From positions 16,724 through 80,723 of the IMG/VR virus record IMGVR_UViG_3300031857_015617: a stretch of DNA of 64,000 nucleotides, one strand, 5' to 3'. Position numbers and translations under genes: made by a program. The number at the start of each line of letters is the position of its first letter. Positions within the stretch are counted from its first letter, which is position 1. The DNA is from a virus. The notes beneath the pieces were generated by a model. That model ran no database searches. It had not been told where the DNA came from and saw nothing but the letters and a program-made list of their open reading frames with translations. Shown piece after piece: positions 1 to 64,000 of the stretch.

Positions 1-1
1 A

Positions 2-553
2 AAAGTTTTTGAGAAATATATTAACCATTCGTTAATATCTGGAATTAAACATTTAAACTTTGCTCTTCACGGTCCGGCAAACAAGAAAGGGTCCACCGGG
101 TTTAAGACACTTGAGGATAGAAAAGATGTTGATGGTGAACCAAACCCAAGAATGATTATCCCGTATCCTGAAGGAGTTAAAATTGCGTTATACCCAAATT
201 GTGTTGGGGCGTTCTCCTATTATCACAAATCAGTTCTTGACAAAATTGGTCTTTTTGATCCAATGTTTAAAAACGCTTGGGAACACGTTGAGCATACTTT
301 TCAAGCAATTAAAAATGGGTTCCATCCTCCATTCTGGTATTTTGCGGATATTGAGAATAGTTGGGAGTACCTTACGGATATTCCAAATTCAATTCAGGAA
401 AGTACAATAGCAAGAACTCCGGAGTGGAATGATAACTTTATAAAAGGTACTGAGTGGTATAAGAAAAAACACGGAATTACACCAACAGAAACACCTTTAG
501 TAAACCAAGAAGTTGTAGTTAACAACATCAAATACTTTTACAATAATAGATAA
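2..553 (+). CDS. Glycosyltransferase, C-terminal part (5' end outside window)
   Basis: The frame is open from base 2 without a stop, so the gene starts upstream of the window and at least 183 residues are visible. The Met at base 152 is probably internal. Seen: a stretch ending in GAFSYYHKSVLDKIGLFDP followed by an acidic, aromatic segment (NAWEHVEHTFQAIKNGF), which resembles the acceptor-side half of GT-A glycosyltransferases, where a His/Asp/Glu-rich segment follows the GxxxxxR/K turn. It lies 1 bp before another glycosyltransferase and heads the sugar cluster. The donor sugar and acceptor cannot be inferred. The family assignment is by pattern only. Confidence 0.7.
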   Translation, partial: KVFEKYINHSLISGIKHLNFALHGPANKKGSTGFKTLEDRKDVDGEPNPRMIIPYPEGVKIALYPNCVGAFSYYHKSVLDKIGLFDPMFKNAWEHVEHTFQAIKNGFHPPFWYFADIENSWEYLTDIPNSIQESTIARTPEWNDNFIKGTEWYKKKHGITPTETPLVNQEVVVNNIKYFYNNR

Positions 554-554
554 T

Positions 555-1319
555 ATGATAGATTTTAAAGATGTTACTTTCATTATCCCAATAAGATTTG
601 ATAGTGAAGACAGAAAAAGAAATTTTAAAATTACAATTGGGTTTTTAGAAAAAACATTTGATACCAACATTATTGTGATGGAATCGGATAAAGAATCAAA
701 TGAAGAGTTTGTTAAATCTGTTTCTAATAAAGTACTCTACTTATTTGAACAAACTGAAGACACTTTATTTCACAGAACTAGAATGTTAAATGTTATGACA
801 AAAATGTCAAAGACAAATATTGTTGTTAATTATGATGTTGATGTTTTGTTTAAACCAGATCAATATATTGCAGCCCGGTTTGCACTTAATACCGGTATTG
901 ATTTTGCATTTCCATATTCCGGAAAATTCTATGACATCCCACCAAAGTATTTTCAGAACGTTGAGTCAAACAATTTTGATACAATAAATTTAAATGAATG
1001 TACGTTATTTAACCCAAACTCACTTGGTGGTGCAATATTCTTTAATAAAGATGCATACACAAAAATTGGTCTTGAGAATGAGAATTTTATATCCTGGGGA
1101 CACGAGGACTGGGAAAGAATTGGAAGAATTGAAAAGATGGGATATGGTATTTATAGGGTTGATGGTGTGTTATATCATCTAACACATCATCGGACACATA
1201 ATAGCTCTGGATCAAACCCAATGTACGCCCACAATGGTAATGAGTATAATAGAATTATGTCAATGAATAAAGAACAATTAACAGAACATATAAAAACTTG
1301 GAATTGGATTAATGATTAG
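555..1319 (+). CDS. GT7-like galactosyltransferase-type glycosyltransferase
   Basis: This 254-residue protein has a GT-A layout. VNYDVDVLF near residue 95 is the DxD-type metal and nucleotide-sugar site. The C-terminal half carries GGAIFFNKDAYTKIGL followed by NFISWGHEDWERIGRI, the motif pair of the Glyco_transf_7C (beta-1,4-galactosyltransferase C-terminal) family. It lacks a signal peptide or membrane anchor, so it should act in the cytoplasm. The end overlaps the next gene by 8 bp, suggesting translational coupling. The sugar specificity of phage members is unknown. Confidence 0.8.
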   Translation: MIDFKDVTFIIPIRFDSEDRKRNFKITIGFLEKTFDTNIIVMESDKESNEEFVKSVSNKVLYLFEQTEDTLFHRTRMLNVMTKMSKTNIVVNYDVDVLFKPDQYIAARFALNTGIDFAFPYSGKFYDIPPKYFQNVESNNFDTINLNECTLFNPNSLGGAIFFNKDAYTKIGLENENFISWGHEDWERIGRIEKMGYGIYRVDGVLYHLTHHRTHNSSGSNPMYAHNGNEYNRIMSMNKEQLTEHIKTWNWIND

Positions 1320-2079
1320 TGTTAGTTTAGCTGGTGGTCTTGGTAATTATATGTTTCAGATTGCTGCAGCGTATTCGTTAGCAATTAATAACAATGACAA
1401 ATTAATACTTGACGAACAAAGAAGTGTTACCGTCCACAAAGGGATTTCTAACTACAAAAATAATATTTTTAGAAATCTTGAGTTTGACCAGGTAATTTAT
1501 AATGGTCTTTACCAAGAACCATATTTTCATTATAAAGAAATTAATTATCGCCCAAATATCTTATTATCCGGGTATTTCCAAAGTGAAAAATATTTTTTTA
1601 AAAATAGAAATGAGATATTAAATTTATTTTCTATTGATGAGTTGAGTGAAAAAATAATAAAGGAAAAATATAAAGACGTTAATTTTGAAAATAGTTGCTC
1701 ACTACACGTAAGAAGGGGTGACTACTTAAAGTATCCTGGAATTCATCCTACTTGTGATTTAAAATATTATCAAAATTCTATTGACATTATAGACTCTGAA
1801 AATATATTAATTTTTTCAGATGATCTTGATTGGTGTAAGGAAAATTTAACCTTTGAAAATAAAAATCTGGTTTTTATTGATGGTAATCAAGATTACATAG
1901 ATTTATACTTAATGTCTTTATGTAAAAATAATATAATTGCAAACTCAACATTTTCTTGGTGGGGAGCTTGGTTAAACAATAATGAAAATAAAAAAGTTTT
2001 TGCACCTAAAGTTTGGTTTGGGACAAATACTAACCATAATACAGAGGATTTAATACCAGAAAGATGGGAAAGAATATAA
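1312..2079 (+). CDS. Alpha-1,2-fucosyltransferase family (GT11)
   Basis: This 255-residue protein starts with the GT11 signature SLAGGLGNYMFQIAAAYSLA. It carries HVRRGDY at residues 132-138 (the GDP-fucose-binding arginine motif HxRRxDY), FSDDLDWC near 168-175 and NSTFSWWGAWL at 211-221. All conserved blocks of the family are present and the length is normal. GT11 enzymes transfer L-fucose, and some transfer L-colitose, from GDP-sugars with alpha-1,2 linkage. The genes at 4837-7868 could make such a donor. The gene overlaps both neighbours by 8 and 16 bp. Confidence 0.92.
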   Translation: MISVSLAGGLGNYMFQIAAAYSLAINNNDKLILDEQRSVTVHKGISNYKNNIFRNLEFDQVIYNGLYQEPYFHYKEINYRPNILLSGYFQSEKYFFKNRNEILNLFSIDELSEKIIKEKYKDVNFENSCSLHVRRGDYLKYPGIHPTCDLKYYQNSIDIIDSENILIFSDDLDWCKENLTFENKNLVFIDGNQDYIDLYLMSLCKNNIIANSTFSWWGAWLNNNENKKVFAPKVWFGTNTNHNTEDLIPERWERI

Positions 2080-2816
2080 AAGTAATAACACTTGGGACAC
2101 TCCATAACGAGCTTTTTTTTGATAAAAAAGTTTCAATATCTTTTGATACAATAGCAAATACTTTAGACGCTGATTTAAATGTTCTAGTGCAGATTGAGCC
2201 ACCATCAATTATGAATACAACACAAGCAATAATAAACAACCAAAATAAATTTAATGTAATTTTTACTTGGAATAAGGATATACTTAATAAGTGTTCAAAT
2301 AGCGTTTTATTCCCATTTGGTTCCTGCTGGATTAAGAATGAAGATCGGAAAATACACGAAAAAACAAAAGAAACTTCAATCATAGCATCAGTTAAACGTA
2401 AAACAATTGGACATAACTTAAGACACAACATTATACAAAGTAATCTTATTGAATTAGATTTATTTGGTAATGGTTATAACCCAATTGAAAATAAAATTAC
2501 AGCGCTTAAAGATTATAGATTTTCACTTATTATTGAAAATGAAAAAATGGATAACTGGTTTACAGAAAAAATTATTGATTGTTTAGTTACTGGTACAATA
2601 CCAATTTACTGGGGATGTCCAAACATAGGTGACTATTTTGATACTAGGGGTTTTATAATTATAGAATCTATTGAAGATTTGGCAACTAAGAAAAATATGT
2701 TAAATGATGCAACATATTTTGAGATGTTACCATATATTAAAACTAATTTTGAGTTAGCAAAAAATTATACTGATTTTTGGTCAAGACTTGAGGGAAAAAT
2801 AAAACTTTTAATATAG
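2064..2816 (+). CDS. Alpha-1,3/4-fucosyltransferase-like protein (GT10)
   Basis: This 250-residue protein contains, from about residue 151, YRFSLIIENEKMDNWFTEK and then IDCLVTGTIPIYWGCPNIGDYF. This is the conserved nucleotide-binding block of GT10 fucosyltransferases (F-x-ENS/E...TEK...A/G-x-PIYxG). GT10 enzymes use GDP-L-fucose. Together with the GT11 gene just upstream (16-bp overlap) this makes two GDP-fucose- or GDP-colitose-type transferases in one operon. The N-terminal acceptor domain is short and divergent, so the acceptor is unknown. Confidence 0.85.
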   Translation: MGKNIKVITLGTLHNELFFDKKVSISFDTIANTLDADLNVLVQIEPPSIMNTTQAIINNQNKFNVIFTWNKDILNKCSNSVLFPFGSCWIKNEDRKIHEKTKETSIIASVKRKTIGHNLRHNIIQSNLIELDLFGNGYNPIENKITALKDYRFSLIIENEKMDNWFTEKIIDCLVTGTIPIYWGCPNIGDYFDTRGFIIIESIEDLATKKNMLNDATYFEMLPYIKTNFELAKNYTDFWSRLEGKIKLLI

Positions 2817-2913
2817 ATTAAATATGAATTTATCTGACGACACTGTTCCTATTAAGTAGGAAGACCACTTAAAAGATTGTATAAAAAAGGTTTAAAATTT
2901 AATATTAAAGTAT
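2817..2913 (+). other. Short intergenic gap with possible remnant coding sequence
   Basis: This 97-bp gap is unusual in a cluster where genes otherwise overlap. An ATG at 2824 opens 11 codons (MNLSDDTVPIK) ending in TAG. The downstream sequence, shifted by one frame, reads RLYKKGLKFNIKVYE. It may be a remnant of a deleted gene or chance. No promoter or hairpin is evident. Confidence 0.2.
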
Positions 2914-3606
2914 ATGAAGTTTTCAATAGTAATACCAACCTGGGAACAATATGGGTACGGTGTAAAATTCTTAAAACAACTATTAACATCTATTGGTACA
3001 CAAACATATAATGATTTTGAAATTATAATTTCAGATCATAGTATAAATTCTGAAATTAGGGACTTGTGTTTATTGTTTAAAGATTTAAATATTATCTACG
3101 TTAGAAACGAAAAAAATAGAGGTAATAGTCCGGCTAATTTGAATAATGGGTTAAAGCTAGCTAATGGTGAAATTATAAAGATAATGTTTCAGGATGATTT
3201 TTTTATTAACAATGATTCTCTAAATTTAATTTATAATTTTTTTAACGAGAATTCTTGTAATTGGTTGGTCAATGGTTGTTGCCACACGAAAGATGGTATT
3301 AACTATGAAAGATATATGATACCATCTTGGAATGATGAAATATTATACGGTGTCAATACAATAAGTTCACCATCTGTGTTGTCATTTATTAATGATGATA
3401 TCTTATTTTTTGACGAGAACCTAACAATGTTAATGGATTGTGATTATTACTATTCTCTTTATGCGCGATATGGTTTACCTTGTGTATTACCAGATTATCT
3501 TATTACAAATAGAATGCATAAACACCAAATAAGTAGTCTATATAATAAAAACTTAAATGACGAAATAAACTTAGTTAAAAATAAAAATTATGAATTTAGA
3601 AAATGA
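2914..3606 (+). CDS. Family 2 glycosyltransferase
   Basis: This 230-residue protein starts with the classic GT2 GT-A opening, MKFSIVIPTWEQYGYGVKFL. It continues with a TQTYNDFEIIISDHS strand, then NRGNSPANLNNGLKLANGEIIKIMFQDDFF, which carries the acidic metal site (QDDFF around residues 92-96). It is a soluble single-domain enzyme of about the usual length for this catalytic domain. The end overlaps the following methyltransferase if that gene starts at 3590. The sugar is unknown. Confidence 0.85.
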   Translation: MKFSIVIPTWEQYGYGVKFLKQLLTSIGTQTYNDFEIIISDHSINSEIRDLCLLFKDLNIIYVRNEKNRGNSPANLNNGLKLANGEIIKIMFQDDFFINNDSLNLIYNFFNENSCNWLVNGCCHTKDGINYERYMIPSWNDEILYGVNTISSPSVLSFINDDILFFDENLTMLMDCDYYYSLYARYGLPCVLPDYLITNRMHKHQISSLYNKNLNDEINLVKNKNYEFRK

Positions 3607-4228
3607 TGGAGAAAGAATGGACATTAATTATTATAATATGAATTATAATAATTTTAACATATACCAAAAGTCACATTATAAAAGATACGAGATGGCTAAA
3701 ACACAAGTCAAAGAAAATTATGTTGTTGGTGATATGGCATGTGGTTCCGGATACGGAAGTTTAATGTTATCAGAAATAAGTAAGGAGGTTTATGGTGTTG
3801 ACATTGATCAAATAACAATTGACGAAATAACAAAAAGATATGAAAATGAAAAAAAAGTAAAATTTTATAAAAATAATTTACTTGATATTGATTTTGAAAA
3901 TAAATTTGATTTAATTGTCTCTTTTGAGACTGTTGAACATTTTGATGAACCTGATATTGAAAGGTTAATGTTTAATTTTCATAAAGCTTTAAAGTCTGGC
4001 GGGACGATAATCTTCTCAACACCCTATAATCAACCTAAAACACCAGCTTCAATGAAGTGGCATAGAACTTTTTATATTGTTGAGGATAAGATGAATGAAC
4101 TACTAAATGGTTATTTTGAAATTGAGAAGATTTGGTACCAAGATTATCAAACTCACGACTTAAAAGAAAATATTGATACTAAAGATTTTATTATCTGTAA
4201 AGCAAAAAAATTAGATAAAAATGGATAA
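3590..4228 (+). CDS. Class I SAM-dependent methyltransferase
   Basis: This 212-residue protein has motif I VGDMACGSGYGSLML and the acidic end of beta-2 at VYGVDIDQITI. Further on are FDLIVSFETVEHFDEP (motif IV region with the typical VEH) and LKSGGTIIFSTP. This is a standard Rossmann-fold methyltransferase such as those that modify sugars or O-antigen ends. The ATG at 3590 overlaps the previous gene by 17 bp. An in-frame ATG at 3617 is an equally good start and would remove the overlap. The target is unknown, though the neighbours point to a sugar. Confidence 0.85.
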   Translation: MNLENDGERMDINYYNMNYNNFNIYQKSHYKRYEMAKTQVKENYVVGDMACGSGYGSLMLSEISKEVYGVDIDQITIDEITKRYENEKKVKFYKNNLLDIDFENKFDLIVSFETVEHFDEPDIERLMFNFHKALKSGGTIIFSTPYNQPKTPASMKWHRTFYIVEDKMNELLNGYFEIEKIWYQDYQTHDLKENIDTKDFIICKAKKLDKNG

Positions 4229-4835
4229 TACGGTTAATTTTAATCTCCAAACTATATGTGACGGACATCATAAAGTAACATATAGGGGTGTAAAAGCGAT
4301 AAGGTGTCCTTTTGATTATGTGTTGTACCAAATGATAATATCAAAAGTAAAACCAGATTTAATAATAGAAATTGGGACAAATGCTGGTGGTGGATCATTG
4401 TATCTATCTGATTTACAGCAATTAAATGGATATGGTATTGTACATACAATTGACATTGTTGATATGGTGACAAATGAATTAGTTTTAAATAATAAAAATA
4501 TAAAAAGATTTTTAGGTGGTTATGAGTCTTACGACTTAAATAACACATCTGGATTTAAAAATATATTGGTAATTGATGACGGTTCACATACCTACCAGGA
4601 CGTTAAGAAAAGTTTATTGATGTTTAACCATTTAGTTACTAAAGGTTCTTACTTTATTGTTGAGGATGGTGTCTTAAATGAACTAGGATACAAAGATTAT
4701 GGTGGTGGTCCTCTTAAAGCTATTGATGAATTTTTGACAAATAATACCGGGTATGAGATAGACAGAGAAATTTGTGATTTTTTTGGTAAAAATGCAACAT
4801 TTAATATTAACGGATTTTTAAAAAAAATTAATTAA
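4221..4835 (+). CDS. Cephalosporin-hydroxylase-like (CmcI-type) methyltransferase
   Basis: This 204-residue protein has LIIEIGTNAGGGSLYLSDL (SAM-binding glycine loop), HTIDIVDMV and ILVIDDGSHTYQDVKKSL. It continues with GSYFIVEDGVLNELGYKDYG and a GGGPLKAIDEFL stretch. This order matches the CmcI / rhamnosyl O-methyltransferase group, named after cephalosporin hydroxylase but largely sugar O-methyltransferases. It overlaps the previous methyltransferase by 8 bp, so two consecutive sugar-methylating enzymes are likely. The substrate is inferred from context only. Confidence 0.75.
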   Translation: MDNTVNFNLQTICDGHHKVTYRGVKAIRCPFDYVLYQMIISKVKPDLIIEIGTNAGGGSLYLSDLQQLNGYGIVHTIDIVDMVTNELVLNNKNIKRFLGGYESYDLNNTSGFKNILVIDDGSHTYQDVKKSLLMFNHLVTKGSYFIVEDGVLNELGYKDYGGGPLKAIDEFLTNNTGYEIDREICDFFGKNATFNINGFLKKIN

Positions 4836-4836
4836 T

Positions 4837-5751
4837 ATGGTCAAAATAATAGTTACCGGAGGATCTGGCTTGGTCGGAAAAAGTTTACGTAAATTCTTAC
4901 CTAACGCAGTATATCTATCTTCAAAAGATTATGACTTAACAACAGAAAATGGTGTTAGAACTATGTATTTATCACAAAAACCAGATGTTGTTGTTCATTT
5001 AGCGGCAAAGGTTGGTGGTATATTAGACAATATTAATAAACCGGCTGAGTATTACACAGATAATGTATTAATGAATACACTTCTTATTGATTACGCAAGA
5101 AAAACAAATACAAAAAGATTTATTGGGGTACTAAGTACGTGTATATTTCCGGATGTTATGGAATCCTACCCAATGAAAGAAAATGATTTGCACTCTGGTC
5201 CACCAACAATAACAAACTTTTCTTATGGGTACGCCAAAAGAAGTATGGCTGTCCAAATTGATTCATATAATAAACAATATGGAACAAAATACCAATATCT
5301 GACACCTTGTAATTTATATGGTTTAGGTGATAAAGATCACGAATCAAATAGTCATTTTATCACAGCATTAGTTAAAAAAATTTTTGACGCAAAAGAAAAT
5401 AATGAAAATACAATAACATTATTTGGTGATGGCACACCATTAAGACAATTTATGTATGCCGACGATTTTGCTAAAATTATTTATGATGTTATATCAAATG
5501 ATATTTACGATAGTTTTAATGTCGCGGGTAATGAGAATTTAACAATCAAAGAAATGGCCGAAATAGCGTTAAAAGCTTGTGATGCCGAAAATATAGAAAT
5601 TAAATGGGATTTATCTAAACCAAATGGTCAACATAGAAAGGATGTTTGTATTGATAAACTAAAATATTTACTACCAGATTTTAATCCGTTATCATTGTCT
5701 GAAGGAATAAAATTAGTTTATAAAAGTTATTATGATAAAATTAGTAAATGA
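4837..5751 (+). CDS. GDP-4-keto-sugar epimerase/reductase (Fcl or ColC type)
   Basis: This 304-residue short-chain dehydrogenase/reductase has the Rossmann motif VTGGSGLVGKS at residues 6-16. It also has STCIFP at 100-105 with the conserved Ser and Cys, SYGYAK (Tyr130, Lys134), and SNSHFI with His173. This is the catalytic set of GDP-L-fucose synthase. In E. coli O55 the close homologue ColC makes GDP-L-colitose from the ColD product. Because the next gene is ColD-like, either product is possible. It overlaps that gene by 20 bp and would supply donors for the GT11 and GT10 genes upstream. Confidence 0.88.
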   Translation: MVKIIVTGGSGLVGKSLRKFLPNAVYLSSKDYDLTTENGVRTMYLSQKPDVVVHLAAKVGGILDNINKPAEYYTDNVLMNTLLIDYARKTNTKRFIGVLSTCIFPDVMESYPMKENDLHSGPPTITNFSYGYAKRSMAVQIDSYNKQYGTKYQYLTPCNLYGLGDKDHESNSHFITALVKKIFDAKENNENTITLFGDGTPLRQFMYADDFAKIIYDVISNDIYDSFNVAGNENLTIKEMAEIALKACDAENIEIKWDLSKPNGQHRKDVCIDKLKYLLPDFNPLSLSEGIKLVYKSYYDKISK

Positions 5752-6883
5752 CACAATAGATAAAGGTGATATTGAAGCTCTAGTTGATTGGTTGTCACAG
5801 GATGAAATACCGAGATTAACAAAAGGTGATTTAACTATCCAGTTAGAAACCCTTTGGGCGAAAAAAATTGGGACAAAATATTCTGTTTTTGTTAATTCTG
5901 GATCATCATCAATTTTACTAACACTTGCGGTATTAAAACATACAAATAAACTTAAAAATCAAAAAGTTGTTATACCAGGTTTAAGTTGGGCTACCGACGT
6001 TAGTTCTCCAATGTTATTGGGTATGGAACCAATTATGTGTGATTGTAACTTATATGATTTATCTTGTGATATAAATCATTTAGAAGAAATTTTTAAGAAA
6101 GAAACTCCATCTGTTTTTATATTAGTTTCACCACTTGGTTTGGTCCCAGATATGGATAAAATAATTTATTTATGTAAAAAATATGATGTTATACTTTTGG
6201 AAGACGTGTGCGAAAGTATGGGGTCAAAATATAAAGATAATTATCTAGGGTCTTTTGGGTTTGCTTCTTTTTTTTCAATGTATTTTGGGCATCACTTAAG
6301 TACGATTGAGGGTGGTTTTATAAATACAAATGATGAGGATTTTTACCACGCATTATTAATGATGCGTAGTCACGGATGGGATAGGGACTTACCGGTTGAG
6401 AAACAAAATGAATTAAGAGAAAAATATAATGTAAGTAATTTTGATTCTTTATATAATTTTTATTTACCCGGGTTTAATCTTAGGTCAACAGATTTACAGG
6501 CTTTTATTGGGTTACGAGCCATCCAAAAATTAGATGGTTACACCAAAAAAAGAAATGACAATTTTTCTGAGTATATGTCAAATATAAAAAATAATGAAAT
6601 TAACATTAAAATAGATGAAGATAATTTTATATCCAATTTTGCTTATCCAATTGTAAGTAAAAATAAAACAAAAATTATTGAAGAACTTATTAAAAATGAA
6701 ATTGAGGTTCGTCCATTAATCGCTGGTAATATGTCAAAAAAACCAATGTGGTATGAGAATTATGGTTTTCTTGATTTACCTAATTGTGAAAAAATTAACG
6801 AGTTTGGATTTTATGTACCGAACCACCAGAATTTAAAACTAGAAGAAATAAAAAAGATTTGTAAAATAATTAATAATGGGTAA
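5732..6883 (+). CDS. PLP-dependent sugar 3-dehydratase (ColD-like, DegT/AHBA family)
   Basis: This 383-residue fold-type I PLP protein has VNSGSSSILLTLA near residues 54-66 (phosphate site) and ILLEDVCESMG at 154-164. In place of the usual catalytic lysine it has FGHHLSTIEGG at 185-195. His187 falls where aminotransferases carry Lys. In GDP-4-keto-6-deoxymannose 3-dehydratase (ColD) the equivalent residue is His188, and from memory the surrounding blocks (ESMG, HGWxRxLP, PGxNxR, IExRP) also match ColD. The likely role is C3 deoxygenation on the way to GDP-L-colitose. No CxxC iron-sulfur signature of the CDP-type dehydratases was seen. The start overlaps the previous gene. Confidence 0.85.
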   Translation: MIKLVNDTIDKGDIEALVDWLSQDEIPRLTKGDLTIQLETLWAKKIGTKYSVFVNSGSSSILLTLAVLKHTNKLKNQKVVIPGLSWATDVSSPMLLGMEPIMCDCNLYDLSCDINHLEEIFKKETPSVFILVSPLGLVPDMDKIIYLCKKYDVILLEDVCESMGSKYKDNYLGSFGFASFFSMYFGHHLSTIEGGFINTNDEDFYHALLMMRSHGWDRDLPVEKQNELREKYNVSNFDSLYNFYLPGFNLRSTDLQAFIGLRAIQKLDGYTKKRNDNFSEYMSNIKNNEINIKIDEDNFISNFAYPIVSKNKTKIIEELIKNEIEVRPLIAGNMSKKPMWYENYGFLDLPNCEKINEFGFYVPNHQNLKLEEIKKICKIINNG

Positions 6884-7868
6884 AAAAATTGCATTAATAA
6901 CTGGGATTAACGGTCAAGACGGTTCATACTTGGCCGAATTTTTATTAGATAAAGATTACGAGGTTTGGGGTATTGTGAAAAGAAATTCAGTTTCTGAAAC
7001 ACAATCATTAAGAATTAATCATATTTTTGACAGAATTAATTTGGAGTACGCAGATCTTACCGATATGGCGTCATTAATTAGGGTTTTACAAAAAGTCCAG
7101 CCAGATGAAATATATAATTTGGCGGCACAATCACACGTAAGGATTTCATTTGATCAACCAATCTATACGGCAAACGCAACCGGTCTTGGTGTTTTAAACT
7201 TACTTGAAGCAGTAAGGATGGTATCGTCGCATTCAAAAATATATCAAGCATCATCATCCGAAATGTTTGGTAATATGATTGATGAGGACGGGTATCAAAG
7301 AGAAACAACTCCAATGAATCCTGTATCACCATATGGTTGTGCTAAAGTATTTTCATATAATATTTGTAGAAATTATAGAAATTCTTATGATATGAAAATA
7401 TGGAATGGGATTTTATTTAATCACGAATCACCAAGACGAGGAACAAACTTTGTAACAAATAAAGTGGTTAAGGCTGCTGTCAGAATTAGTCTTGGTTTAC
7501 AAAATGAATTACATTTAGGTAATCTTGACGCAACCAGAGATTGGGGTCACGCCAAGGATTATGTTAAGGCTATGTGGATGATGTTACAAGCAGATAAACC
7601 TAATGATTATGTTTGTTCCACAGGTATTTCACATTCTGTTAAAGACCTCTGTGAATACACCTTTTCTAAATTGGGGTTGGATTTTAGAGATTATGTTATT
7701 ATAGATGAAAAACATTTTAGACCTGAAGAATTATATAACTTAAAAGGTGACTCAACAAAATTAAGAAAAGACCTTAATTGGGTTCCTGAATACACTTTTG
7801 AAACTATGTTAGATGAGATGATTGGATATTGGTTAGATTATTATGGAACCACAAAACCAAACTATTGA
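6876..7868 (+). CDS. gmd: GDP-mannose 4,6-dehydratase
   Basis: This 330-residue protein has the extended SDR cofactor motif ALITGINGQDGSYLAEFLL at the N-terminus, IYNLAAQSHVRISFDQP and SSSEMFG. It also has the catalytic YGCAK and NHESPRRGTNFVT, all diagnostic for Gmd. It converts GDP-D-mannose to GDP-4-keto-6-deoxy-D-mannose, the common precursor of GDP-fucose, GDP-colitose and GDP-perosamine. The length is slightly below bacterial Gmd (about 350-370). It overlaps the ColD-like gene by 8 bp. It is the last gene of the sugar cluster, with a 39-bp gap before phoH. Confidence 0.93.
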   Translation: MGKKIALITGINGQDGSYLAEFLLDKDYEVWGIVKRNSVSETQSLRINHIFDRINLEYADLTDMASLIRVLQKVQPDEIYNLAAQSHVRISFDQPIYTANATGLGVLNLLEAVRMVSSHSKIYQASSSEMFGNMIDEDGYQRETTPMNPVSPYGCAKVFSYNICRNYRNSYDMKIWNGILFNHESPRRGTNFVTNKVVKAAVRISLGLQNELHLGNLDATRDWGHAKDYVKAMWMMLQADKPNDYVCSTGISHSVKDLCEYTFSKLGLDFRDYVIIDEKHFRPEELYNLKGDSTKLRKDLNWVPEYTFETMLDEMIGYWLDYYGTTKPNY

Positions 7869-7907
7869 GTATTTCCAAAACAATTATACTATTATAAGAA
7901 AATAAAT

Positions 7908-8645
7908 ATGACAAGAAAGAAAACCCCATTACCCACTGAAGAACAGGAGGTCAAACCATTTTCTAAAAAAGAGTTTATCAACTCGGTAGTTAAGAGAAAA
8001 CAAAAAAATAAATTTCTATCCCCAAACCAGGAAGAATATTATAATATCCTAAAACAAAGTGAAATAACTATTTGTTCAGGACCTGCCGGTGTTGGTAAAT
8101 CTTTTATTGCAATGAAGGCCGCTGTTGATTTACTTATGGACCCAACGAATTCATATGAAAAAATAATCATTGTTCGTCCGGCAGTTGAGGCCGAAGAAAA
8201 ACTTGGAGCCCTCCCTGGAAATCTTGAGGAAAAATTAGACCCTTATATTTTCCCATCTTACTACTTACTTAATAAAATAATTGGTAAGGAAGCTAGAGAA
8301 AAATTAAAGGAGACCGAAATCATTGAGGTGTTTGCTCTTGCTTATATGAGGGGTATGAATATAGATAATTCAATTTTAATTTTTGAGGAAGCTCAAAACT
8401 CAACACCAAATCAAATGAAATTATTATTAACAAGAATTGGTTTTAATAGTAAATTCTTTATTTCTGGTGATCTTGAGCAGACAGATAGGTATAAAGATAA
8501 AAGACAATCTGGACTTTACGATGCTCTACAAAGATTTCAAAATGTAAGTAATATTGGGGTTTACGATTTTAAAAATGCGAAAAATGTAAGAAACCCATTA
8601 ATTAGTAAAATTCTTGAGAAATACGATGAAGAGAATAGGAATTGA
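7908..8645 (+). CDS. phoH: PhoH-like ATPase
   Basis: This 245-residue P-loop protein has Walker A GPAGVGKSFIAMKAA and then IIVRPAVEAEEKLGALPGNLEEKL, a hallmark of PhoH. AYMRGMNIDNSILIFEEAQN (Walker B) and FISGDLEQTDR follow. These define the PhoH domain, a putative RNA-helicase-like ATPase that is very common in marine and freshwater T4-like phages. A basic N-terminal tail of about 40 residues precedes it. The next gene starts inside its 3' end. The biological role in phages is not settled. Confidence 0.93.
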   Translation: MTRKKTPLPTEEQEVKPFSKKEFINSVVKRKQKNKFLSPNQEEYYNILKQSEITICSGPAGVGKSFIAMKAAVDLLMDPTNSYEKIIIVRPAVEAEEKLGALPGNLEEKLDPYIFPSYYLLNKIIGKEAREKLKETEIIEVFALAYMRGMNIDNSILIFEEAQNSTPNQMKLLLTRIGFNSKFFISGDLEQTDRYKDKRQSGLYDALQRFQNVSNIGVYDFKNAKNVRNPLISKILEKYDEENRN

Positions 8646-9288
8646 GATTAATGGTGTTTTAAGGGATACCATTTTAAAATTTACACAACTTTATGAAAAG
8701 TATTTAATTGAAAAGTCAGATGTTGTTAATAGAACATTTGAACTTTCTTTTTCTGGTGAGTCTAGTAACGAAGTTGAGACAACTGAAGAAGATGACTTTG
8801 TTTATGAAATAACAAGTGAGGTAGACTCTCTTGAACTTATGAGTCACTTTAAGTTTAAAAATTCAGAAGAACTTTTTTCATTTATGTACGAAGAATATAC
8901 AATGGAACTTTTCGGTCACGCACCATCAAAAGAAATGAATTCATTTAATCTACTTAATGATTTTTATTACGATAACCGGGACGAGTTTAATATTTTAATT
9001 GTGTCAAATGAAATTGGTAAATCAAAACCGGCCTCACTTTTTTTCTTATCAAAATTTGGATGTCTTATTGAACAGGTATTGTTTTATAGTGAAGTTACAA
9101 AAAATGCAATGTGGGATAGTGTGGACATTTTACTTACGGCAGACCCTTACCTATTATTAAACAAACCAGAAGACAAACTGGTTATAAAATATAATACAGA
9201 ATACAATAAACAAATTAGTTCGGAATATGAAATTAACTCACTATCTGAATTAAATCAAATTTTAAAAAATCTAAAAAGTTATGTTTAA
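8626..9288 (+). CDS. Degenerate HAD-like protein
   Basis: This is a 220-residue protein. The ATG at 8626 (MKRIGIEINGVLRDT) was chosen over an upstream TTG at 8614 because it starts directly on the first strand. The order IGIEINGVLRD (where HAD enzymes have DxDGVL), FNILIVSN (motif II-like), KSKPASLFFLSKFG (motif III-like Lys) and SVDILLTADPYLL (motif IV-like) suggests a HAD fold. Both motif I aspartates are replaced by Glu and Asn, so phosphatase activity is doubtful. It overlaps phoH by 20 bp. The fold is inferred from motif order only. Confidence 0.55.
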   Translation: MKRIGIEINGVLRDTILKFTQLYEKYLIEKSDVVNRTFELSFSGESSNEVETTEEDDFVYEITSEVDSLELMSHFKFKNSEELFSFMYEEYTMELFGHAPSKEMNSFNLLNDFYYDNRDEFNILIVSNEIGKSKPASLFFLSKFGCLIEQVLFYSEVTKNAMWDSVDILLTADPYLLLNKPEDKLVIKYNTEYNKQISSEYEINSLSELNQILKNLKSYV

Positions 9289-9535
9289 ATTATTTAATGA
9301 AATGTACTACATTGATTTAGACCAAATAGAATCTTGTGTTAACATTGAGGGTCAGTCTGGTGAATCACAAGTTCATATTGTGAAATATGAAATTATTAAA
9401 GGCATGGTTGACACCCTACTTACTGAGGCTAACGAAGTTGATGAGAATCTTGGTATGAATAGTAATGAATTATCAATACCATTTAAAATAGCTTTTAACA
9501 CACTTATGTTTAAGAAAATAATAAATAAAATATAA
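9281..9535 (+). CDS. Small conserved-looking protein, function unknown
   Basis: This 84-residue acidic protein overlaps the previous gene by 8 bp. It begins MFKLFNEMYYIDLDQIESCV, then has a Glu/Asn-rich middle and a C-terminal hydrophobic-basic stretch (FNTLMFKKIINKI). The predicted pattern is a beta strand pair followed by helices. No family was recognised. Its position between the HAD-like gene and a glycosyltransferase suggests co-transcription. Confidence 0.65.
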   Translation: MFKLFNEMYYIDLDQIESCVNIEGQSGESQVHIVKYEIIKGMVDTLLTEANEVDENLGMNSNELSIPFKIAFNTLMFKKIINKI

Positions 9536-9541
9536 ATTAGT

Positions 9542-10603
9542 ATGAACACAGAACAAATAAAAAAACTTGAGAAGTCCATTCAAAGTATGAATGACAAACA
9601 ATCTAGATTGTATTTTATTGTGCAGGATACCAAGGGTAACGCTAAAGCATCTTTAAGATACGTTTATCAAATGGCAATGGTTTTAAAAGAAGACGGTTAT
9701 AACCCAATTATTCTTCACGAAAACAAAGAATACATTGGTGTTGGTGAGTGGCTTGGTGAAAAATATATGTCAGAATTACCGCATAAATCTATTGATGAAG
9801 GAAACCTTGAGATTTCACCGGACGACCTTTTAATTGTCCCTGAAATTTTTGGTTACATTATGGATCAGGTTAAAAACCTTCCTTGTGGTAAAATTGTTCT
9901 CACACAAGCTTATGACCATATGTTTGAGACTTTACAACCTGGACAAACCTGGGAACAAATGAGTTTCTTTAAATGTATTACAACGTCAAAAACACAAAAG
10001 GAACACATTGAAAAAGTAATGAGACGAGTCTCGTTTGAAATCATTTCACCAGTTATTAGTGATACGTTTGAAAAACCAGAGCTTCCACCAAAAACAATTA
10101 TCTCCATTCACTCAAGAGATCAAAGAGATACTGCAAACATCATCAAACAATTCTATGTTAAGTTCCCACAATATAGATGGATTACATTTAGGGATATGAG
10201 AGGTTTGACGGAAAAAGAATTTGCAAATAATCTAAAAGATAGTTTTCTTTCTGTATGGGTTGACCCAACAAGTGCGTTTGGGACGTACCCACTTGAGTCA
10301 ATGAAAATGGGTATCCCAGTTATTGGTCAATTACCACATCTACAACCAGAATGGTTAAATGAAAATAATGGTATCTGGATTGCAAATAAAACTATTCTGG
10401 TTGATGTTGTTGCTGATTTTATTCAGAATTGGCTTGAGGATAATATTAACCCAGAACTTTATACTGAAATGGAAAATACTGTAAGTCAGTATAATGATTA
10501 TGAAAAATTTAAAAATGAAGTCCTTTATGTATTCTCAGATATGATTGATACAAGAAGAAAATCATTTGAAGAGCAATTAACTAAATTTGAAACAACTGAA
10601 TAA
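9542..10603 (+). CDS. GT-B fold glycosyltransferase
   Basis: This 353-residue protein has an N-terminal half typical of GT-B enzymes (RLYFIVQDTKGNAKASLRYVYQMAMVLKEDGYNPI reads as the first Rossmann strand and helix). The C-terminal half has TIISIHSRDQRDT, then FLSVWVDPTSAFGTYPLESMKMGIPVIGQLP. The last segment corresponds to the E-x7-E-like sugar-nucleotide loop of GT4-type enzymes (PLESMKMGIPVI). It is followed by a GT2 gene and the sigma factor, which places sugar transfer next to late gene control and baseplate genes. The donor is unknown. Confidence 0.75.
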   Translation: MNTEQIKKLEKSIQSMNDKQSRLYFIVQDTKGNAKASLRYVYQMAMVLKEDGYNPIILHENKEYIGVGEWLGEKYMSELPHKSIDEGNLEISPDDLLIVPEIFGYIMDQVKNLPCGKIVLTQAYDHMFETLQPGQTWEQMSFFKCITTSKTQKEHIEKVMRRVSFEIISPVISDTFEKPELPPKTIISIHSRDQRDTANIIKQFYVKFPQYRWITFRDMRGLTEKEFANNLKDSFLSVWVDPTSAFGTYPLESMKMGIPVIGQLPHLQPEWLNENNGIWIANKTILVDVVADFIQNWLEDNINPELYTEMENTVSQYNDYEKFKNEVLYVFSDMIDTRRKSFEEQLTKFETTE

Positions 10604-10604
10604 T

Positions 10605-11411
10605 ATGGAAAATAAAAACACTATCTCGGTAATACTACCTATCAAATCAGCAAGAGCTGTTGACTTTGATGAATTTTTTGGAAAATGTATCACATCTATT
10701 AAAAATCAAGACGGACTTGTAGATGAAGTTGTCATTGTTCACACTAGTGAGGATAAACTTAAAGAACATCTTAATTCATTTGATTTTGGAGACCTTAATG
10801 TTGTTTTAAGGGAATACGAAGGGAAACCAAGTTTTGCTGGACAAGTAAATGCTGGTGTTGACGAAGCGTCATCGGAATGGGTGTCTGTTTTGGAGTTTGA
10901 CGATGAGTATTCAAACGTGTGGTTTAAAAATGTAAAAAGTTATATGACTTACTACCCAGAAATTGATGCGTTTATGCCAATTGTTGTTGATGTTGATGAT
11001 AAAGGTGTGTTTGTTGGTTTTACAAATGAAGCAACGTTTGCTGCAAACTTCACAAATGAAATGGGAAGATTAGATCACGACACATTACTTACTTACCAAA
11101 ACTTCCAGTTCTCTGGTCTTGTAATGAGAAAAAGTTCATATACAAAATATGGCATGGTTAAGGAATCATTTAAATTAACATTTGGTTATGAATTCTTTTT
11201 AAGAATGACAAGTAATGATGTTAAATTCTTAACAATACCTAAAATTGGTTACAAACATATGAATTTGAGAGAAGGATCTATTTTCTGGAACTATAAAAAT
11301 GGTGAGGATAAAATGGTTGAGGACGAAGTTAGATTTTGGATTGATTTGGCTAAGAAAGAATATCTATTTATTAAGGATAGAGAGATAAAGTATGAACCAC
11401 AAGAAGTTTAA
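10605..11411 (+). CDS. Family 2-like glycosyltransferase
   Basis: This 268-residue protein starts at the ATG at 10605 (MENKNTISVILPIKSARAV). A TTG six codons earlier lies inside the previous gene and was not used. Features: ISVILPIKS opening, VDEVVIVHTSED, AGQVNAGVDEASSEWVSVLEFDDEYS (acidic DDE metal site) and a late HMNLREGS. The layout is that of a GT2 GT-A enzyme. Its stop overlaps the start of the sigma factor gene by one base (TAATG), a sign of coupled translation. Confidence 0.78.
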   Translation: MENKNTISVILPIKSARAVDFDEFFGKCITSIKNQDGLVDEVVIVHTSEDKLKEHLNSFDFGDLNVVLREYEGKPSFAGQVNAGVDEASSEWVSVLEFDDEYSNVWFKNVKSYMTYYPEIDAFMPIVVDVDDKGVFVGFTNEATFAANFTNEMGRLDHDTLLTYQNFQFSGLVMRKSSYTKYGMVKESFKLTFGYEFFLRMTSNDVKFLTIPKIGYKHMNLREGSIFWNYKNGEDKMVEDEVRFWIDLAKKEYLFIKDREIKYEPQEV

Positions 11412-12163
11412 TGCTGGTTGATGAAAATGTAAATTTAACAGAAGAATTAAAGAAAAAGAAAGGGAGAAAACCAAAAACAACAGCGTATTTCGCAGAAAGA
11501 GAGGAAGAGGCAGTTAGAAATTATCTAACTGCTGAAACTTTTGATGAGAAAAACAAAATTTACAATCAGTTTTTAAGAGACCCTTTAGATAAAATGATAT
11601 CTTCAATTATTAGAAGATACAAATTATACAGAAAAGATATGAATTTTGATGAGATTCATATTGACACACATTCTTTTTTGATGACAAAAATTGATAAATT
11701 TAAACCATCAAAAGAAAAAAAGGCCTATTCATATTTTGGAACAATATGTAAAAATTATCTGATGGGTCAAATAATGAAGGATCAAAAGGAAACAAATCGT
11801 AAAATACCATACGAAGATATTTCCTCAAATCTAGAACACACACCAGATATGATTTATTATATTGACAATGAAGAAATATCAACGGATGAAATTATTAAAA
11901 AGTTTTTATCAAAGTTAAAAGATGTTTTAGAAAATAACGAAAAAATAACTTCAGAAGAAACAAAGTTAGGTCAAGCGATACACGATTTATTTGAAAATTA
12001 CGGTTTAACCTTTCCTGAATCTGGGAATAATAAATTTAATAAAAATGTGATTCTCTTTGAATTGAGAGAGATGACAAACCTATCAACTAAAGAAATTAGA
12101 AATTCTATGAAGAAGTTCAAAAAACTTTACTTAGAAATATTACAAGATATTTTAAAAGATTAA
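11411..12163 (+). CDS. gp55: Late RNA polymerase sigma factor, T4 gp55-like
   Basis: This 250-residue protein has a basic N-terminus (KKKKGRKPK). Its core DPLDKMISSIIRRYKLY...KAYSYFGTICKNYLMGQIMKD resembles sigma-70 region 2 (the KF-x-P-SK...AYSYFGTICKNYL pattern is shared with gp55-type late sigma factors). No region 4 helix-turn-helix is evident, also like gp55. It would direct host RNA polymerase to late promoters, probably the TATTTAT elements noted in this window. It lies directly upstream of the baseplate genes. Confidence 0.75.
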   Translation: MLVDENVNLTEELKKKKGRKPKTTAYFAEREEEAVRNYLTAETFDEKNKIYNQFLRDPLDKMISSIIRRYKLYRKDMNFDEIHIDTHSFLMTKIDKFKPSKEKKAYSYFGTICKNYLMGQIMKDQKETNRKIPYEDISSNLEHTPDMIYYIDNEEISTDEIIKKFLSKLKDVLENNEKITSEETKLGQAIHDLFENYGLTFPESGNNKFNKNVILFELREMTNLSTKEIRNSMKKFKKLYLEILQDILKD

Positions 12164-12170
12164 TATTTAT
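12164..12170 (+). promoter_or_regulatory. Putative late promoter element TATTTAT
   Basis: AATATTTATTATT lies 4 nt before the ATG at 12175, the first gene of the baseplate block. If it works like a T4 late -10 box, the transcript would be essentially leaderless. Confidence 0.4.
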
Positions 12171-12174
12171 TATT

Positions 12175-12543
12175 ATGCGTCCTAAAAAGAAAGAAATTAA
12201 TTTAACAAAAGAATCTATGTTATCTCTTATGCAAGAGATATATAATGAACTTGTTGAGCAGAGAAGTACTGCGGTCAGAATTCAAAATAAAATGTTAACT
12301 ATGATGAAGGAACCGGAGGATATGACACTTATTGGTCCTATAATTGAGAAACAACAAAAGATAATAAACGACTGCGTTGAAAAGAAATTATCTCTTTCTA
12401 AACTCCAGGCTCAAATTTGGCAAAAATCAAGTGATAGACAAGAAGAAATAACCTTATCTGATTTAGATTTGGATGGCGATATATTCAAAAATTTAATTGA
12501 CAAAGATACGTCCACTGATAACACCTATAAAATGAAAAAATAA
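12175..12543 (+). CDS. Small helical protein of the baseplate block, unknown
   Basis: This 122-residue protein is predicted largely alpha-helical, with heptad-like stretches (LMQEIYNELVEQRSTAVRIQNKMLTMM and IIEKQQKIINDCVEKKLSLSKLQAQIW) and an acidic C-terminal third. It may be a coiled-coil adaptor or chaperone for the large protein encoded next, with which it shares a TAATG stop/start overlap. No family was recognised. Confidence 0.7.
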   Translation: MRPKKKEINLTKESMLSLMQEIYNELVEQRSTAVRIQNKMLTMMKEPEDMTLIGPIIEKQQKIINDCVEKKLSLSKLQAQIWQKSSDRQEEITLSDLDLDGDIFKNLIDKDTSTDNTYKMKK

Positions 12544-14528
12544 TGGTAATTGATATAGATCAGGGGTATGAATCAATTGGGGACTCAATACAAAAAAACA
12601 AAACTTATAGAAAATTAATAAAGGATATTGAGCGACTTAAAAAAAAGAATGGTAATACTTTTGAGAAAAATAAAAAAAAGGTAACTAGAACATACAATAG
12701 TTATAAAAAAAAATATGATAAAAAGAAAGCTAATACACAAAAGGCTTTAAAGAATAATTTAACTCAATTAGACCAAATTCTTAATATCAAATTTTTGTCA
12801 GCCGAAGACGCTTTTAGTAAAAATTTAAATGAATCAAAAATATTTGACCCAGAAAAATTAAGAAAATATGAAACGGGTGGGTCCGTACAAAAATATGTTA
12901 TTAACAGATTTATTACCGCATTAACAGATTTAAAACCAAAAATTTTAGAGTTATTAGAAGATGAGGTTTTAACTGCGGCTGGTTGTTCACAAGATCAAAC
13001 ATATAGTGCAAACCAAGACATTTATATTAAATTAACATCTATTGATTACCTAACACAATTGGAGGTTGACCCAACGACTAAGATTGGAAAGGTTGTTTAC
13101 GAATCAAGGAATTTGCAGTACCCGTCAAAACCATTTCCAATGAATAAAGAGTTGTATAATAGAACTCAAAATCTGAACCAACCATTCACAATTCAATATT
13201 CACAACAATATAAAGGTATATCAACACAAGATTTATTTGACATTGCCTATGTTGAGTTAGATGGTAACGGAAACCCTGGAAGTTTTTTCAGGGTAAATCT
13301 TGCAAATAGAACGACCGGTAATAAAGTAAAAGATTTCTTAAAGGATTATTACAAAACTATTGATCCCATAGATTTAAAAAATGTTTTTGCAAATTTAATG
13401 AATATTTTAACTGGAGCAATTTCAATCGCAAAAGGAGACGGAGAGAATGAAATTGGTGGGTTACAAAAGTTATTTTTAATTATGCAAAGAGTTCTAGGTC
13501 TTTGTTTTGATAGTACAGAAGAAATTGATGTTTCTGGTTCTGCAAAAGTATCAGAACTTGATAATGTTGACGACTCTTTTTTTGAATTTGATGAGATTGA
13601 TATCAATTTCATAAATGAGCAAACATCAAATGTTTTAAATGGTGTTGCAGAATTTATAGAATGTGATAATGTAAAATTACCAATAAATCAATCAGCGATT
13701 ATAGACGCTATTGATGGTTTAAATTTTATACCGGGATCAAATAATAGTAATAGTATTAATAATGCTGAAAATTTAACTAAAGCTCTAACAGACAATCCAG
13801 ATTGGTTACCATTAAAAATTAATATTGATGGTGACTTTATTAGGGAATTCCCAAAGGCAGTTGTTATGACCGTTTTATCACCAAAAGTTATTTTACCATT
13901 TGCGGCTGTTTTGTATTCACTTGGGAATAACATTATGGATACTATTAATTCGTATGAAGATTTTTATAAAAAATTTAGAACATTCTTTATAAATGTTGCG
14001 ACAAAAATTGGTGCAATATTTATAAAAATAATTTTTGATATAATTGTTAAAGATATTAAAAATTTAATAAAAGATATTTCAGGTCAAATTCTGAAAGAAA
14101 AACAAAATAAAAAAATTGCGGTAATTTTAGCTTTGACCCAAATTTTATTGGCAATTGCTAAAATTGTTACAGATTTTAGAAAATGTAAAAGTGTAATTGA
14201 TGATTTAAAAAATCTTTTAAACTTAACTAAAAAAAGTTTTGGGGATCAGGTTCCGTTACCACTTCTTTTGGCTTCAAAATTTGTTGATGGGTTTTCGGCT
14301 AGTAGAGCAACACTTAATGTGATTGAGGAGTTTGAAAAACTTGGGTTACCTACTGGGCCTATGCCAGATGGGAGTCCAAACCTAATGCTTGCCGCAGTAA
14401 AAGGAATAATTGATGGTATTGACAAAGAGCAATCACAAAATGGACAAGTTCAAGTAGCTGTTGATTTTCTATCAATAACCCCAATAGGACAAACAATACC
14501 AAAAGTAATTTATGGAAAATCACTTTAA
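12543..14528 (+). CDS. Large putative baseplate or tail structural protein
   Basis: This 661-residue protein has a strongly basic, Lys-rich coiled-coil N-terminus (about residues 17-75). A mixed middle region follows. Long hydrophobic helices sit around residues 440-560 (VVMTVLSPKVILPFAAVLYSL, FFINVATKIGAIFIKIIFDII and a KKIAVILALTQILLAIAKIV segment). Its position between the late sigma gene and the gp5-like spike gene points to a baseplate or tail-tip role. The hydrophobic segments could interact with a membrane. No homologue was recognised. The 3' end overlaps the next gene by 17 bp. Confidence 0.7.
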   Translation: MVIDIDQGYESIGDSIQKNKTYRKLIKDIERLKKKNGNTFEKNKKKVTRTYNSYKKKYDKKKANTQKALKNNLTQLDQILNIKFLSAEDAFSKNLNESKIFDPEKLRKYETGGSVQKYVINRFITALTDLKPKILELLEDEVLTAAGCSQDQTYSANQDIYIKLTSIDYLTQLEVDPTTKIGKVVYESRNLQYPSKPFPMNKELYNRTQNLNQPFTIQYSQQYKGISTQDLFDIAYVELDGNGNPGSFFRVNLANRTTGNKVKDFLKDYYKTIDPIDLKNVFANLMNILTGAISIAKGDGENEIGGLQKLFLIMQRVLGLCFDSTEEIDVSGSAKVSELDNVDDSFFEFDEIDINFINEQTSNVLNGVAEFIECDNVKLPINQSAIIDAIDGLNFIPGSNNSNSINNAENLTKALTDNPDWLPLKINIDGDFIREFPKAVVMTVLSPKVILPFAAVLYSLGNNIMDTINSYEDFYKKFRTFFINVATKIGAIFIKIIFDIIVKDIKNLIKDISGQILKEKQNKKIAVILALTQILLAIAKIVTDFRKCKSVIDDLKNLLNLTKKSFGDQVPLPLLLASKFVDGFSASRATLNVIEEFEKLGLPTGPMPDGSPNLMLAAVKGIIDGIDKEQSQNGQVQVAVDFLSITPIGQTIPKVIYGKSL

Positions 14529-14742
14529 TGAATCACCAAAGATAACATCAAAAGAAATTTTGGATATAATATCCGAATATAAAACATCGTCTAATAAACA
14601 ATTAGAAACGGTAATGGATTTTATTATGTTAGATTTTAATAACACAAAAGATCACGTAATAAAACTAACTAACCATTTAGATAAACTTGAGGTTACTTAT
14701 AATAAAATATTAAAGGAATACAAATCTAGGAATGGTAGATAA
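14512..14742 (+). CDS. Small coiled-coil protein, unknown
   Basis: This 76-residue helical protein (ITSKEILDIISEYKTSSNKQ... then HVIKLTNHLDKLEVTYNKIL) overlaps both the upstream structural gene (17 bp) and the downstream gp5-like gene (11 bp). The tight overlaps suggest fixed stoichiometry with baseplate assembly. No family was recognised. Confidence 0.65.
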   Translation: MENHFNESPKITSKEILDIISEYKTSSNKQLETVMDFIMLDFNNTKDHVIKLTNHLDKLEVTYNKILKEYKSRNGR

Positions 14743-16258
14743 AAGAATTATAATACCTGGCAAAGTTCTTGACAACAAGGATCCACTTATGCTTGGTCGT
14801 ATTAGGGTCTTACCCTATAAGACAGAAAATGAATTACAAGCATATCCGGAAGGTTGGGAAGAAAATAAAAAGAACTTAATCTGGACAAAGGTTGACCCAT
14901 TTGTCACGTTGCCTTTACTACCTTATTATGTTAATCAAATTCCTGAAGTTGATGAGTATGTAAATATTATTTATTCAACTAGGGAAGAAACAAAAGATGC
15001 TAATAAATTTTATGTTCAAGGACCAATTACAAGGCCTTGGAATAATGTTAGGGAGAACTATAAAAACTCCGAACAAATGCTCGCAAGTGGTGACTACTTA
15101 AAACAAGCCGACGATATTAGAGATAAACAAAGTGGTGAAGTAAAAAGTCAATATAAAGGTCTATATCCAGAACCTGGGGATAACGCATTAATTAGTCGTG
15201 GGACAACAGATTTTATTTTAAAAAAGAATGATGTTTTAATCCGTGCCGGAAAATATACTTTAAATAATGAAAATCAAATACCAAAACCATATACAAATAG
15301 ATCGTTTGTACAATTATCAAATTACGATTTAACAATTGTTGATGATGGAACTGAGGATGTTACTATTTCCACCTTTGATGATAGATACGTTAAATTATAT
15401 CTTGAGTGGTCAATAACAAATATAAATTTAACCGGACAAACAATTGATGGGTACGTCAGATTAAATAGTGTTAAAGAAACACCAGAAACATTAACAGCAA
15501 CTTTTGATTTATCTAGTGGTAGCACAACCAACACAGACCCAATACCCGGAAGTAGATTTGAATTTACTGGATACTCACAACAGGAAGTCATTGATATTGT
15601 TAATCAATACATTAAGGGTGTTAATAATGGTTGGGTTAATTTTCCTAATTTGAATTTTTCATACCCTGCTGGTGGTGGAGCCGCAAATTTAGTTGGTCAG
15701 TTCCCATTTGTTTTTGGTCCTAACCCAACGACAAATCAACTAAGAAATAGTGATGATCCTGAAATATTTAGTTTTATTACAAACATTTATAATAATGTAA
15801 AATTTAATCCGGCTGATAGCTATTTTGGTTTTGGTTTATTATGGAATAAGGACACTGTTGGTCCTCAAGCCAGTGACACAACACAAACAATCAATAAAAT
15901 TAAATACAACCAAACACCAGTTACATATGGTGTAATGGGTGGGGATTTTTTATATATGTTATCACATAATAGTCAAAAACCAAGTAGTAATAAAATTGAT
16001 TTAAAAGACACGTTATATGGTATAACCCAAGAAGAATTTGTAAATAAAATTAAACCAAATACAAGTTCAATGGTAAGAGGTGAAGAGCTTTTAGATTTAA
16101 TAAGTAAGATTGTTGAGTTTTTAACAAATCACGTTCATCCATTTCCTGGAATCCAACCAATACAAGAACCAAATAATGGTGTCAAAGTTTCTGATATAAC
16201 AACTTTACTTAATAACGCACAAAATACAATTCTAAATCAAAATATTAGAATTAATTGA
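14732..16258 (+). CDS. gp5: Baseplate central spike protein, gp5/VgrG-like OB domain
   Basis: This 508-residue protein has an N-terminal OB-fold (residues about 5-100). The segment IPGKVLDNKDPLMLGRIRVLP opens it and IPEVDEYVNIIYSTRE closes it, as in T4 gp5 N-terminal and phage base-plate V type domains. The C-terminal part has a proline- and histidine-containing segment (FLTNHVHPFPGIQP) typical of spike tips. No lysozyme domain was seen, unlike T4 gp5. It would form or cap the membrane-piercing spike. Confidence 0.7.
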   Translation: MVDKRIIIPGKVLDNKDPLMLGRIRVLPYKTENELQAYPEGWEENKKNLIWTKVDPFVTLPLLPYYVNQIPEVDEYVNIIYSTREETKDANKFYVQGPITRPWNNVRENYKNSEQMLASGDYLKQADDIRDKQSGEVKSQYKGLYPEPGDNALISRGTTDFILKKNDVLIRAGKYTLNNENQIPKPYTNRSFVQLSNYDLTIVDDGTEDVTISTFDDRYVKLYLEWSITNINLTGQTIDGYVRLNSVKETPETLTATFDLSSGSTTNTDPIPGSRFEFTGYSQQEVIDIVNQYIKGVNNGWVNFPNLNFSYPAGGGAANLVGQFPFVFGPNPTTNQLRNSDDPEIFSFITNIYNNVKFNPADSYFGFGLLWNKDTVGPQASDTTQTINKIKYNQTPVTYGVMGGDFLYMLSHNSQKPSSNKIDLKDTLYGITQEEFVNKIKPNTSSMVRGEELLDLISKIVEFLTNHVHPFPGIQPIQEPNNGVKVSDITTLLNNAQNTILNQNIRIN

Positions 16259-16265
16259 TATTTAT
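16259..16265 (+). promoter_or_regulatory. Putative late promoter element TATTTAT
   Basis: TGATATTTATATAAAAAAC overlaps the stop codon of the spike gene and lies 13 nt before the ATG at 16279. Confidence 0.45.
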
Positions 16266-16278
16266 ATAAAAAACATAA

Positions 16279-17736
16279 ATGTCAATTCATAATTCATATT
16301 TCAGTAGAAATAATACAATTGTTTATAGTGGTCTAACAAATACCGGTAGAAACCCTATCGTTGAGTTATATTATGGTGATGGTAATGTTAAAGACCCAAC
16401 CGGATTTTCAAGATACATTTTTGATATTGATTTAGAATCTCTTATGGAAAAATACAATCAAGGTATAATTTCAACGGGTTGCTCCACAAATATCAAACAT
16501 ATTTTAAGAATGACAAATACCGGATCTTTTAGTAGGGATTATTTAAACACAAAAACTTCAGACGAAAAAGAAAGGGCAACATCATTTGATTTAATCCTTT
16601 GGAGAATCCCATATACGGATTTTAATGAAACATTACCACAAAATTGGGACGAAGGTGTTGGTTATGATTTTAATGATGTAAACCCAGTTGAAAATGATAG
16701 GAACTACTCTGATAGACCCTCAAATTGGGTACAAAGAGAAACAATATACAATTGGGAACAACCAGGAATTTATAATAATTTAAATAAAGGAGTCTTTAAT
16801 TTTTCAGCTCTTACAATTCTTGACGTGCAACATTTTGAATTTGGGAACGAGGACATTGAATTTGATATGACTAATGAGATAGACTCAGTTCTTAATGGTT
16901 CATTTACAAATCCAGTTGGTTGGGGTATATCTTTTTTACCACAACTTGAGAACTTAACCGGAAATACAAAAAGTTACTATACCGGATTTTTCTCAAGACA
17001 TACGCAAACATTTTATGAACCACGACTTGAGACATCTTACAATGATTTAATTGATGATAGTAGAAATAACTTTGCACTTGGTAAAACTAACAAACTTTAT
17101 CTTTACACATATGAAGATGGTGACTTTTTAAATCTGGACCAAAATCCACTTGTTACAATTATAGACCAGAATGGTGACCCAATAACTGGACTTGTTAATC
17201 TACCAACTTGTAAAAGAACAAAAGGTGTTTATGAAGTTACAATACCACCACTCTTGGGGATAAAACCAAATTGCATTTTAACAGATGTTTGGTCAAACAT
17301 AAAAGTTAATAATTTCACACTTCCAAATACGGTAAATGAATTTGTTGTTTATCCTTACCAATCATCCTTTCAAATAGGGACCACAACTTTAGATCCTAAA
17401 GTTTATGGGTTTGATTTCTTTGGTATCAAACAAGACGAAAAGATTTTAAATACCGACATAAGAAAAGTTGGCGTAATAATTAAACAAGCATACACAACCA
17501 ATAAAAGGTTACCAAATGTAGATTCATATTATAGGGTCTATGTTAGAGAAGGACAAACAGAAGTTCAGGTTCAAGATTGGACAAAACTTAATAAAACTCC
17601 AAATGAATACTATTTCATTTTTGATACAAGAGATAAGATTCCAAACGAATATTTTGTTGATTTAAAAGTGATTTCTAACGGAGAAATAAATACTTATAAA
17701 AGAACAATCAAGTTCCAAATAGTGAATAAAAAGTAA
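16279..17736 (+). CDS. Putative virion structural protein (baseplate/tail)
   Basis: This 485-residue protein is predicted rich in beta strands, with many Asn/Asp/Tyr residues and two similar Ig-like-looking tail sections (IIDQNGDPITGLVNLPTCKRTKGVYEV; then a C-terminal VGVIIKQAYTT...FDTRDKIPNEYFVDLKVIS). The N-terminal FDLILWRIPYTD block is aromatic. There is no signal peptide. Its position after the spike gene and its own promoter-like element suggest a late structural product. No named family was assigned. Confidence 0.7.
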   Translation: MSIHNSYFSRNNTIVYSGLTNTGRNPIVELYYGDGNVKDPTGFSRYIFDIDLESLMEKYNQGIISTGCSTNIKHILRMTNTGSFSRDYLNTKTSDEKERATSFDLILWRIPYTDFNETLPQNWDEGVGYDFNDVNPVENDRNYSDRPSNWVQRETIYNWEQPGIYNNLNKGVFNFSALTILDVQHFEFGNEDIEFDMTNEIDSVLNGSFTNPVGWGISFLPQLENLTGNTKSYYTGFFSRHTQTFYEPRLETSYNDLIDDSRNNFALGKTNKLYLYTYEDGDFLNLDQNPLVTIIDQNGDPITGLVNLPTCKRTKGVYEVTIPPLLGIKPNCILTDVWSNIKVNNFTLPNTVNEFVVYPYQSSFQIGTTTLDPKVYGFDFFGIKQDEKILNTDIRKVGVIIKQAYTTNKRLPNVDSYYRVYVREGQTEVQVQDWTKLNKTPNEYYFIFDTRDKIPNEYFVDLKVISNGEINTYKRTIKFQIVNKK

Positions 17737-17748
17737 AAAAATATAGAA

Positions 17749-18342
17749 ATGGCAAATTATTTAATAACAAATTGTGGTGGTGGTACAGTAATAGTTGATT
17801 CTGGTGAATCTTCGTTAATGATAGGAGGTACTTATTATCTTGGTTTTACAGGTGAAACATCGTCTGGTTGTTATACTATTAATTCTGAAACTTCAGACCC
17901 CGCTGATGATACTATAAGTACTATAGTAAGTAGGTATGACAATTGTTTAGAGTGTCTACAGAATAACGAGTTTTCTTTTTTAGCTTCAGCTTGTACAACT
18001 GAGTCAGTTATTTTAATAAATCCAAGTCAATTTACTGAATGGCCAATTGGTAATTTCTACACAATATGTGATGATGTAGAATGTGATTGCTTTGAAGTTT
18101 ATGGGTTTATTGAAGCTATAACTTCTAGTGTTTACACAATTTCTGTACCATATTCCGATTGTAGCTGTGAAATTCCACCTAGAAGTGCAAATACGGAAAC
18201 ATTTATTTGTGTTACAGATTGTGAGTTCACAGGATCTACCGCAGTTTCACCTCCACATCCAGTGTGGACAGATGGCTATGGAACACCGGTAACACAATTA
18301 AATATGGTATTAATTGGTTCTGGAAACGGATTAAATGGATAA
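17749..18342 (+). CDS. Cysteine-rich putative structural/appendage protein
   Basis: This 197-residue, Ser/Thr-rich, predicted beta-sheet protein has twelve cysteines, mostly in paired spacings (CLEC, CDDVECDC, CSC and CVTDC). No signal peptide is present, so the cysteines more likely bind metal or form bonds after lysis. The C-terminus is Gly/Ser-rich. It lies 12 bp after the previous structural gene. Function unknown; a tail-associated appendage is inferred from position only. Confidence 0.65.
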   Translation: MANYLITNCGGGTVIVDSGESSLMIGGTYYLGFTGETSSGCYTINSETSDPADDTISTIVSRYDNCLECLQNNEFSFLASACTTESVILINPSQFTEWPIGNFYTICDDVECDCFEVYGFIEAITSSVYTISVPYSDCSCEIPPRSANTETFICVTDCEFTGSTAVSPPHPVWTDGYGTPVTQLNMVLIGSGNGLNG

Positions 18343-18353
18343 TTAAAAATATT

Positions 18354-18815
18354 ATGGATAGGATTAGTCAAATATTAAGAAAAGTTTTAAAAGAAGAAGA
18401 AGGAAGGTCTAATAGATATATGTTTTTCTCTAATTTACAACAAATGAGAAGACAATGTGATTTGCTTTTGGATTTAGATGAAAGCATGGTTGAGGAAATT
18501 CTAGAGAATGGCCACGATTGGGCGCAAGATCATATTGCAGAAGCGAAAAATAATATGGATCAGGTTTTTGATTTTTTAATGAATGAATCAAAAAAAGATG
18601 GTATGGAATTATCAATGAATATTGATGACGATGATATGATGATGGAAGGAAGAAAAAAAACTGGAACAAAATTATGTGCTAGAGGCAAGTCGGCAGCAAA
18701 AGCAAAGTTTGATGTCTATCCCTCCGCTTATGCAAATGGTTACGGAGTTCAAGTGTGTAAAGGTAAAAAACCAGGACTTGACGGTAAAAAAAGATGTTCT
18801 GCCCCATATTGTTAA
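18354..18815 (+). CDS. Putative internal capsid protein with LxE propeptide and C-terminal basic domain
   Basis: This is a 153-residue protein. The ATG at 18354 was chosen because the ORF upstream of it overlaps the previous gene by 79 bp and the downstream start opens an amphipathic helix, MDRISQILRKVLKE. That helix ends in VLKE|EEG, which resembles a capsid-targeting sequence with a gp21-type cleavage site. A helical middle is followed by a distinctive C-terminal domain (KAKFDVYPSAYANGYGVQVCKG...GKKRCSAPYC) that I recall as a recurrent domain of unknown function in large phages. The function is unknown. Confidence 0.7.
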   Translation: MDRISQILRKVLKEEEGRSNRYMFFSNLQQMRRQCDLLLDLDESMVEEILENGHDWAQDHIAEAKNNMDQVFDFLMNESKKDGMELSMNIDDDDMMMEGRKKTGTKLCARGKSAAKAKFDVYPSAYANGYGVQVCKGKKPGLDGKKRCSAPYC

Positions 18816-18862
18816 ATTTTAGTTGTTAATTAAAAAATTATTTAATATACTTTATATGAAGT

Positions 18863-19288
18863 ATGAAAAAAAGAATTAAAAGATTTTTTAAAAGAATAAA
18901 ATTAAGATTTTATTTATGGTCAAAAAAAAGAGACATTATACCTTCGTATGAGGAAAATAAAACACCATATGAAAAAACTTGTTTTTTAATTTGTCTTAAA
19001 GCAATCAAAGATAAAAATACAAAATTTATGATTGCCCCCGTCTCAAACAAGAGGTATATTGAAAATAAAGATATGGATATCTTTATCACTTTAGATGAAG
19101 GGACTGTTGATTTAACAAATCACATTTATCATTATAATGTAAAGTTAACCAATAGGGATTGGGAAAGAATTACGTATGTGTTTGATTTAGAAGCTGAGAA
19201 AAGAAGATTAGAATATGAAGAAAAAATTAATTCTCAGATAAAAAATTCTTTACACGATGTCTTAAAAAGAATTTCTGATTTCAGATAG
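18863..19288 (+). CDS. Basic protein of unknown function
   Basis: This 141-residue protein has a very basic N-terminus (MKKRIKRFFKRIKLRFYLWSKK, written in two parts: MKKRIKRFFKRIK and LRFYLWSKK), a beta-containing middle (FMIAPVSNKRYI...DMDIFITLDEGTVDLTN) and a charged helical C-terminus. The 3' end overlaps the convergent gene on the minus strand by 27 bp. No family was recognised. Confidence 0.6.
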   Translation: MKKRIKRFFKRIKLRFYLWSKKRDIIPSYEENKTPYEKTCFLICLKAIKDKNTKFMIAPVSNKRYIENKDMDIFITLDEGTVDLTNHIYHYNVKLTNRDWERITYVFDLEAEKRRLEYEEKINSQIKNSLHDVLKRISDFR

Positions 19289-19972
19289 AACCCTATTAAC
19301 AATATAATCAACAGATTCATTCTTTGGTTTGTATGAAACCATAACTGGTTTTTGTCCTTTACCGGTTTGAGTATCTTTTTTTTCCGCTCTTCTTTTTTGT
19401 TGACAAGCAGATTTTTTTTCCGAATCAGACATTTTACCCGCAACACCGGCCGCTCTACATTTAGGGTATGAACCTTCACTAGCATCAGATCTTCCGCAAG
19501 GTGGGTGTTTACCATTAACCTTTCTACATATATCAACCCAAGGACCCTTTGGTTGTGAAGAACCTTTTGGTTTTTTCTTTTTACCAAACCATACAGCAAG
19601 GTCTTCTTCTAATTCATTTGATTCTTTAATCGGGACTATTTTTTTTCCTTTGCCCGGTGTTGGGTTTAGATTATTTCCGTCTTCATCACTAAATGTTGAA
19701 TTTGGGTGTTTTTTAATATAGTTTGTTGCTTTCTCAGCTTGACGTTCAATTTCCTTTCTTTGTTTTGGTTTTATATCCATTTTCCCATCAAAACTATCAT
19801 ATTGTAATAAAGGACTATCATAATGTGAAACCTCATCTGTAAAAGGACCTAAAGCCGTTTTATCAAAGTTTCTTAATCCTGGTTGTAATGGTATAATATA
19901 AGACCCTCTTGAACCAGTGTTATTACCGGTTGCTTCTTTTAATATTTTCTTTATTATTTCTCTTACATCCAT
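19262..19972 (-). CDS. Putative internal virion protein with LxE propeptide and Cys/Lys-rich domain
   Basis: This 236-residue protein starts with MDVREIIKKILKE|ATGN, a basic amphipathic helix followed by an ILKE|A site like the predicted capsid protein cleavage (LINE|A). Around residues 125-205 is a Gly/Lys/Cys-rich segment (GPWVDICRKVNGKHPPCGRSD, then SYPKCRAAGVAGKMSDSEKKSACQQKRR, here described in parts) of a type I recall from large-phage proteins of unknown function. It shares the design of the gene at 18354. It is convergent with the plus-strand block. Confidence 0.7.
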   Translation of the reverse strand: MDVREIIKKILKEATGNNTGSRGSYIIPLQPGLRNFDKTALGPFTDEVSHYDSPLLQYDSFDGKMDIKPKQRKEIERQAEKATNYIKKHPNSTFSDEDGNNLNPTPGKGKKIVPIKESNELEEDLAVWFGKKKKPKGSSQPKGPWVDICRKVNGKHPPCGRSDASEGSYPKCRAAGVAGKMSDSEKKSACQQKRRAEKKDTQTGKGQKPVMVSYKPKNESVDYIVNRVLSEIRNSF

Positions 19973-19978
19973 TATATT

Positions 19979-19985
19979 ATAAATA
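19979..19985 (-). promoter_or_regulatory. Putative late promoter element TATTTAT
   Basis: On the minus strand ATAATATTTATAATATAATGG places the element 6 nt before the start at 19972. The plus-strand gene at 19988 begins 2 nt from the same site. Confidence 0.35.
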
Positions 19986-19987
19986 TT

Positions 19988-20206
19988 ATGGAAGATGAAA
20001 AAAAAGAGTTGTACGGAAATCTATTTGGGACTATTGACATCCTATCAGAAGATCATTTAAATATTATGTTAACAACAATGGATAAGGATAGTTCCCTATA
20101 TTTTATTGTGGAGTCTTTGAAAGCCGCACACAAACGTGGTGCTTTCACAATTGGTGAAACGGAAGTAATATCAAAGGCTATCCGGGTGATTTCTAGTATG
20201 GATTGA
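19988..20206 (+). CDS. Small acidic helical protein, unknown
   Basis: This 72-residue protein (MEDEKKELYGNLFGTIDILS...) is predicted helical, with a C-terminal KRGAFTIGETEVISKAIRVI segment. It starts 15 bp from the divergent gene at 19972 and overlaps the convergent membrane-protein gene by 36 bp at the 3' end. No family was recognised. Confidence 0.55.
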   Translation: MEDEKKELYGNLFGTIDILSEDHLNIMLTTMDKDSSLYFIVESLKAAHKRGAFTIGETEVISKAIRVISSMD

Positions 20207-20650
20207 TTTAGTATATAACATTACGTGTACGTGATAAAAACAAAGAACAATAATTGCCCAAGTTTCCATCCAGTATAATCCATCAAAAGTTAAAAAAATT
20301 GTGGACAAAAGATATACCGGTAAGTATAGTCTAAATCTCTTTATTGACCACAAAGGAAACACACACACAATAAAAAAACCGACAGCAAGTACATTATGAA
20401 TTGTGACATAATCCTCAACTGAAAAAACGGTTAAAAGTAAAAGAAGTACTGCTGGTATTCGCCAATGAGGTAAATCAAAAAAGAAATAACTTACAAGTGC
20501 GTTTGTAAAAATAAAAAGTGGTTGTAATGGTGTGTTCCAAGATTGTGAAAGTGAAATTAAGTCTCCACAAGTAAAATAAATAATAAAAGGTTGTAATACT
20601 GCGATTAATGCGGTAAACAACCTTTTATATAGTTCAAAATTACTTATCAT
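20171..20650 (-). CDS. Multi-pass membrane protein, unknown
   Basis: This 159-residue protein has about five to six hydrophobic segments, including LFTALIAVLQPFIIYF, FIFTNALVSYFFF, IPAVLLLLLTVFSV, VLAVGFFIVCVFPLW and TWAIIVLCFYHVHVM. It is probably in the host inner membrane. The start overlaps the stop of the T9SS-like protein gene upstream by 4 bp (ATGA), so the two are likely translated together. It could be a holin-like, superinfection or secretion-related protein, but the sequence does not decide. Confidence 0.65.
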   Translation of the reverse strand: MISNFELYKRLFTALIAVLQPFIIYFTCGDLISLSQSWNTPLQPLFIFTNALVSYFFFDLPHWRIPAVLLLLLTVFSVEDYVTIHNVLAVGFFIVCVFPLWSIKRFRLYLPVYLLSTIFLTFDGLYWMETWAIIVLCFYHVHVMLYTKSIHTRNHPDSL

Positions 20651-22035
20651 CTAATAACCTTTCTCATTGTCCCATCATCATATATTTCTACATAAACATC
20701 AGAAATTTTAAGTTTTTCAGGATCAATTTCCTGACCATTTAAATTAACATATTTAATTATAGTTTTTTTACTTTCTAAATCTATATTATTTATAGTTATT
20801 GGTCCAAATGTGTCATAAACACCATTTAAATCATATTGTTGTAATCTATAATAGTTTATGTTTGGGTCAACTTTAAAATCAACAACATCGTAGGTTATTT
20901 CTTGTGTTGAATTTCCTGCTGCGTTTAGTGTTGCGATAGTAGTCCATATTTCACCATCTCTACTTTTTTGTAGGTTAAAGTGGCTTGTATTTTGTTCAGA
21001 TACAGTTGACCAAAATAAATAATTATTTGGACCTTTATTCACACCATTAAAAGTTGATAATTCAACAGGTAATGGGTTTGGATCTGAAAGTGCTATTTTT
21101 ATATTTGGTCTAAGACTAGATTGTACACCATTTGACGTGGGATATGACGCATCTTGGTGACTATACCCTACCGTATTAGTTTTTGATGTGTAATAAAACC
21201 AAGGTTCGTCAAAAGTATATGTACCATTTCTATTTTCCCATTTTATAAGTAAGTTATTTGTGTTATTCCAAGGAAATGGTGTTTGTAGTGCAATTTCGTT
21301 CCACCCAATATTCCAAGTAACACTACCATCATAAACCAATGTATAGTTAGATGATACATAATTTGTTTGTGCGTTTTCACTAACCGGTGAGGGTAATACT
21401 GATAGTGTTGTGTGACCCATATATATTTTTTGGTTTGTTGCGGTATAAGGACCTGGTGTGGTTGGGTCTACTTGGAAACGTATTTTTGTAATGTTTCCTT
21501 CTGTATTAATTTCCGACTGTAAATAAATTATTTCAGACCACCCATATTTGTAGTAATGATTGGCGGGTGCGTTATAAACAACACCTTCACCACTACCTAT
21601 ACTTACTATGGTACTTCCTGCCGTACTACCTTTTTGATACTTAACTATTGCACTAGCGTTTATGGTGTTACATGTACTTGAGGCAGACCAACGAGTTAAA
21701 AGTATTGAATAATTACCTGAAGTAGTACAATACCATGTTATTTCTGATTGTGTATTAAAATAATCATCACTCCACGCTAAAACTGAACCTCCAGTTGCTG
21801 TAGAATATAAACGAAGATATGTATCTACCGTAGTTTGACCTACAGTAGAAAAGGTGTATTCATTACCCGCTTCAGCATAAAAATTAAACGCTCTACGACC
21901 AGCGGCATAAGCTGGCGTATATTGTAAGGTTGTTGTTGGAGTAATTGTCTCATTTGTTGTTGCGGTATTACAATACTGTGACAATCCTGAAAAAGTCATT
22001 AATAAAGTAAAAATAAATAATATTAAATTTTTCAT
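20647..22035 (-). CDS. Secreted protein with PPC-like domain and T9SS-like C-terminus
   Basis: This is a 462-residue protein. The start at 22035 (MKNLILFIFTLLMTFSGLSQ, a Sec signal peptide with SQ cleavage region) is preferred over an upstream Met at 22083. After it comes a beta domain resembling bacterial pre-peptidase C-terminal domains (FNFYAEAGNEYTFST, DTYLRLYS, LAWSDDYFNTQSEI). A Bacteroidetes-type NPLPVELSTFNG...FNLQKSRDGEIWTTIATLNA module follows. The end VNLNGQEI...VYVEIYDDGTMRKVIR resembles a type IX secretion sorting tail. It is likely exported by the host to the outer surface. Confidence 0.75.
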   Translation of the reverse strand: MKNLILFIFTLLMTFSGLSQYCNTATTNETITPTTTLQYTPAYAAGRRAFNFYAEAGNEYTFSTVGQTTVDTYLRLYSTATGGSVLAWSDDYFNTQSEITWYCTTSGNYSILLTRWSASSTCNTINASAIVKYQKGSTAGSTIVSIGSGEGVVYNAPANHYYKYGWSEIIYLQSEINTEGNITKIRFQVDPTTPGPYTATNQKIYMGHTTLSVLPSPVSENAQTNYVSSNYTLVYDGSVTWNIGWNEIALQTPFPWNNTNNLLIKWENRNGTYTFDEPWFYYTSKTNTVGYSHQDASYPTSNGVQSSLRPNIKIALSDPNPLPVELSTFNGVNKGPNNYLFWSTVSEQNTSHFNLQKSRDGEIWTTIATLNAAGNSTQEITYDVVDFKVDPNINYYRLQQYDLNGVYDTFGPITINNIDLESKKTIIKYVNLNGQEIDPEKLKISDVYVEIYDDGTMRKVIR

Positions 22036-22053
22036 AACTACGTTTTTATTATT

Positions 22054-22060
22054 ATAAATA
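22054..22060 (-). promoter_or_regulatory. Putative late promoter element TATTTAT
   Basis: TGATATTTATAATAATAAA on the minus strand lies 18 nt before the start at 22035. It supports late expression of a secreted host-type protein. Confidence 0.4.
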
Positions 22061-22102
22061 TCAAAAATAAATGTTATAATCAAGTTTTTTGATGTTATTT
22101 GT

Positions 22103-22480
22103 TTATACTACCACTTTTAAGTCGGTAAAACTAAGTTCTATATTATCAGAAACAACAAATTCAAATAAATTATTTGACAATATCTCCAAATCTTTACCTA
22201 ATTCAAGTAGGTCTTCGTCAGATTCCTCATAAAACCAAATAACATTATTTTGTTTAAGATTGATTAACTTAATTAAGTGGAGTATAGAATTGGTGTTAAT
22301 GTGATTTAATTTTACCATAATTGTTTTTATCTCATATTTTTTAATTTGGTTTATTATTAATGACCAAAATAATTCTGGTTCAAACAATATTGATTTACCC
22401 TCAATACTCAAAGTATTGTTGTTATGATTAAAAACAACTTTTGGTGTTGTATTAGTTTTTTCTGATAGTGTTGTTCTCAT
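22103..22480 (-). CDS. SiaC-like (DUF1987) regulatory phosphoprotein
   Basis: This 125-residue protein has TPKVVFNHNNNTLSIEGKS near residues 12-30, matching the TPxVxFdxxxgxLxIxGxS opening of DUF1987/SiaC proteins. VKLNHINTNSILHLIKLI at 56-73 is equivalent to the phospho-acceptor segment (NTSS type) of SiaC, with Thr63 as the candidate site. In Pseudomonas, SiaC is switched by SiaA/SiaB and activates a diguanylate cyclase. The phage protein might interfere with or mimic such a host switch. It overlaps the next upstream gene by 4 bp. Confidence 0.6.
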   Translation of the reverse strand: MRTTLSEKTNTTPKVVFNHNNNTLSIEGKSILFEPELFWSLIINQIKKYEIKTIMVKLNHINTNSILHLIKLINLKQNNVIWFYEESDEDLLELGKDLEILSNNLFEFVVSDNIELSFTDLKVVV

Positions 22481-22800
22481 TTTTTTATTTTTATTTCATA
22501 ACCAAAAAAGGCCGTTAATATTTCTTCTTCATCCTCTTTAACTAAATCATCTTCACAAAGATTTAATATTTCAGACAGAGTTGTTTTGTCTTTTATTTCA
22601 TCAGTTACTTTTTGTTTAAACCTCTGAACCCCCCTAATCATTTCTAAAGTTTCTTCAATATCACTTATGGATTTTATATTTTTATCGTTAGAACTTTTAT
22701 TTATCTCATCTAATAGGTCCCGTATAACTTCCCAACAATGGTCATCCACCATATTTATAACCCTAATTTTAGCCTCTTCAAGAATAAGTTCTATTTTCAT
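22477..22800 (-). CDS. Helical acidic protein, partner gene of the SiaC-like protein
   Basis: This 107-residue, predicted all-helical and strongly charged protein (IELILEEAKIRVINMVDDHCWEVIRDLLDEI...) has an acidic stretch CEDDLVKEDEEEIL before a C-terminal FFGYEIKIKK. Its 4-bp overlap with the SiaC-like gene suggests a functional pair. No family was recognised. Confidence 0.6.
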   Translation of the reverse strand: MKIELILEEAKIRVINMVDDHCWEVIRDLLDEINKSSNDKNIKSISDIEETLEMIRGVQRFKQKVTDEIKDKTTLSEILNLCEDDLVKEDEEEILTAFFGYEIKIKK

Positions 22801-22805
22801 TTTTT

Positions 22806-24791
22806 TTAACTTTTATATATTCTTTTTATTACCCCACCCTCAACCATAAAGTAAAAACCAACGGGGGCATTATCAAATCTAATTTGTTTTCCGTTCATAT
22901 CTAAAACAATTTCTGGATTTAATTTTTCATTAGTGTTTATTATTTCTCCTATATTTAATATTTCTTCTGTTAAATTAGATAAAATTACATTCTCAGAGGA
23001 CATACATCCATTATCATCTGTAACTAATACCTCATAAAAATCCGATACCACACTATTTAAATCCTCACTAATTTCACCATGATTCCATTGATAGTTATAC
23101 GGTTTAGTACCACCAACCACATCTAAATCAATTGATCCAAAGGTATTTTGAGTTGGTTGTACGTAATTTAAACTTGTAACAAGTAGTTCGGGTTCGTTAA
23201 TTGTAAAATCTTCCATTACAACACACCCTGATTGGTCTGTTACATTTACCTGATAGTACCCAGGTTTTAAATTTGTCATAGTACTTAATGTGTTACCATT
23301 TGACCATTCATAAGTTAAAGTAGAATCACCACCTTGTGTTGAAACACTTATCCCACCATTTTCAAAACCATAACACGTTACATGATTAATTTCGGATTGT
23401 GTTGTTATTTCACTGTAAGATTCAATTTCTCTTTCTGAGTAAAATTTACAACCTTTAACATCTTTAACTTCTATACTATAAAAACCAGTAGAATCTACTT
23501 CTATTTTATCATTAGTACTACCATTAGACCATTCAAAAGATAAAGGAACTTGACCTGTAATGTTGTTAAATTTTGCCTGTCTTTTTGAATCAACACAATT
23601 AACATCAGTTATTAGTTCACCCTCAATCGTATTGAATTTTTTTGCCATTAAAACAGCTTTATAAGAATCTAATTTACCTGAACCTAACATACCAATATAG
23701 TTTTGGTTAACTTCATAAATTGAGCTATCAGCAGTTTCTTTAAGAATATACTCAATTTGATCGGGAGTTAAACAAGGATTAACAGATAACATCAAAGCTA
23801 CGGTTCCTGAAACAAGTGGTGTGGCGAAAGAAGAACCATTTCCTGTAACATATTGACCCGGTGATGTTGACAACACTATGTCGTATCCAGGAGCCGAAAT
23901 ATCTACTTTATTATTGTGTTGGTGTGTTGAATTTGGGTTGCCGATGAATCTTTCGTGATTGTTGTTCGGTCCAACAGATGTAACTGAAATTACGTGTTCG
24001 TATGATGCAGGATAAACTTCGTTTACTGACCCACCACAAGTACTTCCGTTACCAGCGGCTGCTATTATAACAGAACCGTTGTTATGAACCTCATTTATAA
24101 CTTGTTGTGCGTAATAGTTAAAATAACAACTAGAAGCCCAACTAGCGTTTATTACTCTTGCTCCTGAATAAGTTGCTTCAAGTAATTCATTATAATCCAT
24201 AACTCTTAGTTGTAACTTTGAATTGTAACCAATTGAACTTTTACCGGCGAAATTATTTGTGTTACCTGCAGCTGTTATAGCTACCGCGGTACCATGAGTA
24301 TAATCAGTACTATAGTTGTCAATTGTTCTATAAGTAATTTTACCACCAAGATCTTCGTGATTGTGGTAATAGTTTGCATCTGTAATAGCAATAACTACTG
24401 AAGTATCTCCGTGTGTGATATCCCAAGCTTGTTCAGCGTTTATTGAATTAAGTGCGTAATCGTACATAAAAACTGAGATGTCGTTTGGGGTGTCAAGAGT
24501 TTTATATTCAGGACCTAATTCAGGTTTAACAAAATTATTATTTTTAGAAGTTCTTACTAGTAATTCATTAACATCACAATTACAATTTATTTGATAAACT
24601 TGTTGTAATTCAGAATTATGTGATGATGGAAACGCCTTTTTTATTTCTGTAATACTAAGGTCTGAGATTGAATTTAAAACCTCAGTTCTTTTTGATTCAT
24701 AATTTGGGATTTTTACCCATACGTTGTCCTGAGATAAGACACTAATTGTTGTTGTTAAAATTGTTAAAATTGTTACTATTAAATTTTTCAT
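22806..24791 (-). CDS. Secreted subtilisin-like serine protease (S8) with SprB-like repeats and T9SS-like tail
   Basis: This is a 661-residue protein. The start at 24791 opens a signal peptide (MKNLIVTILTILTTTISVLS|Q); a Met 13 codons upstream is less likely. The S8 catalytic residues are all present: Asp138 (VIAITDAN), His166 (THGTAVA), oxyanion Asn248 (AAAGNGS) and Ser321 (GSSFATPLVSGT). After about residue 405 are at least two SprB-like repeats (FEWSNGSTNDKIEVDSTGFYS; YEWSNGNTLSTMTNLKPGYY). The C-terminus ...VLDMNGKQIRFDN...GFYFMVEGGVIKRIYKS resembles a T9SS sorting tail. It probably acts on the host surface or in the medium. Confidence 0.85.
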   Translation of the reverse strand: MKNLIVTILTILTTTISVLSQDNVWVKIPNYESKRTEVLNSISDLSITEIKKAFPSSHNSELQQVYQINCNCDVNELLVRTSKNNNFVKPELGPEYKTLDTPNDISVFMYDYALNSINAEQAWDITHGDTSVVIAITDANYYHNHEDLGGKITYRTIDNYSTDYTHGTAVAITAAGNTNNFAGKSSIGYNSKLQLRVMDYNELLEATYSGARVINASWASSCYFNYYAQQVINEVHNNGSVIIAAAGNGSTCGGSVNEVYPASYEHVISVTSVGPNNNHERFIGNPNSTHQHNNKVDISAPGYDIVLSTSPGQYVTGNGSSFATPLVSGTVALMLSVNPCLTPDQIEYILKETADSSIYEVNQNYIGMLGSGKLDSYKAVLMAKKFNTIEGELITDVNCVDSKRQAKFNNITGQVPLSFEWSNGSTNDKIEVDSTGFYSIEVKDVKGCKFYSEREIESYSEITTQSEINHVTCYGFENGGISVSTQGGDSTLTYEWSNGNTLSTMTNLKPGYYQVNVTDQSGCVVMEDFTINEPELLVTSLNYVQPTQNTFGSIDLDVVGGTKPYNYQWNHGEISEDLNSVVSDFYEVLVTDDNGCMSSENVILSNLTEEILNIGEIINTNEKLNPEIVLDMNGKQIRFDNAPVGFYFMVEGGVIKRIYKS

Positions 24792-24830
24792 AATGTGTAT
24801 ATTTTTTATTGTATACACATAGTTAGTCAT

Positions 24831-24962
24831 ATAATGGTATAAAGTCCTTTTGTGGGGGGTATAGTATTTTTAAATTAAGGGGTACGCTCTATAGTAGTAT
24901 AAGTACTACATACGAATGGTTAGGTAAAAATACTTAAATGGGGTAAAATTTTGTATGATAGT
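24831..24962. other. Intergenic spacer with inverted repeat
   Basis: This 132-bp spacer lies between two secreted-protein genes. AGTATTTTT at 24863-24871 is the reverse complement of AAAAATACT at 24926-24934. GGGGTA occurs on both sides. It could be a weak hairpin or regulator site. No ORF or T-tract terminator was seen. Confidence 0.25.
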
Positions 24963-25964
24963 TTATTTCATAGTTTTTTCTATAAAACCATCATCATATA
25001 TAAGTAAATATATTTCACCTTCTTTCATATTTAACACCGCTTGTCCCATTAAATTTGTGATTTTTATAAGTATTCTATTCTTATGTTCTTTAATGTAGAT
25101 AATACTAAGATTTTCAAATTTACCATCATAATCTGTTTGTCTTAAAATAAAATATCCAGAACCAATCGTATTTCTAATTGAATATTTATGTTTACCTTCA
25201 GATGGTACATTATATTTTGGTTCAAAATTATACCCATCCATTGAGTGTAATATTGTGTAATAGTCATTATTATATTCTGAATATATGTCCCACCATAAAC
25301 TATCTCTATCTCCTTCAAAAGAGATTAAACTTACCGGTAATGGGGTTGTCATTTGCCACAATTCAAAATTATCTAACCACCATTCTTCACCTACGGAATT
25401 AACTCTAACATAAACTCTTGCGGTAAATTGTGTTACGTTTGTAAATTTTAAACGTATATCAGAATAAGTTCCGTTTTGTGCTGAATATGTTGTGAGTGTC
25501 CCGCTTGCTGTTTTTTGTATTAATGTTGTGTTGTAATTCCATAACGCATTATCATAACCATTAATTTTTATCTCTTGAACCAAAGTAGTATTATCGGTAC
25601 TAATATAAAGTAATACGTAATCGGCAATATCAACACCAGCACTTAAAGATGACGATGAACCAAATTTATAAGACCCTAATCTAAATCTAAATTCATACTC
25701 AAATCCTTGGTCTAATCCTGTGATATTTGGTAAAACATAGACCCCTTCTTCAATGTTTGACGTTCCATTACCGGTACCGATTAAAGCTGCTGATGATGTA
25801 CTACTAACAAACGCGTTGGCGTAATAACCGGTATTATTTCCATACCCAACTGACCATCCGCCTAACCAATTGAATGATTCAATATAGTCGTATTTTATTA
25901 AAGTTTGTGAAAATAAAAATGGTGGGAAAAAAACTATTAAAAAAAATAAAAAAAACTTTTTCAT
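24963..25964 (-). CDS. Secreted beta-sandwich protein with T9SS-like C-terminus
   Basis: This 333-residue protein starts with the signal peptide MKKFFLFFLIVFFPPFLFSQ. The middle is a jelly-roll type domain (FEYEFRFRLGSYKFG...VLLYISTDNTTLVQEIKING...RVYVRVNSVGEEWWLDNFELW), like carbohydrate- or adhesion-related modules of Bacteroidetes surface proteins. It is followed by PLPVSLISFEG and a C-terminus ITNLMGQAV...GEIYLLIYDDGFIEKTMK. The tail matches that of the 20647 gene (IYDDG...K). It is likely surface-exported by the host type IX system. Confidence 0.75.
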   Translation of the reverse strand: MKKFFLFFLIVFFPPFLFSQTLIKYDYIESFNWLGGWSVGYGNNTGYYANAFVSSTSSAALIGTGNGTSNIEEGVYVLPNITGLDQGFEYEFRFRLGSYKFGSSSSLSAGVDIADYVLLYISTDNTTLVQEIKINGYDNALWNYNTTLIQKTASGTLTTYSAQNGTYSDIRLKFTNVTQFTARVYVRVNSVGEEWWLDNFELWQMTTPLPVSLISFEGDRDSLWWDIYSEYNNDYYTILHSMDGYNFEPKYNVPSEGKHKYSIRNTIGSGYFILRQTDYDGKFENLSIIYIKEHKNRILIKITNLMGQAVLNMKEGEIYLLIYDDGFIEKTMK

Positions 25965-25971
25965 ATTAACA

Positions 25972-25978
25972 ATAAATA
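25972..25978 (-). promoter_or_regulatory. Putative late promoter element TATTTAT
   Basis: TCTATTTATTGTTAATATG on the minus strand; 7 nt separate the element from the start at 25964. Confidence 0.4.
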
Positions 25979-26061
25979 GATAAAAAGGTTAAAGAATGTA
26001 ATGATTTATTTAATTATTAACAATAACTTATCATATATGATATTTTATTTAACAAAATAAA

Positions 26062-26087
26062 AAAAGGTCAGATTTCTCTGACCTTTT
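26062..26087 (-). terminator. Rho-independent terminator after the capsid gene
   Basis: AAAAGGTCAG (26062-26071) pairs with CTGACCTTTT (26078-26087) around a 6-nt loop. On the minus strand the stem is followed by a T-rich tract. It lies 22 bp past the capsid gene stop. Confidence 0.85.
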
Positions 26088-26108
26088 CAAGGGTTATTTA
26101 AGTTTTGA

Positions 26109-27965
26109 TTATCTCAATTCTCTTAAATCAAATGTACGAACTCCATCAACAGTGATACGAGCGTAGAAACGGTTGTTAACCATTTTCTTAGCGTATCTTG
26201 TCATAATACCTTTGATAGGTGTGAAGTTGAATGGGTTGTACATTGTAGGTGTTAACTGAAGAGGTACGTATGGTGCGTAGATGTATCCAGTGTCTAACAA
26301 TGATGTTCCTTTGTGACCCAACAAGATTGTGTTTGGTGGGAAGTAAGGATCACGATAAACTTGGTAACGTCCAGCAAGAGTACCAACTCTTTCAATACCC
26401 ATATTGTATTGGTCTTGCTCAGGAGACGCGTTAGATACGTGGAAGTATTCTAAATCGTCAAAGATAGCTGAAACTTCAGAAGAAACAACAATCCAGTTAG
26501 CACCACCTCTAAGTGTAGACTTGTGGATTTGTGCAGACAACTGGTTGATTGCTGTAATCAACGTTTGGTTCCAGTCTTTCTGTGTGTAAGAAGTAGTCAA
26601 AGACAATCTTCTCCATCCATTGTAATCCCAACGTAGGTTCCATGCAGCACCTTTACGAAGGTCTCTTAGGATTTCACGGTCAATTTCCGCAGCAACTTGT
26701 TCTGAAAGAAGAGCAGTAAGCTCAGCTTCAGCATCAATGTTATGGAATGCCGCAACGTCTTGAGCAAGCTCTGGAGACCATTGTGCTCTTAATTTTCTTT
26801 CAGTAACTGATACTGTAACAGACTCAAGGTCAAAAGAAACCTCTCCGATTTTTTCTTCAAACTCTAGTTCTTCGTAACGTCTCCAAACAGCAGTAAATGA
26901 TGTTGCAGATGTGATAGCAGAAAGAGTAGAACCAGTGTACCCATCAAGTGAAGTGTCACCACAAGATGCACAAGCAGGACAAGAAAGATCTACTTCAAGA
27001 ATGATACAACCATTAGCGTTACAGATATTGTTAAAAGAACCACCATTTCCATCAACTGGGAATGTAGTTTGATATTGACTACCATAGTCAACAATTCCTT
27101 TACCATATTTTTGAGTTACAACTCTAAATAAAAGTGGTGATGCACCAACTGTAGGAACTGGACATACGTTAGCAGCATCAAATCCTAATCCTGTATTAGT
27201 AAGGATTTTAAGGTCAGAAAGGAAAGATTCTGTATCAATTTCATTTCCGTCAGGTCCGATAAGTTTACCAGCACCTGGGATGTTACTCCACCCACAAAGT
27301 TTGATAAGAACTTTTCTTGTGTTACCAACATAAGCAGCGTCGTCATTGTTAGCATCAACTAAGTCACCATTTGACCATTTTACAACAGTAGCCGCTGCCG
27401 TGATAGCAGAAAAACGACCTTTAGAATAATCAAATAGACCAGCAGGATCCAATCCTGGCTCAGCTCCTTCGTAGAATAAATCATAAAGATTTTTTGAGAA
27501 AGGTGCGTTAGCGTTAGGTGCTGTATCAGCTCCTGGGTAACCTTGACCCGGTACGTTATAACCACCATTAACCGCTTCAGGAGAACCAATTGGTGGATAG
27601 TGAACACTACCAGCTTCATTTGGGTTATATCCTTGGATACGAGGTACAAAGTAGAACAATTTACCAATTGGTAAGTTCATAGCTTGTACTGATACGATAT
27701 CGTTAGCTAACAATTTAGAGAAAACTCTTCTAACGATAGGGAAAACAACCGTTTCAAAAGCTCCGTTTGAACCTTCTGAAGTTGCTTCGTTAATTAGGTG
27801 AGATGCTTGGTTCTCATATAACTGAGCCACGTTCTCTTTTAGATGACCTTTAAGTCCATCAAGGAATCCTAATTTATCCCATTTGTTAATTGTATCTTCT
27901 TTGATAACTTTAAGGTGCTTAAGACCGATGTTACCAACAAGACCAGATTCTAATAATGCTCCCAT
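26109..27965 (-). CDS. gp23: Major capsid protein, T4 gp23-like
   Basis: This 618-residue protein has an N-terminal region like gp23, including NVAQLYENQASHLINEATSE. FPIVRRVFSKLLANDIVSVQAMNLP follows at about residues 75-100 and is diagnostic for T4-type capsid proteins. LINE|A at residues 57-61 (cut after Glu60) fits the (L/I)xE prohead protease site. T4 gp23 is cut after Glu65. The middle holds an insertion with a CPACASCGDTSLDG cluster. It has its own terminator and upstream promoter-like element, as expected for the most abundant product. It lies last in the head operon, as in T4. Confidence 0.95.
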   Translation of the reverse strand: MGALLESGLVGNIGLKHLKVIKEDTINKWDKLGFLDGLKGHLKENVAQLYENQASHLINEATSEGSNGAFETVVFPIVRRVFSKLLANDIVSVQAMNLPIGKLFYFVPRIQGYNPNEAGSVHYPPIGSPEAVNGGYNVPGQGYPGADTAPNANAPFSKNLYDLFYEGAEPGLDPAGLFDYSKGRFSAITAAATVVKWSNGDLVDANNDDAAYVGNTRKVLIKLCGWSNIPGAGKLIGPDGNEIDTESFLSDLKILTNTGLGFDAANVCPVPTVGASPLLFRVVTQKYGKGIVDYGSQYQTTFPVDGNGGSFNNICNANGCIILEVDLSCPACASCGDTSLDGYTGSTLSAITSATSFTAVWRRYEELEFEEKIGEVSFDLESVTVSVTERKLRAQWSPELAQDVAAFHNIDAEAELTALLSEQVAAEIDREILRDLRKGAAWNLRWDYNGWRRLSLTTSYTQKDWNQTLITAINQLSAQIHKSTLRGGANWIVVSSEVSAIFDDLEYFHVSNASPEQDQYNMGIERVGTLAGRYQVYRDPYFPPNTILLGHKGTSLLDTGYIYAPYVPLQLTPTMYNPFNFTPIKGIMTRYAKKMVNNRFYARITVDGVRTFDLRELR

Positions 27966-27997
27966 TTTCTTTTTTTTTAATTTATTTTATGTATTTA

Positions 27998-28004
27998 ATA
28001 AATA
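27998..28004 (-). promoter_or_regulatory. Putative late promoter element TATTTAT
   Basis: AGTATTTATTAAATACATA on the minus strand, 32 nt before the capsid gene start. The long A-rich leader would suit strong translation in Bacteroidetes. Confidence 0.45.
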
Positions 28005-28023
28005 CTATGTACTTTTAAAAAGT

Positions 28024-29508
28024 TTATTTTATTTTTCCCATCAAGTCTTTCATTCTCAAAAATTGTGGATTTTCATACGTTTTAGACTCAATTAAGTTAG
28101 CAGCCGAACCAGTACTTGGTGTTTTAGAGACTGTTCTCTCAAATGATTCTGTGATTGTATTTTCCGTAGATTTTGGAGATCCTAATTCATCCTTGATAGA
28201 TTTGTAAAGATTTTTTGATTCTTTTAAAGTATCAACATTGTCAAATCTTCTAAGAATATTAATCTTTTCTTGTTTTGTTGTTGAATGTTCTGTAAACAAT
28301 CTAGTTGCATAAGCAAGATTTGAGTTAAATATGGCAACCTCATTTAATTTAGTTCTGAATAGATCAAGAGCTTTTCTGTATTCTTCATTTTTTGCTCTCA
28401 AAACTTCTAATTCTTCAGTACCTTCTTTTCTTAAATGTCTTGGTGCCGCTTTTGGTTTTGGTAAACCTTCTCTACCCCAATACTTGCCATTAGCCAATGT
28501 TCTTGACGCTTCTTTAGTTTCAGTTTTTTTACCTTCAACTTTTTTCATTTTACCATCAAGGTTAGCACCTTCTTTGTATTCAAATTTTGCTTTACCAGTA
28601 CCCATAGTTTTGTTAGCAGATTTTTTAACTGTTTTAAATCCACCACCCATATTAGGTTTCTTGTCATATTTGAATTTAGATGCGTTACCCATTCCGATAC
28701 CTTTAGGTTTAATTGATTTTTTAGATTCGTAAATTGACTCTTCTACGCCGATTTCGTCTTCTAACTCAGTATCGTCTAACTCAAGTTCAAAGATAATTTC
28801 ATCCTCTTCTTCATCATCAAAAGAAAATTCATCATCCTCTTCTTCATCATCAAAAGAAAATTCATCTTCCTCTTCTTCATCATCAAAAGAAAATTCATCT
28901 TCATCTTTCTCTTCGTCTTTAGAAAAGTAAAAATCAAAATCATCAACTTCTCTTGAATAGAGTTCTTCCAATTCTTCATCGGAACCCATTTCAGAAAAAT
29001 CATTCACTTCAGAAAAATCATCCATTTCAGATTCACCTAATTGTATCAGATATTCGGTATCATTTTCTGTATCTGATAGATGTATCATTTTGTCATCTTT
29101 TTTTACAATAACACCATCATTATCTCCCATTGCTTTAAACACAGTTAAAACTTCTTCGTCTGAAGCTCCGGTTAAATCAATTGTGTCATCTTCTGTATCA
29201 GTATCAAATTCCATTTCAAAATCATCTTCTGTGTCATCCATGCCAAGCATGTCATCTTCTTCTTCGGAATCATCAACATCTAAATTATCAGTATCAATAT
29301 CTTCCACATCTGTATCAACATCCGTGTCCTCAATATCAACCTCATCGTCTTCAACCTCATCTTGTTCTTTAAGAGATTCTTTTACTAATGAACTGATTTC
29401 TTCCTTCATTGTTGAAGAAAGTATTCCTTCTGCATTCTTGTTAAGAGACTCCTCCAGATTTGAAATCTGAAGTAACGCCTCTTCAATAACATTTTTATTT
29501 TTTGTCAT
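28024..29508 (-). CDS. Prohead core scaffold-like protein, highly acidic
   Basis: This is a 494-residue protein. The start ATG is at 29508 (MTKNKNVIEEALLQISNLEESL); a TTG 7 codons upstream is not needed. Residues about 55-265 are extremely Asp/Glu-rich, including three copies of DEFSFDDEEEE encoded by 33-bp DNA repeats. A basic middle (KSIKPKGIGMGNASKFKYDKK) and a helical C-terminus (LEVLRAKNEEYRKALDLFRTKLNEVAIFN) follow. Its position between protease and capsid genes equals T4 gp22, and the helical C-terminal third resembles scaffold proteins. It is probably degraded during maturation. Confidence 0.75.
   Translation of the reverse strand: MTKNKNVIEEALLQISNLEESLNKNAEGILSSTMKEEISSLVKESLKEQDEVEDDEVDIEDTDVDTDVEDIDTDNLDVDDSEEEDDMLGMDDTEDDFEMEFDTDTEDDTIDLTGASDEEVLTVFKAMGDNDGVIVKKDDKMIHLSDTENDTEYLIQLGESEMDDFSEVNDFSEMGSDEELEELYSREVDDFDFYFSKDEEKDEDEFSFDDEEEEDEFSFDDEEEDDEFSFDDEEEDEIIFELELDDTELEDEIGVEESIYESKKSIKPKGIGMGNASKFKYDKKPNMGGGFKTVKKSANKTMGTGKAKFEYKEGANLDGKMKKVEGKKTETKEASRTLANGKYWGREGLPKPKAAPRHLRKEGTEELEVLRAKNEEYRKALDLFRTKLNEVAIFNSNLAYATRLFTEHSTTKQEKINILRRFDNVDTLKESKNLYKSIKDELGSPKSTENTITESFERTVSKTPSTGSAANLIESKTYENPQFLRMKDLMGKIK
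28802..28900 (-). repeat. Three tandem 33-bp repeats in the scaffold gene
   Basis: Units start at 28802, 28835 and 28868 and are almost identical. Each encodes an 11-residue acidic-aromatic unit (DEFSFDDEEEE or DEFSFDDEEED). Copy number may vary between relatives by slippage. Confidence 0.9.
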
Positions 29509-29528
29509 TATTTTGTTTTCTATTAACA

Positions 29529-29535
29529 ATAAATA
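29529..29535 (-). promoter_or_regulatory. Putative late promoter element TATTTAT
   Basis: TTAGTATTTATTGTTAATAG on the minus strand, 20 nt before the scaffold gene start at 29508 and just downstream of a terminator, so it would restart transcription. Confidence 0.45.
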
Positions 29536-29579
29536 CTAACAAAAATGAAAAAATTCGTTTTGCGTGATATAAAACAAAA

Positions 29580-29603
29580 AAGGATGAACATTTGTCCATC
29601 CTT
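29580..29603 (-). terminator. Rho-independent terminator after the DUF4494-like gene
   Basis: AAGGATG (29580-29586) pairs with CATCCTT (29597-29603), extendable with one mismatch. On the minus strand it is followed by TTTTTGTTTTA. It separates the protease block from the scaffold-capsid block. Confidence 0.75.
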
Positions 29604-29628
29604 CAAGTATTTTTAAATAAATTGTATT

Positions 29629-29844
29629 TTATTCAATTACCTCATCAATTTTACTTTCTGTAATTGAAGTGATTCTCCAATCCATTGTGTAGTTTTCATA
29701 AATCTTGGTAACCTTTGCCTCTACATCTGTTGGTGTATATCCCAAAACTAATTTTTCTTCTTTAACTTTTTTAACTCTACCGGATTCACTATCAAGTAAA
29801 TCTGAAGTAATTTTTGCTACAAAATATTTTTCTCCTTGTTCCAT
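29629..29844 (-). CDS. DUF4494-like small protein
   Basis: This is a 71-residue protein: YFVAKITSDLLDSESGRVKKVKEEKLVLGYTPTDVEAKVTKIY, then DWRITSITESKIDEVIE (described here in segments). The pattern W/YxxxKI...G..KKV.E..LV...S.TeAEa.it matches the DUF4494 family, known mainly from Bacteroidetes and their phages. No activity is established. The gene sits between the prohead protease and scaffold genes, where T4-like phages have small head genes. Confidence 0.6.
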   Translation of the reverse strand: MEQGEKYFVAKITSDLLDSESGRVKKVKEEKLVLGYTPTDVEAKVTKIYENYTMDWRITSITESKIDEVIE

Positions 29845-29879
29845 AATTTTTATTTTAATTAATTATAGAACAACTATTT

Positions 29880-30617
29880 TTATTTATCAAGAAAAGCGGA
29901 TAATTTATCCATTAATTTTTTTGATTTATCAATTGCTGAAGCATCATCCATTTCACTACTTCTTGTTGATTGCATTTTCTTTTCCTCATCAAGATTCTCC
30001 TCATAATTCATTCTATCATCTTTATTTAAGAAAAGATATGCACCAGGAGTTGAGGGAGATGATACAAGGTCAAAACAAATTAATTCAAAATCTTTTTGTA
30101 CCTCATTTGTTTCACCAACTTTTTTAAGTGAACCAACTCCACGAGATGAAATACCCAAAGTAACACCTTGTCTTAAGTAGTTTGCTGCCAAATCACCTTT
30201 TGTGGAACAAACTCCCCTTTCGTGAAATCCTGGACTTGTAAGCAATTTTAATTTACCCATAAGAACATTTCCTTCCCACCATACTTCGGTTATAATGTGT
30301 GATACCCGGTCAAGATCAATAAGAGAAGATTCTGGGTGATTTAATTCAGAAAGAGAAGTTCCTCTTTCAATCATCTTTTTATAATTTTCAGCTTCTCTTT
30401 TTAAAATATCTTCAGGATATACTCTACCGTTTCTATTTGGCGTATTGTATTTTTGTAATACAGCGTAGAACTCAAATGGTTTTGAGTGATCAAGGAAACT
30501 TTTATTTTCCATTATATAACTATTTTGAGTTACTTTAGGGTTGATATATCCGGCATCGTACTCAATTAGAATACCCTTTCCAGTTTCACTTGGTGATAAA
30601 ATTTTATAATTACTCAT
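29880..30617 (-). CDS. gp21: Prohead core protease, T4 gp21-like
   Basis: This 245-residue protein has NTPNRNGRVYPEDILKREAENY near residues 58-79 and SLSELNHPESSLIDLDRVSH with catalytic His94. TLGISSRGVGS at 154-163 holds the catalytic Ser (157 or 158). This is the gp21 / herpesvirus assemblin-like fold. It cleaves scaffold, capsid protein and internal proteins after (L/I)xE. A helical C-terminus (SRSSEMDDASAIDKSKKLMDKLSAF) may bind scaffold. The position is as in T4. Confidence 0.93.
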   Translation of the reverse strand: MSNYKILSPSETGKGILIEYDAGYINPKVTQNSYIMENKSFLDHSKPFEFYAVLQKYNTPNRNGRVYPEDILKREAENYKKMIERGTSLSELNHPESSLIDLDRVSHIITEVWWEGNVLMGKLKLLTSPGFHERGVCSTKGDLAANYLRQGVTLGISSRGVGSLKKVGETNEVQKDFELICFDLVSSPSTPGAYLFLNKDDRMNYEENLDEEKKMQSTRSSEMDDASAIDKSKKLMDKLSAFLDK

Positions 30618-30631
30618 CTTAAGTTTTAATA

Positions 30632-30638
30632 ATAAATA
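30632..30638 (-). promoter_or_regulatory. Putative late promoter element TATTTAT
   Basis: TTAATATTTATTATTAAAAC on the minus strand, 14 nt before the protease start; it abuts the stop of the upstream gene. Confidence 0.45.
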
Positions 30639-31109
30639 TTAATCAATCTGAGTTTTTATTTTTTCCGGTTTAATATTTCCTTTTTTTGTTAAATAGAATT
30701 TAAAAAATTTGTTATGTGTGAAAACCTCTGAGTATATATCTTTGGATAATTTTTTAAGTGTTTTTTTAAGAATTGGTGATTTAAAGTCAATAGGATTTTC
30801 TAGGTTGTATAGATTTATCTCAAGATTCATAAATGATTTTTTCTTTAATTGTATACCACTTGTTCTTAGGTCTAAATCAACTATAAATTTTTCATCAAAT
30901 AAATTTTTATCAATATTATTAAACACAGAATGTTTTATATCTCTTGTCATATTAAGGACAACTCTTTCCCAGTTTAGACTTTCTTTTTTTGGTTCTACCC
31001 AGGTTTGTAAATTTAAATAAAGGGATTTGAATTCTTTTGAGTCTACAGTACCATAACTGACTTTACAAGTTCTAAACCCATTTATTTTGGAAGTTTTTCC
31101 TTTTTTCAT
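30639..31109 (-). CDS. Basic head-module protein, unknown
   Basis: This 156-residue, Lys-rich protein (MKKGKTSKINGFRTCKVSYG...LNWERVVLNMTRDIKHSVF...) has predicted alternating strands and helices and no hydrophobic segments. It lies between the portal-side genes and the prohead protease, where T4 encodes small core proteins gp67 and gp68, but no similarity to them was seen. Function unknown. Confidence 0.65.
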   Translation of the reverse strand: MKKGKTSKINGFRTCKVSYGTVDSKEFKSLYLNLQTWVEPKKESLNWERVVLNMTRDIKHSVFNNIDKNLFDEKFIVDLDLRTSGIQLKKKSFMNLEINLYNLENPIDFKSPILKKTLKKLSKDIYSEVFTHNKFFKFYLTKKGNIKPEKIKTQID

Positions 31110-31132
31110 AAAACTTTTTCATAATTATTTAG

Positions 31133-31161
31133 TTTATTTTTTAGAAGTTTATGTATTTTTG
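31133..31161 (+). promoter_or_regulatory. Possible host-type promoter for the bS21 gene
   Basis: TATTTTTG at 31154-31161 fits the Bacteroidetes -7 box TAnnTTTG. TTTA at 31133-31136 is a weak -33 match 17 bp upstream. The start codon follows 27 nt later. It would allow expression independent of late genes on the other strand. Confidence 0.35.
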
Positions 31162-31188
31162 GGATATATATCAATATAATATCAAAAT

Positions 31189-31383
31189 ATGTTAAAAGTA
31201 GAAGTTAAAAGAGGTGATATAGAAAGGGCGTTAAAAGAACTTAAAAGTAAGGTGATTAAAACAAGACAAAATTCCCACCTAAATGATAGACGGGAATTTA
31301 AGAAAAAATCTGTTGTAAAACGTAGCCAGGTTAAAAAAGCAATCTATATTCAGAAACTAAAAATTACTCCTAAAGATTTGTAA
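31189..31383 (+). CDS. rpsU: Ribosomal protein bS21
   Basis: This 64-residue basic protein aligns end to end with bacterial bS21. MLKVEVKRGDIERALKELK is the N-terminal strand and helix, and SVVKRSQVKKAIYIQKLK is the conserved C-terminal helix. In cells bS21 sits beside the anti-Shine-Dalgarno end of 16S rRNA and, in Flavobacteriia, helps hide that sequence. Large phages are known to carry bS21 and may exchange it into host ribosomes. It is alone on the plus strand inside the minus-strand head module and its end overlaps the convergent gene by 14 bp. No Shine-Dalgarno precedes it. Confidence 0.88.
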   Translation: MLKVEVKRGDIERALKELKSKVIKTRQNSHLNDRREFKKKSVVKRSQVKKAIYIQKLKITPKDL

Positions 31384-32089
31384 ATAAATCTTTTAATTTG
31401 TAATAATTTACTCTATTGTAGGTTTCGTTATTTAATTTATTAATTGTCTGATTAATTCTTGATGTTACTTCAGTATCATCGTTTGTTGATTTTAAATCAT
31501 TTAATTTATCAAGAGTACTCTCTTTTAATACTTCATATTTAACCAATAATTTATCATTGTCTTCTGACAAGATTTTTTTAACTTCTTCTCTTTCAGATTC
31601 GTTAATACTAGATAAATAATCTGAAATTGTCTTATTAGCAACATCAACAATTTTACTTACTGGTAATTTTACCATATCAGTGTATTCTTCTTTTTTTGAT
31701 TTTGATAAAGATTCTAAAATAAACTTTTTACTTTTAATTCTTGATTCAAGATTTAAGTTTTTTGTGTAGACTAGATTGTCAATATTTTCATATATGTTTT
31801 TAGTCTCTATTTCAGATAACCATAAATCTAATTCATTAATAGAGTTTGAACTTAAATTTTTAATACTTTCCTTTAAAGTGGTTATTGATTCGTTAAGGAA
31901 TTCATTTGCAAAATCATCACTATAACCCTTACTTGAAGATAGTTCGTCGTACATATAATACATTTCTTTTAATGTCTTGTTTTTTAATACAAGTTCACTA
32001 AAAATAAAAATGTCTTTTTTAAATGATTCCTTAAGGTATGAATCTGTTAGACATTTCTCTATTTTACTTTTTATAAGTCCAAATTTCAT
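31370..32089 (-). CDS. Helical head-module protein with possible LxE propeptide, unknown
   Basis: This 239-residue, almost entirely helical, Ser/Lys/Glu-rich protein has YLKE|SFKK at residues 18-25, a possible protease site after an N-terminal basic helix (MKFGLIKSKIEKCLTDSYLKE in two parts: MKFGLIKSKIEK and CLTDSYLKE). It lies directly downstream of the portal gene. It may be a core or internal protein analogous in position to T4 gp67/68. No sequence family was recognised. Confidence 0.65.
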   Translation of the reverse strand: MKFGLIKSKIEKCLTDSYLKESFKKDIFIFSELVLKNKTLKEMYYMYDELSSSKGYSDDFANEFLNESITTLKESIKNLSSNSINELDLWLSEIETKNIYENIDNLVYTKNLNLESRIKSKKFILESLSKSKKEEYTDMVKLPVSKIVDVANKTISDYLSSINESEREEVKKILSEDNDKLLVKYEVLKESTLDKLNDLKSTNDDTEVTSRINQTINKLNNETYNRVNYYKLKDLFTNL

Positions 32090-32104
32090 TTTAATTGTTT
32101 TTTA

Positions 32105-32111
32105 ATAAATA
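32105..32111 (-). promoter_or_regulatory. Putative late promoter element TATTTAT
   Basis: TAATATATTTATTAAAAAAC on the minus strand, 15 nt before the start at 32089, in the gap after the portal stop codon. Confidence 0.45.
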
Positions 32112-32113
32112 TA

Positions 32114-33907
32114 TTACTTATCTAAAATCTTCATAAGTTCTTTTTCTATTTCACCTAGAGAGTTATTACCAATTAATATTTCATTATCAATATTTTCTAA
32201 TAATAGATTTTCCATCTTTGCCTTACTTTCTGGTAGACCACCTTCTGGTCCTCCCGGAGGTGGTCCTGGTGGTGGTGGAGGACCTCCTAAGTCACCACCC
32301 ATATCCATTCCGCCACCTTCGGCCGGTGCTGCGGCTGTTGAGTCGGTTACCCCACTTACAGTTTTATACAAATTGTCAATGTTATCAAATAATCCGGTAT
32401 GTGTAATAATTGTTGGTGTGTTTACAAGTTCTGCCGCAACCGCTTTCTCCATTCTTTGTCTTTGGATATCTAATTTGATATCCTCGTCTGACCAACCAAA
32501 TATATGTTTCTTAGCCCAAGTCGCCGATGTTGGTGCGATTGTTCCTTGGATATCTGTAACCAAATCTTTATAAAGTAATACTTTTTCTTTCCAAACCTCA
32601 ACCATAAGAAGATCAGCTTGTTTTGACGGGTTTGTAAGACCTAATGTAAAGTTTGTAAGTTCGTCCTCAAATCCTAAAAGAAATAAATGAATAATTGCAA
32701 TTTTGTTTAATTCAGATAGCATATTTTTCTGAATTTTATTAATTGTTCTTGCAAAACGAATATCAAGTAGAGATAAATTTTTACCATCACCAACTGGTTC
32801 TTCAAAACCAAGGTAAGCTTTTGGTACACGAATAGCGGTTACAAGTTTCTTTTGGATGTACTCAATATCCGCAATTTCAGAAAGGTTCTGAGCACCTGCT
32901 AATGTCTCAATTGGCATTGTTTGTGTTGCATCACGAACCGGAATAAAATAATCTTGATCCACCGCCATTTGATTAAATCGTAAATCAACATTACCTGTTT
33001 TATTATCTACAATTTGATCCCTTTTAAATTTATTGGCAACACGTTGTACGTATGGTTCAACATCTTTATCGTCCATATTTCCAACGAATACTTTGAATAC
33101 CCTTCTTTCCGGGGCTCTTGATGTACGATAAATTAACATCGCATCTTCAGCAAGTACTAATTGTTTCCAAATTCTTCTTGCCTTTTCAAGCATAGAAGTT
33201 CCATATGGTAATTTTCTATCGTCACCTAGAAGTCTAAAGTGTGCTACCTCCCAAGTGTTAAATTCCATATTTTTTTCTTTCCAATTAAACCTAACACCCT
33301 TCTCGTCTGGTTTTACTTCAGTGTTAGGTCTTTTTGGGGACATACCCTTTTCTAACCTTTCAATTTCAATATTCGGTAACTGAACACAACCAATGATTCC
33401 TTTTTCTGGATCTAATTTTAAGTAAACAAAATTATCACCATACTTACAAGTGTTTCTAATCCACATCTGTAAGTTTGTGTTGATATCTAATGTATTATTA
33501 AATAAATCGGCTAAAATTCCTTTTATTCTTTTTGATTCTGAATATATTTGAAGTATATGTCCGTTTTCATCTGGTGTTGTTGACTCTTCAGCATAAATGT
33601 CAAGTGCTGTTGATATCTCCGGAGTAAACTCCATTGATTCATAATCATAAAATGCTGCAAGTCTTGTTGGTTCATAATATATTGCTTGAGTATATAAATT
33701 ACTTTCAATCTTTTGCCATTGATTTGCTAAATATAAAGTTTGTTGAGATTGTAGTAACTCTTTTTCGTATTCATTTCTATCTTTAGTTCTTAAAAGTTCT
33801 TTCTTATCAAACTTATACGTTGGGACATCTTGACCCAATAAAGAGTTGGGACCAAAGGCCTGGGTCAGTCGTTGCCAAACAGTTAGTTCATTATTTTTAT
33901 TTTCCAT
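32114..33907 (-). CDS. gp20: Portal vertex protein, T4 gp20-like
   Basis: This 597-residue protein has the gp20 landmarks YDYESMEFTPEISTALDIYAEEST, MWIRNTCKYGDNFVYL, PYGTSMLEKARRIWKQLVLAEDAMLIYR and SRAPERRVF (given in segments). VGDGKNLSLLDIRFARTINKIQ follows. The C-terminus is Gly/Pro-rich (a PPPPPGPPPGGPEGG stretch), then a helix with IEKELMKILDK. It forms the dodecameric portal that initiates head assembly and docks the terminase. It is preceded by the terminase gene as in related phages. Confidence 0.93.
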   Translation of the reverse strand: MENKNNELTVWQRLTQAFGPNSLLGQDVPTYKFDKKELLRTKDRNEYEKELLQSQQTLYLANQWQKIESNLYTQAIYYEPTRLAAFYDYESMEFTPEISTALDIYAEESTTPDENGHILQIYSESKRIKGILADLFNNTLDINTNLQMWIRNTCKYGDNFVYLKLDPEKGIIGCVQLPNIEIERLEKGMSPKRPNTEVKPDEKGVRFNWKEKNMEFNTWEVAHFRLLGDDRKLPYGTSMLEKARRIWKQLVLAEDAMLIYRTSRAPERRVFKVFVGNMDDKDVEPYVQRVANKFKRDQIVDNKTGNVDLRFNQMAVDQDYFIPVRDATQTMPIETLAGAQNLSEIADIEYIQKKLVTAIRVPKAYLGFEEPVGDGKNLSLLDIRFARTINKIQKNMLSELNKIAIIHLFLLGFEDELTNFTLGLTNPSKQADLLMVEVWKEKVLLYKDLVTDIQGTIAPTSATWAKKHIFGWSDEDIKLDIQRQRMEKAVAAELVNTPTIITHTGLFDNIDNLYKTVSGVTDSTAAAPAEGGGMDMGGDLGGPPPPPGPPPGGPEGGLPESKAKMENLLLENIDNEILIGNNSLGEIEKELMKILDK

Positions 33908-33945
33908 ATTTAAAATTTAAATATTTTTTTATAATATTAAATATT

Positions 33946-34200
33946 TTAACACCAAACCAAGACATAATTATCTTGTGTTGTTATATAATCGTAATCTTGT
34001 GTTAGAATATAACAAGTTGTTATTTCTTGAGTGGTTGTAGTTGTTGTTACCGGTGTTCCGGGACCACCTTCTGGTAATGGTCTATACTTATACTGAAAAG
34101 TATTTGGAAATTTTTTAACCGAATAAATAGGTTGACCAGTCACAGTAAGTGTTGATCCACCAATTAATCTGCCAGATGTTTTTCTACTTTCTAATCCCAT
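33946..34200 (-). CDS. Small Thr/Tyr-rich protein between terminase and portal, unknown
   Basis: This 84-residue protein (GLESRKTSGRLIGGSTLTVTG...) has a run of six Thr (VTTTTTTQEITTCY) and a tyrosine-rich C-terminus. It starts 5 bp after the terminase stop. No family was recognised. A small head or neck component is only an inference from position. Confidence 0.6.
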   Translation of the reverse strand: MGLESRKTSGRLIGGSTLTVTGQPIYSVKKFPNTFQYKYRPLPEGGPGTPVTTTTTTQEITTCYILTQDYDYITTQDNYVLVWC

Positions 34201-34204
34201 TTTT

Positions 34205-35980
34205 TTATCTTGTCATTCCACCAAATAACCAGCCGTATTTCATATACTCCTCTCTACTTGGCCCACTATTATTTCTATATCTATCATTCATTGTATTCAT
34301 ATTTGGAAGTACCGGGTCAAAATGAAGTTGTCTACTAACTGAATCATTATTTGACACAGTCCAAGATTCAATCATCATTTTTGTTTTTTCAACAACCTTT
34401 TCAAGTTTTTGGAATGACGATTCCCCAACATAAATTGCCATTGATATCCCCATAATTAAATCATCGTGTTGTCCTTTCTGGTGATCTGGTCTACCATTTA
34501 CATAAATAAATGTGTTCATCTCATTGTACAAACGAGAACTTCTAATTTTAAACTTGTGTCTTACATACTCCTCAAACGCTGCAATAATCTGAACCCGTTT
34601 ATTGTTAAAATTAATCCCGGGGATTTTATCCAAGGCTTTTGCGTTATACGACCAGATATTTGTCGTATCAACCCCATCAATATATAAGTTTTTATAACCA
34701 AGTTCTTGCATTTTTCTAACTGTTGTAATTCCCATACCTCCGGTAATATCCACAACACAAAAAGCATTGTACATTAATCCCCATTTGTATGCTATTTCAG
34801 CAAGTGCATCCGGTGGTATTTTCCCAACATATTCAAGAACTTGTTCTCTTTCATCAAAGTCAATAATTTGAATTGATGAAAAGTCTTCACTATCACCTCT
34901 TGATACATCAACACCCATAATGTATTTATGTCCTTGTTCTGGTTCTTTCCACATCCAAAGAGAATTTCCCATCATTTTATTTGGTGCATCATAGATTGTA
35001 TTTGATTTTAGATATTCTAGTTGTTTTGCGTCAAATACGTTATCTCCAGATCCTAAGAATTCACAATTTAACTCTTGGTTAATTTTTCTTTTATCGTATT
35101 TTAATTTTTTAACCATTTTCTCATACCAGGATGAGCATGGTTTATATCCTTTAAGGAAATATTCTTTTATGTGGTCATAATCTCTTTCGTATGGGTCAGA
35201 ATCCCCAAATGAAATATTTCCAGAATGGTCTCTTTCTTCTTTGTGTAATAAATAATCAACCATATCATCTGTTGGGACAAGATATAAGTCTTTGGAATAT
35301 CTTGGGTCTTTCCACCAAAACATTTCAGAGATTTTAAAGTTATTTATACCTTTTGTTGATTGATCGTAGATTTCATAATAAATTGGGTCATATCCATTTG
35401 GTGTTGATACAACAATTACTTTACCACCGGTAGAAAGTGACGCCATACAAGCTGCCCAGAAATCATTGTCAGCTTCAATGAAGGCTGCTTCATCAAAAAC
35501 AAGTATTGTTGGTGTGTAACCCCTTAGTGCATCTCGTGATGTTGCAACAGCTTTAACTTCACAACCATTTGTTAACTTATAATGTCTTTGTGAATTTTTG
35601 TCGGCTGAAAATCCGGTACCAACCCACTTTGGCCATTGGTCAACAAAGGCTCTAATCTTGTTTGCCATTTCCATTGACGTATCAAGTTTGTTTGCAATAA
35701 TTAGAATTTTTTCTGGTTTTTCTTTTTTAGCAAACACAAGTCTTTTTGATACCCAAGCGGCGGTTACCGTTGATACACCAGCCTGGCGATACTTGAGGGC
35801 TATATTTTCCTCATAATCTTCATAATCTTTTAGTAGAGATACTTGATCTGGAAATAACTCTAATGGAACATACTTTGAGACTGTATTATCATATGTTTGT
35901 AAATAAGTTCTTAAAGCATATGGTGTGTCTCTCATACACTTCACATACTCAAGCATTATTTGTTCCTTTGTCAAACTCAT
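34205..35980 (-). CDS. gp17: Terminase large subunit, T4 gp17-like
   Basis: This 591-residue protein has an ATPase with Walker A-like RQAGVST at residues 65-71, the R-for-K variant of terminases. Walker B TILVFDEAAFIE and the coupling motif VIVVSTPNG follow. The nuclease domain has YIMGVDVSRGDSEDFSSIQI (first Asp), FCVVDITGGMG (second acidic site) and QKGQHDDLIMGISMA (third). It packages DNA into the prohead via the portal. No small terminase subunit was identified nearby. Confidence 0.95.
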   Translation of the reverse strand: MSLTKEQIMLEYVKCMRDTPYALRTYLQTYDNTVSKYVPLELFPDQVSLLKDYEDYEENIALKYRQAGVSTVTAAWVSKRLVFAKKEKPEKILIIANKLDTSMEMANKIRAFVDQWPKWVGTGFSADKNSQRHYKLTNGCEVKAVATSRDALRGYTPTILVFDEAAFIEADNDFWAACMASLSTGGKVIVVSTPNGYDPIYYEIYDQSTKGINNFKISEMFWWKDPRYSKDLYLVPTDDMVDYLLHKEERDHSGNISFGDSDPYERDYDHIKEYFLKGYKPCSSWYEKMVKKLKYDKRKINQELNCEFLGSGDNVFDAKQLEYLKSNTIYDAPNKMMGNSLWMWKEPEQGHKYIMGVDVSRGDSEDFSSIQIIDFDEREQVLEYVGKIPPDALAEIAYKWGLMYNAFCVVDITGGMGITTVRKMQELGYKNLYIDGVDTTNIWSYNAKALDKIPGINFNNKRVQIIAAFEEYVRHKFKIRSSRLYNEMNTFIYVNGRPDHQKGQHDDLIMGISMAIYVGESSFQKLEKVVEKTKMMIESWTVSNNDSVSRQLHFDPVLPNMNTMNDRYRNNSGPSREEYMKYGWLFGGMTR

Positions 35981-35994
35981 AAAAGTATTTTTAT

Positions 35995-36001
35995 ATAAAT
36001 A
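35995..36001 (-). promoter_or_regulatory. Putative late promoter element TATTTAT
   Basis: TTTGATATTTATATAAAAATAC on the minus strand, 14 nt before the terminase start. This is the head of the packaging and head operon. Confidence 0.5.
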
Positions 36002-36003
36002 TC

Positions 36004-36036
36004 AAACCCCCTTGTTATTTTAAACAAAGGGGTTTA
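36004..36036 (-). terminator. Probable terminator between fibre gene and terminase gene
   Basis: AAACCCCCTTGTT pairs with AACAAAGGGGTTT with one mismatch. The following T-run on the minus strand is weak (TTTGATATTTAT), so termination may be partial. Confidence 0.55.
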
Positions 36037-36059
36037 TGTTATTTTTAAAATTTATAATA

Positions 36060-37964
36060 TCACCTAACAAAGTATAATGATATTTCATCATTAATATCTT
36101 TCATTTTAATCCATCTACTAGGGATTTGTTGGTTTTTTAGAACTCTTATTTGACCAAGTAAACCAACAACATTCCATTCAGGTCTTTTGGCTCTAGGTGT
36201 GTAAGTAATAGTTGGGTCAAAATTTGGTGTTATCTTTGGTCTTTTCCCCGTAATTGTTTTATGAGTTGTAACTCCACTCACAACATTATCAACAACGTCA
36301 TAAGAATAATCCTCCATTACTATTTTACCCCAGATATCTTTTTCATATTTACCAACCCATTCATCTGCTGTACCATCTTCATTGTTACCAACAAGTGTAG
36401 GTGTTGATGATATGACACCAATTGCGTTATTAGCGTCTTGACAAACTTTTATTTTATCCCCGTCTAATTCTACAACGGTGCCAAAAGGAAGTGCTTCACC
36501 TGTTACGGATTCAAAATATTCAGCGTAATCGGCACCAGTATTATAACTGGCACCAGCGCCATAAACATTACCACTTGTGTCAACTCTAAATGCGTTTGAC
36601 CTTGCGGAATTTGATGTGCCTTTACCTATAATAAATAATTGATTTGGGTTTGTTGTGTCATTCCACGTACCAGAAACGTGTTGATACCCTTCGTATGCAA
36701 TTGTCCCATTACCTTCAGCGTGTGACCCAATACTTAAACTTAATGTTGTGTTACCTTCAGCGTGTGAATAGGTGCCCCCCTGAAATAAAGTTTGGTATGG
36801 TAGACTTTTTCCCCACATAAAGGCTCCAGGGTTATAAATAGAAAGTGGAACTCCGGCACTAACAAATAACCCCGGTGTTGCTAATGTGACATTTGTTTTT
36901 GTTGTAAACGTTGCTGTAGTTACGGTGTGTATTGACCCATCTAAAATAACTGTAGTTCCACTAGGGAAATAAGCCGTTAAATCCCCAAAAGAAGCTGGTA
37001 AACCAACAACACTACTACTTGTACCGTCTGTTTCCCAACCAGGTAACCCAACTCTATTGTTATAGCCTTCAGCGTGTGACGAGTAACCAATTGTTATATT
37101 ACCAACACCCTCAACGTGAGAAACGTAACCTAAACTTAAGTTGTCATCACCTTCTGCGTGTGATCCAACACCTAACGCAACATTATTAAAAAAGTAACCA
37201 CCTTCAACGTGAGCCCCAAAACCTAGGGATTGGGATGTATTTTGGTTTACCCCTTGATATGGGTACGTTGTTGCTAATGAGGTTGGGTCATAAATTGAAA
37301 GTGGTAGCCCTCCGCCTGCATTTAATGTTGTATCAGTTAATTGTATGTTTGTTAAAGTGGTGAATGTTGAGGCACTTACAGTGTAGAACTGACCATATAA
37401 AACAACTATAGTTCCGGATGGGAAATTGCTAGATAAATCACCGAAACCGCTAGGTAATTGAATTAGGCCATTAAACGTACCATTAGTCGTCCAAGCAGGT
37501 AAACCTGTAACACCATAAGCCCCTTCAGTGTGTGAAGAACCACCATATGTTCTTGTTTGATACCCTTCTGCGTGAGAATACTCACCGTTAGATGTTGTAT
37601 CAATACCTTCAGCATGGGAAGTGAGACCTTTTGACGTTGTTTGATAACCTTCGGCGTGAGAATAACTCCCACTAGCTACAACGTTATAACCAAAAGCCAT
37701 TGATAAAAAATCATCAGCTATAGACCCATTTGATTGTATGCTATCAAAAAAAGTTATTGGTGAACAACCAACAACATTACAAACGTGTAGTTCGTTAATT
37801 GGACTTCCTGATGTGTTCCCAGTAAATGAAGATACAACACCTGTTAAATTACTACCATCACCATAATATGTAACAGCAGAAAATGTTGTAGCACTTACAG
37901 CACCATTAATTATCTGTTCTGTTAGTGTATTGTCTAAATTATCTATTATATATTTTACGCTCAT
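36060..37964 (-). CDS. Tail fibre with YadA-like head repeats and G2-type autoproteolytic chaperone domain
   Basis: This 634-residue protein has about eleven SHAEG-type repeats (SHAEGYQTTSKGLT, SHAEGIDTTSNGEY, SHVEGVGNITIGYS and others) that build a trimeric YadA-like beta-roll. Two copies of a 90-residue insert start LPAWTTNGTF and LPGWETDGTS. From about residue 480, GADYAEYFE...FGTVVELDGDKIKVCQDANNAIGVISSTPTLVGN (in segments) matches the Peptidase_G2 intramolecular chaperone, which releases itself after trimer folding. It is likely a receptor-binding fibre. It starts 6 bp after the preceding gene. Confidence 0.8.
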   Translation of the reverse strand: MSVKYIIDNLDNTLTEQIINGAVSATTFSAVTYYGDGSNLTGVVSSFTGNTSGSPINELHVCNVVGCSPITFFDSIQSNGSIADDFLSMAFGYNVVASGSYSHAEGYQTTSKGLTSHAEGIDTTSNGEYSHAEGYQTRTYGGSSHTEGAYGVTGLPAWTTNGTFNGLIQLPSGFGDLSSNFPSGTIVVLYGQFYTVSASTFTTLTNIQLTDTTLNAGGGLPLSIYDPTSLATTYPYQGVNQNTSQSLGFGAHVEGGYFFNNVALGVGSHAEGDDNLSLGYVSHVEGVGNITIGYSSHAEGYNNRVGLPGWETDGTSSSVVGLPASFGDLTAYFPSGTTVILDGSIHTVTTATFTTKTNVTLATPGLFVSAGVPLSIYNPGAFMWGKSLPYQTLFQGGTYSHAEGNTTLSLSIGSHAEGNGTIAYEGYQHVSGTWNDTTNPNQLFIIGKGTSNSARSNAFRVDTSGNVYGAGASYNTGADYAEYFESVTGEALPFGTVVELDGDKIKVCQDANNAIGVISSTPTLVGNNEDGTADEWVGKYEKDIWGKIVMEDYSYDVVDNVVSGVTTHKTITGKRPKITPNFDPTITYTPRAKRPEWNVVGLLGQIRVLKNQQIPSRWIKMKDINDEISLYFVR

Positions 37965-37970
37965 TTTATG

Positions 37971-38387
37971 TTATATTTTGTCTATTATTTGTGCTAAAAT
38001 TATTTTTGATCCTTCAGCTTTTTTTATTGTATCAACACTTGAGATATTCTCAACACCTAATTGGTATTGACAATCACCACAATTTTTAAATTCTCCACCT
38101 AGTCCGGGGTTAATATAATAGTCATACCCCTCAGTTTGAGTTTGATCAACCACAGTAAAACAACCGGCAATCGTATCATTTGATGAGTTATAAACAAATA
38201 TTGTGACTGGTTTTATTTCACCTTTTTCAGCATTAGCCAAAAAGTTATCCTTTGACTCTAGTGCTACAATATCACCTAATTGTTTTTCATTTTGAAACAC
38301 CTCAACACGCCTGTTATCATATTGTGCGATTATTCGTTGTCCTGGATTTTTACAACTTTCTAATATATAAAATTCACTACTTGCCAT
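37971..38387 (-). CDS. Small fibre-cluster protein, unknown
   Basis: This 138-residue protein is predicted mostly beta, with FYILESCKNPGQRIIAQYDN at the start and a CGDCQYQLGVENI motif. It sits between the beta-helix protein and the YadA-like fibre genes with gaps of 10 and 6 bp. It may be a fibre connector or chaperone. No family was recognised. Confidence 0.65.
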   Translation of the reverse strand: MASSEFYILESCKNPGQRIIAQYDNRRVEVFQNEKQLGDIVALESKDNFLANAEKGEIKPVTIFVYNSSNDTIAGCFTVVDQTQTEGYDYYINPGLGGEFKNCGDCQYQLGVENISSVDTIKKAEGSKIILAQIIDKI

Positions 38388-38397
38388 ATTCTTTTTT

Positions 38398-41300
38398 TTA
38401 AGAGTTAATATTTGTTATGTTTAATACGTCACTACCATCATAATAGCTTAATCTAATAGAATTACTTGAGTTTTCAAATACATTACAATTGTAGTTGTCA
38501 TACACAAAAGTTGCTGATGTAAAATCATAACCGCTAACAATACAGTTTATAATATTTTTTTGGAAGTTTGACCCTATATTTGTCGCACTTTGGAAGGCGT
38601 TACTAATGTTATTATAATAAAAATTATTACCTATAATTTCATTGTTATAAAACCCATACCCAATTACATTATTACTAAAGTTGTTTCCGGGTGTTGGGGA
38701 CGTGAACATAGAGTTCCAAGTTGTGTTTGTTGGTGAAACTGAACTATTAAATGATCCCTCAACAGCAACATTATATATACCACCACCATTGTCGTCTCTT
38801 TTAATTTCAAGTACTCCAGGAACTATAACATCAATTGTTGATGGACTATAATCTGGTCTTTCAAATGTGATTGTAGGTCCAGATGTTGGGAAGACCAATT
38901 CTCTAGTATATTTAAATCCACCGCCATTTCCTCCTTGAGTCCATTTGGTAAATACAACTTTATGATATTCATTACTAACTGTATCATACATAATAAGTTC
39001 TCTACCAATTATATTATTACCAACATTACCATTTAAAGCATCTCTAAAATTATCATACGTTCTAGTTGTAATATCTGAAAAGTCATAGAAACCATATCCA
39101 TCACCAAATCTATTATTACTAAAATCACTCAAAATAGAATTACTATCCATTGAGGACAATCTATTATTCCCAAAATAATTACCAATAAAGTTATTGGTGA
39201 CATCGTAATTAAAAATATTACCATTAACACCATTGCCAAGTTTATTGGTATCAAAATAACTTACTTTGTTGTTATTGAATCCATTACCTATGGTATTTTT
39301 TAAGAATTCATTACCACAAATGTTATTATTAAATTGATTTCCAATTTCGTTATTTTGGAATTCGTAGTATACAATATTCTCTCTAAAATCATTACCAATA
39401 TCATTTCTATAGAAAGAACTACTTATACTAGGTTCCCCAATAAAGTTATCATAGAAACTATCCCCAATTAAATTATTGTAGAATGGTGAGTATATTGTAT
39501 TTCCACCACTTGTTGGTCCGTCAAAACCAAAATAGTTACCTATTTTATTTGATCTAAATTCACTATATATTGTGTTTTCAGTTCCGGAGCCACCATTACC
39601 AAAATAGTGTCCTATTTGGTTGTCCTCAAAATCATTATCAATAATGTTAAATGCCATAAAATTACCAACGTTATTTGAAGTAAACACACCATTAATTGGA
39701 TTTGGGAATCCACCAATACCCGCGTTTCCAACAAAGTAATCACCAAAATTATTTAGTATTGATAATGTATTAAATGAATTAAACCAAAATGAATTTCCTA
39801 TTTTATTATTTGTAAAATCGGAATCTATTAGATTATATATGATATCATCACCGACAACATTGTATTGGAAACCGGTATTTATAACATTTCCACCATTTCC
39901 ACCTGGATTTGTTGCACCAGGATAATTTGTGTCATTACCAAAGTAATTTCCAATTTTGTTAAATTTAAAGTCGTTGAAAATTGTGTTTGTTACTGGTGGT
40001 GTGGAATCTGAATTAAAATTACCGAAGTAATCGCCGATTATATTTGACTCAAAATTATTACCAATTGAGTTGTAATAAAAATAATTTTTAATTGTGTTAT
40101 TTTCAAAATTATCCCCAATAACATTATCACGGAATTCATTACCAATAACGTTGTTATACATAAATTGACCAATTAGGTTGTCTTGGAATTTATCATTAAT
40201 AACGTTACCCTGTTCGTTACCCCCACCATAACCAAAATCACTACCGATTATGTTGTTTTGGAAAAGGTTACCAATTTTATTATACCCAAATCTTTCACCA
40301 CTATTAGGCTCGGTATAAATAGAATTCCATTCAGTATCACTAGGGCTTACAGAACTATTCCAACCACCTTCAGAAAAACTATTATAAATACCACCATTGT
40401 TACCTCTAGTTATTCCAACTCCAGCAACACCTGGTACAATAACATCAATATCATTAGTGTAATTTCTTTTTGTAAATAATATTGTAGACCCAATTGTGTT
40501 ACCGGCAGAATCAATTTCAGTTCTTTCGTATTGGAACCCACCTCCATTATTATTTTGTGTCCATTGTGTAAATTTAATTATAAAGTATTGTGATGTAGAA
40601 ATAATTCTCATAACAAATTCTTTACCTAATAATCTATTACCTAAATTGCCGTTACCTACAATATTATTAAAGACATCATATGTTCTTGTTGAGACCGTAG
40701 ATAAATCATACCACCCAAATAGAGTTTGATTTTCTGGTACATTACTTTGGAAATAAGTTTGTATATCATTATAAATAAAATCATTACTAATTTTATTATT
40801 ATAGAAATAATAATCTGTAGAGTTATTAAAAAAGTTATCGTTTACAATATTGTTATTAAACCCATTACCGATATTGTTTACTCTAAAATTATATCCGGTT
40901 TGGTTATTATTAAACCCGTTTAAAATTGTGTTTCCAATAAATTCACCATTTATTTGATTATTTTGGTAATTAGTACCAACTCTATTGTTTTGAAACGTTT
41001 GTCTAATAGTATTATTTAAAAAGTCATTACTTATATAATTTCTATAAAACTCAAAATTATCTAAGTTTCCAAAATCACCTATTATATTATCTTGAAATCT
41101 ATATAAAATATCGTTTTCGTAAAAATCAGAATAAATAGTATTATTACTGAAATTATCCCCAATTATATTATTCCTAAAATTGGTACTATTTTCACCTAAT
41201 ATTTTGTTATTGGCAAATTGGTTCCCAACTTTAGAGCTCTCCATATTAGAGTTTATTAAATTATTATTAAAATAATAACCAAAAGTACATTCATCTATAT

Positions 41301-42414
41301 CATTGGTTGACACATTTTCATAACAATAATCACCCCAAGTATTATTTTGATTGTCAGTACCAAAAGTATTATTATAGCAGTAATCACCAAATTTATTACT
41401 TTCATATTGCCCTTCTAAGAACACATTATTTGCCAATAAGAAAGTTCCTGGTCCTACATTTTGATAATTATTAGCGTAATTACCAATATATGTGTTCTTA
41501 ACATAATCGTTTGATATTGCATCTCCGAATGTTGTATATTCTAAATAGTCATATGTTTTAACGTTTGTTTGTTTGTAACTAAAATAACCAGAACCATTAT
41601 TTTCTTCAATTCCCATATAAAAATTACTACAACAACCAAATGAATTTATAGTATCACCGGATACAGCCATTGTTGTGTTATCGGTAATACTTATAATTTC
41701 GTGGAATCTACTATTACCATCCATATAAATTACATCACCAACAGATAAACTAGTAAAATAAGTATTAGTACCAAGCACAGTACCATCGCTTTGTAATTCA
41801 ATAGACCCATTTAATGGTTGTTGTTGTCTAATAGTAAACAACCTATATCTTTTAAATAAAATGTTTCTGTGATCGTAATCAGTCCTATTGTTAAACTCAT
41901 CAATTCTTTCGGAAATTCTACCAAAAGCAGGATTAGTAGTAACTTCAGTTGTACTATAAGTCCAATCATATAGTATTCTATCTTTAGGATATGTTGGTTG
42001 GTAAGCTATTTCACTTATTGTATTTTCACTTGTTGCCAAAACTAAAATAGGTTCAACCGGACCTTGTTTATAGTTACCACTAGTAATTGGGTTACCATCA
42101 TAATCAAAATCTGGTTGGTCATAACAAGTTTGGAAGTCCGTGATTAAATAAAAAGTACTGGCCGTTAAGGTATTAGTACTTATTCTATTGACAAGGTCAG
42201 AATATGTTACTTCTGTAGCCCCAGTTATACCACCTCCACCACCTCCGGCTTCAAGATCTATAATGGTTCCATTTGGATTTAATTTGTCAAATGTCCCAGT
42301 AAGTGAGTCAACACCGACATAATACACATCAGTTTGTGGTGTTAAGGTTGTAAAATCAACACCATTTACAAATTGTGTTTCTAGACCATTATTTTTTAAA
42401 ATTAATTTACCCAT
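38398..42414 (-). CDS. Giant Asn-rich beta-helix-like adhesin (tail fibre/tailspike)
   Basis: This 1338-residue protein has a short N-terminal structural part, then dozens of degenerate units of about 12 residues of the form NxIGxxFxxN (for example NNIIGDNFSNNTIYSDF, NTIGNGFNNNKVSY). Asn is placed as in the Asn ladders of right-handed beta-helices. Two inserts of about 130 residues share TRTYDxF, FTxWTQ, GGGFxY, DVIVPGV and SSVSPxxTxWNS, showing an internal duplication. The length and repeat style fit a phage adhesin or tailspike. No catalytic motif was recognised. Confidence 0.75.
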   Translation of the reverse strand: MGKLILKNNGLETQFVNGVDFTTLTPQTDVYYVGVDSLTGTFDKLNPNGTIIDLEAGGGGGGITGATEVTYSDLVNRISTNTLTASTFYLITDFQTCYDQPDFDYDGNPITSGNYKQGPVEPILVLATSENTISEIAYQPTYPKDRILYDWTYSTTEVTTNPAFGRISERIDEFNNRTDYDHRNILFKRYRLFTIRQQQPLNGSIELQSDGTVLGTNTYFTSLSVGDVIYMDGNSRFHEIISITDNTTMAVSGDTINSFGCCSNFYMGIEENNGSGYFSYKQTNVKTYDYLEYTTFGDAISNDYVKNTYIGNYANNYQNVGPGTFLLANNVFLEGQYESNKFGDYCYNNTFGTDNQNNTWGDYCYENVSTNDIDECTFGYYFNNNLINSNMESSKVGNQFANNKILGENSTNFRNNIIGDNFSNNTIYSDFYENDILYRFQDNIIGDFGNLDNFEFYRNYISNDFLNNTIRQTFQNNRVGTNYQNNQINGEFIGNTILNGFNNNQTGYNFRVNNIGNGFNNNIVNDNFFNNSTDYYFYNNKISNDFIYNDIQTYFQSNVPENQTLFGWYDLSTVSTRTYDVFNNIVGNGNLGNRLLGKEFVMRIISTSQYFIIKFTQWTQNNNGGGFQYERTEIDSAGNTIGSTILFTKRNYTNDIDVIVPGVAGVGITRGNNGGIYNSFSEGGWNSSVSPSDTEWNSIYTEPNSGERFGYNKIGNLFQNNIIGSDFGYGGGNEQGNVINDKFQDNLIGQFMYNNVIGNEFRDNVIGDNFENNTIKNYFYYNSIGNNFESNIIGDYFGNFNSDSTPPVTNTIFNDFKFNKIGNYFGNDTNYPGATNPGGNGGNVINTGFQYNVVGDDIIYNLIDSDFTNNKIGNSFWFNSFNTLSILNNFGDYFVGNAGIGGFPNPINGVFTSNNVGNFMAFNIIDNDFEDNQIGHYFGNGGSGTENTIYSEFRSNKIGNYFGFDGPTSGGNTIYSPFYNNLIGDSFYDNFIGEPSISSSFYRNDIGNDFRENIVYYEFQNNEIGNQFNNNICGNEFLKNTIGNGFNNNKVSYFDTNKLGNGVNGNIFNYDVTNNFIGNYFGNNRLSSMDSNSILSDFSNNRFGDGYGFYDFSDITTRTYDNFRDALNGNVGNNIIGRELIMYDTVSNEYHKVVFTKWTQGGNGGGFKYTRELVFPTSGPTITFERPDYSPSTIDVIVPGVLEIKRDDNGGGIYNVAVEGSFNSSVSPTNTTWNSMFTSPTPGNNFSNNVIGYGFYNNEIIGNNFYYNNISNAFQSATNIGSNFQKNIINCIVSGYDFTSATFVYDNYNCNVFENSSNSIRLSYYDGSDVLNITNINS
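38704..39087 (-). repeat. Second copy of a duplicated insert domain in the beta-helix protein
   Basis: Encodes YDFSDITTRTYDNF through SSVSPTNTTWNSMF. It matches the copy at 40311-40710 at the protein level but is diverged in DNA. Confidence 0.75.
40311..40710 (-). repeat. First copy of a duplicated insert domain in the beta-helix protein
   Basis: Encodes YDLSTVSTRTYDVF through SSVSPSDTEWNSIY. It interrupts the 12-residue helix repeats like its partner at 38704-39087. Confidence 0.75.
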
Positions 42415-42429
42415 TTCGTGTTTTTATTT

Positions 42430-42436
42430 ATAAATA
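42430..42436 (-). promoter_or_regulatory. Putative late promoter element TATTTAT
   Basis: AAATATTTATAAATAAAAAC on the minus strand, 15 nt before the giant adhesin start. Confidence 0.45.
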
Positions 42437-42483
42437 TTTTTGTTTATCAAATAAGTTCTAAAAACGTTTACTTTTTTGTAAGT

Positions 42484-43209
42484 TTATAAGCCAAATCTAC
42501 TTTTTGTCATATTATAATTATAATTTATTTGTGGTTGTGTTAAAGCATAATTAAACACCTCAAAACGACTCAAATACATTTTAGAATAAGAACCATCACC
42601 CATACTCGTAGGACAATTACTGGCAATGGCGTAATATAAATTTGTACCATTATTATATGGGGCTGCTCTATTGAATGTTAGGGTGCCTGCCGATGAACCA
42701 TTAACATATGCAGTTAATGTTGTGCCATTATAGACCATACCTATATAATACCAATTATTTAAAGGGGTTGCTATTGATGAAGTTATAGAACTAATAGCAC
42801 TACCATCCCACATTCCAAATTTTAAAGTACCACTAACCATTTCAATTTGAGAGTCAAACCAAGCTGTATTTGGTGTTGGTGATGTACCTTGTTCACTAAG
42901 AATAACACCATTATCCATTGGATAAATCCATAAAAATATAGATGTAACTTCTGATTTTGTTGGTGATGTTCCATTAAAAAAACTATCTAATGCAGTATTA
43001 GTTATTAAGTATTCATTAACACCATCAAAATATATTGACCCTGACGTAAATGCCGAATAGGTTGGTGTATTACTTAACGTTCCATCTGAAACATCAAATA
43101 AATCGGTAACTACAGAACCGGTTGTTGGATATGAATTTTGATTTGTAAAATCATAACACAAAATTGGTTTAGCTGGTATACTAGATAATATCGCTTTATA
43201 TTTATTCAT
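42484..43209 (-). CDS. LamG/concanavalin-like paralogue 6 (divergent)
   Basis: This 241-residue jelly-roll protein has SIYFDGVNEYLI, a central WYYIGMVYNGTTLTAYVNGS and the family end QPQINYNYNMTKSRFGL. It is the most divergent of six related genes and is separated from the others by a fibre gene. LamG-type domains bind glycans or proteins, so a receptor-binding or fibre-decorating role is likely. It starts 4 bp after the preceding fibre gene stop. Confidence 0.8.
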   Translation of the reverse strand: MNKYKAILSSIPAKPILCYDFTNQNSYPTTGSVVTDLFDVSDGTLSNTPTYSAFTSGSIYFDGVNEYLITNTALDSFFNGTSPTKSEVTSIFLWIYPMDNGVILSEQGTSPTPNTAWFDSQIEMVSGTLKFGMWDGSAISSITSSIATPLNNWYYIGMVYNGTTLTAYVNGSSAGTLTFNRAAPYNNGTNLYYAIASNCPTSMGDGSYSKMYLSRFEVFNYALTQPQINYNYNMTKSRFGL

Positions 43210-43213
43210 AGTC

Positions 43214-44593
43214 TTACCTTACTATCCAATACTCCACTCTTGTCCCTTCAGACCATTCAGCATAAATTATATTAACAGTACTTGTTTGATAAGTTGTACT
43301 ACCCAATAATACCCACCCAACTGGAACTGTGGGCGCTGTACCACTATTATGGTATATTTTTTGGGTAACCCCTAATTTAGCATTTGTTAAAGTATCTGTT
43401 AAATTAGAAGATATCGGTGAAGAGTAAGTACCGAATACTGTGTTACCGGTAAAATGTATTGTTGCTGTAGTACTAGATAATGTGGTTATTGTTGCTGGTT
43501 GCCAAGTTCCATTACCACTAGCATCAGAGGTTAATACATATCCACTTGTTGCTCCCGATGTTACTTGTAATGAGGTCGTTTTTGTTTTACCACTAACCTC
43601 TAATCTTTCTGTTGGGGTAGAGGTTCCAAACCCACTTAAATCACCTATAACATTTACAGTACCATCTTCAGATCTAAAATGAGCAGATGCTTTACCATCA
43701 ACACCACCCCTATCGGCTGAATAAAATTTGAACCCATTTGTAATACCACTAGTAGGTGAGGTACCATTAGGTATGTAAATACAATTTGAATCCGTAATGT
43801 CTTGTTGTAAATCACCTAATAAAAAATTACTAGTACACGTCAATGACGCCTTTTTTAAAATACTAGCACCTGGATTTCCGTCTGTCAACCAAAAATTAAA
43901 TTTACTTCTAGAAATAGACGAAATGATTTCTGTTTCTGTTTGTATTCTACCAGTATCATAACTAACACCAGCACTATAGTCTGTCCTAAATAAAATTGAG
44001 GCCTTTCTTGTTTGGTTTTGGTTTTGTGAAAATAAAATATGATCAAGTTCGGAACCGTACCCATTACCTGCAAGAGATATGGGGTAATTTCCGTGAGTTA
44101 GACTACCTAAAGTTAATTTACCACTGCTGGAACTTAAACCATTTTCACTTAAAATAATTGCTGGGTTACCAAACTGATTGACTGATAGGTTTGTACCATA
44201 TTGGCCATTTTTTCTCATAGTTAGACCAAAATTAGAGTCACCATATTGTAAAGTATAATTGTCATCCCAAGTGGTGCTCACTGTTGAATTTGTGACTGAA
44301 AATAAATTACCACTATCTACACTATTTCTAATTCTAAAAGTTGTGTCGGTAAGCGTTGTCCCAGTAGCTATTACTTGTAATATACCATTATTATAAGTCA
44401 ATTGACTACTTCCACTTAGTGATGAAGATGTATCAAATAAAGCAATTTGCCCTGTAAATCCACTTCCTGAAACACCTGAAGGTGGTAGATTATAATAAGT
44501 TGTTGCTGATATACTTGTTGTGGTTAATGTACCATCAACTAGTCCGTTTCCCTTTGATACGAACCCATTTTTAATTATAAATTCATTTGCCAT
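43214..44593 (-). CDS. Tail fibre-like protein
   Basis: This 459-residue protein begins MANEFIIKNGFVSKGNGLVDG, a start typical of phage fibres with head-binding beta strands. The middle (FRIRNSVDSGNLFSVTNSTV...) is beta-rich. Residues about 330-365 contain TERLEVSGKTKTTSLQVTSG followed by ATSGYVLTSDASGNGTWQPA, a module also present in the fibre gene at 48597. The C-terminus ends GWVLLGSTTYQ...WSEGTRVEYWIVR. It is a structural protein without visible enzyme motifs. Confidence 0.75.
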   Translation of the reverse strand: MANEFIIKNGFVSKGNGLVDGTLTTTSISATTYYNLPPSGVSGSGFTGQIALFDTSSSLSGSSQLTYNNGILQVIATGTTLTDTTFRIRNSVDSGNLFSVTNSTVSTTWDDNYTLQYGDSNFGLTMRKNGQYGTNLSVNQFGNPAIILSENGLSSSSGKLTLGSLTHGNYPISLAGNGYGSELDHILFSQNQNQTRKASILFRTDYSAGVSYDTGRIQTETEIISSISRSKFNFWLTDGNPGASILKKASLTCTSNFLLGDLQQDITDSNCIYIPNGTSPTSGITNGFKFYSADRGGVDGKASAHFRSEDGTVNVIGDLSGFGTSTPTERLEVSGKTKTTSLQVTSGATSGYVLTSDASGNGTWQPATITTLSSTTATIHFTGNTVFGTYSSPISSNLTDTLTNAKLGVTQKIYHNSGTAPTVPVGWVLLGSTTYQTSTVNIIYAEWSEGTRVEYWIVR

Positions 44594-44624
44594 TTAATCT
44601 TTTCCCTTTCCAAGATTTATAACA

Positions 44625-44631
44625 ATAAATA
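44625..44631 (-). promoter_or_regulatory. Putative late promoter element TATTTAT
   Basis: ACATATATTTATTGTTATAAA on the minus strand, 31 nt before the start at 44593. It would separate this fibre gene from the LamG array. Confidence 0.4.
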
Positions 44632-44691
44632 TATGTGTTAATTAAATCTGGATCTTAATGTATTATAATTTTGTAAAATTTATAAATACAA

Positions 44692-45423
44692 TCAAAACCC
44701 AAATCTTGACTTTGTTGAGTTATAGTTTTGTAATATTTCAGACGATGTAAGAACCCTATTATAAACAATACCCTGCGCAATACTACCAACCATATATTGT
44801 CCAGCAAAGTTGGCTCCAGCAAACTGAATTGGTGCGCTATGGTCCGAATGTAATGTTGTTGTAGTTAATACTGGTATACCATTCACATAGATAACAACAT
44901 TATTATTTGGTGGTCCGGGTAAAACAACCCCAATGGTCTCACCAAATGTCATAGCAACGTGAGTCCAAGTGTTTGTACCTAAATTGATTCCAGTACTTCT
45001 TATTCCCGCATTTATATTACAACTAGGACAAGTTGCTAAGTAATTACCCCAATCAAATGCACATAATACATTATCAATTAAAAATAAACCCCAAGCGTTT
45101 TGTTTTGTAATAACACCTCTAAAACTACTATTACCACTTGTTGCTTTAATCCAAGCACTGATTGTCCCTAAAGTTATTTGTAATTGTGGTGTGTTTCCAC
45201 AATTAATATATTGGTTAGACCCATTAAAAGTAAACATACCACCGACAGATGTACTAAATATTGGTGTATTAACCAAAGAACCATTATTTATGTTTCCAGA
45301 AATATCTTTTAATGTTGACCCACCCTGTAAACTATAATAAGAATTCGGTGAACTTGGGTCTATATAAATTAATAAACCATCTTCAACAATATTAGGCCCT
45401 CGCCAATTACCTACCGTACTCAT
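44692..45423 (-). CDS. LamG/concanavalin-like paralogue 5
   Basis: This 243-residue protein has GLLIYIDPSSPNSYYSLQGGS, MFTFNGSNQYINCG and a TWTHVAMTFGE core. VVIYVNGIPVLTT follows and the end is SSEILQNYNSTKSRFGF. Cys residues CPSC occur in a loop. It overlaps the next paralogue by 4 bp (ATGA). It is one fold-type unit of a single jelly-roll domain and is probably a virion surface lectin. Confidence 0.82.
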   Translation of the reverse strand: MSTVGNWRGPNIVEDGLLIYIDPSSPNSYYSLQGGSTLKDISGNINNGSLVNTPIFSTSVGGMFTFNGSNQYINCGNTPQLQITLGTISAWIKATSGNSSFRGVITKQNAWGLFLIDNVLCAFDWGNYLATCPSCNINAGIRSTGINLGTNTWTHVAMTFGETIGVVLPGPPNNNVVIYVNGIPVLTTTTLHSDHSAPIQFAGANFAGQYMVGSIAQGIVYNRVLTSSEILQNYNSTKSRFGF

Positions 45424-46139
45424 AACCCAAACCTACGTTTTAATGTATTATAATTTTGTAAAACTTCTGATGATGATAAGGTTTTTGTGTAAACCATAAA
45501 ATTATTTATTCTTGCAGGTAAAAACCAAGTCTTCCCAGGAGTAGAATATGTACCCAAATTAAAATGGGTATTTGTGTTAAAATAACAATTCAAACTAGTT
45601 GATGTACCTTCTAAAACCCCATTTACATAAAGTGACATTGTACTTGTTAAAATATCATAAGTACAAGTTATATTATACCAATTATTGATAGTCCAATTAT
45701 TAGTTGTGGAATATATAATACCAAATGGGTTAAATGTTTGAAAACTAATCCTACCTGAAGCATTACCTAGTAAATGTAAATAATTATCAACACCATTAAG
45801 TAATGTGTTTTGGGCTTCCATAACCATATAATAATTTGTATTTGCTGGCGTTATATTAATTGTTGGACTAAACCAAATACTAAAAGAATAGTTACCAAAT
45901 GTTTGGTTTGTTGTTATTTGTGGTAATCCTATGTAATCATTAGATCCGTCTAGTAATAAACAACCCTTATTTGTTTCAGAAAATGTTACACCATTAATTA
46001 ATGTTCCACTATTTTTTTGTTGTACACTAATATCTGACCAAGAAGTACTGCCCGAAATATAAGATTTAGGATTTGAGGTATCCAAATAATAAATTAAATT
46101 TTCTAAAATAATATTTATACCACCCTCTGTTGTACTCAT
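45420..46139 (-). CDS. LamG/concanavalin-like paralogue 4
   Basis: This 239-residue protein has NLIYYLDTSNPKSYISGSTSW, CLLLDGSNDYIGL and a NWYNITCTYDILTSTMSLYVNGVLEG core. The C-terminal family end is SSEVLQNYNTLKRRFGL. It shares ATGA-type overlaps with neighbours on both sides, indicating one polycistronic unit. Confidence 0.82.
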   Translation of the reverse strand: MSTTEGGINIILENLIYYLDTSNPKSYISGSTSWSDISVQQKNSGTLINGVTFSETNKGCLLLDGSNDYIGLPQITTNQTFGNYSFSIWFSPTINITPANTNYYMVMEAQNTLLNGVDNYLHLLGNASGRISFQTFNPFGIIYSTTNNWTINNWYNITCTYDILTSTMSLYVNGVLEGTSTSLNCYFNTNTHFNLGTYSTPGKTWFLPARINNFMVYTKTLSSSEVLQNYNTLKRRFGL

Positions 46140-46429
46140 TATCCATTACCATTAAGTATAGTTTGATTAAATGAAACTGAATATGGATTAACCCATTCAG
46201 GAGTCTCCAAAATCGTTAAAATTTCTTCATAGGTATAAGGACCTTCTTTTGTTGTTAAAGAATCAACAGATGATGGAATATCACCATCCCACTTAACAAA
46301 TGTTTTTGTTTCATCTACTGAGTTCCTGACTGTTTCTTCAGATGTTTCTAGTACCTGAGAAAAATCAATTTGATTTAACTCCGATACATTGAATATCATA
46401 AATTGTCTGTTGTTATAAACTGCTCCCAT
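46139..46429 (-). CDS. Small protein inserted in the LamG array, unknown
   Basis: This 96-residue protein (MGAVYNNRQFMIFNVSEL...) contains EETVRNSVDETKTFVKWDGDIP and a C-terminal EEILTILETPEWVNPYSV. It resembles small phage tail proteins of unknown role and may be a fibre assembly chaperone. It shares one base with paralogue 4 (stop/start overlap) and lies 5 bp after paralogue 3. Confidence 0.7.
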   Translation of the reverse strand: MGAVYNNRQFMIFNVSELNQIDFSQVLETSEETVRNSVDETKTFVKWDGDIPSSVDSLTTKEGPYTYEEILTILETPEWVNPYSVSFNQTILNGNG

Positions 46430-46434
46430 AATTT

Positions 46435-47184
46435 TTATAAATTAAATCTACCTTTATGTGCGTTAAAATTCTGTAATACTTCTGATTCAGATAACGCTCT
46501 ATTATATATTCTAGTTATTGCTATTTTTCCTTTATAATTTATAAGATTATTACCAGTACCTCTACCTAGTGTTAATGAACCACCTAAATAAGTAATCCAA
46601 GAAGGGTTAGATGATATTGTTGCACCTGTTACTGTTGTAACCAAAGTGCCATTAACGTATATTTTAACTGTGGATAAATCTCTAGTTACTGTTGCCAAAT
46701 TCCATTTATTTGCTGGTGCTACGTAATTTGGTGAACCTATAAAATTAAATGAACCTGGTGATGGATAAGGATTACCATTGTTTGATCTAAACCATAGATA
46801 CCCTATTGCACCATAATCATAAATATAATTTAGTTGGAATTGACTATCTTCAACTTGACCGGCTCTCATTAAGTGACCCGAACCATCAAATATTGCGTTT
46901 GTTCCACGACCAGTTGAGTAAAACCAAGATTCTAAAGTATGACCACTAGCAACACTTAAAGTTGGATTATATGTAATATTTGCGTAATCATTTACACCAT
47001 CAAATAAAATACTACCACCATTAGAAGTATCATAGGTCGGTCCATTTATTAAAGTAAAATTATTTCTATTACCTGTTAAATCAGACCATAACGTACCGCT
47101 ACTCGGATATGAATAAAGATTAGCACCATCCAAACATACTACTAAACCATTTGTTACCACATTAGGTGCTACATTTCCACTCAT
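46435..47184 (-). CDS. LamG/concanavalin-like paralogue 3
   Basis: This 249-residue protein has NGLVVCLDGANLYSYPSSGTL, SILFDGVNDYANI and a KWNLATVTRDLSTVKIYVNGTLV core. The end is SESEVLQNFNAHKGRFNL. It is a single jelly-roll domain of the same design as its neighbours and overlaps paralogue 2 by 4 bp. Confidence 0.83.
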   Translation of the reverse strand: MSGNVAPNVVTNGLVVCLDGANLYSYPSSGTLWSDLTGNRNNFTLINGPTYDTSNGGSILFDGVNDYANITYNPTLSVASGHTLESWFYSTGRGTNAIFDGSGHLMRAGQVEDSQFQLNYIYDYGAIGYLWFRSNNGNPYPSPGSFNFIGSPNYVAPANKWNLATVTRDLSTVKIYVNGTLVTTVTGATISSNPSWITYLGGSLTLGRGTGNNLINYKGKIAITRIYNRALSESEVLQNFNAHKGRFNL

Positions 47185-47882
47185 TGTCCAAATCTTGTTT
47201 TTAATGTGTTATAGTTTTGTAAAACCTCATTAGCTAATAAACCTCTATTGTATATTTTAACGTTTGCTATTTCACAATTACCATTTGTTGTTTGTCTTCT
47301 AGCTATTTGTAGTGTTCCGGTTGTATTTGTAATATTTCCGTCGGCAAAAACACTACTTACAAATACACCATTAATGTAAAATTTTAAATCATTACCATCA
47401 TAAGTAACACAGTAGTGGTTCCAAACATCTATACATTGTGAATTATTTAAAAGTGTAAATACAACTTTTTGACCTGTACCAGCCCAACGTTCAGAAGCAA
47501 TTGCAATTACATTTGGGCTATCCCTATAAAACCACAAATTGTACCCATTTCTTGGCGCTCCATATTCACGATTAAGTAATCCGTGAAAAGTACTATTTGC
47601 TGTGATTATTTTTGCAAATAAACTTAAAGTATAAGGACTTCTATTTAAAAATTGTAAATCTGACAATATAGGGAATGTACCTTCATCATTTAAACCATCA
47701 AATAAAATACTCCCTTTATTTTTTGAATCAAATGTTGGACCATTAACTAATGTACAGTCATTGTTTCTACCACTTAAATCAGACCATACAGTTGAACCTG
47801 AAACATATGAATTAATGTTAGCAGCATCCAAACACAGAACTAAACCATTTGTTACTATTTTTGGTGAAAAATTATAACTCAT
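47181..47882 (-). CDS. LamG/concanavalin-like paralogue 2
   Basis: This 233-residue protein has KIVTNGLVLCLDAANINSYVSG, SILFDGLNDEGTF and a HYCVTYDGNDLKFYINGVFV core. The end is ANEVLQNYNTLKTRFGQ. It is closest to paralogue 1, with an almost identical N-terminal 20 residues. It overlaps paralogue 1 by 4 bp. Confidence 0.83.
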   Translation of the reverse strand: MSYNFSPKIVTNGLVLCLDAANINSYVSGSTVWSDLSGRNNDCTLVNGPTFDSKNKGSILFDGLNDEGTFPILSDLQFLNRSPYTLSLFAKIITANSTFHGLLNREYGAPRNGYNLWFYRDSPNVIAIASERWAGTGQKVVFTLLNNSQCIDVWNHYCVTYDGNDLKFYINGVFVSSVFADGNITNTTGTLQIARRQTTNGNCEIANVKIYNRGLLANEVLQNYNTLKTRFGQ

Positions 47883-48595
47883 AATCCGAATCTTGTTTTT
47901 AAAGTGTTATAATTTTGTTTTAATTCACTTAAACTAAGGTCCCTATTATAGATATTAACAGTTGCAATGTTACAGTTATTATAATTTATAAACCCAGGGA
48001 ACCCTATTAAAAAATTAGATGTTATATTGATTATATTACCTAATGATGTGGTTTGACTTAATAATTCACCATTTAAATACATTTTAAGTGTTGACCCATC
48101 ATAAGTTGATGAAATATATACCCAAGAACCTTGTATAGAACTACGACTTACATTTGCCCCTGTACCACTTGAACCAGCGGTTGAGAATCTCTCTGTGTAA
48201 ATATAAACCTGATCTGATGGTTGACCTTCTATTGTGTATAATAAATTATAACCATTTCTAACACCACTAATAAAGTCTTCTCTTCTTATCCAAGAAGGGT
48301 ATGTTGATTTAAAATTCACAATTTTAGTAAAAACAGAAAGTGTATACGGACTATTATTTAAAAAAAGAATGGAACTATTCTTACCACAATTTACATAATC
48401 GTTTAACCCATCAAACACTATACTACCCATATTATTGGGATTAAAAGTTGGTCCATTAATTAAGGTACCATCGTTTTTATTTTTTGATATGTCATTCCAT
48501 GTTGTACTACCACTAATAAATGATTTAGTATTGGCAGCATCTAAATATAATACTAACCCATCCGTAACAATTTTTGGTGAAAAATTAAAACTCAT
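47879..48595 (-). CDS. LamG/concanavalin-like paralogue 1
   Basis: This 238-residue protein has KIVTDGLVLYLDAANTKSFISG, SIVFDGLNDYVNCG and a SWVYISSTYDGSTLKMYLNGELL core. The end is LSELKQNYNTLKTRFGL. It is the first gene of the array, starting 1 bp after the large fibre gene stop. Likely glycan-binding; the ligand is unknown. Confidence 0.83.
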   Translation of the reverse strand: MSFNFSPKIVTDGLVLYLDAANTKSFISGSTTWNDISKNKNDGTLINGPTFNPNNMGSIVFDGLNDYVNCGKNSSILFLNNSPYTLSVFTKIVNFKSTYPSWIRREDFISGVRNGYNLLYTIEGQPSDQVYIYTERFSTAGSSGTGANVSRSSIQGSWVYISSTYDGSTLKMYLNGELLSQTTSLGNIINITSNFLIGFPGFINYNNCNIATVNIYNRDLSLSELKQNYNTLKTRFGL

Positions 48596-48596
48596 A

Positions 48597-50669
48597 TTAT
48601 ATACTTCTTATTATTGTTTTAACAACCCAGCTTGATGTTACGGCTGATGTCTCTAATATCGCATTACCACTACTCACAACCATATTAAATGTTATACCAC
48701 TTGTGTTTCCAAAATCGGTTGTTGTTGTTTCTGTAAAATTAACTGAAGTTCCACTCCATATTGACATAATGTTTCCGGCTCTCAAATTGGTACCATCATT
48801 AACTGTGTAATCAAAGAAAGCTCCGGTGTATGCGCTTGTAGGAATTGAGTATATTGTTGTAGTTCCGGCGTTTGCGGTCTTTTTACTTGTAGTATTTAGT
48901 GATGGTGCTTGGTAACTACCCATTAATATCGTATTATCACTAAAGGCTTCAAGTACTGGTAGACCAGAAATATCGTTAACACTAAATAATGAACCAATTA
49001 AACTATCTGTAACACTAAATAACTCACCACTTGATCCTTGAATTGTAAATATTGGTGTTGTCGTTCCGGAGCCATAAATTTTAACAACGTCTGTTGTTTG
49101 ACCAGAAAATATTGAGTTCCCATTAACATATAAATTACCATCAACTCTTGTATTTCCACTTACGTGTAGTCTTTGTTGAGGAACTCCTTTAGTCCCAAGA
49201 CCTAAATAACCATTACCATCACTAATAACCTCAAGGCGCATCATTTCGGTATTGAGACCTCTAGCTGTTAATACTGGTGCCGCATGCCAAGCAAAGTGTT
49301 TACCACTTAAGGTTCCAGAATAGTGAGAAAGGTCAAAATATAAATTACCATTACCGCCACCGGCATTTTCGTGATATGAAGATAGCATTGAACTACCAGC
49401 AAAATAAGAACCCCATAAACTTGCGGTATAGTCTGGTGAAAACGTTGAGAAAAATACTGATGTTGAAAACGCCCCATTTTTTCTTTGAGCAATTTCAAAA
49501 TAAGTTCTTGACGCTGAAGTATTACCTTCACCATAAAAATTAATTATGTTTGCACCAGAACCATTTGATTGGAAACTTAAATTATTTCCATTCATAGTAA
49601 CAGTTCTACTACCAGTTAATGTGCCATCAGAATTATATAAATTAGTATTAAACGGGGCTTGCCAACTAGCGTTACCACTCACATCTGATGTTAAAACATA
49701 TCCACTATTAGCCCCATTTACAATTTGCAAATCTTGTGTGACTACTTTTCCAGATGGTAATTCTATTGATACTTGGTTTGTTGAGCCAAAATTAACATTA
49801 CCTTCGTCGCCTGGATTAATATTTAATGGTGAACAGGCGTGTAAATTTGATACGTATATATCCGCAATACATTCAGATATTGTGTTTCCGGTAAATTTAA
49901 GTGGTGCTAAATCAACAGAATATGCATTTGTCAAATCATTCCTATTAAACTCAACAATTGTACCATTAAGTGTTGCACCAGTTGTGTAGGTGTTTGTATC
50001 GTCAAGTAATTGACTAACGTCAACAGAAAAGTTAGTCACCAAATCATTACCAACAAAATCAATACTTTCACTTAATGAATTATATGTTCCGGCAGTTAAA
50101 TAAAAATTATCTGTTGATAACGAACTTAAATCAACATTAAATGGAACAAATCCAGTATTTCCAGAAAAAGTAATTAATTTTGTTCCGGGATTAAAAGTTC
50201 CTGAAGTTACATAAATATCATTCTCTGGTAAATCAATTAAATATGTTGTTCCGGAACCTATAATGGACCCGCCACTTAAAATTATATTACCATTTAATAC
50301 AATTAGTTGGCCTTCAGGTTCTAAGTCCAATGTACCCTCAACGATTAAATCACCATATATAAAACTTTGGAAATTATTTTCAATTATATATGTTTGTCCC
50401 GATGGAATAAACCATCTATTATATCTTGGAATATCGGCAGATAAACTTGTTCCGTTGTTTAAAGATAATGTTAGATTATCCTCTAAAGTATTATATGTTA
50501 CCCCGGTTAAAAAAGTATCGCTTGAATCAAAGTAATTGGCTAACTCACCAATAGTTACTTTGTTTGTTACATCTGCTTCAACATTAACTATTGGTAGAAC
50601 ATCAAGTGATGAAATATCATTTGCTAAAATTAATGGTAAGTCAACTATTCTTTTATTTAAGTTGGGCAT
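48597..50669 (-). CDS. Large tail fibre protein
   Basis: This is a 690-residue protein. The start at 50669 (MPNLNKRIVDLPLILANDIS) is preferred over an in-frame Met at 50717 because the promoter-like element lies between them. The N-terminus LPIVNVEADVTNKVTIGELANYF is typical of Bacteroidetes-phage fibres. Beta-rich repeats of the form VDLSxLSTDNFYLTAGTYNSLSES follow. A module with LQIVNGANSGYVLTSDVSGNASW is shared with the 43214 gene, and LHACSPLNI resembles a site in the YadA-like fibre. The C-terminal part may be a tip domain. Confidence 0.78.
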   Translation of the reverse strand: MPNLNKRIVDLPLILANDISSLDVLPIVNVEADVTNKVTIGELANYFDSSDTFLTGVTYNTLEDNLTLSLNNGTSLSADIPRYNRWFIPSGQTYIIENNFQSFIYGDLIVEGTLDLEPEGQLIVLNGNIILSGGSIIGSGTTYLIDLPENDIYVTSGTFNPGTKLITFSGNTGFVPFNVDLSSLSTDNFYLTAGTYNSLSESIDFVGNDLVTNFSVDVSQLLDDTNTYTTGATLNGTIVEFNRNDLTNAYSVDLAPLKFTGNTISECIADIYVSNLHACSPLNINPGDEGNVNFGSTNQVSIELPSGKVVTQDLQIVNGANSGYVLTSDVSGNASWQAPFNTNLYNSDGTLTGSRTVTMNGNNLSFQSNGSGANIINFYGEGNTSASRTYFEIAQRKNGAFSTSVFFSTFSPDYTASLWGSYFAGSSMLSSYHENAGGGNGNLYFDLSHYSGTLSGKHFAWHAAPVLTARGLNTEMMRLEVISDGNGYLGLGTKGVPQQRLHVSGNTRVDGNLYVNGNSIFSGQTTDVVKIYGSGTTTPIFTIQGSSGELFSVTDSLIGSLFSVNDISGLPVLEAFSDNTILMGSYQAPSLNTTSKKTANAGTTTIYSIPTSAYTGAFFDYTVNDGTNLRAGNIMSIWSGTSVNFTETTTTDFGNTSGITFNMVVSSGNAILETSAVTSSWVVKTIIRSI

Positions 50670-50681
50670 AGTTTTTATTTG

Positions 50682-50688
50682 ATAAATA
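50682..50688 (-). promoter_or_regulatory. Putative late promoter element TATTTAT
   Basis: AGTATATTTATCAAATAAAAAC on the minus strand, 12 nt before the start at 50669. Confidence 0.5.
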
Positions 50689-50722
50689 TACTTTAAGTTA
50701 TGTTTTTGATTCCCCAAAAAAC

Positions 50723-50756
50723 AAAACCCCCAATTTTTTTATAAAAGGGGGTTTTT
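50723..50756 (-). terminator. Rho-independent terminator
   Basis: AAAACCCCC (50723-50731) pairs with GGGGGTTTT (50747-50755). On the minus strand the stem is followed by a TTTTGTTTTTT tract. It ends the 50776-55100 operon and precedes the fibre promoter. Confidence 0.85.
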
Positions 50757-50775
50757 AAATTAAATAGACATTATT

Positions 50776-52050
50776 TTATAATCCTAATTGTGAAAGAATA
50801 TCATCTTCATCTTCGTCCTCATCTTCCTCATCATCGTTTTGTTCTAATTCTGCGACAAGTTCATTAACCATTCTTTGTATCTTATCCATACCAGCTTGTT
50901 TTTCCGCTAAAACATCTTTGAATAGTTGGAAAAATTCTTGTGCTGACATAGTACTAATTTTACTAAAAAGATATAATTGAATGTGTCTTTGGTCCTCATC
51001 ACTTAAAAGATCAATTGGGTATGCTCTTTGAAGTAACTCCCAAAATACTGGCCCTAATCTTAAATCCCAGGCTTCAGCTGGAACTGTATCTTCGGATGCC
51101 ATAACCATTTCAGCTTGTCTTGGGTCGTCAGGTAATCCTTGAGTCCCAAGAACTTCATAAACACCTTTAACAAGTTCGTGAACAAGTGTTGGGAAATTAA
51201 TTCCTCTTGCAATTACTGTTGGTGGATTTGTTGATGCGTCAATTTCAGAAGTACCGGCTTCACTACCTCCTTCTCCAGACATAGCCTCTATTGTTTCTTC
51301 CGGATACAACCAGTATAAGTGGTCAATAATTGCTGTTGATAAACTATAGTACTCAATTAAATCTGGATCTATTTCATCTAGTTTTTCAGAAACTAAATGA
51401 TACATATATTGACCTTTTTTTGCTGCACCACCAATAAGAGCATTAATCATTCGTCTCTTATTTTTTTCCATATCAAAATTATCCATAGCATCCAAAAACG
51501 CCTCAACATCATTTTGATTCTCTTGAGCATTTTTAAAAGCTTGTGTCATTTCTTCTCTTGATGGTTTTTCAGATTCTCTTCTCATTTTTTGAGCCGACTC
51601 ACTTTGACCCATACCAACAAGTTTTGCATCAAATTGTAACTGACCTTCAGGAACCCCTAATTGTTTTTTAACTAAATCAACAGCCATTTTCTCAAGGTCC
51701 GCTTTGTGTCTAGACTCCATTCTTGATGTTTGACTAATTGCTTGTGAAACAAGCATTAATAAATTCATTAGTGGATTTCCAGTTGTTAACTGAGTTGTTT
51801 TACCAGTTGTTCTTTGGAGTATTGTTTTTAATTTTGTAACAGTATCCTTAAATCTTCTTGAGGCAACAAGTTCAATAAAATCTCTATCCATTCTTGGCAT
51901 ACCGGGATGAGAAGAATATGGTGTTTCTTTACCTAATATTTTTCTTTCAATACTTGGGTCCATTCTTTCTGGTCCTTCGTAATCAATTGGAGCTTCATTT
52001 AAATTTCTTCTTATTAGATTTTTAATTTGTCTGTCGTTTAACTTTGCCAT
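50776..52050 (-). CDS. Putative internal virion protein with LxE propeptide, unknown
   Basis: This 424-residue protein has the N-terminus MAKLNDRQIKNLIRRNLNE|APID, a basic amphipathic helix ending in an NLNE|A site like the capsid cleavage. The body is helical and charged. FPTLVHELVKGVYEVLG at about residues 290-306 has an HE pair but not a full HExxH metalloprotease motif. The C-terminus is very acidic (DDEEDEDEDEDD). It is probably packaged in or attached to the head. No family was recognised. Confidence 0.7.
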   Translation of the reverse strand: MAKLNDRQIKNLIRRNLNEAPIDYEGPERMDPSIERKILGKETPYSSHPGMPRMDRDFIELVASRRFKDTVTKLKTILQRTTGKTTQLTTGNPLMNLLMLVSQAISQTSRMESRHKADLEKMAVDLVKKQLGVPEGQLQFDAKLVGMGQSESAQKMRRESEKPSREEMTQAFKNAQENQNDVEAFLDAMDNFDMEKNKRRMINALIGGAAKKGQYMYHLVSEKLDEIDPDLIEYYSLSTAIIDHLYWLYPEETIEAMSGEGGSEAGTSEIDASTNPPTVIARGINFPTLVHELVKGVYEVLGTQGLPDDPRQAEMVMASEDTVPAEAWDLRLGPVFWELLQRAYPIDLLSDEDQRHIQLYLFSKISTMSAQEFFQLFKDVLAEKQAGMDKIQRMVNELVAELEQNDDEEDEDEDEDDILSQLGL

Positions 52051-52055
52051 TTTAT

Positions 52056-53207
52056 TTATTTTAATTTAACTCCAAGTTTATTCCAAGATAACCAAGATGG
52101 TATATTTGATTTACCGGCTTTTGGTTTTGGATTATGTTTTGGTTGGAAAGGGGTTCCCTTTCCTGGTGACTTTTCTTTAGTTCCGGGTTTTTTAACTGGA
52201 GTCGGAGCTGTTTCTGTCCCATACATTTCTTTTAACTCATCAGATTTTGCTTTTGGTTTTGGGTTGTGTTTTGGTTCAAAAGGATTTTTTCTTTCTCTAC
52301 CTTTATCCTTTTCTTTTTTGTCTGTATCTGTATCTGGTTTTGTTCTTTCTTTTTCTTTTGTATCACCAGCTTTCGGTTTTGGATTATGTTTTGGCTCAAA
52401 AGGATTCTTTCTTTCTCTACCTTTATCTTTCTCTTTTTTGTCAGTGTCAGGTCTTGTTTTTGTTCTTTCCTTTTCTTTTGTGTCTTCTTTCATTTCACCA
52501 GAAATTGAATATAAATTACCAATTGGTTTTGTCATTTTACCTTTTGGTTGAAACATAGTATTCTTTTTTGGGTTTCTCAACACGAAGTTTTCTGACTTAT
52601 TAACTTTTTCCATAATTGTTTGGATAAGTTCCCCTTTTGTCATTTCTGGATCTGTGTGTCTTTCAATTAAACTAACAATTCTATTTTCAAGGAACTTTTC
52701 ATATTCCTCTTCTTTAATACTTTTTCTTTTTTTAACTGGAACAGTTTTTTCTGGGTGTAATTTTTCTGACATTTTTTTGTAGTCTTTTTTTGTTGTAGAA
52801 CTTGCAAATTCATCTCTTAATTTACACCATTTTTTTTGTTCTTTTGTTTTACCATTACCACATTTAACAAAAAACAATTTTTGTTGCGCCTTTGATGCAA
52901 ATTTTTCATCAAGTTCTTGTGATTCTTCACTCATCTCACCTTCTTTTGTTATTGCAGTTACAAGACCTGTTGAAGGGTCAATGCTAACCTCACCATCAAC
53001 CTTTAAACCTGTTTTCTTTAAATCTTCAACAGTACCTGTTACTTTTTTCATTGCCGGAACATTTGTGACTTGGAACGCTTCAGTCGGTTCATCTTTCTTT
53101 GTAAACTTCTCAACCAAAACCTTAACTTGGTTTGGTGTTAGATTTTTAATTGTTGAAAATGTAAGCCCATTTTCAAATAAAATTTTAATATCCTTTTTAG
53201 TTTTCAT
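52056..53207 (-). CDS. Basic, repeat-containing putative structural protein
   Basis: This is a 383-residue protein. The start at 53207 (MKTKKDIKILFENGLTFSTI) was chosen; an in-frame Met six codons upstream lies deeper in the previous gene. The middle (about residues 95-130) has FVKCGNGKTKEQKKWCKLRDEF, a Cys/Lys motif seen in other phage structural proteins. The C-terminal third holds two near-identical 40-residue repeats rich in Lys/Glu/Arg (DKKEKDKGRERKNPFEPKHN) and a partial third (GTPFQPKHNPKPKAGK). It probably binds DNA or acidic scaffold. Confidence 0.65.
   Translation of the reverse strand: MKTKKDIKILFENGLTFSTIKNLTPNQVKVLVEKFTKKDEPTEAFQVTNVPAMKKVTGTVEDLKKTGLKVDGEVSIDPSTGLVTAITKEGEMSEESQELDEKFASKAQQKLFFVKCGNGKTKEQKKWCKLRDEFASSTTKKDYKKMSEKLHPEKTVPVKKRKSIKEEEYEKFLENRIVSLIERHTDPEMTKGELIQTIMEKVNKSENFVLRNPKKNTMFQPKGKMTKPIGNLYSISGEMKEDTKEKERTKTRPDTDKKEKDKGRERKNPFEPKHNPKPKAGDTKEKERTKPDTDTDKKEKDKGRERKNPFEPKHNPKPKAKSDELKEMYGTETAPTPVKKPGTKEKSPGKGTPFQPKHNPKPKAGKSNIPSWLSWNKLGVKLK
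52250..52486 (-). repeat. Two tandem repeats of about 120 bp
   Basis: Units of roughly 52250-52368 and 52370-52486 each encode KERTK...PDTDKKEKDKGRERKNPFEPKHNPKPKA-like segments. A shorter third copy lies near 52115-52150. Confidence 0.8.
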
Positions 53208-53604
53208 ACACCATTTTTTTTTCAAACTCTAATACAAGATCTCTCTCATATAATTTATCTTTAACTATTTGTTCTTGGTCACCATATCTAAAAACAAGAC
53301 GTTTAACCAAAGAAAAATCAATTTCATCTTCCTTCTCCCATCCAAGAGCAATAACATCATCAATTGAGTCTTGAACGGAAAAAACATCAGATTGTTGTAC
53401 TAGCTCAAGTGTTACATCACCATTTGTTAAAACACCAACCTTTTTTACATGCTCAATATCCGGAGGACTTGGATAACCGTTTGCAGGTCTTGCTTCCCAG
53501 TTTTCACCCCAGATATCTTCTGTGGTGTCAGAAAAAATAAATTCATAAATGTTCTCACCTTTGTAATTTGATCCTAAACCATTTATGTAAATTAAATAAC
53601 TCAC
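53197..53604 (-). CDS. Conserved-looking structural-operon protein, unknown
   Basis: This 135-residue mixed alpha/beta protein has the distinctive IWGENWEARPANGYPSPPDIEHV segment (in parts IWGENWEARPANG and YPSPPDIEHV) and a C-terminal VKRLVFRYGDQEQIVKDKLYE. Its end overlaps the next gene start by 11 bp and its start overlaps the previous gene by 4 bp. No family was recognised. It may be a tail or head accessory protein. Confidence 0.65.
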   Translation of the reverse strand: MSYLIYINGLGSNYKGENIYEFIFSDTTEDIWGENWEARPANGYPSPPDIEHVKKVGVLTNGDVTLELVQQSDVFSVQDSIDDVIALGWEKEDEIDFSLVKRLVFRYGDQEQIVKDKLYERDLVLEFEKKMVYEN

Positions 53605-55100
53605 AGAGGCTTACCATTTAAGTTTATTTTAGTTTCAACAATACCATTTTTGAATACTAAATTACCTTTGTTTGTTTTACCAATTAATTTATAATTTGGG
53701 TGGTTTTCAAGGAATTTAAGAGCCCCTCTTTCTTGAGCTACAGATTCCGATAAGTTACGCACATTTTTTTTGTTTAACTCTCTTTGTTTTTCAAGTTTTT
53801 CTAATTTTGTAATTCTTTGTTTTTCTTCTTTGATAATTTCATCCTCATTAACATTAAAATATTGTGAAATAATCTTGTCAACTTCAGACTCGCCAAATGT
53901 TCCGTGTGTAAAATGTTTGAACTCACCAGTATCGCCATAAGTGTGTCTTGGTTTTCTAGCTCCGTGCATTCCGTATTCTGTCATATCACCTTTAGGTAAT
54001 TCGTTTTTCATCGCACTCGTATATTGTGATGCAACAGATTTATTAATACCTTGTGCAAGATTCATAGTTTCACTCATTTCACCACCAAAATATTCGGCAA
54101 CTTCACCACCTTCTGGCGCTTCTGGTGGTGTTGGTAATTCCTCCTCATCTGATGGCATTTGTGGTTCTTCCATATCTTCATCTTCCATATCCATATCTTC
54201 ATCACCATCCTCGTCTTCTTCGTAGTTACCCTCAAGACGATCAATTATTTCCTCAAGATCGTCATCATCTAATACATCAACATCAATTGCAGATAAAATG
54301 GAATTCACAATGTATTTCACATCATTTGAATCCATTTCATCTTTTGTGTTGTAACTTCTGATTTTTTGAGCTAGTTTACCTGTAAGTTTTTGGATTGTTT
54401 TAAGTGAAGGTCCTTTTTTATCTCCTTCATCTTCTGGCATATCTTCATCGGCCGGTAAGTCCATTTCATCTTCTGGCATATCCTCATCTGTTGGTGGTTC
54501 CATCTCATCTGTTGGTGGTTCCATCTCATCTGTTGGTGGAGCAGGTAATTCACCACCCATTTCGTCTCCTGCTGGTGGTGGAGGAAGCTCACCCCCCATT
54601 TCATCTCCCATTGGTGGTGTTGCGGCCATATCTGGAGCTGGAGCAGGTGCCGGTATTGGTTCTGCGGCAGGTGGTGGTGGTAACTCAGGGGCTGGAGTTT
54701 CTTCTGTTTTTTTACCTCCAGGTAACCTTAGTTTAAACTTTTTTTTTTGCTCAGTAAAGAGCGACATACCTTCATCGTTACCGTAAAGGGAATTAAATTC
54801 TTTTGCCATTAAATTTAATTTTTTAAGGGCTTCAGAATACGAAGAAAAGTATTTTCTATTCTGAATAGGTTCAATATAATCGTTTACAGATTCTGAAATT
54901 GTTCTTTTGATTATATATCCTTGTCTTTCTTTTACAATTGAATATTCATTTCCATCAGCTAATTCTGCTGTATAATCTGTTCTTGTATTTTCATTTACTG
55001 GAGTTGGAATACTTTCATTATATCTGGCAATTTCCATAATTCTACGGATTTTATCCATTCCTTGTAATTTTTCACTTCCAATAGGTCTAAGTCCTCCCAT
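53601..55100 (-). CDS. Acidic/proline-rich putative virion protein
   Basis: This 499-residue protein has an N-terminal basic helix (GMDKIRRIMEIARYNE|SIPTP) ending in a possible protease site. A strand-rich domain follows. A long low-complexity linker of Pro, Ala, Asp, Glu and Met (about residues 130-240), contains GDEMGGELPPPPA and three EMEPPTD repeats. Next comes a helical region and another acidic stretch, then a C-terminal basic helix and a KFLENHPNYKLIGKTNKGNLVF end. It may bridge scaffold and DNA. The role is unknown. Confidence 0.65.
   Translation of the reverse strand: MGGLRPIGSEKLQGMDKIRRIMEIARYNESIPTPVNENTRTDYTAELADGNEYSIVKERQGYIIKRTISESVNDYIEPIQNRKYFSSYSEALKKLNLMAKEFNSLYGNDEGMSLFTEQKKKFKLRLPGGKKTEETPAPELPPPPAAEPIPAPAPAPDMAATPPMGDEMGGELPPPPAGDEMGGELPAPPTDEMEPPTDEMEPPTDEDMPEDEMDLPADEDMPEDEGDKKGPSLKTIQKLTGKLAQKIRSYNTKDEMDSNDVKYIVNSILSAIDVDVLDDDDLEEIIDRLEGNYEEDEDGDEDMDMEDEDMEEPQMPSDEEELPTPPEAPEGGEVAEYFGGEMSETMNLAQGINKSVASQYTSAMKNELPKGDMTEYGMHGARKPRHTYGDTGEFKHFTHGTFGESEVDKIISQYFNVNEDEIIKEEKQRITKLEKLEKQRELNKKNVRNLSESVAQERGALKFLENHPNYKLIGKTNKGNLVFKNGIVETKINLNGKPL
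54485..54540 (-). repeat. Tandem 21-bp repeats
   Basis: Units at 54485-54505 and 54506-54526 plus a 14-bp partial unit encode EMEPPTD repeats. A likely slippage hot spot. Confidence 0.85.
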
Positions 55101-55133
55101 AGTATTTTGTTTTGAATAAATTATTTTTTCTTA

Positions 55134-55140
55134 ATAAATA
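55134..55140 (-). promoter_or_regulatory. Putative late promoter element TATTTAT
   Basis: TGATATATTTATTAAGAAAAAA on the minus strand, 33 nt before the start at 55100; it heads the four-gene operon to 50776. Confidence 0.45.
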
Positions 55141-55175
55141 TATCAAATATTAAGATTATTTTGTTTTTTACTAAA

Positions 55176-55913
55176 TTATTGGTTCATAGATAATTTCTTA
55201 TCTATGATTTCAGTTGGTAAGTTGTAAAGTTTTTCTATATACCCATTTCTTCTGAGTAATTTGAAGACTAGATTTTCAAGCGACATCTCACCCCCTTTTT
55301 GTAATCCGCAGTTTCTAAACTTCTTAAGTTTTTCTTTATATGTTTTAACAATTGTTTTTATTTCATCCGGAGTTTCATCTTTGATATTGTCAACAACACC
55401 ATCAATTATTCTCATCCATTGTTTTGCTTTTTCTTTAATTAATTCCTTGTCAATGTTTTTCATATCTTCTTTTTTAGGTTCGTTAACCCACATATCATAA
55501 AGTACTGAATAAACACCGGAACTAAAGGTGACTTCATTCTCATCCTGGACAAAACATTCAACGTCATATCCAAACATTTTAAGATTATGTTTTTGATTAA
55601 AGATTATTTTTTTAAGATCAAAAAACTCAACATATAAATCTTTTGTATTTTCTGGGAATTGGGAATAATTTACAACAACGTGTAAATCAATGTCGGAAAA
55701 TTTTGACCAATTATAATTTGTTAATGAACCAATCATAATTATGTCAGTTACAAGAATATCAACACCTAAAAAATCAATAAATAGGTTTGAAATCTCAAGT
55801 AGTTTTTCTCTTACTTCTTGATTCATTTCGTATTTCTTACCTTTCTTTTCCCAAATTTTTGGGTTTAATTCTTTTTGGGTTTCAAAACTTTTTAAAATTT
55901 CCGAATTATCCAT
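55176..55913 (-). CDS. Nucleotidyltransferase-fold protein
   Basis: This 245-residue protein has the DNA polymerase beta-type nucleotidyltransferase signature. IMIGSLTNYNWSKFSDIDLHVVV has the GS motif, then the paired DxD, with a third acidic site plausible at YDVECFVQDEN. The rest is helical. Such enzymes add nucleotides to proteins, RNA or drugs; the substrate here is not evident. It has its own promoter-like element 5 nt upstream. Confidence 0.75.
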   Translation of the reverse strand: MDNSEILKSFETQKELNPKIWEKKGKKYEMNQEVREKLLEISNLFIDFLGVDILVTDIIMIGSLTNYNWSKFSDIDLHVVVNYSQFPENTKDLYVEFFDLKKIIFNQKHNLKMFGYDVECFVQDENEVTFSSGVYSVLYDMWVNEPKKEDMKNIDKELIKEKAKQWMRIIDGVVDNIKDETPDEIKTIVKTYKEKLKKFRNCGLQKGGEMSLENLVFKLLRRNGYIEKLYNLPTEIIDKKLSMNQ

Positions 55914-55918
55914 ATGAT

Positions 55919-55925
55919 ATAAATA
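55919..55925 (-). promoter_or_regulatory. Putative late promoter element TATTTAT
   Basis: CATATATTTATATCATATGG on the minus strand with only 5 nt before the start at 55913, consistent with a leaderless transcript. Confidence 0.4.
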
Positions 55926-55938
55926 TATGAAATTCTAA

Positions 55939-56184
55939 TTAACTTAATTTTCTATATTTAAAAGCTTTTGAGATACTTGTGTTAAAGAAATTTCCTTGTG
56001 ATTTTGCAGATCTAAAAGATGTGTAGGTTTGGTGTGGAACATCTTCATATTCATACTTCATCCCATTTTTAAATTCTGCAATTAATTTCTTTGTCTCAAC
56101 GTCATATTCTGTTCTTACCAGATTTGACGATTCAACCTCATTTAAAATTTTTGTTCCTTCAATTTTTTCACTTGTGATTGCCAT
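55939..56184 (-). CDS. KTSC domain protein
   Basis: This 81-residue protein has VRTEYDVETKKLIAEFKNGMKYEYEDVP and then YTSFRSAKSQGNFFNTSISKAFKYRKLS. These match the KTSC domain (named for a lysyl-tRNA synthetase C-terminal extension), a small fold common in phages and bacteria with possible RNA-related roles. It lies 12 bp after the upstream gene. Confidence 0.8.
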   Translation of the reverse strand: MAITSEKIEGTKILNEVESSNLVRTEYDVETKKLIAEFKNGMKYEYEDVPHQTYTSFRSAKSQGNFFNTSISKAFKYRKLS

Positions 56185-56196
56185 AATTTTTTATTT

Positions 56197-57531
56197 TTAT
56201 ATTTTACCATCTTTAATTTTTCTAATACCAGTTTGATTACCTTCTTTATCATAATCATAAAAATCACCATTCTGTAGTATTGGTCCTTGTGAACCCTTTC
56301 TAAAAATACCTTTAGCGTATATTTTTAATGTTCCTGATGGGTCTTGTTTGTCATAGTAATTACCCTTAAGGTCCGTATAGAAAGTATACTCTTTACTGGG
56401 GTCCAAAGTAGCGTTTAAATTGGGCCAAGTTACTGGTTTAATTGTTATTATTGATTTTTCTGGTTCTTTTTTACCACAAATAATACTAGCAACCCATTTT
56501 GTACCACCAATAGGTGCGACAACGTCAACAAAATATTCTTTGTTTGGTTCTGCTTTAAATGTGATTGTACCTGTGTCCATTGTTTTTATAGTTTGACCAC
56601 CACCGAATAAATAATTAAGTTCACTACTAATTAAACCTAAATTTCTATCATCAGGAACTGTTGTAACAAACCCAGTATCACCTTTTGTTGTAAATTGGTT
56701 TGTTGTTGGGTCATACTCTTTTATTATAAACCTATCTGGAATTGCAAATGAGTTGTAATTTATTGTTACATCACCATTATAATTTTCTAAATCAATTTTT
56801 AATCTATCCGCAATATATTCTGGCGCCCTTCCAGAATTACCTGTCGCGTCGGCTCTAGAGTTACATTTTGATCTTATGGACGGTTTTTTTGGGTCTGGAA
56901 TGTATGTTTTATTTGTTTTAACATAATCATCTTTAAAGATTTTGTTTGTTTCAAAGTTAGTCATAACACTAGTTGGTATTTGAACTATTACTTTTTTTTC
57001 TGGTAGGTTTGTGACTACCTCAATATTAACATCCTTTAGTTTAGGAATTAAGCTTTTTAAAATCCAGGACATAAAATTTGCTCTATTTATTGCTAGAACC
57101 TTATTACTAATAGTTACTTTAATTTGTTGATTAAAAGCAGTTGCTGTTTGATTACCAGTCGTTGAGTTATATGAATAATTAACAATTGACTGGTTGTATC
57201 CTTCTGGGACATTCGCTGTCGCCCTAACATCTGAAGCACCACTACTAATCCTAATTGTACCTATCTTTATATTGTTTTCAAGACGAGTCTTTAATCTAGT
57301 GATAAATTCAACCAAGTCTTGATTTAAATTACTTAAGTTTAAAACATCTTGAACACTGTTTATTGTTGAATTTGGTCTTATTGGAAAAGCAATGTTATCC
57401 GGATAAGAATTTGAAAAGTCAAACGTTTCAAAAGTTTCTTCTTGTTCCATTATTAAATCACCATATTTAAAATCTACAAGTGATTTAATTCTTTTTATTT
57501 CTTCTAGTAAATTAATTTTTTTGTTGTCCAT
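56197..57531 (-). CDS. Putative virion-associated protein, unknown
   Basis: This is a 444-residue protein. The start at 57531 (MDNKKINLLEEIKRIKSLVD) is preferred over a Met 13 codons upstream, which would overlap the promoter-like element. An LIME|QEE site at residues 26-32 may be a prohead protease cut. The central part (TIRISSGASDVRATANVP...AINRANFMSWILKSLIPKLKDVNIEVVTNLPE, in segments) vaguely resembles OmpA-like peptidoglycan-binding folds, but this is uncertain. The C-terminus ends in short beta repeats (GNYYDKQDPSGTLKIYAKG...). Confidence 0.6.
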   Translation of the reverse strand: MDNKKINLLEEIKRIKSLVDFKYGDLIMEQEETFETFDFSNSYPDNIAFPIRPNSTINSVQDVLNLSNLNQDLVEFITRLKTRLENNIKIGTIRISSGASDVRATANVPEGYNQSIVNYSYNSTTGNQTATAFNQQIKVTISNKVLAINRANFMSWILKSLIPKLKDVNIEVVTNLPEKKVIVQIPTSVMTNFETNKIFKDDYVKTNKTYIPDPKKPSIRSKCNSRADATGNSGRAPEYIADRLKIDLENYNGDVTINYNSFAIPDRFIIKEYDPTTNQFTTKGDTGFVTTVPDDRNLGLISSELNYLFGGGQTIKTMDTGTITFKAEPNKEYFVDVVAPIGGTKWVASIICGKKEPEKSIITIKPVTWPNLNATLDPSKEYTFYTDLKGNYYDKQDPSGTLKIYAKGIFRKGSQGPILQNGDFYDYDKEGNQTGIRKIKDGKI

Positions 57532-57550
57532 AGAAAATATTATATATACT

Positions 57551-57557
57551 ATAAATA
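57551..57557 (-). promoter_or_regulatory. Putative late promoter element TATTTAT
   Basis: GTTTTATTTATAGTATATATA on the minus strand, 19 nt before the start at 57531. The upstream A/T context differs slightly from the others. Confidence 0.35.
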
Positions 57558-57586
57558 AAACAAAAAACAAAAAAAGTATATTTCTT

Positions 57587-57616
57587 TTTGTAAATTAAAT
57601 AATTTGTTTATATTTG
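57587..57616 (+). promoter_or_regulatory. Bacteroidetes-type housekeeping promoter
   Basis: TTTG at 57587-57590, an 18-bp spacer and TATATTTG at 57609-57616 fit the consensus TTTG-N19-TAnnTTTG of the Bacteroidetes primary sigma factor. The secreted-protein gene starts 28 nt downstream. Confidence 0.7.
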
Positions 57617-57644
57617 TAGAAATAATCATTTAATAAAACTCGTT

Positions 57645-58043
57645 ATGAAAAATATTATTATTTCTTTTGTCTTTACGTTTTGTTCTTTTGTTGGATTTTC
57701 CCAAAAGGATACAAATATAATTGACTTGTCTGTTGTTTCACCAGCTTTATTTTCGTATTGTGATAGCTCAATTAACTTAGATTATAAAAACTTTAAAATA
57801 CCACAATCTAACGATAAAAATGGAATTGAGTTGTTTGAAGCTGCAATCCAAAAGGAATTTAGTTTGGATAAGTATAAGGCTTATGTAATTACTTATAATG
57901 GTAACACCGAATACATTTCTGATATCTGGTTGGAGGTTGGTAATGGTGATGATAGTGTAATTATACCTTTTTGTTCTATCATTAAAATTAAAAATAAAAA
58001 GACTTTAACTGAGGAGTACACTAAAGTCTTTTCAGTTCTTTAA
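57645..58043 (+). CDS. Small secreted protein, unknown
   Basis: This 132-residue protein starts with a signal peptide (MKNIIISFVFTFCSFVGFSQ|KD). The mature part of about 110 residues has alternating strands (YVITYNGNTEYISDIWLEVGNGDDSVIIPFCSIIKI, in segments). It is a lone plus-strand gene with a host-type promoter, in a late minus-strand region. This suggests early or constitutive expression, for example surface exclusion. No family was recognised. Confidence 0.7.
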   Translation: MKNIIISFVFTFCSFVGFSQKDTNIIDLSVVSPALFSYCDSSINLDYKNFKIPQSNDKNGIELFEAAIQKEFSLDKYKAYVITYNGNTEYISDIWLEVGNGDDSVIIPFCSIIKIKNKKTLTEEYTKVFSVL

Positions 58044-58046
58044 TAA

Positions 58047-58634
58047 TTACTTATCAGTTACGTCAGGTTCTAAGGTAATAAATCTAATAACACCAACTGG
58101 GGATGTAACATTTGTATTTTTAGTTTTATTATTAACGTGATACTCAACCTTTCCATTTGGGAAAACCGCTAAATAAGGTTTCTCATACGGATTAGGTTCA
58201 TTTGGTGCCGCTGATAGTAAATATAATTTAACGTCACTTGTTTGAACATTTGCTTTACCGGGTTGTATATTATTGATTGTAAATGTAAGGTTGTCAACTA
58301 AATTTGATTTTGAAAATGGGTAGTTAATATTGTTAAACAAATAAGCCTTTTTACCAACTGCATTATAGTATGTTAAATCTCCATTTGAAACTCTTTCACC
58401 TGTGTGGTAATATTCTAAAAATCTATCATAATTTTCAGCGCTTAATTGCTCCTCATAGCTTCTCTGTTGTGGATCTTCATTTCTTGTTTTTGCAGACCAC
58501 CCAGTGTCCTCAGCCCAATTCGTAAAATCACTTCCAGTTTGCTCAACTAAGTACTGTCTATTTGTTGCGGATTGGTGCATCTCAAGAATTCTTTGTCTTT
58601 CAGAATCATCTATAGTAAATAAGTTCTTATTCAT
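58047..58634 (-). CDS. Putative virion protein with LxE propeptide, unknown
   Basis: This is a 195-residue protein. The start at 58634 (MNKNLFTIDDSERQRILEMH) is preferred over an in-frame Met 8 codons upstream. SERQRILEMHQSATNRQYLVE|QTG looks like a helical propeptide ending in a YLVE site. The rest is beta-rich and hydrophilic (FPNGKVEYHVNNKTKNTNV). The gene has a promoter-like element 12 nt upstream. Its end is 4 bp from the convergent secreted-protein gene. Confidence 0.65.
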   Translation of the reverse strand: MNKNLFTIDDSERQRILEMHQSATNRQYLVEQTGSDFTNWAEDTGWSAKTRNEDPQQRSYEEQLSAENYDRFLEYYHTGERVSNGDLTYYNAVGKKAYLFNNINYPFSKSNLVDNLTFTINNIQPGKANVQTSDVKLYLLSAAPNEPNPYEKPYLAVFPNGKVEYHVNNKTKNTNVTSPVGVIRFITLEPDVTDK

Positions 58635-58646
58635 AGTTTTTTTATT

Positions 58647-58653
58647 ATAAATA
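58647..58653 (-). promoter_or_regulatory. Putative late promoter element TATTTAT
   Basis: GTATATTTATAATAAAAAAAC on the minus strand, 12 nt before the start at 58634. Confidence 0.5.
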
Positions 58654-58668
58654 TACACATAAAAAAAA

Positions 58669-58682
58669 ACCTCCGAAGAGGT
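58669..58682 (-). terminator. Rho-independent terminator with UUCG tetraloop
   Basis: On the minus strand GACCTC-TTCG-GAGGT is followed by nine T. It lies 5 bp past the UVR-motif gene stop. Confidence 0.9.
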
Positions 58683-58687
58683 CCTTA

Positions 58688-59071
58688 TTATTTTAACGAT
58701 TTTATTTTGTCTCGGAGTTCAATACACTTTTCAAAGTCTTGGTTTTGAATGTGACTTTTTAACTCGTCGTTTAACTTTTTAATTTCTTCTTGGTTTTGTT
58801 CAAGATTTTTAATCTTATCCCTTAACTCAACCGCAAGTTCAAACTCTTGATTCTCAATTACCATATCAAGTTTTTGTTTTAATTCATCAATCTCATTTCT
58901 ATTTTTTCCATTTTTAATGTAGACAACGTTTACTGACCCATCTTCGTTTGTGTAAACCCTTTTCTCAAGGTTATTATCACCAGTTAAAAACTGATCAAAG
59001 TTAAAGGACTCATTTCTAGAAAAAAAGTCGTCAAATAATCTGTTAAATTTGTTAAAATTAAATCTATCCAT
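58688..59071 (-). CDS. Small protein with two UVR motifs (McsA/ClpC adaptor-like)
   Basis: This 127-residue protein has two UVR motifs at its C-terminal end, ENQEFELAVELRDKIKNL and QNQDFEKCIELRDKIKSL (the FExAxxLRDxI pattern). UVR motifs mediate contacts between UvrB and UvrC, and occur in ClpC and its adaptor McsA. The N-terminal 55 residues (MDRFNFNKFNRLFDDFF...) are aromatic and carry no zinc fingers. It diverges from the ClpC-like gene, which itself has a UVR-like motif, so an adaptor role is plausible. Confidence 0.75.
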   Translation of the reverse strand: MDRFNFNKFNRLFDDFFSRNESFNFDQFLTGDNNLEKRVYTNEDGSVNVVYIKNGKNRNEIDELKQKLDMVIENQEFELAVELRDKIKNLEQNQEEIKKLNDELKSHIQNQDFEKCIELRDKIKSLK

Positions 59072-59104
59072 TTTTTATTTTTTTATTTGGTTTATTTTGG
59101 TTAA

Positions 59105-59111
59105 TATTTAT
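59105..59111 (+). promoter_or_regulatory. Possible TATTTAT-type element in the clp upstream region
   Basis: TTAATATTTATACTAAAAGG fits the extended motif on the plus strand but lies 119 nt upstream of the clp start. Its palindromic core (TATAAATA on the other strand) could also serve the divergent UVR gene. Confidence 0.3.
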
Positions 59112-59139
59112 ACTAAAAGGATACCAAAATTTATAAACC

Positions 59140-59182
59140 TGACATTTTGTCATATAACACAAGACATTATGACATTGTGTCA
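59140..59182. promoter_or_regulatory. Pair of palindromic operator-like sites TGACA-N3-TGTCA
   Basis: TGACATTTTGTCA at 59140-59152 and TGACATTGTGTCA at 59170-59182 are perfect 5+5 inverted repeats. Their centres are 30 bp apart, about three helical turns. They lie between the divergent UVR and clp genes and are probably a dimeric regulator site. The regulator is unknown. Confidence 0.6.
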
Positions 59183-59230
59183 ATACTTTACTAAAAAAAT
59201 AAAAATTACTAAATTTAAATAAAAAACATT

Positions 59231-61276
59231 ATGGCAATAGAATTCATTGATGACAACGACAAGAACAAGAAAAAAAGTGATAGTGGAACTCCGGTTCTAG
59301 ACAACTTTAGTAAAGACTTAAATAAGTTAGCTCAAGAAGGTAAATTAGACCCTGTAATAGGTAGAGAAGATGAAATTATTAGAATTGCACAAATTTTATC
59401 TAGAAGAAAGAAAAACAACCCTATTATTATCGGTGAACCAGGTTGTGGTAAAACAGCAATTGTAGAAGGGTTGGCAATGATGATTCATAGTGGTGAATGT
59501 CCTAAAAATCTTTCAGAGAAAAGAATTGTTTCCCTTGAGATGAATTCAATTGTTGCCGGTACAAAATATCGTGGACAATTTGAGGAAAGAATGAAAGTAA
59601 TAATTGAGGAACTTCAAAGTAATCCAAACATTATTCTTTTTATTGATGAGATTCATACAATGGTTGGTGCTGGTAATAGTTCTGGTTCACTTGATGCCTC
59701 AAACATCTTTAAACCGGCCCTTTCTAGGGGTGAAATCCAATGTATTGGTGCTACAACCCTTGATGAATATAGAAAGCATTTTGAGAAGGATGGAGCTCTT
59801 GAGAGAAGATTCCAGAAAGTAATTGTAGAACCATCAACAAAGGCTGAAACTTTTCAAATTTTAAAAAATAGTAAAGAAAAGTATGAAGAACATCACAAGG
59901 TAACATATTCAGACGAATCACTTCTTTTATGTGTAGAACTTGCCGATAGATATATTACAGATCGTGAGTTTCCGGATAAAGCTTTTGATATTATTGATGA
60001 GGTTGGGTCAAGAATGCAAATTGATATTAAACTTCCTGAAAGTATTGAAAATCTAAAACAAGAACTTCTTGAAATTAAAAAGGAGAAGTCTGACGTTATA
60101 AAAAAACAGAAATACGAAATGGCTGCTGAGTTAAGGGACCGGGAAAAATCAGTAATGTCATCACTTGATGCCGAAAGATTAAAATTTGAGGAAGAACTTA
60201 GAAATAGTAAAAGAGTAATTCCGGAAGATTTAATTTATGAGGTTGTTTCTAAAATGACTAAAATCCCGGTAAGCAAAATTAATGTTGACGAGAAAAACTC
60301 TCTTGTTAATTTAGAGAACGCACTAAATAGCTATGTAATTGGTCAGGCTGAAGCGGTAACAAAAATATCAAAATCCATTAGAAGAAATAGAATTGGAATT
60401 AAGGACCCAAATAGACCAATTGGTTCATTTATCTTCCTTGGGTCAACCGGTGTTGGTAAAACATATCTTGCAAAGAAACTAGCAAAAGAAATTTTTGGTA
60501 GTGAAGATAGTTTGATTCGTGTTGATATGTCTGAATATCAGGAAAAACATACTATATCAAGGCTTATCGGTTCTCCTCCAGGATATGTTGGTCACGAAGA
60601 GGGTGGACAGCTTACAGAACAGGTTAAAAATAAACCATACTCTGTTATCTTATTTGATGAGATTGAAAAGGCAAATAAAGATATCTTCTCAACACTTCTT
60701 CAAATGCTTGATGACGGGCATATGACCGACGGACTTGGAAGAAAAATTAACTTCAAAAATTGTTTAATTATTATGACATCAAATATTGGTGTTAGAAAAT
60801 TACAGGATTTTGGAACTGGAGTTGGGTTTAAATCAAATAGTAGTGAAGCAGTAAGAGAAGAAGAAAAAAGAGATATCCTCAAAAAAGAATTAAGTAAGTT
60901 CTTCGCTCCAGAATTCCTAAATAGAATTGATGACGTTATTGTCTTTAACTCGCTTAAAAAAGAGCACGTTGACCGGATTGTTAAAATTGAAATTGAGAAG
61001 TTAGTTAACAGAATTGAGTCAATGAAATATAAAATTACATACGATGAGTCAGTTGTTGAATTGATATCTGAGGTTGGGTTTGATGAACAATTTGGTGCAA
61101 GACCAATTAAAAGGGCAATCCAGGATAAAATTGAAGACCTTATCTCTGAGAAAATATTACTAAATGAAGTTCTAGAAGATGTTGATTATAAATTGACAGT
61201 TGTAGATAAGGAAATTAAGATTGATGTTCTTATTGAGAATAAACCTAAAAGGGGTAGAAAGAAAAAGGAGGGTTAA
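59231..61276 (+). CDS. clpC: ClpC-like AAA+ unfoldase lacking the N-domain
   Basis: This 681-residue, two-ring Clp ATPase has Walker A1 GEPGCGKT at 68-75, Walker B1 ILFIDE at 135-140, pore loop TKYRG, a UVR-like motif ([15 protein letters not shown]) at about 291-305, and Walker A2 GSTGVGKT at 404-411. Pore loop GYVG and the loop GVGF (VGF at 531-533), the type that docks ClpP, follow. Cellular ClpC has an extra 150-residue N-domain for adaptors, absent here. Long matches to Bacteroidetes ClpC blocks ([25 protein letters not shown]) suggest a host origin. The basic tail is [11 protein letters not shown]. Confidence 0.92.
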
Positions 61277-61290
61277 AAACCCTCCTTTTT
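61262..61290. terminator. Bidirectional terminator between convergent clp and peptidase genes
   Basis: AAAAAGGAGGG (61262-61272) pairs with CCCTCCTTTTT (61280-61290) around a 7-nt loop. A-tract and T-tract flanks make it functional on both strands. It overlaps the last codons of clp and the peptidase stop. Confidence 0.9.
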
Positions 61291-62075
61291 TAATGTTTGG
61301 TATAACCAAGTTCCTCAATCATTAACTTACCTACCTTTATTCCGTTGTATGTATCATCAATAACAACGTACTCATTTCTTGTGTGGTAGTTGTAATAACC
61401 AATTGAGATATTAAAACAAGATATCTTATATCTTTGATTTAAAGGATAAATATCCGTATATGGATGTCTATGGTATTTTGTGTCCTTTGGGAAATGTTCT
61501 GTAATCAACCTTCCACCAACCTTAAAGAAATCACTATCCCGGGTAAACATTGGCGCACTCATAAGAAACTCAGAAATCATATTATTTTCTGGTGCATCAA
61601 ACTGAATAACATAACCCACGTTTTCAAAGAAAGCCGAATCTGAGTTAAATGACCCTTTACATCCAGTTTCTTCAGCAACAAAGAACGCAGCTTTTAGGTT
61701 TGGCATTTCCTCAAGAAGTTCAAGACAGGCAAATACGCCACATTTATCATCACCACCAATACCGGTTGGTTCTCCTTTATCGTTATAAGCTTTAAGTGCT
61801 AGTTTTATCTCTTTCTGTGCGTTTGGAAGCATCTCCTCAACGACATTTATTGTATCAATATTGTGAACAGTGTCTGTGTGGGCTACAACACAAGGAAAAT
61901 ACTCAATATTGGTATCTGTTTGTTTTGTAGCATATACATTATAGTATTGGTCCAGATAAAATGGAATATTCTTTGACTCAAGCCAGTCAACAATAAACTC
62001 AATCATTAAATCTTCCTGGTAGGTCTTAGTCGGAACCGAAAGGACCTTTTTTAGTAATTCAAAATTTCTTTCCAT
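61290..62075 (-). CDS. M20/M28-type zinc metallopeptidase (peptidase T-like)
   Basis: This 261-residue protein has VVAHTDTVH (first metal His and Asp), GIGGDDKCGVFACLELL (bridging Asp), FFVAEETGCKGS (catalytic Glu pair) and VIQFDAPE (metal Asp). The sequence IGYYNYHTRNEYVVIDD supplies the last His. All five metal ligands of the co-catalytic zinc site are visible. The protein is shorter than bacterial peptidase T, lacking most of the dimerisation lid. It is probably a cytoplasmic aminopeptidase, possibly degrading peptides released by Clp. Confidence 0.85.
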   Translation of the reverse strand: MERNFELLKKVLSVPTKTYQEDLMIEFIVDWLESKNIPFYLDQYYNVYATKQTDTNIEYFPCVVAHTDTVHNIDTINVVEEMLPNAQKEIKLALKAYNDKGEPTGIGGDDKCGVFACLELLEEMPNLKAAFFVAEETGCKGSFNSDSAFFENVGYVIQFDAPENNMISEFLMSAPMFTRDSDFFKVGGRLITEHFPKDTKYHRHPYTDIYPLNQRYKISCFNISIGYYNYHTRNEYVVIDDTYNGIKVGKLMIEELGYTKH

Positions 62076-62103
62076 AGCCCAAATATAATAAACTTATTTG
62101 ATA

Positions 62104-63138
62104 CTACAAAATTCTATTTAAAATATCTTTAACACTTTCAAATAATTCTGGGTGGTATAAATTTAAATAAAGATCCTCAAGATTGTCAACACTTCTTTTT
62201 TCCATCTTACCACCTTTTTTATATAATTTAAAAACTAGTTGTCCGGTATGTGGATCAATACTATCAAATATAACAGATATTTCCTTTTCTTTTAAATCAA
62301 GCATTTTATTGAACCCTCCAAGTTTTACAACAACATCATATATTTTTTGAAACTCGTCGTGAACCCCTTCTTCTTCAATTATCTCAATTATTTTGTCAAG
62401 TTCGTGACTAATCTCCATTTGGACTCCTTCTGAATCATAGTCATCACAAAATGAGTTATATCTAATCTCTTCCCAACCACCAATATCACTTTTTGGGTTA
62501 TATTTTTCAAATAAAGATTTAAGAAGATGTTTAATATCATCATCTTCCATTTTTAACATTCTATACCAATTAAGTAAAATACCAACTGTTGTTTTAAATC
62601 TGGATCCGTGCCATACTTCAATAATTCCAAATCTATCAAATGGTTTTTCTGTTTCTCGTCTTATAATTTCTTTAGCCCCATCAATTTGACATCTTTCATT
62701 TTCATTTGCATATGCCGAAATGATATTTTCTACTTGATCTTCATAAATCCCAAGTATTCCATTTAAAATATCACTTCTTACTGAAGTTTTTGGTGAAAGT
62801 GATAGTCTTACAATTTTTTCAAATTTTTCTTTATTCTCATTGTTAAAACCATCTAAAATGTATCCTTCTTTCCATTCATCTCTATAGGTATACCAATCCC
62901 AGTCACTAGAGTCGCCATACATTATATAGTTATATGTCCAGGCGTCATTTTCATCAACACCTAATATCTCTAGGAAGTCACTGTCCTTATCAAAATCTAA
63001 AGTAATTTGTGATGCCAATGGGTTTTTTTCGTTAATACGAATATCGTGGATTAAGTCATCCGGGTAATTCCATCTATTATACCCTGAGTCCTCACCTTTT
63101 GCAATTTGTTTTAAAAATTCGTATGTATTTGTTGGCAT
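62104..63138 (-). CDS. Acidic protein of unknown function
   Basis: This 344-residue, Asp/Glu/Trp-rich protein (for example GDSSDWDWYTYRDEWKEGYIL) has a helical central part and a C-terminal small beta domain (ISVIFDSIDPHTGQLVFKLYKKGG). No catalytic motif was recognised. It lies 28 bp from the peptidase gene and is probably co-transcribed with it from the element at 63144. Confidence 0.65.
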   Translation of the reverse strand: MPTNTYEFLKQIAKGEDSGYNRWNYPDDLIHDIRINEKNPLASQITLDFDKDSDFLEILGVDENDAWTYNYIMYGDSSDWDWYTYRDEWKEGYILDGFNNENKEKFEKIVRLSLSPKTSVRSDILNGILGIYEDQVENIISAYANENERCQIDGAKEIIRRETEKPFDRFGIIEVWHGSRFKTTVGILLNWYRMLKMEDDDIKHLLKSLFEKYNPKSDIGGWEEIRYNSFCDDYDSEGVQMEISHELDKIIEIIEEEGVHDEFQKIYDVVVKLGGFNKMLDLKEKEISVIFDSIDPHTGQLVFKLYKKGGKMEKRSVDNLEDLYLNLYHPELFESVKDILNRIL

Positions 63139-63162
63139 ATAGTATAAATATGTTTATATTTG
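63128..63162 (+). promoter_or_regulatory. Possible host-type promoter for tmRNA
   Basis: TATATTTG at 63155-63162 fits the Bacteroidetes -7 box and TTTG at 63128-63131 the -33 box, though the 23-bp spacer is longer than the usual 19. Transcription would start about 35 nt before the mature RNA, fitting 5' processing. Confidence 0.4.
63144..63150 (-). promoter_or_regulatory. Putative late promoter element TATTTAT
   Basis: ACATATTTATACTATATG on the minus strand, 5 nt before the start at 63138. Confidence 0.4.
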
Positions 63163-63204
63163 TATTTATATATAGTTCTTTGATAATAGTCATTTACAAT
63201 ATAC

Positions 63205-63595
63205 GGGGATGTATTGGATTTGACAGGCGTTGGTTGAATAAAAGGAGCATGTCGGGACTGAATTAATCTCGTTAAAAACTGATTCACTTTTTAAATGGCA
63301 ATGTGCTAAACAAAATGGAAGCTGTTGGGTTAATCCGCACTTCTGAGGTTGCTGTAGCGTAATCGCAACAAAAACCGGGGGCCGGCAGACATATAGCCTA
63401 GCAACAGAAGTCGTAGTTTTATAGAGCAACCTGGTCGGCTCTCTAAATCCGGATTAGAAACCATTGGTTGTTGATTTACGATGGAAAAGAACAAATCAAC
63501 TATTTTGGGGTATTAGAAAATACCAACCTAAGCATGTAGTGGTCTTTTAAACAAGACGAGCTGGACCGGGGAGTCGGAGCCCCGCATCTCCACCA
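63205..63595 (+). ncRNA. ssrA: Transfer-messenger RNA (tmRNA)
   Basis: The 5' end GGGGATGTATTGG and 3' end CATCTCCACCA form the acceptor stem (7 bp with one G-U pair), and CCA is encoded. After TTTAAAT the resume codon GGC at 63297 opens a reading frame of 21 codons to TAA at 63360-63362. The tag begins GNVLNKMEAV and ends TSEVAVA. Its hydrophobic, alanine-ending tail fits a protease signal. Cellular Bacteroidetes tags that I recall are short and end ALAA, so this tag is unusual. The molecule is about 391 nt and a terminator follows. Confidence 0.92.
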
Positions 63596-63601
63596 ATTAA
63601 T

Positions 63602-63623
63602 AACCTCATCATACGATGGGGTT
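63602..63623 (+). terminator. Rho-independent terminator of tmRNA
   Basis: AACCTCATC (63602-63610) pairs with GATGGGGTT (63615-63623) with one G-U pair around ATAC, followed by a T-run. Confidence 0.9.
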
Positions 63624-64000
63624 TTTTTATGTCTTAAAATTATATATTATTGCTGTACGATTTCTATATTTTTGTGTAAACAAAAAAAGGGATCAGTTTC
63701 CTGTCCCTACTAATTTTTTTTGTCTTATAAGATTAAACCTAAAAAGAACGTTGAGATTACACGTTTTATTGAGAACCTTTAGAGTCATTATTTATTCTAC
63801 TCCTATCCACTTCCTTTTGAGAAGTATTTCTCAGTGACGGTCACTTAGGGGAACCACTCCTTGAGATTTGGACTACTCTCACCTTACTTGACTCTTTCCG
63901 AGGATGCCTCCCCAGTTCGTCCTTGCGGGACTAAAGGTTTTTCGGATAATTACACTTAGACTTGGGATCCTTGTGTGCAATGAACGGCTCATTACTATGT
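63624..64000. other. Region without a convincing gene; GC-rich, structured, possible RNA
   Basis: No long ORF is convincing on either strand. From 63841 the G+C content is about 46 percent by hand count, well above the surrounding genes and similar to the tmRNA. Short hairpins are dense: GAGAA-GTAT-TTCTC (63819-63832), AGTGAC-G-GTCACT (63833-63845), GAGG-ATG-CCTC near 63900 and GTCC-TTGCG-GGAC near 63920. One minus-strand frame reads protein-like but is broken by TAG and TGA. An RNA gene or a decayed gene running off the window is possible. Confidence 0.35.
63688..63708. terminator. Possible bidirectional terminator
   Basis: AGGGA-t-CAG pairs with CTG-TCCCT around TTTC, with seven A before and T-runs after it. 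It could end transcription coming from the right-hand region. Confidence 0.6.

What the first reader, a model, noticed from the sequence alone, without database searches (positions are those of the whole stretch)
20647..25964. Three phage-encoded proteins that look like type IX secretion cargo
Each of three genes has a Sec signal peptide and a C-terminal tail with the T9SS pattern (N/D-xx-G-Q/K..., then YDDG or EGG and a basic end: MRKVIR, IEKTMK and IKRIYKS). Two also have the PLPVxLxxFxG module seen in Bacteroidetes surface proteins. Phages rarely encode host-secreted cargo. These could alter cell adhesion, block superinfection, help release or digest surface layers. Two of the three have late-type promoter elements.
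Basis: partly seen in the sequence, partly recalled or inferred. Interest (0 to 1): 0.85.

Follow-up and report, generated by a model that had tools for sequence, protein, structure and literature searches.

The report
Phage proteins wearing host export tags
This virus of a Bacteroidota bacterium carries three genes, right behind its capsid gene, for proteins that look built to be shipped to the outside of the infected cell through the bacterium's own type IX secretion machine, using a short export tag that present annotation models do not recognise.

Summary
Other evidence rescues the reading. (1) The ~40-aa tail recurs in viral proteins with different passengers: 65 of 65 hits are C-terminal and 61 have a signal peptide (background 14%). 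(2) The same tail ends many secreted-type proteins in small-genome Flavobacteriales: 78 of 298 genomes of the order, and 6-34 copies in each of 12 genomes of one family, nearly all with PorV. (3) In a related phage the protease orthologue (55% identity over 606 aa) sits in the same place and ends in a canonical TIGR04183 domain instead: a natural tag swap. (4) AlphaFold gives a three-stranded sheet, as reported for short sorting domains of Prevotella intermedia. The genes fill a variable slot between the capsid gene and a conserved flank gene; 16 of 50 related phages carry short-tag cargo there. Phage-encoded T9SS cargo was known (Cryophage, crAss-like); the short tag, slot and swap are new. 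Secretion is untested.

The parts
20647..22035 (-). Cargo 1 (462 aa): signal peptide, two beta-rich domains, fn3-like PLPVEL module, short C-terminal tail
   Evidence: full-length relatives L004-L006 at 60-65% identity
20788..21072 (-). fn3-like 'PLPVEL' module of cargo 1
   Evidence: alignment A1; seven-strand fold, pLDDT mostly 80-94
20650..20769 (-). short C-terminal sorting tail of cargo 1 (40 aa), three predicted strands
   Evidence: A2
22806..24791 (-). Cargo 2 (661 aa): signal peptide, S8 subtilase, SprB-like repeats, short C-terminal tail
   Evidence: PF00082 8e-30, PF13573 1e-9; orthologue with canonical CTD
23721..24401 (-). S8 subtilase domain; triad aligned to Ak.1 protease at D140/H168/S323 of P0002 numbering
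22974..23549 (-). SprB-like repeat region of cargo 2 (approximate)
22809..22931 (-). short C-terminal tail of cargo 2 (subtype DMNGKQI...GFYFMVEGGVIKRIYKS)
   Evidence: similar tail in phage orthologue L187
24963..25964 (-). Cargo 3 (333 aa): signal peptide, MAM/jelly-roll-like domain (weak), fn3-like module, short tail
24966..25079 (-). short C-terminal sorting tail of cargo 3 (38 aa), three predicted strands
22054..22060 (-). TATTTAT late-type element before cargo 1
25972..25978 (-). TATTTAT late-type element before cargo 3
26061..26088 (-). terminator-like hairpin between capsid gene and cargo slot
26109..27965 (-). major head protein, upstream border of the slot
   Evidence: phrog_138 2.4e-66
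20171..20650 (-). multi-span membrane protein whose start overlaps the cargo 1 stop; follows cargo genes in several phages
22103..22480 (-). SiaC-family (PF09345) protein between cargo genes
   Evidence: 2.8e-14
22477..22800 (-). 107-aa protein of unknown family between cargo genes
   Evidence: no confident match
19262..19972 (-). conserved flank gene, downstream border of the slot

Best explanation
The three genes are a late-expressed cargo cassette. Each product crosses the inner membrane by the Sec signal peptide and is then carried over the outer membrane by the host's type IX secretion system, which recognises a short (about 40 aa, three-strand) C-terminal sorting tail keeping the second half of the type A domain (motifs B, D and E). 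The proteins end up on, or are shed from, the surface of the infected cell: a subtilase, and two proteins whose beta-rich/fn3 domains look binding-like. Most likely role: remodelling the host surface late in infection (cutting or masking adhesins and receptors), so that progeny get free and neither progeny nor rival phages re-adsorb. Shown: anatomy, tail conservation, use of the same tail by T9SS-positive flavobacteria, slot conservation, tag swap. Inferred: T9SS-dependent secretion and the role. The confidence given is for the export route; for the specific role (release / receptor masking) it is about 0.4.
For: Signal peptides in all three and in 61 of 65 tail-bearing viral ORFs. Tail profile A2 hits 78 of 298 Flavobacteriales genomes at E<=1e-7 and 12 of 12 genomes of one family with 6-34 copies each, at the C-terminus of signal-peptide proteins; that family has PorV in 11 of 12 genomes (9 above the cut-off) and 20-43 canonical CTDs per genome, and SprA is present in both genomes first found to carry the tail. 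The P0002 orthologue L184:5628-7676 (55% identity, 606 aa) has TIGR04183 at 40.6 bits (cut-off 23) and PF18962 at 43.9 (cut-off 27) in place of the short tail; L105 has the same fn3 module followed by a long CTD-like tail. A slot protein of another phage (L187, 229 aa) matches TIGR04183 from position 23 to 71 at 17.8 bits, so the short form lines up with the later part of the model. AlphaFold tails of cargo 1 and 3 are three strands at pLDDT about 80-90, as described for P. intermedia short CTDs, which are cleaved and glycosylated like long ones (PMC11969387). Canonical CTDs above the cut-off occur in 8 of 35 related viral records.
Against: No curated sorting-domain model matches the three tails. 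Profile-profile comparison of the short tail with canonical phage CTDs is weak (hhalign probability 5-9%), so common descent with the type A domain is not shown by sequence. The host of this phage is unknown. No secretion experiment exists. The role of the cargo is inference only.
Confidence: 0.8

Rival explanations
1. They are virion decorations or adhesins (Ig/fn3 type proteins are common on phage heads and tails), made late with the capsid and never secreted; the tail is only a fold remnant.
For: Location directly behind the major head gene and late-type TATTTAT elements on two of three; fn3-like domain.
Against: N-terminal signal peptides in 61 of 65 tail-bearing ORFs, an active-site-complete subtilase, canonical T9SS CTD on the orthologue, and absence of any cargo in most related phages speak against a structural part.
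Confidence: 0.1
2. Secreted by Sec, but the tail is not a T9SS signal: the proteins stop in the periplasm or leave with lysis, and the tail serves another C-terminal function.
For: Models of T9SS CTDs do not match; hhalign to canonical CTDs is weak.
Against: Tail use in hosts with PorV/SprA and its exchange with canonical CTDs on orthologous passengers.
Confidence: 0.1
3. Same export route, but a different role: enzymes and binders for scavenging polymers or cutting a surface layer to aid adsorption of progeny to neighbours, rather than masking or receptor removal.
For: Passengers vary widely between phages (GEVED, CUB, galactose-binding-like domains, subtilases), as would suit many tasks.
Against: Late-type elements leave little time for nutritional benefit (inference).
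Confidence: 0.3
4. Host contig misassembled onto a phage.
For: Host-like domain content.
Against: Identical block in three further contigs and the same slot with other cargo in many phages.
Confidence: 0.01

Closest known systems
T9SS type A sorting domain (TIGR04183 / PF18962)
   Same: Sec signal peptide, extreme C-terminal position, motif order N/D-x-x-G-(Q/R/K), G-x-Y-like strand, basic end; found in its place on an orthologous phage protein
   Different: about 40 instead of 70-80 residues, lacks the first half with the YPNP motif, not recognised by either model
Short T9SS CTDs of Prevotella intermedia (PMC11969387)
   Same: 40-55 aa, motifs B, D, E, three-strand sheet; short and long CTDs coexist in one organism
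   Different: here in phages and in Flavobacteriales; that paper states P. intermedia is the only species reported with both forms
Cryophage T9SS cargo (PMC7468147)
   Same: phage genes with T9SS type A domains and variable passengers
   Different: canonical CTDs; the paper calls it a unique occurrence; no short tail described in the passages read
crAss-like cluster 2 T9SS-domain ORFs (PMC6949934)
   Same: phage genes with T9SS sorting domains beside head genes
   Different: BACON passengers, gut phages, canonical domain annotation

Membership tests
T9SS type A cargo (TIGR04183/PF18962) | match to the curated sorting-domain model | tested here: not met
   no match over the tails
T9SS type A cargo (TIGR04183/PF18962) | Sec signal peptide | tested here: met
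   sequence of all three; rule-based count 61/65 for tail-bearing viral ORFs
T9SS type A cargo (TIGR04183/PF18962) | seven-strand Ig-like CTD | tested here: not met
   tail has three strands in cargo 1 and 3
Short T9SS CTD (P. intermedia type) | 40-55 aa at the extreme C-terminus with motifs B, D, E | tested here: met
   A2: invariant G12, Y30, D32, G33; basic end; motif equivalence judged by eye
Short T9SS CTD (P. intermedia type) | single three-stranded sheet | tested here: met
   (cargo 2 not modelled)
Short T9SS CTD (P. intermedia type) | found in organisms with PorV and SprA | tested here: met
   hosts with the same tail; host of this phage unknown
Short T9SS CTD (P. intermedia type) | cleavage and surface attachment or release dependent on T9SS | not testable with these tools
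   needs experiment
S8 subtilase (PF00082), cargo 2 | D-H-S triad and model match | tested here: met

The most novel reading that the evidence does not exclude
A short T9SS export tag, invisible to current models, is in wide use in streamlined Flavobacteriales and in a large clade of their tailed phages; the phages keep a late-expressed slot behind the capsid gene into which they swap differently folded cargo and either tag form, so that infection recoats the host surface.
Probability: 0.6. Interest if true: 0.75.

Novelty: new variant of a known kind. Interest (0 to 1): 0.62.

Why it matters
It would show that Bacteroidota phages routinely use the host's type IX secretion system as a surface-display route, with a minimal tag that annotation pipelines miss, so both phage and flavobacterial secretomes are under-counted. 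The natural exchange of a long for a short tag on the same protease offers a direct test of what the type IX system needs for recognition. It also gives a concrete handle on how phages change the surface of flavobacteria.

Tried and rejected
Profile search with TIGR04183 and PF18962: no match to the three tails. hhalign of the short tail against nine phage canonical CTDs: weak. Foldseek of both models against the PDB: only generic Ig/fn3 hits, low TM-scores, N-terminal domains of low confidence. Sequence search of solved structures for cargo 1 and 3: nothing. Genome scan with the whole 140-aa module: only two hits, but it used one narrow peptide pattern, so the tail-only profile was used instead. 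Misassembly rejected. The idea that the tail is a phage-only invention was rejected. P0001 homologues in the annotated phage collection: only four unannotated huge phages. Paper searches for a documented role of T9SS surface proteins in phage adsorption gave no passage that I used.

Full report
What is there. The window is part of an 80.7-kb virus record. Three minus-strand genes follow the major head gene (26109-27965; phrog_138). Cargo 3 (24963-25964), cargo 2 (22806-24791) and cargo 1 (20647-22035) each begin with a signal peptide ending in SQ and end in a basic, Y-x-D-G or E-G-G type tail. Between cargo 2 and cargo 1 lie a 107-aa gene and a SiaC-family gene. A small membrane protein gene overlaps the stop of cargo 1. 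Cargo 2 is an S8 subtilase with SprB-like repeats; its D, H and S residues line up with those of Ak.1 protease.

TIGR04183 and PF18962 do not match the tails.

The tail is a real, portable unit. A search with cargo 1 and then with its C-terminal 140 residues found 200 viral relatives, 80 kept. Passengers differ, but nearly all share a fn3-like PLPVEL module and the tail KKIVKYINLxGQEVxPxxxxGxxIEIYDDGTMxKxIR. A profile of the tail alone (A2, 37 positions) hits 65 distinct complete viral ORFs; all hits end at the C-terminus and 61 have a signal peptide by a simple rule, against 148 of all 1066 ORFs in the same loci. These loci were chosen by similarity to cargo 1, so the number of tails is not a random sample, but the signal peptide was not selected for.

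Bacteria use the same tail. In 297 Bacteroidota genomes A2 is rare (5 with a hit at E<=0.01), but in the order of G035 (a Flavobacteriales MAG) 78 of 298 genomes have hits at E<=1e-7, mostly genomes of 0.8-2.3 Mb, and in its family all 12 genomes have 6-34 hits each. The hits sit at the very end of secreted-type proteins. That family has canonical CTDs (20-43 per genome) and PorV (11 of 12 genomes, 9 above cut-off); SprA is present in both genomes first found with the tail. This makes the tail a genome-wide C-terminal signal of T9SS-positive bacteria. It resembles the short CTDs of Prevotella intermedia, 40-55 aa, predicted as three strands, with motifs B, D and E, which are cleaved and glycosylated like long CTDs; the authors call that species the only one reported with both lengths (PMC11969387). 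The AlphaFold models of cargo 1 and cargo 3 give exactly three strands in the tail at pLDDT about 80-90, after a well-predicted fn3-like domain. The N-terminal domains are low-confidence.

Natural tag swap. In a related phage (G005; L184, same region as L237) the slot behind the capsid gene holds an orthologue of cargo 2: 55% identity over 606 residues, then instead of the short tail a full canonical domain (TIGR04183 40.6 bits, cut-off 23; PF18962 43.9, cut-off 27). The next gene also has a canonical domain, and two further genes have short tails. Another phage (L187) has a cargo 2 orthologue with a tail like that of cargo 2, and a 229-aa protein whose short tail lines up with positions 23-71 of TIGR04183 below the cut-off. 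L105 has the same fn3 module followed by a long CTD-like tail (15.0 bits for TIGR04183 and 19.9 for PF18962, both below the cut-offs). Two 630-kb phages also carry canonical domains. By profile-profile comparison alone the short tail is only weakly similar to canonical domains, so descent from the type A domain is likely but not proven; the exchange on one passenger is the stronger argument.

A cargo slot. The genes lie between the capsid gene and a conserved gene (window 19262-19972). To avoid choosing by cargo, loci were fetched by the capsid protein (at least 599 relatives, the 80 closest kept). In 50 loci the interval is complete; 16 hold a short-tail cargo, one of them with canonical cargo as well, and the others hold homing-endonuclease-like or other genes, or almost nothing. 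So the slot is variable and the cargo is accessory. In other members (G004, G006, G007, G009, G010) the tail-bearing gene lies far from the capsid gene.

Expression. TATTTAT occurs within 60 nt of 15 of 54 gene starts (expected 2.6, sd 1.6, maximum 8 in 500 simulations), among them capsid, scaffold, prohead-protease and terminase genes, and cargo 1 and 3 but not cargo 2. The sigma-70 scan found no excess of promoters.

Most likely working. Sec export, then type IX export by the short tail, then display or release at the surface late in infection. The step from anatomy to secretion is inferred; it is well supported by host use and by the tag swap. The role is less certain: a surface protease with adhesin-like repeats and two proteins with binding-like folds would fit removal or masking of receptors and adhesins, which helps release and prevents re-adsorption. 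No result here tests that.

Novelty. Phage-encoded T9SS cargo is known from Cryophage (PMC7468147) and crAss-like phages (PMC6949934). What is new, as far as the searched open library shows, is the short tag in phages and Flavobacteriales, the cargo slot behind the capsid gene, and the exchange of long and short tags on one passenger. I rate it a new variant of a known kind.

Noticed in passing
22103-22480: Phage-encoded SiaC-family (PF09345) protein between the cargo genes; SiaC is a regulatory phosphoprotein in bacteria.
   Followed up: no
20171-20650: Multi-span membrane protein, start overlaps the cargo 1 stop; relatives follow cargo genes in L024, L056, L187, L188, L191, L193, L219, L250 (55% identity to L187). 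May be a functional partner.
   Followed up: partly
L225:12900-15602: Phage-borne 900-aa protein with signal peptide and carboxypeptidase-regulatory-like start and beta-barrel-like end, resembling a TonB-dependent receptor (judged by eye).
   Followed up: no
L265:8442-12318: Slot with a 264-aa signal-peptide protein, a 193-aa secreted protein and a 774-aa secreted subtilase-like protein ending HIHYSDGTVEIKKISVN, a further tail subtype below threshold.
   Followed up: no
L189:4984-5679, L191:12176-13885, L242:11979-12656: HNH/homing-endonuclease-like genes (by eye) sit in the same slot behind the capsid gene, perhaps driving its turnover.
   Followed up: no
window, 15 gene starts: TATTTAT element 11-46 nt before many structural genes: likely late promoter element of this phage clade.
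   Followed up: partly
Flavobacteriales genomes G035, G332-G342, G350 and others: Streamlined Flavobacteriales carry many proteins with the short tail besides canonical CTDs; NCBIfam gave no match over its cut-off to the six host tails tested.
   Followed up: partly
59231-61276: 681-aa ATP-dependent protease-like protein (phrog_4871, 5.9e-239).
   Followed up: no
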